A stretch of DNA of 36,072 nucleotides from Candidatus Methylomirabilota bacterium. GTDB taxonomy: Bacteria; Methylomirabilota; Methylomirabilia; Methylomirabilales; Methylomirabilaceae. Below are positions 1 to 36,072 of this stretch, piece after piece; the stretch's first letter is position 1; each line of letters begins with the position of its first letter. Made by a program: the position numbers and the translations under genes. Where the stretch lies: positions 1 to 36,072 of the forward strand of contig JAGWQH010000067.1 in NCBI GenBank assembly GCA_028870115.1, given 5' to 3'. Below the pieces are notes generated by a model. The model did not search any database. It saw nothing but the letters and a program-made list of their open reading frames with translations, and was not told the origin of the DNA.

Positions 1-115
1 GCTAAGCTGGAACGGGGGTTTCAATCCACGCGCCCGCGCGGGGCGCGACAGAGTCCGCCGGCGGTGGCTAAGCTGGAACGGGGGTTTCAATCCACGCGCC
101 CGCGCGGGGCGCGAC
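1..115 (-). CRISPR. Leader-proximal end of a type I-C CRISPR array (truncated by window edge)
   Basis: Two identical 32-bp repeats lie at 18-49 and 84-115. On the minus strand they begin GTCGCGCCCCGCGC and end GGATTGAAAC, the classic type I-C repeat form. One complete 34-bp spacer occupies 50-83, and 17 bp of the next spacer occupies 1-17. The array is transcribed leftwards from the leader at 116-311, next to cas2. The 17 visible bases of the second spacer are identical to the leader-proximal 17 bases of the first. The rest of the array lies outside the window. Confidence 0.95.
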
Positions 116-311
116 CGTTCTTCTTCAAGTCCGCGTGGCGCTTGAGGAACTTGAGGCGCTGGCGCGAACCTGTGTTTTCCAGGTCCATCTAACGCGAATG
201 CGGACCGACGGCTTCTCGAAGACATTGAAATGCCGAGGACATTCGGCCCTGCGAACCTCCCCGGGTTTTCCTGCCAGCTCCAGGTTCGCGCTGGTCTCAA
301 TCCAGCTCACC
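116..311 (-). promoter_or_regulatory. CRISPR leader
   Basis: This non-coding stretch between the cas2 stop and the first repeat is where a type I-C leader is expected; it should carry the array promoter and the signals for spacer integration. It contains a repeated motif: GCGAACCT at 164-171 and 251-258, each followed by a TTTTCC tract, and an inverted copy at 280-289. I see no clear -35/-10 pair. The leader assignment rests on position next to cas2 and on repeat orientation. Confidence 0.75.
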
Positions 312-602
312 TTAGAAGACAAGGGGACCCTCCTGGTCGAGCGTCGGCTTGGCGCCCACGTGCTCCACGCGCCCCTTCCAGTTCGAGCCGAGGAAATAGA
401 ACCGCAGGCTGTCATTCTCCGGATTCATTATTGCGATGAGTTTTTCGCGTAGTTTCGTCCATTGAGCCGGATCGACGATGCACTCAAAGACCGAAAACTG
501 GACCCGTTGCCCCCAGTTCTGACACGTCTTCGCGATGTTCCGCAGACGCTTCCGACCTTCCGCGTCCTGGGTGTTCACATCGTAACTCACCAGTACAAAC
601 AT
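312..602 (-). CDS. cas2: Cas2, CRISPR adaptation endonuclease-like protein
   Basis: A 96-residue protein of normal Cas2 length. It opens with a ferredoxin-like first strand ending in SYDV, and Asp8 is the conserved acidic residue. The sequence QFSVFECIVD is the family's typical second-strand region. Cas2 forms the central dimer of the Cas1-Cas2 integrase that inserts new spacers at the leader-repeat junction. It is the last gene of the cas operon, starts 8 bp after the cas1 stop and faces the leader directly. The protein looks complete and no residue seems missing. Confidence 0.97.
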   Translation of the reverse strand: MFVLVSYDVNTQDAEGRKRLRNIAKTCQNWGQRVQFSVFECIVDPAQWTKLREKLIAIMNPENDSLRFYFLGSNWKGRVEHVGAKPTLDQEGPLVF

Positions 603-610
603 TCAGCACC

Positions 611-1645
611 TCACCGCCTGATATAGGGCGGGTATCCGTCCAGGTCCCCACGGATGTGGCGCGCCAGCAGCAAGGCCTGGGCGTGCCACAGCAGACCCAC
701 GGCCATCTTCTCCTGGAGGAATGGATGTTCCGCCTCCTCCTGCTTCCGCTTTTGATAGGCGAGGATCACCTCCTTTCGCGTATCATCCGTCATGAGCACG
801 GCGCCGGATTCGAGCGTCTCGAACCCCTTTGCCTTCACCTGACCGAGATTGATGAGCGATAGGGCCAGCCGGTCGGCCACTACGGCCCGGAACTCCTCCA
901 GGATATCCAGTGCCAGTCCAGGTCTACCGGGCCGATCGCGGTGCAGGAAGCCGACAGCGGGATCCAGACCCACGCACTCCAGCGCCGCCCGGATATCGTG
1001 TAGAAGCAGGGTGTACAGGAACGAGAGCAGACAGTTGGTCGGGTCGAGTGGCGGCCGTCGATTACGCCCCTTGAAACGGAACGCCTGATCGTCCGATGTG
1101 ATCAGCGCATCGAAGGCGCCGAAGTAGGCAGCGCCGGCCTCGCCCTCGATGCCCCTGACCTCGTCGAGGGTCAGTTCCTGGCGTTCGAGCCGCCGCAGAC
1201 AATCGGCCAGGCGAAGAGCGGCGGCGCGAAGTCCCTCACCCCTCCCGTCATCGCCGTGGTCACGGGCGGTTCGCAGCAGGACATTCCGCGAATTGGCGAG
1301 CTTGCCGGTAAGGACATATCGCGCCATCCGTGTGCTGCTCGCGGGATCGTCGGCCCACCGGTATTGCTCGCGCCGCAGCAGCACGTTGCCCGACACCGGC
1401 CCCTGCACGCGGGCCAGGAACCGGCCATTCTCCGTCAGAAACGATACGGCCACTCCATGCTCCGCGCAGTGACCGAGGAGGAACGGGCTGCACAGGACGT
1501 TGCCGAAGCAGACGATCCCGCCCAGCGTATGAATGGGGATGTGGGCCTTGTCAACCCCCTCGACCCGCACCTGCACGCACTCGCCCTCTTTCGAGAGGTA
1601 CGTGCCCTGAGTCATGACAAACAGCGTGTTCAGATGCTTTTTCAT
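611..1645 (-). CDS. cas1: Cas1, CRISPR integrase (type I-C)
   Basis: A 344-residue Cas1, the catalytic subunit of the spacer integrase. I chose the ATG at 1645 because its ATGA overlaps the cas4 stop by 4 bp and the protein then begins MKKHLNTLFVMTQG, the usual I-C start; a longer reading frame into cas4 has no family similarity. The catalytic residues are visible: Glu167 in GIEGEAGAAYF, His235 in GFLHRDRPG, and the acidic Asp247/Glu250 in LALDILEEF. The N-terminal beta-sandwich and C-terminal helical domain are both present. It is translationally coupled to cas4 and followed closely by cas2. Confidence 0.97.
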   Translation of the reverse strand: MKKHLNTLFVMTQGTYLSKEGECVQVRVEGVDKAHIPIHTLGGIVCFGNVLCSPFLLGHCAEHGVAVSFLTENGRFLARVQGPVSGNVLLRREQYRWADDPASSTRMARYVLTGKLANSRNVLLRTARDHGDDGRGEGLRAAALRLADCLRRLERQELTLDEVRGIEGEAGAAYFGAFDALITSDDQAFRFKGRNRRPPLDPTNCLLSFLYTLLLHDIRAALECVGLDPAVGFLHRDRPGRPGLALDILEEFRAVVADRLALSLINLGQVKAKGFETLESGAVLMTDDTRKEVILAYQKRKQEEAEHPFLQEKMAVGLLWHAQALLLARHIRGDLDGYPPYIRR

Positions 1646-2280
1646 GGCTCTTCCAGGACCTTCGTCAGATATCGGGCCACTCGGTTTCCTCGCCCCCCGA
1701 CACCTTGCGGAAGACAGACATCCACGAGCGAGCAACTGTCGCACTTGGGAGCGTACTCGGGCGGCGGGGTGCGCCCATCCGTCAACATCCGATGTACGGC
1801 CGCCGCGACTTCTTCGGTTTCTTGACGCAGCGCGTCGTCGATCGCGACAACTTCGCGCCGTTGTTCCTTACCGTAAAAGAGCGCACCCTCAGGCACCGCA
1901 ACGCCAAGCATCTCCTCCAGACAGAGCGCCTGGGCGCAGAGCTGCACCCGGTCCCAGTCTTCTTTCTTCCTCCGGCCCCGCTTATGTTCAACGGGGTAGG
2001 GTATCCAGCGGCCGTCAGCCTGCCGGTGGAACTCCACCACGTCGGCCTTACCCACAAGCCCGAGCCGCAGGCAACGGATCGGCAGCGCAAAAACTCGTTT
2101 CACGTCGCGCCGTTTCTCCGACCCGCCCTCATCCACCCGTTCGTGCAGGATCCGCCCCTCGGCCGTCAGCCTGCTTTCCTCCCAGATCTGCTCCACGTGG
2201 ATCAGCGCACACTGCCGCGGGCAGAACATGTAGTGCTGCAAGGCCGAGAGCGGGACGAGGTCGGATTCGGGAAAAGTCAT
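1642..2280 (-). CDS. cas4: Cas4, RecB-like exonuclease of CRISPR adaptation
   Basis: A 212-residue Cas4. It has a four-cysteine iron-sulfur arrangement typical of the family: Cys20 and Cys24 near the N-terminus, and Cys180, Cys183 and Cys189 near the C-terminus. The RecB nuclease motifs lie between, with the Asp of VGKADVVEF, the Glu-x-Lys of PVEHKRG and the QLCAQALCLEEM helix. Cas4 trims prespacers and selects PAM-containing ends before integration. The start at 2280 is preceded by GGAAGAGGG, a good ribosome-binding site; a longer frame to 2379 would add unrelated residues. Its stop overlaps the cas1 start (ATGA). Confidence 0.95.
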   Translation of the reverse strand: MTFPESDLVPLSALQHYMFCPRQCALIHVEQIWEESRLTAEGRILHERVDEGGSEKRRDVKRVFALPIRCLRLGLVGKADVVEFHRQADGRWIPYPVEHKRGRRKKEDWDRVQLCAQALCLEEMLGVAVPEGALFYGKEQRREVVAIDDALRQETEEVAAAVHRMLTDGRTPPPEYAPKCDSCSLVDVCLPQGVGGRGNRVARYLTKVLEEP

Positions 2281-2385
2281 ATCCCTCTTCCTTCGTTGCG
2301 CACTTGGGATTTGACTCGATACAGCCTTTCGGTAAATCCGCCCTTTCGCAAGAACTCTTGCTCTGGGGCGCACGGCCATTCAAAG

Positions 2386-3465
2386 CTATTTCTGCCAGTC
2401 ATTGAAGAGAGTGGTAAACGTAACACCTTCAACGATTTTCCCATCGTCAGGCCACGTTAACTTATAGTGACGGTAAGAACGGGGGTACTTTACGTCCGGC
2501 CCGTTCGGTTCAAACTTCTGCTCGATCCTGTCAAAGAGCCTGTGAGCCGGGTAGTTACCGAGGCGATGCTCGTGCGTAAAGACTCCGGCAGCCACAGAGT
2601 TCATTGCACCAGGTCGGGCACTTGAGAGGTCCGATTCGAACATCTTCCTTAAGGCGTTCCAGAACAGGGCGAGGTCTACCTGGGTGACCAAACTATGCTT
2701 ATCTAAGCACGGGGAGTAATGCCCCCGGCACTCGTATAGCCCGTAAGGAAGGTATGGCTTGGCTCCTGGCATCGCTGAGATTGCTGTCTTGAGTTCCTTT
2801 GATTCTGCTGGGTTTGAGACCCTTGCATCACGGACAATACCCAATGCCTGAGGTGAGATGTCCGATTTCGATTCTGCAAATCCGATTTGCATTGGGCCAA
2901 CGCACTGCCCGCCATCAAGAAGGAAATCCTTTTTGACTTTTTTATCCTTCTTGAGCTTCGGGGCTGGCGTATCCTCGGGCTCTGCCTGTTGTGTTAGCCC
3001 CTCCATCGCCTCGGCTTCTTCGGCATCTTCTTTGCCGACACTGAGGACAGCACCAAATAGGCGAACATCCCAATAGCGGTTACGCATCATTTTTTGGGCT
3101 TCTTCCATTGGAATGTCTTTTTTTCCGCCCGCTGTTTCCCGATGTTCGTCGCGAAGAAGTCCCTTATGCTTGACGTAAAGATAAAATCCTTCCTTGCCTT
3201 CTGGATTCTCCCGTTCCGTCCCGTAGACCCTGGCTACGAAATCCCGGATTTTACGTTTCAGGCAAACGTCCGTGACCAAACCTCGATGAGACTCGAAATC
3301 CTGGCGGGGGGTATTGTCGTTATCCGGGTCTCCGTTAGGGTTGCAGTTCTTTGCCTCAAAGAGTAGAACGAAATCATGTTTCTTTTGGGGATCGAAGACG
3401 GGACTGCTCTCGGGTAGTTCCAGTGTGTAGCCCATCTTCTCGGCGAGTTCCTTGTACCAGCTCAT
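2386..3465 (-). CDS. cas7: Cas7 (Csd2), type I-C Cascade backbone protein
   Basis: Cas7c/Csd2 polymerises along the crRNA to form the Cascade backbone. The family N-terminus is clear (DFVLLFEAKNCNPNGDPDNDN, residues 31-51, followed by RGLVTDVCLKRKIRDFV), as is the GPMQIGFAESKSD strand and the conserved C-terminal RSYRHYKL region. At 359 residues it is longer than typical Csd2. The excess sits mainly at residues 143-185, a charged Glu/Lys-rich segment containing KLKKDKKVKKD between two core strands. The ATG overlaps the cas8c stop by one base (TAATG). It belongs to the cas operon. Confidence 0.95.
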   Translation of the reverse strand: MSWYKELAEKMGYTLELPESSPVFDPQKKHDFVLLFEAKNCNPNGDPDNDNTPRQDFESHRGLVTDVCLKRKIRDFVARVYGTERENPEGKEGFYLYVKHKGLLRDEHRETAGGKKDIPMEEAQKMMRNRYWDVRLFGAVLSVGKEDAEEAEAMEGLTQQAEPEDTPAPKLKKDKKVKKDFLLDGGQCVGPMQIGFAESKSDISPQALGIVRDARVSNPAESKELKTAISAMPGAKPYLPYGLYECRGHYSPCLDKHSLVTQVDLALFWNALRKMFESDLSSARPGAMNSVAAGVFTHEHRLGNYPAHRLFDRIEQKFEPNGPDVKYPRSYRHYKLTWPDDGKIVEGVTFTTLFNDWQK

Positions 3466-5249
3466 TACTCCACCTCCTTTGCTTTCTTGAAGTTCTCGAT
3501 GTGGCGGTGATAATAACCCTTCCAGAACCAGCCCATTTGCTCTGGGCTGTTCTTTAGCGGGAGGGTGGTTTTGTTCATCAGTTCTTTGATTTTGCCGGTA
3601 ATCGTTATAGCGATCCCAACTTTGTCCCGCTGTAATTTGGGCAGGTAAATGCTGTTGAGGCGAGTGATCAGGTGCCCGATGATGGACGAGGGCCGGGTTG
3701 AAGCTAATCGGGCATTGCCAGCAAGGATTGTCTTTCCCGTGTCCCGACCTATGGCTTCGTTTTGCGCCCAGACGATGAGGTTGAATATCTTCCCCGCGTT
3801 GAACGCGTTTTGGTTCTCTGAGCTCAACTCCTCCATGTTGATCACCTCCTTGTTCTGTTTTAAGTGTAGGCAGATGTTAAGGAAAGCCAGCCGATCCATT
3901 GCCGTGAAGAGGTCCTCGAGTTCCGTAGCCAAACGGTTGACCAGCCTGGGTAGCACACGCTCCGGACATCTCCCCTGTCCGAGGCTCAGGAGGTAAAGGT
4001 CGCGGCAAAGGCTCATTTCGTATTTGCTTAATTCCGCAGGCTTATACCTACTTTTTCTGGGTCGGAGGGAACGGGTAAAATCCTCGATGGAGTAGAACCA
4101 CTTTTGCTTTTCGCCTAACAGATTCTGCCACTTCCCCCACAGGATGATCGCCTCAGCCGTATCATCCCGCGTTTTTTCAAGCCAGGCGACCACGTATGCC
4201 GTTGACTTGTGTGCACCTAACCCGAGGAGATGGAATTTCTTCGTAGCTTCGTTTTGGCGTTGCCGAGTCCAAGGCCTGTTTAGGAGGTCAAGCCACTGCT
4301 TTGGGTCATTTCTCTCCCACGATTTGAGCGGAATGTCCCCCCAAAACACGTAGCGATGGCCCCCAATATATTTTCTGCTGTCGGGTTTTGCGATCAGAGC
4401 GTTCCACCCCTTGGGCACAAGGTCAGCGCATTCTTTGCAAATCGGTGAGTTGTATGTCTGTTCGAGGCCTCGGGAGGCATAAGCGGCCCGGTTGAAGGAG
4501 ATTAGCTGGGGTTTATCTCGACCGAACCCGTCTAACTTGCTTCCCATGAGTCGGGCAAGCCTTCTCTCCTTATTACAGACCACGCATTGCCCAGCGATCT
4601 CCTCACTTTCAGGTGAACGCCGGCTGTCCTTTTCAGTAGCTTCCTTCGTTCCCTCGTTAGCTGACCTCTTCCGTTTAGGCCAACCATCGCTTAAGTCAGT
4701 TCCATCTTCTCCCCAGAATTGGGTGATTTCCTCGTGTTGAAACCAGAGGTCATCGTCCACCAAGACGGCGGCGTATTTTGCCGTGGGAATTTCTTTCGTC
4801 TTTATTTCTTCAGTGATTTTTGCAAACGGGTCGGCTTCCTTTTCTATAGTCTCCAGAAATTTGCTGAACGCCCGTAATTTCCTCAGGTCCGCTTCAGGGT
4901 TACGGGTCTGAATACGCCTGAGGCATTCCTGGATAAACTCGCGCGTTTGCCCACGCTTTTCCTTGCAAGTGTCTTCTTGTCGTTTCGTTTTCACGTCCGT
5001 GGGACGTGGGTATTTAAATCCAACAAGGTGCTCTAATTTGTGAATTCCCAGTCCTGGTTTACCACTCATCGTTGGGTCTATATATGGTCCCCGCACAGTT
5101 ACGCCTTTTTCCACCGTCTGAAACGTGCTGAAGGTTCCGTCTCCTGTTAGTAGTAGGTAACCAGATATAGGTACTTCCTTAACTCCCAGGGACGCTTGAG
5201 AAGAAGCCTCTGGAGGGCGTGCGACTTCAACCAACCTCTGTAGGATCAC
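3465..5249 (-). CDS. cas8c: Cas8c (Csd1), type I-C Cascade large subunit
   Basis: A 594-residue Csd1/Cas8c, the PAM-recognising large subunit of the I-C interference complex. The N-terminus (VPISGYLLLTGDGTF) and the paired CxxC motifs at Cys222/Cys225 and Cys271/Cys274, which probably bind zinc, are as expected for the family. In many I-C systems an internal start within cas8c also yields a small Cas11c subunit; that is known biology, and I did not map the site here. The GTG start overlaps the cas5 stop (GTGA) and is preceded by GGAGGTGA. The C-terminal helical part includes the conserved LARIASTRP-like segment (LASTRPSSIIGHL). Confidence 0.95.
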   Translation of the reverse strand: MILQRLVEVARPPEASSQASLGVKEVPISGYLLLTGDGTFSTFQTVEKGVTVRGPYIDPTMSGKPGLGIHKLEHLVGFKYPRPTDVKTKRQEDTCKEKRGQTREFIQECLRRIQTRNPEADLRKLRAFSKFLETIEKEADPFAKITEEIKTKEIPTAKYAAVLVDDDLWFQHEEITQFWGEDGTDLSDGWPKRKRSANEGTKEATEKDSRRSPESEEIAGQCVVCNKERRLARLMGSKLDGFGRDKPQLISFNRAAYASRGLEQTYNSPICKECADLVPKGWNALIAKPDSRKYIGGHRYVFWGDIPLKSWERNDPKQWLDLLNRPWTRQRQNEATKKFHLLGLGAHKSTAYVVAWLEKTRDDTAEAIILWGKWQNLLGEKQKWFYSIEDFTRSLRPRKSRYKPAELSKYEMSLCRDLYLLSLGQGRCPERVLPRLVNRLATELEDLFTAMDRLAFLNICLHLKQNKEVINMEELSSENQNAFNAGKIFNLIVWAQNEAIGRDTGKTILAGNARLASTRPSSIIGHLITRLNSIYLPKLQRDKVGIAITITGKIKELMNKTTLPLKNSPEQMGWFWKGYYHRHIENFKKAKEVE

Positions 5250-5893
5250 TTTGTCACCTCCGGCTTAGGAACCTCAAAACGGCCTCCCTGTAAGGAGCAC
5301 GGAACGAAGCGATACTGCACTCTTTTTGATGCCTCAGGCCGGACGACCGAATGCACGACCGATCCAAGGTCTTGTGTGATATCGAGCCTGTCTTCTTCTG
5401 CTCCGTCCCCTGTGCTGAAATAAGCGGGAAATTGCCTCAGGCCGAGATACGGCTGGTGAAAGCACTGCCCGTCATCTAACCGGCGATAAAACTGCGCCTC
5501 GATAGCCTTGGGGTTGGTAGTGTTGCAGAATATTTGTGCCCTCGCCCGGATCAGATAACACGGCCACCGTAATATTAGACAGGTTCGTTGCACGCGATGG
5601 TCCTCTATGTTGTATTCCCGAGGATGCTCCCTTCCTTCATAAGAGACTTCGTTGAGGGTGATCGGCATGTAGTTCTCAAACTGGGATTCGCCCCTCGGAA
5701 GCTCGGGATGCTGTAACAGCCAGATTTCGGTGACCTGCCAGCGGAACTGCGGCTTCCAGTAGATGGCCTCCAAGATGCCCCTTGCCGCACTGGGAGTTAA
5801 AAGCGGGTAGCTCACCCGCTCCACCTTGGTTTCTGGACGTGTGAAGCAGGCGTATTTCCCCCAGACCTTTACCTGCACGAGATGATTAGGCAT
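5246..5893 (-). CDS. cas5: Cas5c (Cas5d), type I-C pre-crRNA endoribonuclease
   Basis: A 215-residue Cas5 of the I-C type. In this subtype Cas5 replaces Cas6: it cuts the repeat hairpin of the pre-crRNA and stays on the 5' handle in Cascade. The RAMP fold signature is visible at the start (VQVKVWGKYACFTRPETKVERVSYP) together with LTPSAARGILEAIYWKP, the conserved helix. The ATG at 5893 follows AGGAGGTG by six bases, one of the best ribosome-binding sites in the operon. It lies 15 bp after cas3 and overlaps cas8c by 4 bp. No Cas6 gene is seen, as expected. Confidence 0.96.
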   Translation of the reverse strand: MPNHLVQVKVWGKYACFTRPETKVERVSYPLLTPSAARGILEAIYWKPQFRWQVTEIWLLQHPELPRGESQFENYMPITLNEVSYEGREHPREYNIEDHRVQRTCLILRWPCYLIRARAQIFCNTTNPKAIEAQFYRRLDDGQCFHQPYLGLRQFPAYFSTGDGAEEDRLDITQDLGSVVHSVVRPEASKRVQYRFVPCSLQGGRFEVPKPEVTK

Positions 5894-5908
5894 GGTCTTT
5901 TCACCTCC

Positions 5909-8095
5909 TCAAACGATTAGGTCCATTGGGTCCATGACGTCGGGTTCTCCGATGCCCAAATCTGGGTGGTAAATTCCTTTTCTAAGAAGATCCATTCCCA
6001 GGATGCTGTCCTTTATGATGTCCTGCCTCTGAAACAACTTCTCGTAATTGTATTGCTGTAGTGAAACTGCATATTGTTGTAACTTCTGCCAGTCACCTCT
6101 TGAGACATGGCCTTTTGCGTGAACTCTGGCGAGGATGCCGGGAACTGGAGAGCCTTCTTTTGGGTAATCTTGAATGACCACTGTATAGGTTTTCTTGATA
6201 AACTGGTACGAGTCATTGACCGTTGGGTAATCAAGTTGTTTTCTGCGGTCTTGGATATTCTTTAGGTCAGGCTTGATGCCCCGATAGAAAGCTTTGAAGA
6301 ATCTCTCGTAGAGTTCCGGGTCGTGAAGGTTTGCGCCGGGCTGACGCAGGACAATTCGCGCAGCTTCCATTGCGAGGCCGTATTCTCCTCTTGGGGCTCC
6401 TCCTTCAGAGGGCAGAAACACTCTTACGAAACCCTTCCGGGATCTCCCCTCCCGGTTGCAGCGTCCTGCGGCTTGGACGATCCGGTCAAGGGGGCCGAAT
6501 GCCCGGTATACGACCGGGAAGTCCAGGTCTACTCCTGCTTCGACCACCTGGGTGGAGATTACGCAGCATTTGTGCCCGTTCTTTAGCTTCAGCCTTATCT
6601 CAGCGAGTTTCTCTTTGCGGTGTGCCGGGCATAGCAGCCCCGACAGGTGGTAAGGCTCCAAGTCTTTGAGCTCTTTCCACAGATTTACTGCGTCCTTTTT
6701 TCTGTTGAGAACGACTAAGATTCGGGGCTCTTTCCGAATATCCTCAGCCAGTTCCTTCCAGGTCATCTCTCGATCATCAAACTGGTACGTTACTCGCTCG
6801 AGATCTCGGAAATACTGAGTAGGGTTATCGAGGATTTCGGCAGGCTCTTTCAATTTTACGCGCAGAGAAGACCCCGGTCCGAATGCAGGCTGGGTAGCCG
6901 TGGAGAGGACGACCGTAACGCCGAAGTACCTTACCAGGATGTTCAGCATATCCACCGTCGGTTCCAGAAGACGAGGAGGGAGCGTTTGCGCTTCATCCAG
7001 CACGATCACGCTGTTCGTGAGATTGTGTAGTTTTCGACACCGGGACCGTTTATTGGAAAACAGGCTTTCGAAGAGTTGTACCGTGGTCGTGATGATAACG
7101 GGTTGCTCCCAGGTAGCCGCTGCTTCGCGCCTTCGTCTGCTTTGTTCCGAGGAGTCTTCTTCCGTGGGATCAATTTCTACTCCGGAGTGGTGTTCAAGGA
7201 GGGCCTCTTTTGGAAGGTAGTCACGGTACACTTTAGCGTTCTGATCAATGATTGAGGTATAAGGCAGAGCCACAACAACCCGTTCTAGTTCGTTCTTCTT
7301 GGCGTGCTCTAAAGCGAAGGCCATCAAGGCGTAGGTTTTTCCGCATCCTGTTGGAGCCGTAAGTCGGTACACACCCTGAGGTTGCCGAGCTTTCTCAAGA
7401 CACTTCTCGTAGACCTCTCTCCGAATCCGGTTTAATTCTGTAGGTTCTGCGTCATTAAATTTTGATAGATATTTCATCTGGAAATATTCTGCGCACTCCG
7501 GGATGGAGGATCGGGCCGGTGGTTCAGCAGGCTCTTGCTTATCGTGTATAGCCGTACTTCTGGAATCCGCATCCACTAAGCAGGAGAAGAGAAATCTTAA
7601 GACAGTTTCTTGAGCCAACCAATCCGTTTGAAAACGCTCTGGTAGTTCAACTTGCCGGAGATATTGAAGAATGAACTCCCCGGCTAACTTCTGAATTCCC
7701 TCCGTCTTTGCTTGATGGCGTCTAAGAAGACCGTCCATTTCGCGCATCGCATAAATCCCGGCGTGATGCCCAGCGACAATGGGTCTGATAAACTCTAAGG
7801 CCTCTTTGCAGAAATAGCACCCGTATACGGAGTGCGGTATCTTTATATGGGGTTGGCCTGGCGAGTCGGCTTTGCACATTCTCAGATACTTCTGGAATTC
7901 GGGATTGACCTTTCCGGCATCATGCAGGAGTCCGGCGTCATACCCGAAATCGCCCATCTCGAATTTAGAAGCCAGCTTGCACGCTCTGCAGGCGACATCA
8001 AGCAAGTGATCGGCCAGACGATGCCATTTGTTATCTTGATTCGGGGTATGAGCGAACAGCTCTTCCCATTCAGCCGCTAGGTCTGTCTCTGTCAT
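5909..8095 (-). CDS. cas3: Cas3, HD nuclease-helicase of type I interference
   Basis: A 728-residue Cas3 with an N-terminal HD nuclease (His25, then LLHDAGK with His58-Asp59, and AGHHAG near 108-113) and a C-terminal superfamily 2 helicase: Walker A APTGCGKT at about 247-254, DEAQ box at 367-370, and the QAAGRCNREGRS motif VI. It degrades target DNA after recruitment by Cascade. It is first in the cas operon. The ATG at 8095 has only AAAGG directly against it, a weakly spaced ribosome-binding site. The 98-bp two-hairpin repeat begins 11 bp upstream of the start, so the promoter must lie inside or beyond it. Confidence 0.97.
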   Translation of the reverse strand: MTETDLAAEWEELFAHTPNQDNKWHRLADHLLDVACRACKLASKFEMGDFGYDAGLLHDAGKVNPEFQKYLRMCKADSPGQPHIKIPHSVYGCYFCKEALEFIRPIVAGHHAGIYAMREMDGLLRRHQAKTEGIQKLAGEFILQYLRQVELPERFQTDWLAQETVLRFLFSCLVDADSRSTAIHDKQEPAEPPARSSIPECAEYFQMKYLSKFNDAEPTELNRIRREVYEKCLEKARQPQGVYRLTAPTGCGKTYALMAFALEHAKKNELERVVVALPYTSIIDQNAKVYRDYLPKEALLEHHSGVEIDPTEEDSSEQSRRRREAAATWEQPVIITTTVQLFESLFSNKRSRCRKLHNLTNSVIVLDEAQTLPPRLLEPTVDMLNILVRYFGVTVVLSTATQPAFGPGSSLRVKLKEPAEILDNPTQYFRDLERVTYQFDDREMTWKELAEDIRKEPRILVVLNRKKDAVNLWKELKDLEPYHLSGLLCPAHRKEKLAEIRLKLKNGHKCCVISTQVVEAGVDLDFPVVYRAFGPLDRIVQAAGRCNREGRSRKGFVRVFLPSEGGAPRGEYGLAMEAARIVLRQPGANLHDPELYERFFKAFYRGIKPDLKNIQDRRKQLDYPTVNDSYQFIKKTYTVVIQDYPKEGSPVPGILARVHAKGHVSRGDWQKLQQYAVSLQQYNYEKLFQRQDIIKDSILGMDLLRKGIYHPDLGIGEPDVMDPMDLIV

Positions 8096-8106
8096 CCTTT
8101 TGCCTA

Positions 8107-8204
8107 TTGAATCTACTGAGGGTTCATTCCCCGCGGCTTGCCGCGCAGATTTCTTTTTGCTCTGGTGTTTGATGCCCCGCAGCTTGCTGCGGGGTAGTTC
8201 ACTT
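8107..8204. repeat. 98-bp two-hairpin element, copy 1 (upstream of cas3)
   Basis: This stretch is identical over 98 bp to 11069-11166. It holds two perfect or near-perfect hairpins: CGCGGC-TT-GCCGCG and CCCCGCAGC-TT-GCTGCGGGG (9-bp stem), separated by an AT-richer spacer. It looks like a REP/BIME-type palindromic pair. It sits 11 bp upstream of cas3 and on its other side joins a truncated ORF6N gene exactly after the codons for KKYDAQ, so it seems to have landed in, or recombined with, that gene. Confidence 0.9.
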
Positions 8205-8317
8205 GGGCGTCGTATTTCTTTTCGAGTTCATGCAGACGCCGAGCCAGTTCTGCGTTGGAGGCAACCATCCGACGCAGCCGCACGAAGGCCCGCATGATCT
8301 CGATGTTGCGAAAGCCG
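8205..8317 (-). pseudogene. ORF6N-domain gene fragment (middle part)
   Basis: On the minus strand this encodes [17 protein letters not shown] and [14 protein letters not shown], matching the central and coiled-coil part of the ORF6N protein encoded at 12953-13480 ([26 protein letters not shown]). Both the N-terminal DNA-binding part and the C-terminus are absent. The C-terminal side is cut off by the 98-bp hairpin element. It is not expected to be functional. It forms most of the intergenic space between divergent cas3 and vapB. Confidence 0.8.
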
Positions 8318-8343
8318 ATGCGATGTCCTGCGCCCTGTGATGC

Positions 8344-8372
8344 TTGACATATCGCCATCTCTGCGGTATGTT
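8344..8372 (+). promoter_or_regulatory. Strong promoter of vapBC-1, apparently giving a leaderless mRNA
   Basis: A TTGACA at 8344-8349 and TATGTT at 8367-8372 are 17 bp apart. The expected transcription start, about 7 bases after the -10, falls at or beside the A of the vapB ATG at 8380. There is no Shine-Dalgarno sequence in the intervening TTTCCAT. The spacing and the -35 are near consensus; leaderless translation is inferred. Confidence 0.7.
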
Positions 8373-8379
8373 TTTCCAT

Positions 8380-8607
8380 ATGAAGACTACGCTGAATATC
8401 GATGATTCCGTCATGGCCCTTCTCAAGCGCGAGGCGGCCAAGCAAGGGCGGACGATGTCCGAGATGGTGGAGTCCGCGCTTCGCCTGATGTTTCGCGCCC
8501 AGCGGAGGCGGAGCAACCTCCCTCCGCTGCCGACGTTTCGAAGCGGGGGCCACCTCGTGGACGTCGCGGACCGCGAAGCGCTGTATCAGGCCATGGAAGG
8601 CCGGTAG
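8380..8607 (+). CDS. vapB: VapB-type antitoxin (ribbon-helix-helix)
   Basis: A 75-residue protein starting [22 protein letters not shown], a typical ribbon-helix-helix DNA-binding N-terminus in which the first strand inserts in the operator's major groove. The C-terminal half ([27 protein letters not shown]) resembles the toxin-wrapping tail of VapB antitoxins. A longer in-frame start at 8344 would lie on the promoter, so the ATG at 8380 is preferred. Its TAG stop shares its last base with the GTG start of vapC. The antitoxin should bind VapC and repress its own promoter at 8344-8372. Confidence 0.9.
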
Positions 8608-9041
8608 TGTTTGTCACGGACACGAACGTCCTCATCTACGCCGCCGATGCGGATTCCCCTTTCCATCGCCAGTGCCATGCATGCCTCCAGGACTGGCGCG
8701 TTCAGACTTCGGCCTGGTACCTGACTTGGGGCATTTTGTACGAATTCCTCCGGGTGACGACGCACCCCCGAGTTTTCCGGCAGCCCTGGCCTGCGGCACG
8801 CGCGTGGGAATTCATTGAAGCATTGCTGGCCTCCCCCGGCTTGGGCATCCTCGTCCCCACGGACAGGCATCCTACGGTCGCCGCCGAGGTATTCGGGGAG
8901 CTCCCGCACCTCGCCGGGAACGTGATACACGACGCCCACACCGCCATTCTGATGCGCGAGCACGGGATTCAGCGCATTTACACCCGAGACACCGACTTCC
9001 ACCGCTTTCCATTCCTCGAACCGCTCGATCCGACGACCTAG
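8607..9041 (+). CDS. vapC: VapC-type PIN-domain toxin ribonuclease
   Basis: A 144-residue PIN-domain protein. The four acidic positions of the PIN active site are visible: Asp in [10 protein letters not shown], Glu in GILYEFLRV, Asp in [11 protein letters not shown], and Asp in TRDTDFHRF. Such toxins are Mg-dependent RNases that cut tRNA or rRNA when freed from VapB. The GTG start overlaps the vapB stop by one base, indicating translational coupling. The domain looks full length, so the module appears intact. The target RNA cannot be predicted. Confidence 0.92.
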
Positions 9042-9053
9042 ATCCGCAGACAG

Positions 9054-9127
9054 CCGGAAGCCGATGCGTTTAGGCCGTGGCTTATCCGGCGCGGCGTCAT
9101 GAGCTGTCGGATGGCATCAAAGACGAC
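9054..9127 (-). pseudogene. ORF6N-domain gene fragment (C-terminal part)
   Basis: The minus strand encodes VVFDAIRQLMTP followed, in another frame, by the PKRIGF-equivalent bases. This matches the C-terminus of the ORF6N protein at 12953-13480 (VVFDAIRQLMTPPEPRPKRIGF), with a small deletion shifting the frame. It lies just beyond vapC-1 and seems to be a relic left by recombination rather than a gene. Confidence 0.75.
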
Positions 9128-9169
9128 CTGCAGGGATGTTCACAGGTACCTCTCCTGGCGCCTTCCCTG

Positions 9170-9199
9170 TTGCGAGAGATCGTCCCAGTGTGATACATA
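9170..9199 (+). promoter_or_regulatory. Possible promoter of the AF2212-type antitoxin gene
   Basis: TTGCGA at 9170-9175 and TACATA at 9194-9199 are 18 bp apart, ending 20 bp before the ATG at 9220. A good AAGGAGG ribosome-binding site follows at 9204-9210. The match is moderate. Confidence 0.4.
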
Positions 9200-9219
9200 A
9201 TATAAGGAGGTCACAGCAA

Positions 9220-9483
9220 ATGCCAGCCAAGGTCACTGCCGTGTTCCGGGACGGGGTATTAAGGCCCACCCGCAAGTTGAAACTGCAACCCAATGAGAAG
9301 GTAACGCTCCAGATTCTCCGCCAGGAGAAAGCAGCCGTTACCGAGGACCTTGGCCCACTTGCCGGCGCCTTCCCCGAACTTGTCGCGCTCAGCGATAAGG
9401 ATTTGACGGCAGCCAAGCAGATCTGGGCTCACCGCCTGGACAAGCACGTTCGGACGCTCCCTCGCAAGGGCCCCCGACGCTGA
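9220..9483 (+). CDS. AF2212/DUF104-family antitoxin
   Basis: An 87-residue protein. The first 35 residues (MPAKVTAVFRDGVLRPTRKL...NEKVTLQIL) match the DUF104/AF2212 antitoxin pattern, a short beta-barrel in which a phrase such as F..GVL.P...L meets a valine-rich strand. These antitoxins normally precede a PIN-domain toxin gene. The ATG at 9220 is chosen because AAGGAGG lies nine bases upstream; a longer frame to 9136 has no such site. Its partner is reduced to a stump that begins in another frame at its stop codon. The C-terminus (LPRKGPRR) may be altered by the deletion that removed the toxin. Confidence 0.75.
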   Translation: MPAKVTAVFRDGVLRPTRKLKLQPNEKVTLQILRQEKAAVTEDLGPLAGAFPELVALSDKDLTAAKQIWAHRLDKHVRTLPRKGPRR

Positions 9484-9602
9484 CCGAGATACCCGAGATG
9501 CATGACCGGATCCTGGTGGCTGAGACCCTCGCGCGGAAAGCCAGTCTCATCACGAGAGATCAAACCATTACCAACTCCAGAATCGTTGCCACCGTTTGGT
9601 AG
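9480..9602 (+). pseudogene. C-terminal stump of a VapC/PIN toxin gene
   Basis: The frame reads LTEIPEMHDRILVAETLARK and then ASLITRDQTITNSRIVATVW before a TAG at 9600-9602. This is the recognisable end of a PIN toxin, where the family has HDR.IVATA...ASLITRD..I..S....VW. The first two thirds, including the DTN motif and central Glu, are missing. It follows the AF2212-type antitoxin directly, where an intact toxin gene is normally found, so a deletion has probably removed the toxin's active site while sparing the antitoxin. Confidence 0.8.
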
Positions 9603-9666
9603 GCAGCGTTCAAGCACCAAGGGCACCAGTTCACGCGTTGCCTTTCGAGTTTTCACGAGTCGGAAT

Positions 9667-9810
9667 GCGGTTCTTCCTCGACCGTAAATCCCCAGCAAGT
9701 TGTCGCCCGTGTTAACTTTCGCCTCCCTGCCCCCGACCAGGGGTCACGCCCGGTCACACCCACCGGCACTGCCCCCCTCACCCCCGCCCTCTCCCTCCAG
9801 GGGAGAGGGG
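9667..9810. repeat. Composite dispersed repeat, copy A
   Basis: Two parts recur in the window. Bases 9667-9735 resemble 11170-11240 (TTCTTC.TCGA.CG.AAAT then GTTG..GCCCG.GTTA), and 9774-9810 is the CCCTCACCC...CTCTCCCTCCAGGGGAGAGGG palindrome also seen near 11311, 12950 and 14994. The remaining space between the vapC stump and the WYL gene (9603-9980) shows no gene; a further small hairpin (CACCCAG...CTGGGTG) lies at about 9834-9856. Confidence 0.7.
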
Positions 9811-9980
9811 AACGTAAGAAGGGCTGCGCTCCGCACCCAGAGGGAGTACCCTGGGTGAGGCTGGAGGGGAGGGACACCTCGTCTGCGTGGGGCAGAGCCG
9901 CTCCGACGTATAATTGTTAGTATCCCAGCCCACTGTGACATCCGGGGTCACTTCCGTTGGGAATCGAAAATCTCCTTTGC

Positions 9981-11039
9981 TCAGCGTTGCTGCGATACGT
10001 CGTTCGCCTCTGTCTTCTTCGATCCACGCACCGCCGATCGTGAGCGTCCCTCAAGCATTGCGGATTGCAGAATCCGCCGGGCCTGCTCGCGGACCTTTTC
10101 GGCAAGGGCTGCGGGCTTCCGCACCTGTACCTCACCGCCGAAGCTCAGAATCCATCCGACCAGTTCAGGCGTGTCTGCAACCCTGAGGATCATCTTCAGG
10201 CGCCCGCCCTTCTGCGGCGTCAGGGTCTGGCTCCGGTGCCACACCCGATCCTTCACCCACGGGGCGGCGGCTTTGCTGAACAGGAGCTCGACCGTGACCG
10301 GTTTCCCCCGCATGACCACGAGAGCATCTTGCACATGCGCCTCCAGATCGAAGCCGAGCGGCATTTGATAGGGATGATCGGTGACGGTAAGGGAGCGGAT
10401 GCGGTCCACGGCAAACAGGCGCACCTCGCGGCGCCAGTGGCAGTAGGCAATCAGGTAGAGGGCGCCGGCGACATACCAGAGGCGATAGGGATCGACCTCT
10501 CTGCGCGTCGTGGCGTTGCGGGACGCAGAGTAGTATCGAATCTGAAGGGTACGCAGGTGAGCGATCGCCTGGGTGACGCGATCGATCGTGTCCTGGTGTT
10601 GCCGATAGTTCTTGTGCGGGCCGAGCCCGACTGAGAAGAAGTCCTGCATCTGCCTGACGTAGGTCTGCCCCTGAGGGGGCAGGGCGGCGGTGGCCTTATT
10701 CAGGGCGGAGTCGAGGGCGCCCTTGATCGCGGTTCCTTCCAGAGGTTTGAGCAGGTCACGGCTGAAGGTCAACGCCATGAGTTCGGTTGGGGAAAACGCA
10801 AGGGCGGGGACGTGCCGGAAGCCATCCATAAGTCGCCAGTGGGTGTGGCCGTCGACGCGTTCGGTGATGAGCGGGAAGCCGGACGCCTCTAGCGCCTCCA
10901 GATCCCGGCGGAGGGTGCGGGGGTGGCGCCGGTAGTCGTCCGGCAGGCTTTCTGTGAGTTCCTCGATCGTTACGCCACAGGCAGACTCCAGCCTCCGCAG
11001 GAGATGCCATTGTCGGATCACCTGGTCGTTGCGCGACAC
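9981..11039 (-). CDS. WYL-domain transcriptional regulator
   Basis: A 352-residue regulator with an N-terminal winged helix-turn-helix (about 1-65: WHLLRRLES, TLRRDLEALEASGFPL) and a WYL domain around 150-230, where RREVDPYRLWYVAGALYLIAYC carries the family's Pro-Tyr-Leu core and FAVDRIRSL follows, then a C-terminal WCX-like extension. WYL proteins sense nucleic acid or nucleotide ligands and often control CRISPR or other defence loci; that is family knowledge. The GTG at 11039 follows GGAGAA. An identical 98-bp two-hairpin element lies 29 bp upstream of this start and 11 bp upstream of cas3. The gene stands alone, transcribed towards the cas operon. Confidence 0.9.
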   Translation of the reverse strand: MSRNDQVIRQWHLLRRLESACGVTIEELTESLPDDYRRHPRTLRRDLEALEASGFPLITERVDGHTHWRLMDGFRHVPALAFSPTELMALTFSRDLLKPLEGTAIKGALDSALNKATAALPPQGQTYVRQMQDFFSVGLGPHKNYRQHQDTIDRVTQAIAHLRTLQIRYYSASRNATTRREVDPYRLWYVAGALYLIAYCHWRREVRLFAVDRIRSLTVTDHPYQMPLGFDLEAHVQDALVVMRGKPVTVELLFSKAAAPWVKDRVWHRSQTLTPQKGGRLKMILRVADTPELVGWILSFGGEVQVRKPAALAEKVREQARRILQSAMLEGRSRSAVRGSKKTEANDVSQQR

Positions 11040-11068
11040 TGCTTCTCCGTCATGTCTGTGCTACGGCG

Positions 11069-11166
11069 TTGAATCTACTGAGGGTTCATTCCCCGCGGCT
11101 TGCCGCGCAGATTTCTTTTTGCTCTGGTGTTTGATGCCCCGCAGCTTGCTGCGGGGTAGTTCACTT
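11069..11166. repeat. 98-bp two-hairpin element, copy 2 (upstream of the WYL gene)
   Basis: All 98 bp match 8107-8204, including both hairpins and the AT-rich spacer. The identity ends abruptly at both sides. The orientation relative to the downstream minus-strand gene is the same as in copy 1. On the far side it joins the composite dispersed repeat at 11170. Confidence 0.9.
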
Positions 11167-11169
11167 CCA

Positions 11170-11345
11170 GTTCTTCGTCGATCGCAAATATTCGGCATGT
11201 TGTTGCCCGCGTTAGCATTCGTCCCCCTGGCCCGGTCCAACGCCCCGCCCGGGCAGTTCCTCCATCACCGCACTGACACGCGGCGCAGCGTCACCATAAT
11301 CGACCAACCCCCCTCACCCCCACTCTCTCCCTCCAGGGGAGAGGG
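11170..11345. repeat. Composite dispersed repeat, copy B
   Basis: The first about 70 bp resemble 9667-9735, and 11311-11345 is another copy of the CCCTCACCC...TCCAGGGGAGAGGG palindrome. The palindrome runs directly into the ORF6N pseudogene at 11347 and encodes the SPGG end of its reading frame. I see no gene between the WYL start and this pseudogene. Confidence 0.65.
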
Positions 11346-11346
11346 A

Positions 11347-11541
11347 TTTGGTGGGGCTCGCGCGCCGGTTCGCTTGAACCATTGCTGCCATGATGGCCCC
11401 ACGCTCGGTGAAGGCGATCACGGTGTGTGTGATCACCTCCGCCTTCTCTGCCACCGTCAGGCGGAACATGAAATCATCGGGAAAGCGTTTCCGGGTTCGT
11501 TCAATGTTGGGCGCTGGACTCAGAACTCCCCGTAAACTCAT
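11347..11541 (-). pseudogene. ORF6N-domain gene with internal deletions
   Basis: The frame opens MSLRGVLSPAPNIER, jumps to RKRFPDDFMFRLTVAEKAEV, then to AFTERGAIMAAMVQ. Aligned to the copy ending at 13556, it lacks the RGQRVMLDADLAVLYG section that forms the heart of the ORF6N DNA-binding domain, a second segment before AFTE, and the whole C-terminal half, which is replaced by the dispersed palindrome. ORF6N proteins are phage antirepressor-like. An open frame remains, but the domain is broken. Confidence 0.75.
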
Positions 11542-11582
11542 CGCTTATTAACGGTATCATAGTTTAACGGACATCGACTAAG

Positions 11583-11617
11583 AAAATCTCCCATCGCCCC
11601 TCTTTGTCAAAGAGGGG
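11583..11617. repeat. Dispersed hairpin repeat (CCCCTCTTT type), copy 1
   Basis: AAAATCTCCC leads into CCCCTCTTT-GTC-AAAGAGGGG (hairpin at 11597-11617). The same arrangement, including about 45 bp on the ORF6N side (CGGTATCATA.TTTAAC), recurs at 13552-13631, so a unit of ORF6N start plus hairpin has been duplicated. The rest of 11618-11840 shows no gene; a possible -10, TATAGT, lies at 11812-11817 before mntA. Confidence 0.7.
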
Positions 11618-11855
11618 TTAATCCTACCTACGGCAAAGGGAAAGCAGGGGGCGAGATGACGCGTGGCGCAGGCGCCCCCTCCGATAGCCCGAGTCTGCCG
11701 CCTCTCAACGCGGAAGCCGATCGGCAATGGGGACTGGTCGGGCAACCATCGTCCCACCCGGCCATCCCCTGCAGTAGCTCTACCCGGCTGCACGTAGTGG
11801 TTCGGGTATGCTATAGTATCGTTAACCGGGCCGACCTTTCTCTCAAGGATGTGCA

Positions 11856-12143
11856 ATGGCCTCTATTGACCTGACGCAACAGTCTACGGAGATCCGGCGT
11901 CTTGCGGCCGCACATGGGATCGTCCGCGTGCGAGTGTTCGGATCGCGCGCGCGGGGTGAAGCCAATGCGGCCAGCGACCTCGACCTCCTCGTGGACCTGG
12001 CCCCCGACCGTGACCTGCTGGATCTTATCGCCTTCAAGTTGGACGTCGAAGACCTCTTGGGGCGTCGCGTGGACGTTCTTACCGAGGCGGCCCTGAGCCC
12101 GTACCTCCGGGATGGGGTCCTGGCAGAGGCGAGACCTTTGTGA
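11856..12143 (+). CDS. mntA: MntA-type nucleotidyltransferase antitoxin
   Basis: A 95-residue minimal nucleotidyltransferase. The polymerase-beta-like motif is intact: Gly29-Ser30 in VFGSRARGE and Asp41-x-Asp43 in SDLDLLVD. In studied MntA-HepT pairs this enzyme inactivates the HEPN toxin by adding AMP to a tyrosine next to its catalytic site. The ATG at 11856 follows AAGGA by six bases. The TGA stop lies within the GTGA overlap with the downstream toxin gene, antitoxin first, the standard order. It looks complete and active. Confidence 0.92.
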   Translation: MASIDLTQQSTEIRRLAAAHGIVRVRVFGSRARGEANAASDLDLLVDLAPDRDLLDLIAFKLDVEDLLGRRVDVLTEAALSPYLRDGVLAEARPL

Positions 12144-12469
12144 AGGACGCAGCCGTCTACCTGCATCACATCCGGGATGCCATCGCCCGCATCGAGAAGT
12201 ACACAGCCCAAGGGCGCAAGCCTTTCTTCGACGACACGATGGTTCAGGATGGAGTCATCCGTAATCTGGAGGTGATCGGCGAAGCGGTCAAGAACCTCCC
12301 TCCCGAGTTGAAGCGTCGGTATCCCGAGATACCCTGGCGGAGTATCACCGCGTTGCGAAATATCTTGATCCATGAGTACTTTGGCGTGGATATCGAGATT
12401 GTCTGGCGTGTCGTTCATCGGCGCATTCCCACGCTCAAGCGTCACGTCGAGGCCATGCTCGCCGATTAG
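12140..12469 (+). CDS. hepT: HepT-type HEPN ribonuclease toxin (DUF86)
   Basis: A 109-residue HEPN protein of the DUF86 group. The RNase motif R-x4-H-x-Y is present as RNILIHEY with Arg73, His78 and Tyr80, the tyrosine being the residue AMPylated by MntA in characterised systems. IRNLEVIGEAVKNLP is the usual helix before the motif. The GTG start overlaps the mntA stop by 4 bp, so the two genes are translationally coupled. The known activity of such toxins is tRNA cleavage; the exact target here is not predictable from sequence. Confidence 0.92.
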   Translation: MKDAAVYLHHIRDAIARIEKYTAQGRKPFFDDTMVQDGVIRNLEVIGEAVKNLPPELKRRYPEIPWRSITALRNILIHEYFGVDIEIVWRVVHRRIPTLKRHVEAMLAD

Positions 12470-12584
12470 GGGCGTTGTTGGCTCGCAGTGGAGTTGGTGT
12501 AGTTCGGCGTTCATAATATGTTTCGCCATAATGGGCTGCGTTGCACCGCGACCGATTTCTCCCCTGGAGTAAGGAGACACTCTC

Positions 12585-12878
12585 ATGGCTCTCATCAGGA
12601 TTCGCGCAGTCGAGCCCTTGGAGGGGTTTCGTTTGCGTCTCCACCTCACGAACGATGCCGTGATCGACCGGGACATCCGTCCGCTCATGAACGGGCGGAT
12701 CTTCGAAGAACTGCTCCAGAACCCACAGAGGTTCCGGGAAGTCCACGCCGAGGGCGGAACCGTAGTCTGGAGCAATGGCGCCGATCTGTGTCTCGACGTC
12801 CTCATCTGGGGTGGACCGCCGCCTCTCGCTGCCGACCACGTTCCCGTCTCTTTGTCTACCCAAACTCCACGTGCCTGA
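12585..12878 (+). CDS. DUF2442-domain protein
   Basis: A 97-residue protein matching the DUF2442 pattern: an early V.PLEGFRLRLHLTNDAVIDRDIRPL segment (Leu-rich strand, then Asp), followed by IFEELLQNPQRFREV and GGTVVWSNGADLCLDVLI. The family is small, of unproven function, and usually sits beside DUF4160 or toxin-antitoxin genes; no DUF4160 gene is found upstream here. The ATG follows TAAGGAG by about nine bases. It is 115 bp downstream of hepT on the same strand, possibly an orphan antitoxin-like component. The function is unknown. Confidence 0.75.
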   Translation: MALIRIRAVEPLEGFRLRLHLTNDAVIDRDIRPLMNGRIFEELLQNPQRFREVHAEGGTVVWSNGADLCLDVLIWGGPPPLAADHVPVSLSTQTPRA

Positions 12879-12949
12879 CTCGCTTTGAATCATCGCCTGT
12901 CTGTCTCTGGCTGAAGCTCCGCCCGGTCAGTCCTCCGATCATCGCTTCC

Positions 12950-12984
12950 CCCTCACCCTGGCCCTCTCCCTCCAGGGGAGAGGG
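12950..12984. repeat. Dispersed palindrome (CCCTCACCC / GGGGAGAGGG), copy C
   Basis: Another copy of the palindrome seen at 9774, 11311 and 14994. Here it encodes the last codons of the ORF6N gene on the minus strand (LSPGGRGPG) and supplies its stop codon at 12953-12955, so it has replaced or extended the original C-terminus. Confidence 0.75.
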
Positions 12985-13480
12985 ATGATAGAAAGGTCGG
13001 CGCGCGACGCAGGCGCCGCGTCCGATACGACGGTCCCGCCTCCTCCACGCGGAAGCCGATGCGTTTAGGCCGGGGTTCCGGCGGCGTCATGAGCTGCCGG
13101 ATGGCATCAAAGACGACCTTGAACTGGGCGTCGTATTTCTTTTCGAGTTCATGCAGCTTGCGGGCGAGATCCTTGTTCGTTGTCAGCATTTCCCGAAGCC
13201 GAACGAAGGCCCGGACGACTTGCACGCTGGCCTGAACCGCAATTGGCGTGTTGAGGACGCTCGCCAGCATGATTGCCCCATACTCGGTAAAAGCGTAGGG
13301 GAGGGCAGGGGAGAACCTGAGTCGTCGGAGGTGATCACAGTTTGTGATCACCTCTGCCTTCTCCGCTACCGTCAGGCGGAACATGAAATCTTCGGGGAAG
13401 CGTTCCCGGTTCCGTTTCACTGCTTGGTTGAGGACCCGCGTCGATACACCATAGAGAACTGCCAGATCAGCATCCAGCAT
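12953..13480 (-). CDS. ORF6N-domain protein, apparently disrupted near its start
   Basis: The open frame gives 175 residues: MLDADLAVLYGVSTRVLNQAVKRN and RFPEDFMFRLT form the ORF6N DNA-binding domain, followed by AFTEYGAIMLASVL, a coiled coil ([16 protein letters not shown]) and VFDAIRQLMTPPEPRPKRIGF. The conserved preamble SILFIRGQRV lies in frame upstream, and before it MSSLSALSPAISIE starting at about 13556, but a TAA splits them at codon 15. The original start is therefore lost and translation would need to begin at 13480. The C-terminal SPGGRG comes from the dispersed palindrome. This is the most complete of six ORF6N relics here. Either a decaying gene or a shortened product. Confidence 0.7.
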   Translation of the reverse strand: MLDADLAVLYGVSTRVLNQAVKRNRERFPEDFMFRLTVAEKAEVITNCDHLRRLRFSPALPYAFTEYGAIMLASVLNTPIAVQASVQVVRAFVRLREMLTTNKDLARKLHELEKKYDAQFKVVFDAIRQLMTPPEPRPKRIGFRVEEAGPSYRTRRLRRAPTFLSSLSPGGRGPG

Positions 13481-13595
13481 TACACGCTGACCGCGGATGA
13501 AAAGAATAGATTACTCGATGCTTATCGCTGGACTCAGAGCGCTCAGTGAACTCATCGGTTATTAACGGTATCATAATTTAACTGACACCGACTAA

Positions 13596-13631
13596 TAAAA
13601 TCTCCCCTCGTCCCTCTTTACCAAAGAGGGG
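13596..13631. repeat. Dispersed hairpin repeat (CCCTCTTT type), copy 2
   Basis: AAAATCTCCCC leads to CCCTCTTTA-CC-AAAGAGGG (13612-13631). It is the partner of 11583-11617 and again lies just upstream of an ORF6N gene start, with conserved flanking bases from 13552. It separates the ORF6N gene from the IS200 element. Confidence 0.7.
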
Positions 13632-13689
13632 TCAATCATCCCTTCGACAAAGGGAGGTGGGGAGGGATTATTCTCCGCCTCAGGGATGG

Positions 13690-14213
13690 TCGAAAACCCT
13701 CGCCTTCAGGCGAGTCCAGGGGTGTGGTAGTATGGTCGCGTGCCAAGCTACCGGAGTGGGCCGCATAGCAAACATGACCTCAAGTTCCACCTTGTCTGGG
13801 TCACGAAGTACCGGAAACCGGTCCTCGTGGGGCCCGTGGCCCTCCGGGTCCGCGATCTGCTCCGCGAGATTGCCATGGAACATGAGCTGACGATTCTCTC
13901 TGGCAAGGTCGCCCGCGACCATGTCCACCTCCTGCTCGCCTACCGCCCGCACCAGAGCGTCAGCCAGATCGTCCAGTGGCTCAAAGGGATCAGTTCCCGC
14001 ATGCTCCTCGAGGAGTTCGCCCACCTCCGGAAACAGTTTTGGGGCCGTCACCTGTGGGCCAGGGGCTACTTTGCCGTGACCTCAGGGACCATCACCGATG
14101 CGCTGATCAAACAGTACATTGCCGAGCAAGAAGGAGAACCGCTCCAGGACGACAGTCGATTTCGAATCGACGACGGTCCGAAGCTACCGCCTTCCAGGCG
14201 GTAGTTGTTCACT
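13690..14213 (+). mobile_element. IS200/IS605-family element with only tnpA
   Basis: The element contains a single tnpA gene flanked by subterminal hairpins: CTCGCC-TTCA-GGCGAG at 13699-13714 on the left and CTACCGCC-TTCCA-GGCGGTAG at 14184-14204 on the right. No tnpB is present. Such elements move as single strands by a peel-and-paste mechanism, leave no inverted repeats or target duplication and insert next to a short guide sequence. The exact ends cannot be fixed from one copy; the limits given are approximate. It lies between two repeat clusters in the island. Confidence 0.8.
13740..14204 (+). CDS. tnpA: IS200-type Y1 transposase TnpA
   Basis: A 154-residue Y1 HUH transposase of normal size. 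The HUH pair is His61-x-His63 in ARDHVHLLL, and the nucleophilic tyrosine is Tyr126 in LIKQYIAEQ. KFHLVWVTKYRKPVL at the N-terminus and FWGRHLWARGYF before the tyrosine helix are family hallmarks. The GTG start gives MPSYRSG; an ATG at 13732 is in another frame. The stop codon TAG (14202-14204) is the last three bases of the right-end hairpin, so coding and transposition signals overlap. A second inverted repeat (GTCGATT-TCG-AATCGAC, 14155-14171) lies within the last codons. It appears intact. Confidence 0.93.
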   Translation: MPSYRSGPHSKHDLKFHLVWVTKYRKPVLVGPVALRVRDLLREIAMEHELTILSGKVARDHVHLLLAYRPHQSVSQIVQWLKGISSRMLLEEFAHLRKQFWGRHLWARGYFAVTSGTITDALIKQYIAEQEGEPLQDDSRFRIDDGPKLPPSRR

Positions 14214-14305
14214 TGGCGGAGCGCCTGCACTCGCGGGACCAGTGGACCCCGTGGAGCGTGGTTACGGGTACTTAGCACTCTGGAGCTTTCCTGGAGAAAC
14301 GTAAC

Positions 14306-14334
14306 TTTAATGTGGTGCGCTTCTCTGCTATGAT
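14306..14334 (+). promoter_or_regulatory. Possible promoter of the DUF4258/YgiT pair
   Basis: TTTAAT at 14306-14311 and TATGAT at 14329-14334 are 17 bp apart. Transcription would begin near 14341, at the GTG proposed as start of the DUF4258 gene, which has no ribosome-binding site. The -10 is good and the -35 is weak. Confidence 0.45.
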
Positions 14335-14341
14335 ATGGTTT

Positions 14342-14665
14342 GTGGCCGATGATCGAGAGTACCTGGAGAAGGTCCGCATTGCGTTCCGGACGGCGCATTA
14401 CGAAATTTCCCGGCACGCAACAGCTCGAATGCTCCGGCGCGATATTCGCACTGATGAGATTGAAGACGCTATGGGCCGCGCAGAGATCATCGAAGACTAT
14501 CCTGACGATAAATACGGTCCAAGCCTGCTCCTCCTGGGATTCACGCGAGACGGACGTCCTCTTCATGTTCAGCTCGCCCGTTCGAGAATGCGGATCGTGA
14601 CTGTCTATGAGCCCGATCCAACGGAATGGTTGAACTGGCGAATTCGGAGGTCTTCTCATGGCTAG
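14342..14665 (+). CDS. DUF4258-domain protein, probable toxin
   Basis: With the GTG at 14342 the product is 107 residues, opening MADDREYLEKVRIAFRTAHYEISRHATARM, in line with the family, where a charged start precedes the conserved S.HA..RM. The central IRTDEIEDAMGRAEIIEDYPDDKYGPSLLLLGF and the C-terminal RIVTVYEPD are also typical. DUF4258 proteins share an MqsR/RelE-like small RNase outline and usually pair with a YgiT-type zinc-finger antitoxin, as here. In-frame starts at 14312 (GTG) and 14330 (ATG) are possible but overlap the promoter. It overlaps the next gene by 8 bp. Toxin activity is inferred from context. Confidence 0.8.
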   Translation: MADDREYLEKVRIAFRTAHYEISRHATARMLRRDIRTDEIEDAMGRAEIIEDYPDDKYGPSLLLLGFTRDGRPLHVQLARSRMRIVTVYEPDPTEWLNWRIRRSSHG

Positions 14666-14894
14666 TAAGTGTCCTGTGTGCGGCGGTCTTGAAGAACCTG
14701 CCCACGTTACCTTCGCAACCACAGTGAGCGGAGCCCTTGTGTCTATCGAGGGCGTGCCCGCACTGGTGTGCCGCCAGTGCGGCGAGGAAACATTCTCGGC
14801 GGAGACAGTCAAGCGCATCGAAGCGCTGCTCGCTTCGCACCCAGCCCCCGGACGTGTCGCTGAGGTACCCGTCTACACCCTGGATGCCGCGTAG
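14658..14894 (+). CDS. YgiT-type zinc-finger antitoxin (MqsA N-terminal-like)
   Basis: A 78-residue protein with two CxxC pairs: CPVCGG near the start and CRQCGEETF around residues 38-41, which together bind one zinc as in the N-terminal domain of MqsA. The region ETVKRIEALLAS follows, and PVYTLDAA ends the protein. The helix-turn-helix half of full MqsA is absent, which is normal for this short group; these usually neutralise the upstream DUF4258 toxin. It overlaps that gene by 8 bp, so the toxin-first order matches MqsRA. Confidence 0.85.
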   Translation: MASKCPVCGGLEEPAHVTFATTVSGALVSIEGVPALVCRQCGEETFSAETVKRIEALLASHPAPGRVAEVPVYTLDAA

Positions 14895-14898
14895 TTGC

Positions 14899-15031
14899 TC
14901 GTCTGAAAGCAGTGGGACGTTGTTGCTCACGTGACCTTTTACCTCCCCGCTCCCGACCGAAGCCTCACCCAGGCAGACCCGATCACCGCTTCTCCCTCAC
15001 CCCCGCCCTCTCCCCTAAAAGGGGGCGAGGG
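14899..15031. repeat. Composite dispersed repeat, copy D
   Basis: Contains a GTTGTTGC.C.CGTGA...CTCCC segment related to 9690-9735 and 11200-11240, then GATCACCGCTTCTCCCTCACCC, shared with 12937-12957, and a degenerate copy of the CCCTCACCC palindrome (14994-15031, CTCTCCCCTAAAAGGGGGCGAGGG). Confidence 0.6.
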
Positions 15032-15052
15032 ATGTTGGAATAGGCAAGCGGC

Positions 15053-15156
15053 GCAGGCGCCGCGTCCGATACGACGGTCCCGCCTCCTCCACCCGGAAGC
15101 CGATGCGTTTAGGCCGGGGTTCCGGCGGCGTCATGAGCTGCCGGATGGCATCAAAG
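15053..15156 (-). pseudogene. Duplicated C-terminal fragment of the ORF6N gene
   Basis: These 104 bp match 13009-13112 with one mismatch and encode DAIRQLMTPPEPRPKRIGFR on the minus strand. As in the other copy, a CCCTCACCC palindrome stands directly to the left, so palindrome plus ORF6N tail were copied together. No start or rest of the gene is present. Between here and the DUF2283 gene (15157-15299) I see no gene. Confidence 0.8.
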
Positions 15157-15299
15157 GGGAGGGGACGGGTGGGGGAAATTTGCATGATGCATGGGTAGCA
15201 TGACCATTTGACTCGGAATCAGGGTCCGCATCCCTCGTCGTGAGCCTTTGCTCCAGAACGGCGCGATCCAGAGCAGGGCGGCGCTCCTGCATGTCCAGG

Positions 15300-15509
15300 T
15301 TACGCAGCAGAGAAGAGTGGCTCCATGGACACCTCCACGTCCTTCTTCTGCACAACCTTGGAGGCATCGAGGATCTCGATTTCCAGAGGTTGTCCTTTTG
15401 CCGATAGGTGCACGATGACCCCCTCGGCGATATCTCGCGAATCAGTGGGCTTCCCTTCTCGCAGTTGGATGGTGAGTACATCCGCATCAGGAGCATATGT
15501 GATCTTCAT
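15300..15509 (-). CDS. DUF2283-domain protein
   Basis: A 69-residue protein starting MKITYAPDADVLTIQLREGKP, the DUF2283 signature (Y.p..D.l.i.l), followed by SRDIAEGVIVHLSAKGQPLEIEILDASK, a small beta-rich fold. The ATG at 15509 is preferred because GGGAGGCAGG precedes it; a longer frame to 15542 has no support. The family usually follows a DUF4258 gene and is thought to be its antitoxin partner. Here the DUF4258 gene directly upstream is frameshifted and overlaps it by 23 bp, while this gene remains intact. Confidence 0.85.
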   Translation of the reverse strand: MKITYAPDADVLTIQLREGKPTDSRDIAEGVIVHLSAKGQPLEIEILDASKVVQKKDVEVSMEPLFSAA

Positions 15510-15825
15510 GTGTCCTGCCTCCCTGAAAGTAGCGTTCCGCAAATGGATGGTACACGGTGATCAGCACCGGCATATCTCCCTCATATTGATACACTGCCCG
15601 GCGACGTGGCTTCCAGACCTACGATGGGCGATAAAGCGGCTCCTGTGGCCCAGGAGAACCTCCTCTGGAACAAGCAGAGCCTGACTTCCGATCTGTGAGC
15701 CGCCATCGAGCGATCCTGTCCAAGACATGAAATGTAAAGAGAATTGAAACAGTCTTCCCATCGGCTGTGACCTCGTAGATCCGTCCTCGCGGGTGATGCC
15801 GAATCGCAACAACGGTCAGTCTCAT
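15487..15825 (-). pseudogene. Frameshifted DUF4258 gene
   Basis: Three frames together rebuild one DUF4258 protein: MRLTVVAIRHHPRGRIYEV to HVLDRIARWRLTDRK in the first, ALLVPEEVLLGHRSRFIAHRRSGSHVA in the second, and RAVYQYEGDMPVLITVYHPF then AERYFQGG in the third. The first shift lies near 15690 and the second near 15603, where one base seems missing before GGGCAGTG. An intact version would be about 105 residues, unlike the one at 14342. It precedes and overlaps the DUF2283 gene. Sequencing error is possible, but two shifts in one short gene favour decay. Confidence 0.8.
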
Positions 15826-15954
15826 TTTGTTTCGCGATCCCCGCCATCAATACAGGAGTTCGCCATTCCTATAGTACACCTTTGCCCTTGGTCTGGATCA
15901 TAGCCTATGCGCGTTTTCGAGCTTATCATACTTGCCACCACCGAGTGAGGAGGT

Positions 15955-16028
15955 CAAGGCTCTATCTTCTTCTGATGTCAGTTGAAAGACAAAATCATCC
16001 GGAAACCTGGACTGGTCTCGCGTCATTA
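15955..16028 (-). pseudogene. ORF6N-domain gene fragment (N-terminal part)
   Basis: The minus strand reads RVMTRDQSRFPDDFVFQLTSEE, matching the RN.ERFPEDFMFQLT core of ORF6N proteins. Only this short piece remains, lying between the DUF4258 pseudogene and the HEPN stop. It diverges from the other relics in the window, so it may come from a different ORF6N lineage. The surrounding 15826-15954 shows no gene. Confidence 0.6.
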
Positions 16029-16403
16029 CACGGTTAGTCGGCGGGTGATCTCATCAAGGAACTCGCGCGCGGCTGCGATCCCGCTGCGGGCCTGCTCCTC
16101 AGCAATTACCATCAGGGCATAGTCGCCTTCTGCCCGATCCTCAAATGCATCTCGCAGCCTGAGAAAATGATGGCGCGAGATCTCACCGCTCTGGATGAAC
16201 TCCTGATTGAACGCCGCAATCACTCCGGAATGTTTGGATCGCCGGATGTCCCTGGTCAGGAGAAGCGCCTGGGCTCCGTAGAACATGGCGTAATAGGCGC
16301 GGGAGACCGAGAAGTCGTAGTCTCCATCTTGTGCCAGGCGCTCGGCAGCGTGGAGACTTCGTCGAGCCTTTTCAAGGAGCTCCCGGATCTCTTGCTTGCT
16401 CAT
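16026..16403 (-). CDS. HEPN-domain protein (COG1895 type)
   Basis: A 125-residue helical HEPN protein with the COG1895 features: LLEKARRSLHAAERL, then YDFSVSRAYYAMFYGAQALLL and KHSGVIAAFNQEFI. Unlike HepT at 12140 it lacks an R-x4-H-x-Y motif; an Arg-x6-His can be picked out in RDIRRSKH, but I cannot say it is catalytic. This group nearly always follows a minimal nucleotidyltransferase, as here, with a 4-bp ATGA overlap. It is presumed to be a toxin or a substrate-binding partner. Confidence 0.88.
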   Translation of the reverse strand: MSKQEIRELLEKARRSLHAAERLAQDGDYDFSVSRAYYAMFYGAQALLLTRDIRRSKHSGVIAAFNQEFIQSGEISRHHFLRLRDAFEDRAEGDYALMVIAEEQARSGIAAAREFLDEITRRLTV

Positions 16404-16741
16404 TCGGGAATTCCCTCCTCCCGAATATTCTCGAAAATTGAGAAATCGCCGCGCTCTTCCAGCAGGTGTCGATCTGCAATCAGCGTGGCGATCACAAGGC
16501 CGAAATCAAGCGAGACCTCGCCCAGCACCGTGCGAAGCCGCTGTTTCTCAGTGAAGGTAATCTGTTCGGCCTCGATTTCGATGAGAACGTCCATATCGGA
16601 GTCAGGGTCGGCATCCCCGCGAGCCCTGGAGCCGAAGAGTGTCATCCTGAAGGTCCATCCAGGGAATTCCCGCTGGATTCGACTCCGGAGTTCGTGAAGT
16701 ACTATTTGCTCCATCTCCGGAAGATCCTTCATCGTTTTCAT
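16400..16741 (-). CDS. Minimal nucleotidyltransferase (HEPN partner)
   Basis: A 113-residue nucleotidyltransferase with the intact motif Gly37-Ser38 in LFGSRARGDAD and Asp49-x-Asp51 in SDMDVLIE. Its C-terminal part (VSLDFGLVIATLIADRHLLEE) is longer than in mntA at 11856, which fits the separate subgroup paired with COG1895 HEPN proteins. The ATG follows a GAGGAGGAGA ribosome-binding site at good distance. It is the first gene of a two-gene operon on the minus strand. Catalytic residues are all present, so it should be active. Confidence 0.88.
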   Translation of the reverse strand: MKTMKDLPEMEQIVLHELRSRIQREFPGWTFRMTLFGSRARGDADPDSDMDVLIEIEAEQITFTEKQRLRTVLGEVSLDFGLVIATLIADRHLLEERGDFSIFENIREEGIPE

Positions 16742-16833
16742 GGGCGAGTCTCCTCCTCTGCCGTTCTCCGCCGCGCTTTACAGAACCCCTCTATCGCAAA
16801 CAGTCCCACCGAGCGCCTTCACACCACTCTCGC

Positions 16834-17238
16834 TCATGAGGGACACTCCAGCAATTCGACCGGCAGGACCCGCTGGATACGCTGAAAATCGTGATCCTTG
16901 GTGAAGAGGGCCTTGCTATTTGCCTTGGCCACTACGGCAATCATGAGGTCCGGAATGCTGATTCCGTTGACCCCTCCCCGCTTCAGTCGAGACTGAACCT
17001 CTATAATCTCCTCCCAGAGCGATGCCGGCGCGGTTGCCAGCGGAAGGGCATCAAAATACTCCTTGAGCTCACGGAACTGTTTTGGCGTCCGGGCTCCGGG
17101 GAGGATTTCGGCTTTGATCAGGTCGCTGGTACAAACCCGTTCTTCCTCTAACAACTGGTCGAGCGTTTCCGCATAGGGGGAGTCCTGCACTCTGAAAAAT
17201 TCCAGCCAGACTGAGGTGTCTACCAGGACATCGCTCAC
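16834..17238 (-). CDS. vapC: VapC-type PIN-domain toxin, second module
   Basis: A 134-residue PIN protein: DVLVDTSVWLEFF with the first Asp, LIKAEILPGAR with the Glu, SIPDLMIAVVAKAN and TKDHDFQRI with the third and fourth acidic residues. The four active-site positions are present, so RNase activity is expected. The GTG start lies 30 bp after the vapB stop. It is distinct from the PIN protein at 8607, with no close similarity outside the motifs. Shared order antitoxin-toxin. Confidence 0.92.
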   Translation of the reverse strand: MSDVLVDTSVWLEFFRVQDSPYAETLDQLLEEERVCTSDLIKAEILPGARTPKQFRELKEYFDALPLATAPASLWEEIIEVQSRLKRGGVNGISIPDLMIAVVAKANSKALFTKDHDFQRIQRVLPVELLECPS

Positions 17239-17268
17239 AAGGGCCCAACCTTTCGCTTTCGGCCAACG

Positions 17269-17475
17269 TCAGTGGGTGACGGTTCGATCTTTCCTTAATC
17301 GTTTCAAGTCGACGTCGAGGTCCAGCTTCCCTCGCAGGGATCGAAGTCGTTCGATCTTCTTGGACTGAATCAACTTTTGGAGTGAGAGAATCACGGTACC
17401 GGTCATCGTCTTGGTGCCGCAGATCCTCTTGGCTTCTTCCAGCAGGTCCTTTGGCAGGTCCATGGTGGTTCTCAT
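17269..17475 (-). CDS. vapB: VapB-type antitoxin, second module
   Basis: A 68-residue antitoxin whose N-terminus MRTTMDLPKDLLEEAKRICG is a ribbon-helix-helix DNA-binding region, and whose tail (LRSLRGKLDLDVDLKRLRKDR) should wrap the toxin. I chose the ATG at 17475 because GAGGAGGCA lies just upstream; a longer frame to 17499 would cover that site. It is followed by vapC and preceded by a promoter overlapped by a 30-bp palindrome, the likely operator for autoregulation. Confidence 0.9.
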   Translation of the reverse strand: MRTTMDLPKDLLEEAKRICGTKTMTGTVILSLQKLIQSKKIERLRSLRGKLDLDVDLKRLRKDRTVTH

Positions 17476-17491
17476 CTCATTGCCTCCTCTA

Positions 17492-17539
17492 TGCATCATT
17501 ATTATGCATGATAATGACGCATATTCTGTATCACGTCAA
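17492..17539 (-). promoter_or_regulatory. Promoter and palindromic operator of vapBC-2
   Basis: On the minus strand TTGACG (17534-17539) and CATTAT (17511-17516) are 17 bp apart. A near-perfect 30-bp palindrome at 17492-17521, centred on ATGCAT with arms TCATTAT and ATAATGA and only two mismatched pairs, covers the -10 and start region. A ribbon-helix-helix antitoxin bound here would block transcription. Confidence 0.75.
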
Positions 17540-17563
17540 TGTTGAATCAACAACGGTGAGGAG

Positions 17564-19297
17564 TTAGGCGGCTCTGGGGCGGGTTTTGTGGGCCCAGGCG
17601 AGCAGGCGATCGAGGGGCCAGGTATTGATGACATCGGACTTCTCAATCCAGGCGCGACGGGCGGTGGCAACACCCAGGGACATGTTGTCGAGCTGGTCGA
17701 GGACGTGGGTATCGGTGCTAATGGCAAGCCTGACCCCAAGCTCCTTGGCCCGCCGCGCATGGTGGTCGTTCAGGTCGAGGCGCGACGGTTGGGCATTGAT
17801 CTCCAGTGCCTTGTCGTGCTGTTTGGCCGCCGCGAAGACCGCCTCCATATCCACGTCGTAGGGGTCACGCTCGCCGATCAGGCGCCCGGTCGGATGGGCG
17901 AAGATGTGGACATAGGGGTTGCTGAGTGCCCTGACGATGCGGGCGGTCATCCCGGCCCGATCCTGCTTGAAGCGGGAGTGGATGGCGCAGACCACGATGT
18001 CGAGTTGGGCCAGCGCCCGGTCGGAGAAGTCCATCGTCCCATCTGCCAGGATGTCGCACTCGCTGCCTGCCAGGATTCGAATTTTTGTGTACTTCTTACT
18101 GAGGGCGCGGATCTGGCTGATCTGTTCGAGCAGCTTCTCCTCTGAGAGACCGCCCGCGATGGTGGCCGCTCGGGAGTGGTCCGAGACGATGATATAGTCG
18201 TATCCTCTCCGTTGGGCCGCCTCGATGAGCGCCTCCATGGGATGATGACCGTCGGTCCAGTTGGTGTGGGCGTGCAGGTCGCCGCGAATGTGGCGGAGTT
18301 GCAGTAGCTTGGGCAGGCGCCCTTCGAGGGCCGCCTCGACCTCGCCGGCGTCTTCCCTGAGTTCGGGCGGAATGTACGGCAGGCCGATCGCGTTGTAGAC
18401 CTCTTCCTCAGTGGCGCCGGCGATTCGCGTGCCGGTAGTCTCTTTGAAGACGCCGTACTCGCTGACCTTCAGCCCCTTACGGACCGCGAGTTCTCGCACG
18501 CGGATGTTGTGGGCCTTGGAGCCAGTGAAGTACTGCAGCGCGGCGCCGAAGCAGTCGGGCTCGACCACCCGGAGGTCTACCTGAATCCCCTCCCGATGGC
18601 GGATAGTCGCCTTGGTCTCGCCATGGAGCAGCAGTTCCGCCACCTGCGGGAGCGACGTGAAGACCGCCATGACCGTGGTCGGCTTCGTTGAGGTGACCAG
18701 CAGGTCGAAGTCCTTGACGGTTTCGCGCATCCGCCGAAGGCTGCCGGCCAGGCTGATCTGCTTGACGTCGGGGAGCTGTTCCAGGAGCTGGACCAGCTCG
18801 TGGGCCAGCGGCAGCGCCCGCCCCAGCGGCATCCGCTCTCGCCCCGCCTTGACGACCTGGATCCCCTTCAGGATATTGTCGACCGTCTTCTGTTTGATGC
18901 CGGGCAGGCCGAGGAGTTTCCCTTGGAGGGCGAGCGCCTCCAGCCTTTCAACCGAATCGACCTGGAGTTGCTGGAAGAGGAGCTTGGCGGTCTTGGGGCC
19001 GACACCCGGGATCGCCATCAGCTCAACCACGCCTCTGGGGATTTCCGCGCGCAGTTCCTCCAGATACTCCATGCGCCCGGTCTCGAGCGCCTGCTGGATC
19101 TTGGCTGCGAGGTCCTTGCCGATCCCGGCGATGTCGGCGAGGCCGCCGCGGACCGCCACCGCCTCGATCTCCTCGGTCAAGGACTCCAGGTTCATGGCCG
19201 CCCGGCGGTAGGCCCGGATCTTGAAGATGTTTTCGTCCTTGATCTCCAGGAGGTCGGCGATCTCGTGAAACAGCTTGGCGATTTCGAGATTTCTCAT
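17564..19297 (-). CDS. polX: DNA polymerase/3'-5' exonuclease PolX
   Basis: A 577-residue bacterial family X polymerase. It has the N-terminal helix-hairpin-helix region (IFKIRAYRRAAMNLESL, IPGVGPKTAKLLF), the nucleotidyltransferase core with catalytic DFDLLVTS, and a C-terminal PHP exonuclease domain: GDLHAHTNWTDG, VSDHS, GSECDIL, FAHPTGR and STDTHV supply the metal ligands. It fills short gaps in base-excision repair. The ATG at 19297 begins MRNLEIAKLFHEIADLLE, the usual family start; an open frame extends to 19648 but runs over lpxC and is spurious. It follows lpxC by 70 bp. Confidence 0.95.
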   Translation of the reverse strand: MRNLEIAKLFHEIADLLEIKDENIFKIRAYRRAAMNLESLTEEIEAVAVRGGLADIAGIGKDLAAKIQQALETGRMEYLEELRAEIPRGVVELMAIPGVGPKTAKLLFQQLQVDSVERLEALALQGKLLGLPGIKQKTVDNILKGIQVVKAGRERMPLGRALPLAHELVQLLEQLPDVKQISLAGSLRRMRETVKDFDLLVTSTKPTTVMAVFTSLPQVAELLLHGETKATIRHREGIQVDLRVVEPDCFGAALQYFTGSKAHNIRVRELAVRKGLKVSEYGVFKETTGTRIAGATEEEVYNAIGLPYIPPELREDAGEVEAALEGRLPKLLQLRHIRGDLHAHTNWTDGHHPMEALIEAAQRRGYDYIIVSDHSRAATIAGGLSEEKLLEQISQIRALSKKYTKIRILAGSECDILADGTMDFSDRALAQLDIVVCAIHSRFKQDRAGMTARIVRALSNPYVHIFAHPTGRLIGERDPYDVDMEAVFAAAKQHDKALEINAQPSRLDLNDHHARRAKELGVRLAISTDTHVLDQLDNMSLGVATARRAWIEKSDVINTWPLDRLLAWAHKTRPRAA

Positions 19298-19367
19298 GGC
19301 GGCGCCGAATGATACCGCGTGGGGGGTATGACGTATGTGGCGTGAAAGGTGGTACGCAGGAGTCCGA

Positions 19368-20291
19368 TTACGAAGGGGCGACCTCGAAGGATCGTTCCGG
19401 CTGCAGCAACGGCATTGCCCATCGCTCAATGACGCCACTACGAACGGAAGCCGGATGCTCCAGGTCCAGATGGCGCTGGATCTCCCGGACAAGTCTGGTG
19501 TGAAGGTGGTGACCGGCGCCGTGAGCGATGATGGTCCCGACGACAGGCCGGCCAAGGAGATAGAGATCTCCCAACAGGTCGAGGACCTTATGGCGGACCA
19601 ACTCGTCCCGGAAGCGGAGATCGCCGTTGAGCACCCCCCCCTCGCCAATCACGATCGCGTTTTCAAATGACCCGCCGAGGCCCAAGTTGCGACGGCGAAG
19701 CTCTTCGATATCTTTGAGGAACCCGTAGGTCCGGCAAGACGCAATCTCCTTGGCGAACATCTCCCTGGTAATGTCGAAGGCGGTCGACTGTTCTCCCAGG
19801 AGCGGGTGGTCGAAGCGCATCGTATAAATGACCTGGAGGCGTTTGGAAGGGACGATCTGAATGCTCGAGCGCTCGGTCTCGACAACCAAACGCTCTTTGA
19901 TCTTGAGATACGTTCTGGCAACCATCTGTCGTTTGAGACCTGCTTTCCTGATCAGCTCGACAAACGGTGCGGCGCTGCCATCCATGGCTGGAACCTCCGC
20001 GCCGTCAAGCTCTACCAGCACGTTGTCCAACCCCGTTCCCGCAAACGCCGCCATCAGGTGCTCGATGGTCCTCACCTTGACGCCATCCTTGCCGATCGTG
20101 GTCGCATGATGGACGTCGACGATGTGCGCGGGTGTGGCCTCGATAGCAGGGGCGAGAGGAAGATCGATGCGCTTGAATACGACACCGAAGTTTGACGGCG
20201 CAGGCCGCAGAGCCATCTTGACCGACTGGCCGGTATGAATCCCTACCCCTTCGCAGGTAACTATTCTCTGAAGCGTTCGCTGATGGCTCAC
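19368..20291 (-). CDS. lpxC: LpxC, UDP-3-O-acyl-N-acetylglucosamine deacetylase
   Basis: A 307-residue LpxC, the committed zinc-dependent deacetylase of lipid A biosynthesis; its presence implies an LPS-bearing outer membrane. Zinc ligands are His78 in TIEHLMAAFAG and the His and Asp of HKVLDLLGDL, and the general base motif FDHPLLGEQ is intact. The GTG at 20291 gives MSHQRTLQRIVTCEGVGIHTG, the family's standard N-terminus, and follows GATGAGGAG; a longer frame to 20357 lacks support. It stands as its own unit with a promoter at 20360-20388. Confidence 0.96.
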   Translation of the reverse strand: MSHQRTLQRIVTCEGVGIHTGQSVKMALRPAPSNFGVVFKRIDLPLAPAIEATPAHIVDVHHATTIGKDGVKVRTIEHLMAAFAGTGLDNVLVELDGAEVPAMDGSAAPFVELIRKAGLKRQMVARTYLKIKERLVVETERSSIQIVPSKRLQVIYTMRFDHPLLGEQSTAFDITREMFAKEIASCRTYGFLKDIEELRRRNLGLGGSFENAIVIGEGGVLNGDLRFRDELVRHKVLDLLGDLYLLGRPVVGTIIAHGAGHHLHTRLVREIQRHLDLEHPASVRSGVIERWAMPLLQPERSFEVAPS

Positions 20292-20359
20292 AATGATCTC
20301 CTCATCAGACCTGTTTTGGCTGAGATAATTCTCGCTCCAATTTACACGAACCGACAAAA

Positions 20360-20388
20360 ATTGTACTTGAAGACCCTAATTTTCGCAA
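20360..20388 (-). promoter_or_regulatory. Likely lpxC promoter
   Basis: On the minus strand TTGCGA (20383-20388) and TACAAT (20360-20365) are 17 bp apart, about 70 bp before the GTG. A second, perfect TATAAT lies further upstream at 20409-20414 without a convincing -35. Confidence 0.5.
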
Positions 20389-20453
20389 GTCATATACATG
20401 ATCTCGCTATTATAAACGAATGAGCTGCCCTGTTGGTTGACACGGTCTGCGCG

Positions 20454-20948
20454 TCACTGTGACCTTGACACCCATCGTTGAAAGAGTCGCTGTATGGCAT
20501 CACAACAGGGCAGATCCCTGAGAGGGGTCAGCACCTTTGCCATGCTCGCCTCAACCTCAGGTGGAACCGCCGGGATCCTCTGCCCAGCGCGATGAGCGCG
20601 TTTCGCGGAAGGATACTGGCGGGTTCGGCCGATTCTCAGTACGATCTCGCCCACCGCCGGCTCGCCGACCTCCTTATTCAGGATCGTCTTCAACTGGTGG
20701 CGCAGCATGTGGAGCTCATGCATCCAGATGGGATCCTGAACGCAGAGGTACAGACATCCACCCCTGAAATCCTCCACACTTGCCCGCTCTTTGATCCGAT
20801 CGGCTATGGCCCTGTCCCAGGCTCGAAGGAGCGCAAGGTGACGGATCACTCGACCGAACCCCAGCCCTTGCAGGCTGCTCTCGAGGATGTCCGCGCACCT
20901 GGCAGGGGCGGTCTGCGCGCTCCGCCGTACCGACCTGTCCGCCTTCAC
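20454..20948 (-). CDS. dciA: DUF721/DciA-family protein
   Basis: A 164-residue DUF721 protein. The core RVIRHLALLRAWDRAIADRI, then CLYLCVQDPIWMHELHMLRHQL and ILNK, with the invariant Trp in PIWMHEL, is clear. DciA is the DnaB helicase loader or operator in bacteria lacking DnaC; that role is family knowledge. The C-terminal tail (residues 115-164) is not recognised. The ATG overlaps the lemA stop by 4 bp. It is the last gene of the cluster with lemA, rnhA and the zinc-ribbon gene. Confidence 0.85.
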   Translation of the reverse strand: MKADRSVRRSAQTAPARCADILESSLQGLGFGRVIRHLALLRAWDRAIADRIKERASVEDFRGGCLYLCVQDPIWMHELHMLRHQLKTILNKEVGEPAVGEIVLRIGRTRQYPSAKRAHRAGQRIPAVPPEVEASMAKVLTPLRDLPCCDAIQRLFQRWVSRSQ

Positions 20949-21535
20949 TTGGCAAACTCTACCGTTGGCGCCGCCTTCGCCGACTCAGCCGCCTGGAAGT
21001 AGCTCGCCTGCTGAAAATGGAACAGTCCGGCGACGATCCGCTCAGGAAAGCTGCGAATCCGGCTGTTGTAGCCCTGCACCAGCTCATTATATCGCTTTCG
21101 TTCGACGGCCAATCGGTTTTCTGTTCCTGCCAACTCATCCATCAGGCGGATGAAGCTCCGATCCGCTTTGAGGTTCGGGTACCGCTCCACGACCACCAGC
21201 AGGCGTCCAAGCGCCACATCCAAGGCGTTGCTGCTGCTGATCTTGTCCTCAACGCTCTTGGCTCCCGCCATCCTCGCCCTGGCATCGGCGATGCTCTCCA
21301 ACACCTCTCGCTCGTGAGCGGCATACCCTTTCACTGTCGCAACCAGATTCGGTATCAGGTCCGCCCGGCGCTGAAACTGATTCTCGACTTGGGCCCAGGC
21401 TGATCTGATCCCCTCGTCCATCACGACCAGTTGATTGTACAGGTTCCAGAGGTAGATACTGCCGGCAAGGAGGACGACGGCCAGGATGACCGACAGCCCA
21501 AGCAGGGGCGAGAAGGCCCGCTGCTGTCCATTCAC
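20945..21535 (-). CDS. lemA: LemA-family membrane protein
   Basis: A 196-residue LemA protein: one N-terminal membrane segment (LLGLSVILAVVLLAGSIYLW) and a long helical domain beginning YNQLVVMDEGIRSAWAQVENQFQRR, with the family DLIPNLVATVKGYA motif and YNELVQGYNSRIRSFPE near the end. The function of LemA is not well defined; it often sits beside HtpX or TPM-domain genes. In this window those lie 10 kb away, at 31045-34159. The GTG start overlaps the rnhA stop (GTGA), and the stop overlaps dciA. Confidence 0.93.
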   Translation of the reverse strand: MNGQQRAFSPLLGLSVILAVVLLAGSIYLWNLYNQLVVMDEGIRSAWAQVENQFQRRADLIPNLVATVKGYAAHEREVLESIADARARMAGAKSVEDKISSSNALDVALGRLLVVVERYPNLKADRSFIRLMDELAGTENRLAVERKRYNELVQGYNSRIRSFPERIVAGLFHFQQASYFQAAESAKAAPTVEFAK

Positions 21536-22026
21536 GATTGGCCCTCCTCGCGGGGCGCTTCGGACAACGCTTCATCGAGCGCGCGGTTTGCGAGCGCGTC
21601 CGCCTGGCGGTTCAGCTCACGACCGATATGCTCAACTGACAACTGACAGCCGGCAGCGGATAGCTGATGTATGAGCGTGAGCGCTTGCGCGTATAACGCG
21701 GCGAGACGCGGGCTTTTGACTCGATACCTGCCCTGAACCTGTCTGACCAGCAACTCGGAATCGGATCGAATCTTGATCACGGCGGGGTGAAGTTTCCCTG
21801 CCTCCCTCAGCGCAAAAAGGAGCGCTTCATATTCGGCAACGTTGTTGGTCGCTGTGCCGATGTATTGGCAGAACGCGTGGTGCAATAGTCCGTCCCCTGC
21901 CTCCAGCATGACGCCGATCCCGGCCGGTCCTGGATTTCCGCGGGCCGCCCCGTCGATGTGAATCACCAGTCGCAGCCCGCGCGGGGTCGGGCCGGTATCC
22001 GGGCCCCCCGCGCTCCGCGCCGTCAT
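21532..22026 (-). CDS. Ribonuclease HI-family protein
   Basis: A 164-residue RNase H fold protein. The four catalytic acids are all visible: Asp25 in IHIDGAARGNPG, Glu65 in NNVAEYEALL, Asp89 in IRSDSELLV and Asp143 in RELNRQADALAN. It cleaves RNA in RNA-DNA hybrids. The NNVAEYEAL motif places it with the single-domain, reverse-transcriptase-like RNase HI group. The start at 22026 overlaps the upstream stop by one base (TGATG) and follows GGAAAGGG; a longer frame to 22056 lies within the neighbouring gene. Confidence 0.9.
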   Translation of the reverse strand: MTARSAGGPDTGPTPRGLRLVIHIDGAARGNPGPAGIGVMLEAGDGLLHHAFCQYIGTATNNVAEYEALLFALREAGKLHPAVIKIRSDSELLVRQVQGRYRVKSPRLAALYAQALTLIHQLSAAGCQLSVEHIGRELNRQADALANRALDEALSEAPREEGQS

Positions 22027-22727
22027 CACCCTTTCCAATAGAGGATCCGACCGCATCCTTCGCAGGTGCGAATCTCCTCGTTCCGGCGAATCTCATTGTA
22101 TAACTGAGGCGTGATGGTTACGTGGCAACCTTCGCAAGAACGGCTCGTTGCGTTGGCTACCGCCAGGCCGTCTCGACTCTTGAGGAGCCGAAGGTATAAC
22201 TGTAACAGGGATGCCTCTACGTTCCTCGACCGGCTTTCTCTGGTCTTTCGTAATATCGACAGGCGGCCCTGTAGTTTTTGCAACTCGTCCTGTCGCTGCT
22301 GCTTATTCTTCAGGAACTCCGCCTGTGTGACCCGGACCTTCTCATCCTCCTGACCCCGGATCTTCATCACGCGATCGATATCGTCGAGGCTGACGAGAAT
22401 CTCTTCCTCTAGCGTTGAAATCTTCTGCTTCAGCCCATCGACCTCCTTCAGGGTTGCAGAGTATTCCTGGTTGGTCTTGATTTCATAGAGACGACCTTGT
22501 CGCTTTTTGAGCTCTCTGCCGGCCTCATCCAACTCGCGCTCTTTCTGGCGGCGAAGCTTCTGGAGTTTTTCCACCTCAGCGGTGGCCGCATCGAGGACTG
22601 CCTTGGCTTGAACTAATTGCTGCTCCATCATCCGGATCTGATCCGGGATGGTGGCGATGGCCCCATCGAGCACGGCGATTTCGGCGTCGAGCCCCTGTAG
22701 TTCGATGAGTTGCTCTAAGTCCTGAAG
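22026..22727 (-). CDS. C4-type zinc-ribbon coiled-coil protein
   Basis: A 233-residue protein made of a long coiled coil (about residues 25-170, rich in KLQKLRRQKERELDEAGREL-type heptads) followed by a zinc ribbon with CEGCHV and CEGCGRILY. The family also has TNQEYSATLKEVDGLKQKI, present here. Members occur widely in bacteria; a ribosome or RNA-binding role has been suggested, and nothing here decides it. The GTG at 22727 follows GGAGGG and is preferred over the TTG at 22748. It is the first gene of the zinc-ribbon-rnhA-lemA-dciA cluster. Confidence 0.85.
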   Translation of the reverse strand, partial: LQDLEQLIELQGLDAEIAVLDGAIATIPDQIRMMEQQLVQAKAVLDAATAEVEKLQKLRRQKERELDEAGRELKKRQGRLYEIKTNQEYSATLKEVDGLKQKISTLEEEILVSLDDIDRVMKIRGQEDEKVRVTQAEFLKNKQQRQDELQKLQGRLSILRKTRESRSRNVEASLLQLYLRLLKSRDGLAVANATSRSCEGCHVTITPQLYNEIRRNEEIRTCEGCGRILYWKG

Positions 22728-22765
22728 CACGTTGCCCTCCGGTGGCAAGAGACTAGCGACAACCG

Positions 22766-22842
22766 TGGTGGGCCCACCTGGACTCGAACCAGGGACGACC
22801 CGGTTATGAGCCGGGGGCTCTAACCAACTGAGCTATGGGCCC
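22766..22842 (-). tRNA. tRNA with CAT anticodon (Met or Ile2)
   Basis: A 77-base cloverleaf on the minus strand: acceptor GGGCCCA/TGGGCCC, D arm AGCTCAGTTGGTTAGAGC, anticodon loop CTCATAA (anticodon at 22806-22808), T arm with GGTTCGAGTCC, and an encoded CCA end. A CAT anticodon can mean elongator Met or, after lysidine modification, Ile. The sequence does not settle this by eye. It lies between rpoD and the zinc-ribbon gene. Confidence 0.95.
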
Positions 22843-22891
22843 CAGCAGAAGATCAGCAACTAGTGCAGTGTCCCACAAATACCTTTCCAAT

Positions 22892-22969
22892 CCGTTCGTG
22901 GTGAGCTTGTCGAACCCATGAACGGAACCTATTGACCTACTGCACCTTCGACAGGCTCAGGGCGAACGG
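22892..22969. repeat. Dispersed inverted-arm element, copy 1
   Basis: Two 25-bp arms, CCGTTCGTGGTGAGCTTG... at 22892-22916 and ...CTCAGGGCGAACGG at 22945-22969, are imperfect reverse complements separated by 28 bp. The same element in the opposite orientation is at 30233-30311. It could fold into a long hairpin downstream of rpoD. Confidence 0.8.
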
Positions 22970-22999
22970 AAGGTGTAACGAATCGTTGGATACGCTGCC

Positions 23000-24964
23000 C
23001 TAGGATTCCACAAAACTCTTGAGCTTCCTGCTCCGAGTGGGGTGGCGGAGTTTCCGTAGCGCCTTGGCCTCAATCTGCCTGATCCGCTCGCGGGTCACAT
23101 CAAACTGCTGGCCTACTTCCTCCAAGGTATGATCCCGTCCATCCCCGAGCCCGAAACGGAGCTTCAAGATCTTTTGCTCCCGTTCCGTCAGCGTCTCGAG
23201 TACCTGCTCGGTCTGGCCGCTTAAGTTCATGCCGATGACGGCCTCGATCGGGGAGATCACCGCTTTATCCTCGATGAAGTCGCCTAGATGAGATCCTTCC
23301 TCCTCTCCGATAGGCGTTTCCAGAGAGATCGGTTCCTGAGCGATCTTCAGAACTTTCCTGACCTTATCAACCGGCAGATCGATCTTCTGGGCGATCTCCT
23401 CCGGGGTCGGCTCCCTGCCAAATTCCTGAACCAGGTACCGGGAGGCGCGGGTCAACTTGTTGATGGTTTCGATCATATGAACAGGGATCCGGATGGTGCG
23501 GGCCTGATCGGCAATGGCTCGCGTGATCGCCTGGCGGACCCACCACGTGGCATACGTGCTGAACTTATATCCCCGTTGGTATTCAAACTTATCGACCGCC
23601 CGCATCAGGCCGATGTTCCCCTCCTGAATCAGGTCAAGGAACTGAAGGCCACGATTGGTGTATTTCTTCGCAATGCTGATCACCAGGCGGAGGTTGGCCT
23701 CCACCATCTCCTTCTTCGCCAGATACGCCTTTCGCTCGCCGTTGGTAATGGCATGCAGCAAAGACCGCAACTCCTTTGGGGAGGCATCGGCCTCTTCTTC
23801 GACCCTCCGAATCTTTCGCTGGATAGCCGTGACGGCGTGTTCACATTCATCCAGCCCCTTCCGGTCGAGCCCCGTCCGACGTAGAATTCCTCGTAAGGCG
23901 ACCGGTTTACCCCGGCCGTTGCCGGAGATGATTCGGATATCCTCCATAGTCAAGTGGTGGACCCGCGCCACCTCACGAAGCTCCTGCTCGCCCTGTTCGA
24001 TCCGTTCCAGGAGATTGCGGATTCTGGCCACCACCCGCTCGATCACCCGCTGGTTCACATGGAGCTTTCGAATCAGTGTGGCCTGCGCCGCCTTGCGGCG
24101 CGCCAGCTCATCCAGGATCTTCTGCTGCCACCGCTCGCTGAGACGGCCAACGCCGCGCTGGTAACGGCGCCGGAGGCCATCGATCTTGACCTGCTCATCC
24201 CGGAGGGCTTCCAGGGACGGGGTGTGTTCGACAAGCAACTCGCGCTCTTTCTGCTCGGAGAGCTCGTCGAACTCATTGAGCGAGAGCAGCTCATAAATAC
24301 GAGCCCTGCCGTGCAAAAGCCGCTCCCCGATTTCCGTGATCTCCCGAACCGCGACCCCCGCCTGGCAGACAGCTTCGGCTACCTCTTTGTGGCCTTCTTC
24401 GATTCGTTTCGCAATCTGAATCTCCCCTTCACGGGTCAGCAGCGGGGTTTTCCCCATCTCCCGCAGATACATCCGAACCGGGTCGTCGGTCCTGCCGACG
24501 GTCGATGGAATCAGCTCTGGTTCCGCCTCGGCGCTTTCTTCTTCCTGCTGGGGCGCAGGCGATCTGGCCGCTTTAGATCGCTGTGTTTCATCAACGACTT
24601 CGATATCCATCTCATCGAAGAGATTGAGAATCTTATCGATCTGGTCGCCGGATGTGACCTCTTCCGGTAGAAAGCTATTCACCTCATCGTAGGTCAGATA
24701 CCCCTTTTTCCGCCCGAGCGACACCAGCGGCTTGATCCCCTCTTTGACAGCAGCCTGGACTATCGTGGCCGGCTTTTTGGCGTTTCTGGAGCCGGTATTG
24801 CTCCGAGCGTCCTTTGCCGGCGGAGTAACAGGGGCCGCCTCTGTCTTATCCCGTTTACTCAAGACAGCCCGCTTGCGAACCACATGAAGAGGGCGCGTGA
24901 CCTGACTGCGCGTTCTCCATCGAGCGGCTTTCGACGGTCGTCTTGGCTCGTGCGCATTTGCCAT
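23000..24964 (-). CDS. rpoD: RNA polymerase primary sigma factor RpoD
   Basis: A 654-residue sigma-70. Region 1.1 is at about 70-125 ([20 protein letters not shown]), region 1.2 at 155-190 ([22 protein letters not shown]), then a long non-conserved region, region 2 ([39 protein letters not shown] and [10 protein letters not shown]), region 3 ([13 protein letters not shown]) and region 4 ([20 protein letters not shown]) for the -35 element. The ATG at 24964 follows AAAAGGGAG. It lies 58 bp after dnaG in the classical macromolecular-synthesis order. Confidence 0.97.
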
Positions 24965-25022
24965 ACTGTCTCCCTTTTATTTCCATCTGTCAGTCATCTG
25001 CTATGAAACTATGAGCTATAAG

Positions 25023-26822
25023 TTATCTCAAGGCCCCGCGATACTGTCCGGACGCAAGAGGAGGCCGGTCGCGGCTGAGCGCAAGAAACTGGGCCTGCAG
25101 GCGCGTAACGGTCGCATGATCACCCGCTCGTTCGGCCACTTCCATCTGTCGCCGGAGTTCATCGCCCTTTTCGCGCTCATGCCTGACTGCGAGGCGCGCA
25201 AGATAATCGGAGAGGGCTCGCTCAATCGCCTCCTCCCCGTCGTACTCCCCGAGATCTGTTGCCAACAACTGCGTGAGTACCCGCTGCGCTCCCGGTTCTA
25301 CCATCGCGAGGGGTATCGCGCCACGGCTCGCCTCGGGCTCCATGATCGCGTACTGAAAGATCCTGCGAAGTATGCGATCCTCCAACTCCTCCGGCCGCAC
25401 GCACTCCCGCACACGATGGGCCGCGCCGGGATGGTGCAGCGCCAGGTGGATAAGCTTCCACTCTATCGACGGCAACCCTCTGGGTTGCAGCGTTGGCGGC
25501 ATGGTGTCCCGCTTGCGGCCTCTCACCTGGAGGTTGAGCTCGCGGACGATCGCGTCATTGGAGAGCGATACGCGGCGCGCCAGCTTTTCCGAATAACGCT
25601 GCCGCGTAATCTCATTACCGACGGCGCCTAAGATGGGCAGGACGGCATTCACCGCTTCGGCCTGGCCTTCGGGGCTGGTCAGATCGAACCCTGAGACCTT
25701 CCGATCGAGCAGGAACTCTATCAGGTCCTTCGATTGTGCGAGCGCCTCGGCGAACGCTGACGGGCCGCGCTCCCGCAGAAAACGATCAGGATCTTCTCCG
25801 TCCGGCAGCAGGATCACCCGCCAGTCCAGCCCGCTGTTGAGTAAGCTCTCGACGCAACGCCTCGCCGCGGCGATCCCGGCCGGGTCCGGATCGAATATCA
25901 GTAACGCCCGTGTCGTAAACCGGCGGAGCAGGCCGATCTGTTGAGCGGTCAGCGCTGTGCCCAGGACTGCCACGGTGTGTTGTACGCCATGCGCGTGCAG
26001 CGCGATCAGGTCGAAATACCCTTCCACCACAAGGGCCGACCCCCGATCGCGAATGGCGGGTGCCGCCAGGTGCAGACCGAAAAGATGCGCCCCCTTTTTA
26101 TAGATAGGGGTCTCCGGAGAGTTCAGGTATTTCGGCAGGGAATCGTCCAGGACACGGCCGCCGAAGGCGATCACTTGACCCGTCGGATCGCAGATCGGGA
26201 TCATCAGCCGGTTTCGAAAGCGGTCATACGCCCCACTCCCATCTTTGCGCGGCAGCGCCAGCCCCGCCTCCTCCACCTGTTTCTTGGAGAATCCCCGGCG
26301 CAGCAGGTGGCGAAGGAGCCCATCCCAGGAAGCTGCTGCGTACCCGAGCCTGAACTGCTCAACCGCTGAATCCGGGATTCCACGACTTTTCAGATACTCA
26401 CGGGCAGTCGTCCCGACCGACTGATGCTGAAGCTGGTGGCGAAAGAATTCCGCCGCCACCTTGTGAATCTCCAGCAGCCCCAGGCGCGCGTGCTCGTTCT
26501 GTCCCGTCCCTCTTTTGGCATTGTCGCGGAATTGCGCCGGCAGGCTGATCCCGGCTCGATCGGCCAACGACCGGATCGCCTCGGGGAAGCTCAGGTGTTC
26601 CTGCTTCATCAGGAACCCGATCGCATCCCCGCCTTCCCCGCAGCCAAAACAGTGAAAGATCTGACGCTCCGGGTTGACTGTGAAAGAAGGGGTCTTTTCG
26701 CTATGAAAGGGGCACAGGGCCTTATAGTGACGTCCGGCAGGCTTCAGTGGGAGGTAGCTGCCAACAAGCTGTACGATGTCGGTACCGGCCAGCACCCGGG
26801 AGACCGCCTCCTCCGAGATCAC
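25023..26822 (-). CDS. dnaG: DNA primase DnaG
   Basis: A 599-residue primase. The N-terminal CHC2 zinc finger (CPFHSEKTPSFTV then FHCFGCGEGGD), the TOPRIM domain (VVEGYFDLIALHAHG, then LIFDPDPAG) and the C-terminal helicase-binding part are in order. I chose the GTG at 26822: the protein then starts MISEEAVSRVLAGTDIVQLVG, the family's usual beginning, and AAGGA lies seven bases upstream. A longer frame to 26867 would overlap mutS2. It makes primers for the replication fork. mutS2 ends 16 bp before it and rpoD follows. Confidence 0.96.
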   Translation of the reverse strand: MISEEAVSRVLAGTDIVQLVGSYLPLKPAGRHYKALCPFHSEKTPSFTVNPERQIFHCFGCGEGGDAIGFLMKQEHLSFPEAIRSLADRAGISLPAQFRDNAKRGTGQNEHARLGLLEIHKVAAEFFRHQLQHQSVGTTAREYLKSRGIPDSAVEQFRLGYAAASWDGLLRHLLRRGFSKKQVEEAGLALPRKDGSGAYDRFRNRLMIPICDPTGQVIAFGGRVLDDSLPKYLNSPETPIYKKGAHLFGLHLAAPAIRDRGSALVVEGYFDLIALHAHGVQHTVAVLGTALTAQQIGLLRRFTTRALLIFDPDPAGIAAARRCVESLLNSGLDWRVILLPDGEDPDRFLRERGPSAFAEALAQSKDLIEFLLDRKVSGFDLTSPEGQAEAVNAVLPILGAVGNEITRQRYSEKLARRVSLSNDAIVRELNLQVRGRKRDTMPPTLQPRGLPSIEWKLIHLALHHPGAAHRVRECVRPEELEDRILRRIFQYAIMEPEASRGAIPLAMVEPGAQRVLTQLLATDLGEYDGEEAIERALSDYLARLAVRHEREKGDELRRQMEVAERAGDHATVTRLQAQFLALSRDRPPLASGQYRGALR

Positions 26823-26838
26823 TGTCCGCTCATCCTTT

Positions 26839-29253
26839 TCATGCCGCTCCGCCCATGTGAACACCATGGGGATGTAACTCTACAATGGTAGCGCCGATCC
26901 CTCCTTCACGGTAGTCGGCTACCCGAAAGCTCTCGACCAGCGGGTGGTTGAGAAGAAGCTCCGCAACCGCTTTTCTGAGGATTCCAGAGCCCTTTCCATG
27001 GATAATGCGAACGGTGGAAAGTCCGACGATGAAAGCGTCTCCAACATACTGGTCAAGACGCCGTGCCGCTTCAGTCGCATCACACCCGATCAGATTCAGT
27101 TCCCCATTCACGTCATCCTGTGTCCTGGATAGTCGGATCGGCCTGTTCGTCTCACTCCGACCGGAATCACCCGGGGACACAACGGCTTCCAGAGGGACCC
27201 TCACCTTGCCAAGAGGAAGCCGGATTTCTACTATCCCGGCAGGTGAGGGCTTTCCGATCACAGTCCCACGCTGCCCGAGCCCCTTGATGACAACCTCCTG
27301 CCCATCGCGAACCGAAGCCGCGTCAATGTTGCTTTCTACGCGATCCGAACCGGTCACATCGCTGAGTCTGGTCTTTGTCTCCTGCTCCAGGTCGAAGAGT
27401 CGCCGGCGCACCTGCGCCGCCGACCGCCCACGTGACTGCTCCGACCTGAACTCCCGGAGGAGTCGATCGATCTCAGCTCGAGCGTCAGCAACAGCTCCCT
27501 CGGTCTGTTGACAGGCCAGCCGGTACAATTGCTCAGCCTCAGCCCTCGCCGCGTCCCGTCGAGCCTCGGCCTCACCGCGCGCCTTCGCCGTCTCGGCGGC
27601 CTCGCGGGTCAGTGTCTCACGCTCTTCGGCGAGGCGCGCCTGCTCGCCCTCCAGCCGATCCAGCAGCAGACGTAAAGGATCGCGTCCCTCGCCAAGCAGC
27701 CTCTCAGCCTGCTGAATGACTCCCGGAGGCAACCCGACCCGAGCGGCAATCGCCAGGCCATGGCTGCGACCAGAAAGTCCAATTAATAATTTATACAGCG
27801 GTTTCAGGGTGTCAAGGTCGAACTCAACGCAGCCGTTTTCGATTCGAGGATGCGAATAGGCATAGGCCTTGATGGCGTCCAGGTGCGTGGTCGCCACGAC
27901 CAGCGCGCCCCGCTCCAGAAGCGCCTCAAGGATGGCGATTCCCAGGCACGCCCCTTCGACCGGATCGGTGCCGGCGCCGAGCTCGTCAAGCAATACCAGG
28001 GTCCCGGGGCGTACCGCGTCGAGGATGCGCCGAATCTGACTGATGTGGGAGGAAAAGGTACTCAGGCTTTGCTCAATGCTCTGCTCGTCGCCAATATCCG
28101 CCAGGACGCCGCTGAACAAGGGGACCTCGGAGTCCGGAGAGGCCGGCAGGTGTAAACCGGCCTGCGCCATCAGCGAGAGCAGGCCGGCGGTCTTCAAGGC
28201 GACCGTTTTGCCGCCGGTATTCGGTCCGGTGATGAGCAGCGCGTCAAAGCCATCGCCCAGACGCAGGTCGATGGGTACGGTCTGGTGAGCCCCGGCCGCG
28301 TCTATCTGTTCCAGCAGGAGCGGGTGCCGGGCCTCGCGCAGCAGCAGAGGACCTCTGTCTTTCAAGGAGACAGGGGCACAGTGAAGCGCGTCGGCAAATC
28401 GAGCCGCGGCAGATCGGACGTCCAATTCAGCCGCGAGCAGTATCGTCGAGAGGACCGCATCGGCCTTAGAGCGGAGAGAGGCAGTGAGCGCGGCCAGCAC
28501 CCTTCTGATCTCCTCCTCTTCAGATCGCTGCAACAACCGTAGTTGGTTATTGAGCTCTACCACCTCCTGGGGTTCCAGGAAGATGGTGACGCCGCTGACG
28601 GATCGATCCTGGACCACACCCTTCACGACGGCCCGGTAGTTCGGTTTGACAGGGATCACATACCGGTCGTTTCGGAGCGTCACAAGCGATTCGGCGATGT
28701 AGGGCTGGAGGGCAGGGGCCATCAGCAGAGACTGCAATCGAGCATGGATCAGGTTGCGGAGTTCATGGAGTCGAAGTCGAAGCTGGTTGAGCTTGCGGCT
28801 GGCCGTGTCCTTGATCTCTCCATCCGCGTCGATGGCTGCATGAATCTCCTCTATCAGGTCGGTATGATCATCCAGTCGGGAAGCGATGGCATGAAGTTGC
28901 GGGCACAACTCCCTGGAGCGTACGATTACGTGGCGGATCGCCGCTGCCGCTTCGAGCGATGTGGCGACCCTGATGAAATCGATTGCCGCGAGCACGGTCC
29001 CCTCTGGTCGGGATCGCCGGACCGACTCTCTGATGTCAAACAGCTGGTCAAATGGAAGTGTGGCTTCCCTGGACAGCAGCGCCCGGAACTCCTCAACCTC
29101 GTTCCGGACTGTCTTCGCTTCCTCCAGCGTTGGAAGAGGATGGATGCCTTGTGCCAACTCTCTTCCCAGCGGCGATCCGGCCTTGGCAGCCAATCGTGCC
29201 TGGATGGCCGGCCACTCCAGGACTTCGAGGGTGTGCTGGTCGATCTGATTCAT
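26839..29253 (-). CDS. mutS2: MutS2, endonuclease MutS2/Smr-type ATPase
   Basis: An 804-residue MutS2. It has the clamp/lever helices, the ABC ATPase with Walker A TGPNTGGKT and VLLDELGAGTDPVEG, a KOW-like segment (GQEVVIKGLGQRGTVIG) and a C-terminal Smr nuclease domain ending IIHGKGSGILRKAVAELL. The MutS mismatch-binding domain I is absent, as in all MutS2. Proposed roles are suppression of recombination and rescue of collided ribosomes. It lies directly upstream of dnaG, an unusual addition to the rpsU-dnaG-rpoD block. Start ATG 29253 has only a weak ribosome-binding site. Confidence 0.95.
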   Translation of the reverse strand: MNQIDQHTLEVLEWPAIQARLAAKAGSPLGRELAQGIHPLPTLEEAKTVRNEVEEFRALLSREATLPFDQLFDIRESVRRSRPEGTVLAAIDFIRVATSLEAAAAIRHVIVRSRELCPQLHAIASRLDDHTDLIEEIHAAIDADGEIKDTASRKLNQLRLRLHELRNLIHARLQSLLMAPALQPYIAESLVTLRNDRYVIPVKPNYRAVVKGVVQDRSVSGVTIFLEPQEVVELNNQLRLLQRSEEEEIRRVLAALTASLRSKADAVLSTILLAAELDVRSAAARFADALHCAPVSLKDRGPLLLREARHPLLLEQIDAAGAHQTVPIDLRLGDGFDALLITGPNTGGKTVALKTAGLLSLMAQAGLHLPASPDSEVPLFSGVLADIGDEQSIEQSLSTFSSHISQIRRILDAVRPGTLVLLDELGAGTDPVEGACLGIAILEALLERGALVVATTHLDAIKAYAYSHPRIENGCVEFDLDTLKPLYKLLIGLSGRSHGLAIAARVGLPPGVIQQAERLLGEGRDPLRLLLDRLEGEQARLAEERETLTREAAETAKARGEAEARRDAARAEAEQLYRLACQQTEGAVADARAEIDRLLREFRSEQSRGRSAAQVRRRLFDLEQETKTRLSDVTGSDRVESNIDAASVRDGQEVVIKGLGQRGTVIGKPSPAGIVEIRLPLGKVRVPLEAVVSPGDSGRSETNRPIRLSRTQDDVNGELNLIGCDATEAARRLDQYVGDAFIVGLSTVRIIHGKGSGILRKAVAELLLNHPLVESFRVADYREGGIGATIVELHPHGVHMGGAA

Positions 29254-29307
29254 CTAACGCATGGGCCTCCGGATGCCCAGGGACCGCGTGGATCCACTAT
29301 AAACGCA

Positions 29308-29333
29308 CAGGGGACTCGAAATCGAGTCCCCTG
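29308..29333. other. Perfect 12-bp hairpin between yqeY and mutS2
   Basis: CAGGGGACTCGA and TCGAGTCCCCTG flank a 2-base loop. On the minus strand it is followed by TGCGTTTATAG, not a run of T, so it is not a typical intrinsic terminator. It may instead slow RNA decay or attenuate transcription between yqeY (ends 29387) and mutS2 (starts 29253). Confidence 0.7.
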
Positions 29334-29386
29334 GACGGCCCACCCCAGTATGGGGGTCAATTCGTGATGAGGCAATTGCGCGGTCA

Positions 29387-29839
29387 TCACCGCCGTGACA
29401 ATGCGTCTTTGACCATCTGGCTGGCCACCTTCCCATCAGCCCGGCCTGAGATCTCCGGCATCAGGAGAGCCATGACCTTCCCCATATCCTTGACAGAACT
29501 CGCCTGCGCCGCGCCCACCGCTTCCTCTATCTTTTTTTGAAGCTCTTCCAGAGAGAGCGGCGGAGGCAGGTACGATTCGAGGAGCTTCAGCTCGGCCTCC
29601 TCCTTCGCGGCCAGTTCATCGCGTCCCCCCTTCATATACTGCTCGATGGCCTCTTTTCGGATCTTGCAAGACGCGATCACCGCCTGGATGATTTCCGAGT
29701 CGTCTAACTCTCCCCGCTTTTCTATTTCCCTATTCTTAATGAGCACGCTGAGCAGCCGAAGCACCGACGTCCTCAAGCGATCCCCACTTTTGAGGGCCGT
29801 CTTGAGGTCCTCGGCCAATCGCGCCTTTAACACGCCCAC
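29387..29839 (-). CDS. yqeY: GatB/YqeY-domain protein
   Basis: A 150-residue YqeY protein: LKARLAEDLKTALKSGDRLRTSVLRLL at the start, the central KEEAELKLLESYLPPPLS motif and the C-terminal GKVMALLMPEISGRADGKVAS helix, all of which it shares with the tail domain of the GatB amidotransferase subunit. A role in tRNA-linked amidation has been proposed but is unproven for the free-standing form. The GTG starts 3 bp after the rpsU stop, so the two are coupled; this pairing is common in bacteria. Confidence 0.95.
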   Translation of the reverse strand: MGVLKARLAEDLKTALKSGDRLRTSVLRLLSVLIKNREIEKRGELDDSEIIQAVIASCKIRKEAIEQYMKGGRDELAAKEEAELKLLESYLPPPLSLEELQKKIEEAVGAAQASSVKDMGKVMALLMPEISGRADGKVASQMVKDALSRR

Positions 29840-29842
29840 GCC

Positions 29843-30040
29843 CTACTCTACACCGAAGCGGACACGCTTCAAGGCCTTCTTTCTGGCAGCTATCGATTTT
29901 TTTTTGCGGCGGACACTGGGCTTCTCGTAATGCTCGCGCTTGCGGAGTTCTGACAAGACCCCAGCCTTCTCGCACTGTTTCTTGAAACGGCGGAGGGCGA
30001 CCTCGAACGACTCGTCCTCCTTGACCGTCACACTCGCCAT
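29843..30040 (-). CDS. rpsU: Ribosomal protein bS21
   Basis: A 65-residue bS21: [27 protein letters not shown] and [13 protein letters not shown] are standard, and the basic C-terminus is full length. It binds the 30S head near the anti-Shine-Dalgarno region. The ATG at 30040 gives the normal length; a GTG three codons upstream is possible. AAGGGGG lies about 10 bases before the ATG. It is the first gene of the rpsU-yqeY-mutS2-dnaG-rpoD series. I could not find a convincing promoter upstream. Confidence 0.95.
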
Positions 30041-30232
30041 CCCCTTCACACCCCCTTGTCAATAGCGATGAGATGCACTACGGTTTGACAGGCTTCTCTG
30101 CGGAAGCTGGAGGCTGCCGCATCCCGATTCGGCTATATTTTATTATGATCGCACCATTCGCACGTTAATGTCAATGTTTTTACCAGCGTTAAGCTTTTCC
30201 AGTGCAGCGTTCCTAGCACTTCTTTACATTTA

Positions 30233-30311
30233 CCGTTCGCCCTGAGCCAGTCGAAGGGCAATGTGTACTCAACGCCTCCCATCAGTGGTTCGACAGGCTC
30301 ACCACGAACGG
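30233..30311. repeat. Dispersed inverted-arm element, copy 2
   Basis: Arms at 30233-30257 and 30287-30311, 25 bp each with 29 bp between, are the reverse complement of the copy at 22892-22969 (arms agree, loops differ). It lies in the 355-bp space between rpsU and the cyclophilin gene, in which I see no gene. Confidence 0.8.
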
Positions 30312-30395
30312 ACTGTAAAGATTTCACCGGGACAGCACACTACTTTCTGCCAAGCAGGTTGTTCAACACCTTCCAAATCGGCTCAGCGTGTAGCC

Positions 30396-30902
30396 TCACT
30401 CAATAATCGTGACCTTCTTCATGACGTCCCCCCGCTTGATCTTCATAACGATGTCCATCCCCTCCACGACCTGGCCGAACACCGTGTATCCGCTGTCCAG
30501 CCTGGGTTGTGGCGCCAGGGTGATGTAGAACTGACTCCCAGCGCTGTTGGGCGCAGCGGTTTTCGCCATGGCCACCGCTCCGGTGGTGTGTTTGCGCGAA
30601 TTGACTTCATCCTTGATGGTGTAACCGGGCCCACCGGTACCGTCTCCCTTCGGATCACCGCCCTGAGCGACAAAGCCGGGCACAACCCGATGAAAAGTGA
30701 GGCCGTTGTAGAAACCCTGCTTGGCTAGCTTGATGAAGTTCGCTACGGTCCCTGGGGCGTCGTTCGCGTAGAGTTCCACTACGATCTTGCCGGCCGCCAT
30801 CTCGATGACAGCCTTTGGATTTTTCGTAGTCTCGGCCTCGGCCACAGCATGAAAACTCAACAAGACCAGCCCGACCCCCAGCATTCCAATCGCGCTTCGC
30901 AT
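30396..30902 (-). CDS. Secreted cyclophilin-type peptidyl-prolyl isomerase
   Basis: A 168-residue cyclophilin with a signal peptide ([23 protein letters not shown]), so it should act in the periplasm. The isomerase core is clear: [22 protein letters not shown] carries the active-site Arg, and [25 protein letters not shown] the QFYI strand. It is shorter than most cyclophilins, in the bacterial PpiA-like size range. The ATG at 30902 follows AGGAGG by six bases; a longer frame to 30968 lies upstream of it. It stands apart from its neighbours. Confidence 0.94.
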
Positions 30903-31044
30903 CGCATTCCTCCTGTTAGAGTTGAAGTTGTGTCGGTTTTCAATACCACCACCACCTTTACCTGTCAAACCATTTCCCGCACGCTGACCCCCAGAACAGA
31001 TAGGGGCTCTCTAAGCAGTTACAGCAACGGTGTACATTGTGGGG

Positions 31045-31896
31045 TCACCAGCTTCCGCTGGCGCCGCCGCCTCCGCTCGATCCGCCGCCGAAGCCACCGA
31101 ATCCGCCAAAGCCTGAGGAGCCGAAGCCGCCACCTGACCAGCCGCCGCTGTAGGGGCCGATCGGAAACCAGATGAAGCGATTGCGGAATCCGCGCGGGTC
31201 GCGGCGACGAAATGACCGCTCGCTTGCCATGCTGATGGCAATCAGCCCAACCAGCAGGAGTAAGAAGAGCAGGACGGGAGTAGTCTGAGAAACCAGGTGT
31301 ACTGATCCGGTTCTCCGTTCGGGAACCGGCGCCTGAAGGCGGTACGAGTCGGGCGATGGGATCTGAATCTGCTTGTGCCTAGCGATGATCTCGACGATCC
31401 GGGCGATGCCCGCCTCGATCCCTTCGGCGAATTGGCCCTCTCGGAAGCGCGGCGTGATCGTATCGCGGATGATCTCTCCGGCCAGTCCGTCAGGGATCGT
31501 TTCCTCCAGACCGTAACCCACCTCGATCCGAAGCCGCCGTTCTGTCGGAGCGATCAGCAGCAACATCCCTTCGTCCTGCCCCTTCTTGCCGATCCCCCAG
31601 GCAGTAAACGCCTCGACAGCGACCTCTTCGACCGACTGTCCACCGAGGTTCGGGATGGTCACGACAGCGATCTCGACCCCCGTTTGTCGATTGACCTCTG
31701 TCAGGAACAGCTCCAGACGATGCTTCGTGGAGGCATCGAGCAGACCGGCGAGATCGCTCACCCACCCTTCGGGCTTGGGGAGGGAGATGCCGGCGGAGGG
31801 CGATCCGGAGAACAGGCAAAGAGCGAGCGCGCAGTAGAGTGGAAGCCAGCGATAGATGAAGTGAGAGGGGGACGAGAGGCGACGGTCAGGCGGCAT
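31045..31896 (-). CDS. TPM-domain membrane protein (YgcG-like)
   Basis: A 283-residue protein: signal peptide (YCALALCLFSGSPSAG), then a TPM domain (WVSDLAGLLDASTKHRLELF, GVEIAVVTIPNLGGQSVEE, and the family motif GMLLLIAPTERRLRIEVGYG), a membrane segment (PVLLFLLLLVGLIAISMA), and a Gly/Ser-rich tail, the usual arrangement for YgcG/TPM proteins. TPM proteins are thought to act with LemA and membrane proteases in quality control. The ATG at 31896 overlaps the upstream gene by 11 bp. LemA itself lies at 20945. Confidence 0.92.
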   Translation of the reverse strand: MPPDRRLSSPSHFIYRWLPLYCALALCLFSGSPSAGISLPKPEGWVSDLAGLLDASTKHRLELFLTEVNRQTGVEIAVVTIPNLGGQSVEEVAVEAFTAWGIGKKGQDEGMLLLIAPTERRLRIEVGYGLEETIPDGLAGEIIRDTITPRFREGQFAEGIEAGIARIVEIIARHKQIQIPSPDSYRLQAPVPERRTGSVHLVSQTTPVLLFLLLLVGLIAISMASERSFRRRDPRGFRNRFIWFPIGPYSGGWSGGGFGSSGFGGFGGFGGGSSGGGGASGSW

Positions 31897-32638
31897 CGAT
31901 AAGCGCAACCACCCGCTCCCACTCTTCAATGAGGCGGGAAAGGATCTGCCTGATATCGGCGGTGGCCAGTCGGATCGATCCACGCTTGTGAGCGAGGAGC
32001 GTAGTCAAGAGGTCCCGATCGAGATGATGTTGTGAAGCTGCCGATTCAATGACCTCCATATCGGTGGTCGGGACAGGCGTCCCGTCCAGACGTATGATGG
32101 CGCGAAAGACCGGGAGGAGGGAGGTGATGGCGCCCGCAAGGAGGCCGTCAAGCGCCTCTCCGCGATCCGACAGCTCCAGGTATCCTTGCCGCAGTCGGAT
32201 CAGCACGCCATGGAGCTCTCGTCGGCATTGGGCCCGAAGATGCTCGGGTGACACCACGATGGCGGAGAGTGCGTGAGAGCCACACAGTAGGCGACCGGAC
32301 TCCTGGATATCCGACACCTCAAGAGGGAAGGCGCGGGCGGCGAGCCGGAGCTCGCCTTCCGTAAGGAGCAGGGGGACGATCTTGAGCCTCCGCCATCGGC
32401 GAAGCTGCTTCGCCGTCTCCGCCAACTCCTCCAGCCTGACCGATTGCAAGATAACCAGCAGGTTTACATCGGATCGGCCGGGGATGAAATCGCCACGAGC
32501 AGCGCTTCCATAGAGCCAGACCGAAACAAGTTGCCGATGGTACACCCGGTTGAGGGAATCGACAACTGCCTGGAGTTGTCCCTCTAATGTTGCCCCCAAG
32601 CCGGCCGACGGGATTGTCTTATCCATCCCCCATCCCAT
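31886..32638 (-). CDS. Nucleotidyltransferase-fold protein with altered active site
   Basis: A 250-residue protein. The N-terminal MNT-type fold has Gly44-Ser45 in WLYGSAARGDFIPG and then RSDVNLLVIL: the pattern is Asp57-x-Asn59 instead of Asp-x-Asp, so one metal ligand is replaced. The remainder (about 120-250) is helical (LRAQCRRELHGVLIRLRQGYLELS, ILSRLIEEWERVVALI) and could resemble a HEPN-like domain, but I see no R-x4-H motif. It sits in an operon between a lipoprotein and a TPM gene, an odd place for this fold. Function unknown; possibly a non-catalytic binding protein. Confidence 0.85.
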   Translation of the reverse strand: MGWGMDKTIPSAGLGATLEGQLQAVVDSLNRVYHRQLVSVWLYGSAARGDFIPGRSDVNLLVILQSVRLEELAETAKQLRRWRRLKIVPLLLTEGELRLAARAFPLEVSDIQESGRLLCGSHALSAIVVSPEHLRAQCRRELHGVLIRLRQGYLELSDRGEALDGLLAGAITSLLPVFRAIIRLDGTPVPTTDMEVIESAASQHHLDRDLLTTLLAHKRGSIRLATADIRQILSRLIEEWERVVALIDAA

Positions 32639-32644
32639 GGTAGG

Positions 32645-33286
32645 TCATGACGCACGCCGGACCTCGAACTCGAACAGTAGCAGTTGCTCGGCCGAGCCGA
32701 TATAGAAGGAGCCGACCTCAAGGATGACCGCTTTGGCGTCAGCATCAAGTGGTGGGAAGAGGAGCAAACCCTCCCGGTCGAGTTTCGGAGGCACAACCAA
32801 CAAGTTGGTCAACACGGTTTCGTCCAGTGCTCGCAAGGCTTTTGCCGACTCGCGATGTTCGGAAAAGAGACTGTACAGCTCATCGTACGAGAGCGCTGCC
32901 GATCGGCGATCCTGCTGGTCCACCAACACGGCCTGGCCCGGATCGAAATTGACGCGATCTCGTCCCACGTTCTGGATTCGGAGAATGAAGGCGAGAAGCC
33001 CCTTGGTTTTCTTCGGAAGTATTTTAAACGGGTTCAGCAGGGTTGGTCGCCGCGCGTAGTAGGCGTCAAGGCCTTTCTCCGTCAGAGGCTCAACGGTGAC
33101 CGTCGCTCCGCCAAGGGTGGCAATGATCAGGTCACCCTGAGCCTGTAACGTGGGTTGACGCTGTGGCCCAGGGCGCAGCATCAACCCGGACTTGCCGCTC
33201 GGACCTAAGGCGCACGCGGTCAGCGTTATCACGATCAGGAGAGAAAAAAAACGGGCTACAGGCCCGTTGGCAAATAGAGGTTTCAC
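32645..33286 (-). CDS. Putative lipoprotein
   Basis: A 213-residue protein with an N-terminal signal segment (FFSLLIVITLTAC) ending in a lipobox-like LTAC, so the cysteine is probably lipidated and the protein anchored in the periplasm. No conserved domain is recognised; the body has beta-rich stretches (GLLAFILRIQNVG, FYIGSAEQLLLFEFEV). The GTG start at 33286 lies 24 bp after htpX and has no ribosome-binding site, so translation may depend on coupling. A terminator-like hairpin with a T-run spans codons 7-15. Downstream genes are 6 bp or less away. Confidence 0.8.
   Translation of the reverse strand: MKPLFANGPVARFFSLLIVITLTACALGPSGKSGLMLRPGPQRQPTLQAQGDLIIATLGGATVTVEPLTEKGLDAYYARRPTLLNPFKILPKKTKGLLAFILRIQNVGRDRVNFDPGQAVLVDQQDRRSAALSYDELYSLFSEHRESAKALRALDETVLTNLLVVPPKLDREGLLLFPPLDADAKAVILEVGSFYIGSAEQLLLFEFEVRRAS
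33244..33268 (-). terminator. Intrinsic-terminator-like hairpin inside the lipoprotein gene
   Basis: On the minus strand AACGGGC-CTGTA-GCCCGTT (33268 to 33250) is followed by six more T residues. It forms a 7-bp GC-rich stem with a 5-base loop and U-tract, the classic intrinsic terminator form. It starts 43 bp after the htpX stop and falls in the 5' end of the next gene, so it may end most htpX transcripts while letting some continue. Confidence 0.75.
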
Positions 33287-33310
33287 GTTCTACCGCGCAC
33301 GTGAATCGCT

Positions 33311-34159
33311 TCAGGCCACAAGCGCTCGCAGGCGGGCAATACGCTCTTCGACGGGCGGGTGGGTGGAGAAAAGCTTGAACAGTACGTCCCCGCGAAGTGG
33401 GTTCACGATGAACAGGTGTGCGGTGGCGGGGTTGGCCTCCATAGGCAGACGGTTGGCGCCGACCTCAAGCTTTTGAAGGGCTGAGGCCAAGGCATACGGC
33501 TTGTGGGTCAGTCGAGCGCCCGATTCGTCGGCCTGAAATTCCCGGGACCGCGAGATCGCCAGTTGGATGAGCGTCGCCGCGATAGGGGCCAGGATGGCCA
33601 GGAACAGAAATCCCATGGCGCCTCCCCCGCGATCATCGTCATCGCGGCCCCCGCCGCCAAAGATCGGCATCCACATCGCCATCCGGGCCAGCATCACAAT
33701 GACGCCCGCGAGTGTTGCCGCGATAGTGCTGATCAGCGTATCGCGATTGCGCACGTGGGCCAGTTCATGCGACAGCACACCCTCCAACTCCTCCTCATTG
33801 AGAATCCGCAGGATTCCCTCAGTGGCGGCGACGGCTGCATGTTCGGGGTCGCGCCCGGTCGCAAAGGCGTTGGGGGCCTCGGTGGGAAGGACGTAGATGC
33901 GGGGCATCGGCATATGGGCTCTCAGCGTCAGCCCATGGACAATCCTGTGCAGCTCCGGCGCTTCAGCCTCGCTGACAGGCTGGGCCCTGTACATCGCGAG
34001 GACGATCCGGTCCGAGAACCAATAGGACCCGAAGTTCATCAGGAAGGCCATGACGAAGGCGATGCTCATCCCTCGGCTCCCGCCAAAGTAGCCTCCGATC
34101 AGGATCAGTAGGCCGGTCAGCAGCCCCAGCAGGGCTGTGGTCTTCAACGTATTATTCAT
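33311..34159 (-). CDS. htpX: HtpX, membrane zinc metalloprotease
   Basis: A 282-residue M48 protease of the inner membrane. The zinc site [10 protein letters not shown] has His131, Glu132 and His135, and the third ligand Glu lies in the EFQADESGA motif. Two N-terminal membrane segments ([37 protein letters not shown]) and two more in the middle are present. HtpX degrades misfolded membrane proteins in parallel with FtsH. The ATG at 34159 follows AAGGAGGGTG; the ORF's upper ATG at 34180 is part of this ribosome-binding region. It is the first gene of the htpX-lipoprotein-nucleotidyltransferase-TPM unit. Confidence 0.95.
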
Positions 34160-34228
34160 GGTGCGTTCACCCTCCTTCATTCAACGCGGAGATACGCTTA
34201 TTCCGCGCTGAAATTATACTCCTTCTAT

Positions 34229-34257
34229 ACAGTAGTGCGGTACTTCCGCTGTGTCAA
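34229..34257 (-). promoter_or_regulatory. Probable htpX promoter
   Basis: On the minus strand TTGACA (34252-34257) and TACTGT (34229-34234) are 17 bp apart, about 70 bp before the htpX start. A CGCGGA...TCCGCG inverted repeat lies between the promoter and the gene. Confidence 0.5.
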
Positions 34258-34303
34258 GGATAACCGGTTCAACGGGGGTTGAATCGGTGTAGCACTCACC
34301 CCT

Positions 34304-34693
34304 TTATGGGTGAACCCGGCGGAGCAGCCCGCGTCTTCTGACCGGCACAAGTCCCTCTTCCTCGCGGCCCTCCCAGTGTTTTATCTCGGCATCGAATTGT
34401 TCGGCCATTGCCCGCAGCAGTTCATTCATCTGGCGCTGCATCCTGTCCATCCGATCCCGCATGTTCAGGATGACCTCGACTCCAGCCAGATTCACGCCGA
34501 GCTCCTTGGTCAGCCGCAGGATCAGTTCAATTCGCTCCACATCCTCTTGCGAATAGACCCGCGTATTGCCCTCGGTGCGGGCCGGCTGAAGGAGCCCTTC
34601 CCGCTCATAGACCCGGAGGGTCTGCGGGTGGATATCGAACATCTCGGCCACGATGCTGATCGAATATCGACGTCGCCGCTGCCCCACTTTCAT
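34304..34693 (-). CDS. hspR: HspR, MerR-family heat-shock repressor
   Basis: A 129-residue MerR-type regulator: YSISIVAEMFDIHPQTLRVYEREGLLQPARTEGNTRVYSQ is the winged-helix DNA-binding head, followed by a helical coiled coil (VILNMRDRMDRMQRQMNELL) for dimerisation. HspR represses dnaK/dnaJ-type operons through HAIR sites and is sensitive to heat, often in a complex with DnaK. It follows dnaJ by 36 bp, the usual dnaJ-hspR order. No clear HAIR site (CTTGAGT-N7-ACTCAAG) was found upstream of dnaJ, but the operon's true start may be outside the window. Confidence 0.92.
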   Translation of the reverse strand: MKVGQRRRRYSISIVAEMFDIHPQTLRVYEREGLLQPARTEGNTRVYSQEDVERIELILRLTKELGVNLAGVEVILNMRDRMDRMQRQMNELLRAMAEQFDAEIKHWEGREEEGLVPVRRRGLLRRVHP

Positions 34694-34729
34694 CCCCCTT
34701 TCAGTTCCCCCGTACCAATGAGAAGATGG

Positions 34730-35842
34730 TTACTTCCAGATTGCCCGCCTTGGATCCTCCGGATGCAGGCGTCCCAACTCCCGGAACAGTTCTTGCGATC
34801 GCGTATCGAGGTTCCGGGGTAGAACAATCTTGATGGTGACGAACTGATCACCCCGTCCCGAGCCTTTCAGGTGCGGCACCCCCATGTTGCGGAGACGAAA
34901 GACCTGCCCGCTGCTCGTCTCCGGGGGGATTCGCATCGAAGCCTTCCCGTCTACAGTTGGGACCTCAATCTTCGCCCCCAGCGCGGCCTCAGCCACGGAA
35001 ATCGGCACTTCGCAGTAGATATTATCCCCCTTCCGCTCGAACAAGGGGTGAGGGCGGACACGGGTCACGATGTATAGGTCCCCGGATGGACCCCCGAGTC
35101 GCCCCACATGGCCTTTTCCCTGGACCCTGACATTCGATCCATTTTCCACGCCCGGCGGGATCTTCACGGCGATTCGTTCGGTCTTGAGTACCGTCCCTGC
35201 TCCATGACAGGCGTTGCACAGGGATGAGGGTAGCTTGCCGGTCCCACGGCACCTGGAGCACGCCTGGTGTCCGCCAAACAGTCCAGGTTTCCCTCGCACC
35301 CGCCCGCTGCCTTCGCAGGCAGGACAGGCGTAAAACTTACCTCCTGTCCCGGCCCCTGTGCCCGAGCAGGAGGGACAGGGGACGCGCCGCTCGAGGCTGA
35401 TCTCGGTGGAGAGGCCCCGGACTGCGTCTTCGAACTTCAGGTCAACGGCGTAATGGAGATCTTCGCCCTTGGATGGCCCGGTCTGGGCCTCCTGCCCATG
35501 TCGGCCAAGCAGGTCAGAGAAGAGATCTTCTATCCCGCCAGGGCCCCCGAGGTCAAACTGGGTGAAGTCGAACCCACCCGGTCCCGCTCCGGGCTGCCGG
35601 CCTGCCTCGTGCCCCGCGCCAAAGACCTGGTGCCCGAACTGGTCATACTGCCCGCGCTTGGCCGGGTCACTCAAGACATCGTACGCCTCGGTGATCTCCT
35701 TGAACTTCGCCTCGGCCGCTTTGTTGTTGGGGTTGACGTCAGGGTGGTACTTCCTGGCCAGGCGCCGGTAGGCGTGCTTGATCTCTTTGTCCGAGGTGCC
35801 TCTGCGGACGCCAAGGACTTCATAGTAGTCGCGCTTATTCAT
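34730..35842 (-). CDS. dnaJ: Chaperone DnaJ
   Basis: A 370-residue type I DnaJ. The J domain has the HPD motif at 33-35 (KYHPDVNP), followed by a Gly/Phe-rich linker, a zinc-finger domain with four CxxCxGxG repeats ([32 protein letters not shown]) and the substrate-binding C-terminal domains. It stimulates the DnaK ATPase and delivers substrates. The ATG at 35842 has AAGGAG about 13 bases upstream, rather far. It is followed by hspR; no dnaK is in the window. Confidence 0.96.
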
Positions 35843-35870
35843 GCTTGCACCGGTAACTCCTTAGGCGTTT

Positions 35871-35944
35871 AGACTGAAGGCTGGAGGGTTTACGTGCTCG
35901 ACATGGTGTGTGATCGCTGCGTTATTCGTATAAGCCTTCAGTCT
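35871..35944. repeat. Inverted repeat upstream of dnaJ
   Basis: AGACTGAAGGCT at 35871-35882 and AGCCTTCAGTCT at 35933-35944 are perfect 12-bp reverse complements separated by 50 bp; CTTCAGTCTTCAGTC is internally repetitive on the right side. It might be a dispersed repeat or a looping site. The rest of 35843-36072 has no gene that I can support. Confidence 0.6.
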
Positions 35945-36072
35945 TCAGTCTTGTATCTTTACAGTAGCGTCATGAACAGGTATAGAGTCGTGGTCGAGGA
36001 TCTAACACATCCGGACGTGACAGACCGCGTCAGTCTTGGTCCGGTGAGACCGTGAGATAGCACGGGTCGTCA

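Follow-up and report, generated by a model that had tools for sequence, protein, structure and literature searches.

A conserved terminator-like hairpin within the signal-peptide codons of a lipoprotein gene behind dnaJ-hspR-htpX in Methylomirabilis

In Escherichia coli, the rpsU-dnaG-rpoD operon has a strong internal terminator after its first gene, which lowers expression of the next gene; it is intergenic, unlike the element described here. Internal stem-loops of Clostridia terminate with efficiencies of 20.7% to 96.1%, the highest belonging to the type with more than five U residues, which gives more than 90% termination, and such stem-loops set transcript ratios; low-U internal terminators with long stems are described as well (PMC9045158). 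The terminators of clostridial ABC importer operons resemble the arrangement proposed here, in that a hairpin separates an abundant gene from the next one downstream and is partly read through. In contrast, those terminators are intergenic (PMC9045158), whereas the Methylomirabilis element lies inside the downstream open reading frame (ORF) and doubles as signal-peptide codons.

Two further systems have a terminator within or close to coding sequence. The brfA gene of Bacillus subtilis has a Rho-independent terminator within its ORF, which serves regulation, and the ORF on the transcript lacks a stop codon, as would be the case here. The brfA terminator, however, lies late in its ORF, and the product is a nearly complete protein that is a target of trans-translation (PMC6881298), while here the hairpin and T-run fall in codons 7-15 of 213. 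Because of this position, and because the lipoprotein has no family match, it is not considered a non-stop rescue factor of the brfA/arfA type. The E. coli tR2 construct W48 has its terminator behind an upstream gene and 30 bp downstream of a start codon, which is comparable to the present locus, and its termination is largely insensitive to translation, with a loss of only about 10% of efficiency. Its upstream reporter drops to roughly half, an effect attributed by the authors to the missing stop codon of the ORF. In the same source, maximum efficiency, about 0.9, is reached by terminators that lie more than 30 bp past a stop codon (PMC4824070). W48 is an artificial construct and has no conservation, unlike the Methylomirabilis element. 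A literature search, mostly of papers outside subscription, gave no report of this element.

The element was found in a stretch of 36,072 nucleotides, contig JAGWQH010000067.1 of assembly GCA_028870115.1 (the window). Bacteria of the genus concerned, Methylomirabilis, oxidise methane. The window's relevant features are as follows.

34730..35842, minus strand: dnaJ, first gene of the conserved run, named from its translation, without a family search.
34304..34693, minus strand: hspR, a MerR-type heat-shock repressor gene (NF047375 HspR, 111.1 bits, cut-off 105).
33311..34180, minus strand: htpX, an M48 protease gene (PF01435; NCBIfam HtpX over its cut-off).
32645..33286, minus strand: lipoprotein ORF of 213 amino acids, with a predicted signal peptide in codons 1-24 and the lipobox Cys25.
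33284..33286, minus strand: GTG start codon of the lipoprotein ORF, kept in 14 of the 15 genus loci.
33250..33268, minus strand: candidate terminator hairpin, with 5' arm 33268-33262, loop 33261-33257 and 3' arm 33256-33250.
33244..33251, minus strand: T8 tract (U-tract), of which the first two T are also paired in the stem.
33212..33214, minus strand: lipobox cysteine codon (LTAC), Cys25 being invariant in 25 aligned proteins.

A terminator-like hairpin in the first lipoprotein codons had been proposed in a sequence-only reading of this DNA, and it is confirmed. The minus strand at 33268..33250 reads AACGGGC-CTGTA-GCCCGTT, then TTTTTTCTCT. It has the GC-rich stem and short loop of an intrinsic terminator (7 bp and 5 bases in the window; up to 10 bp in same-genus relatives), with a U-tract directly 3' of the stem. 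Counted from the htpX stop, the GTG lies 24 nt and the stem 42 nt downstream, and the stem begins 18 nt past the first base of the GTG. The T8 tract is read in frame as Phe13-Phe14, TTT TTT. The MFE of the window hairpin is -10.9 kcal/mol. In the comparison of loci, where it is given -10.3 kcal/mol, it is the weakest in the genus and has lost its innermost pair, compared to -12.6 to -17.5 kcal/mol in the 14 same-genus relatives. The fold of its stretch has z = -1.6 against shuffles, 13 of 200 being equally stable, and a consensus scan of 6 kb found two terminator-like sites compared to 4.3 expected from shuffles. In the window sequence alone, the hairpin is within chance expectation, and the evidence beyond chance is comparative.

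The hspR gene lies upstream of htpX in the same run of genes, and the usual order in relatives is dnaJ-hspR-htpX-lipoprotein, as far as the examined stretches extend. The lipoprotein gene has htpX directly upstream and co-directional in 28 of the 30 loci read; in the other two, L024 and L031, the locus contains no htpX match. The element is thus located between co-directional genes that are kept together, as is an internal operon terminator. Nucleotidyltransferase and TPM genes lie 3' of the lipoprotein gene in the window (31045-32638). The sequence-only reading had joined them with the lipoprotein gene in one unit, which does not hold: they follow in only 3 of the 15 genus loci (the window, L003 and L016; L010 ends early downstream in this count) and are outside the conserved unit. 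A search of the window for an HspR-type HAIR palindrome gave one far-away match with three mismatches, which equals chance expectation.

The lipoprotein is present in 31 of 60 genomes searched, including the genome of the window. It occurs in 15/15 genomes of the genus, 16/20 in the rest of the order, and 0/25 in the rest of the class. No locus was obtained from one of these genomes (G025), leaving the 30 that were read. The protein alignment omits L008, the stretch of which is identical to that of L007, as well as L017 and L030, whose ORFs run off the locus; Met1 is invariant in its 25 proteins, which were cut at the chosen starts. A search of Pfam and NCBIfam found no family at E 0.001. The predicted structure (pLDDT 85.9) has as its best PDB match YjhA of B. 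subtilis (3cfu), which is weak (E 4.6e-4, TM 0.34-0.51). DUF4352 gives weak matches in 4 of the 25 lipoproteins (E 0.011 or worse), and LolB chains reach E 0.8 at best against the lipoprotein profile. All three similarities are weak, and no function is drawn from the fold.

The gene had been described as having no ribosome-binding site. There is indeed no Shine-Dalgarno motif of the GGAG/GAGG/AGGA/AAGG type before the GTG in the window; this is nothing special, however, since a sample from another genome of the genus has 118 such cases among its 382 called gene starts. No start codon 3' of the hairpin in the window would leave a signal peptide. A start codon within the loop was considered (ATG in L004, GTG or TTG in some loci), but it is not conserved, the window having GTA and many loci CTG.

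The hairpin is present in all 15 genus loci, with -10.3 to -17.5 kcal/mol. Its distance from the htpX stop is 40-42 nt, and the first 8 nt 3' of the stem include 6-7 T. The distance from start codon to stem is 16-18 nt in 14 of them and 7 nt in L011. In L011 (genome G003), GTG is replaced by GTA and one T is missing; the frame is shifted upstream, where an ATG stands in the new frame, and the hairpin is kept. This change could be an assembly error. An alignment of the 14 distinct genus sequences shows double-sided changes at 7 of 7 outer stem pairs and paired cells at 99.1%, which none of 500 shuffles equals, and slid controls are far lower. L008, identical to L007 in this stretch, was excluded from the alignment, the pair count, and the synonymous profile. 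On the tree, the changes amount to few events. The clade formed by L002, L003, L006, and L007 has undergone an A-U/G-C exchange, and the stem was completely rewritten once or twice, in L015 and L016; L014, the sister of L015, has the common form. The paired changes thus rest on few independent events, which weakens the covariation case.

Synonymous sites provide a second line of evidence. The first 22 codons of each locus were recoded in 300 synonymous versions with codon usage taken from the genus loci, and only 0-3 of the 300 recodings matched the observed terminator score at each of the 15 genus loci. Synonymous differences are 0.12 at alignment codons 13-18 compared to 0.41 in the whole gene. 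At both phenylalanines (alignment columns 14 and 15), the codon is TTT in all 26 cases from 14 distinct genus loci, even though TTC is the commoner codon in long ORFs of the sample from G005, a complete genome of the genus (785 TTT : 1239 TTC). L015 and L016 encode different residues here and still form the stem. Judged from these sequences, the hairpin and U-tract are under selection at the RNA or DNA level. The codons TCT CTC CTG that follow the T-run (33236-33244, minus strand) are also unusually conserved synonymously in the genus.

The rarity of the element was assessed in 400 kb of G005, sampled as 20 stretches, one of which was picked to hold the locus. Strict intrinsic terminators are few in this genome: the scan found 13 such sites in the 400 kb, among which the locus ranks fourth. 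Among 382 gene starts the locus is at the top, with a score of -22.3, the next being -15.7. The gene calls come from a simple caller that placed the lipoprotein start at an ATG in the loop; it was moved to the GTG for this ranking, whose 383 rows for 382 genes contain the lipoprotein gene twice. The element is not a dispersed repeat or terminator motif, as the pattern tried occurs once in G005, at this locus, and 0 times in the genome of the window, where the stem departs from the pattern. Rho was found in 20 of 21 genomes searched.

Outside the genus, all 13 loci, from four other families, have a hairpin of unrelated sequence 14-34 nt after the htpX stop, at about -18 to -36 kcal/mol. It is inside the ORF in 12 of them; L018 has its hairpin and T-run before the lipoprotein ATG and was excluded from the recoding tests for this reason. 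The U-tract is often weak, with 1-6 T among the 8 nt that follow the stem. Eight of the 12 loci fall below 5% against synonymous recoding and four do not, and in a control on codons 41-70 of these genes none of the 12 has an excess. As for the terminator score, four of the 12 loci have no terminator that can be scored, and L025, a further one, does no better than its recoded versions. The weak or unscoreable U-tracts suggest that the hairpin may do something else outside the genus.

The preferred reading, with a probability of roughly 0.6, is that the hairpin and U-tract are the intrinsic terminator of a dnaJ-hspR-htpX heat-shock operon, placed in the signal-peptide codons of the next gene, and that the lipoprotein is made from read-through. 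Most transcripts, presumably shared by the three genes, would end at the hairpin and U-tract, and a small share probably continues into the lipoprotein gene. The lipoprotein ORF would read straight through the terminator, with the stem as part of the n-region and the U-tract as the Phe-Phe with which the hydrophobic part of the signal peptide begins. The signal peptide spans the hairpin and the window has no suitable later start; the lipoprotein would therefore come only from read-through, and it and whatever lies 3' would be made only by the minority of polymerases that pass. If this is correct, the purpose would be one of dosage, the lipoprotein being held at a low fraction of HtpX, also upon induction of the operon. 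The E. coli data on terminator distance make a fixed partial terminator likelier than a translation switch, with the proviso that coupling in this phylum may differ.

Such a switch is nevertheless the best of the alternatives, though an unlikely one. An early ribosome on the lipoprotein ORF would cover the 5' arm and let the polymerase pass, so that lipoprotein expression would follow its own initiation, perhaps supplied by ribosomes that finish htpX 24 nt upstream. The kept distance from start to stem (16-18 nt in 14/15 genus loci) would suit such an attenuator, as would the short distance from htpX stop to start; in several loci of other families the start overlaps or touches the htpX stop, which favours coupled re-initiation. 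On the other hand, the comparable early E. coli terminator lost only about 10% to translation (PMC4824070), and L011 has a start-to-stem distance of 7 nt and no GTG. The one antiterminator pairing that was tried, GGYCTG/CGGGCC, which would join the htpX stop region to the 5' arm, shows no covariation and is broken in L015 and L016, which speaks against the attenuator of the sequence-only reading. That reading had let translation coming from htpX open the hairpin, which is not supported: the stem lies 40-42 nt past the htpX stop in the 15 genus loci, and E. coli terminators at such a distance are at full strength (PMC4824070). A milder effect of translation on the hairpin may exist, since transcription-translation coupling in this phylum may differ from that in E. 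coli. To our knowledge, this coupling has not been studied in the phylum.

Another reading, somewhat less probable still, is that the hairpin serves above all to protect or process the htpX mRNA at its 3' end, with the U-tract being secondary. The stable hairpins of the 13 outside-genus loci, often followed by few T, are consistent with it, and internal stem-loops also influence the stability of the upstream transcript (PMC9045158). In the genus, however, the T-run is kept at synonymous sites, and protection alone would not need it. The view that constraint on the signal peptide (Arg/Gly/Ala codons and the Phe run) yields a hairpin by chance could draw on the overlap of conserved residues with the element and on the 13 of 200 shuffles that fold as well. 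It is largely refuted by the recodings that rarely reach the observed score, the paired changes, the stem formed despite other residues in L015 and L016, the synonymous sites, and the lack of excess at codons 41-70, and is thus highly improbable. Equally improbable is slippage of the polymerase giving shifted lipoprotein products, even though a stem-loop with a T-run is a site type known for it and L011 lacks one T and uses another frame upstream, as in 14 of the 15 genus loci no slippage is needed for an intact frame.

The preferred reading of an embedded terminator has a possible further consequence, which we regard as doubtful. The ended transcripts would consist of htpX and a lipoprotein ORF without a stop codon, and ribosomes that initiate on it would reach the 3' end, call for trans-translation, destabilise the htpX mRNA, and lower HtpX. 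SmpB and tmRNA exist in the genus: 11 of the 14 same-genus relatives have both, and in several of these the two are adjacent. Neither was found in the genome of the window, the stated completeness of which is 99.99%. The presence of both in these relatives argues against a loss of trans-translation and makes an assembly gap the likeliest explanation.

Across the genus, one stretch of DNA would thus carry two codes, a terminator and a secretion signal, with Phe-Phe being the U-tract. The locus would also offer a natural and conserved case for testing the behaviour of a terminator just after a start codon. If the non-stop consequence is true, the arrangement itself would couple an envelope lipoprotein to a membrane protease.
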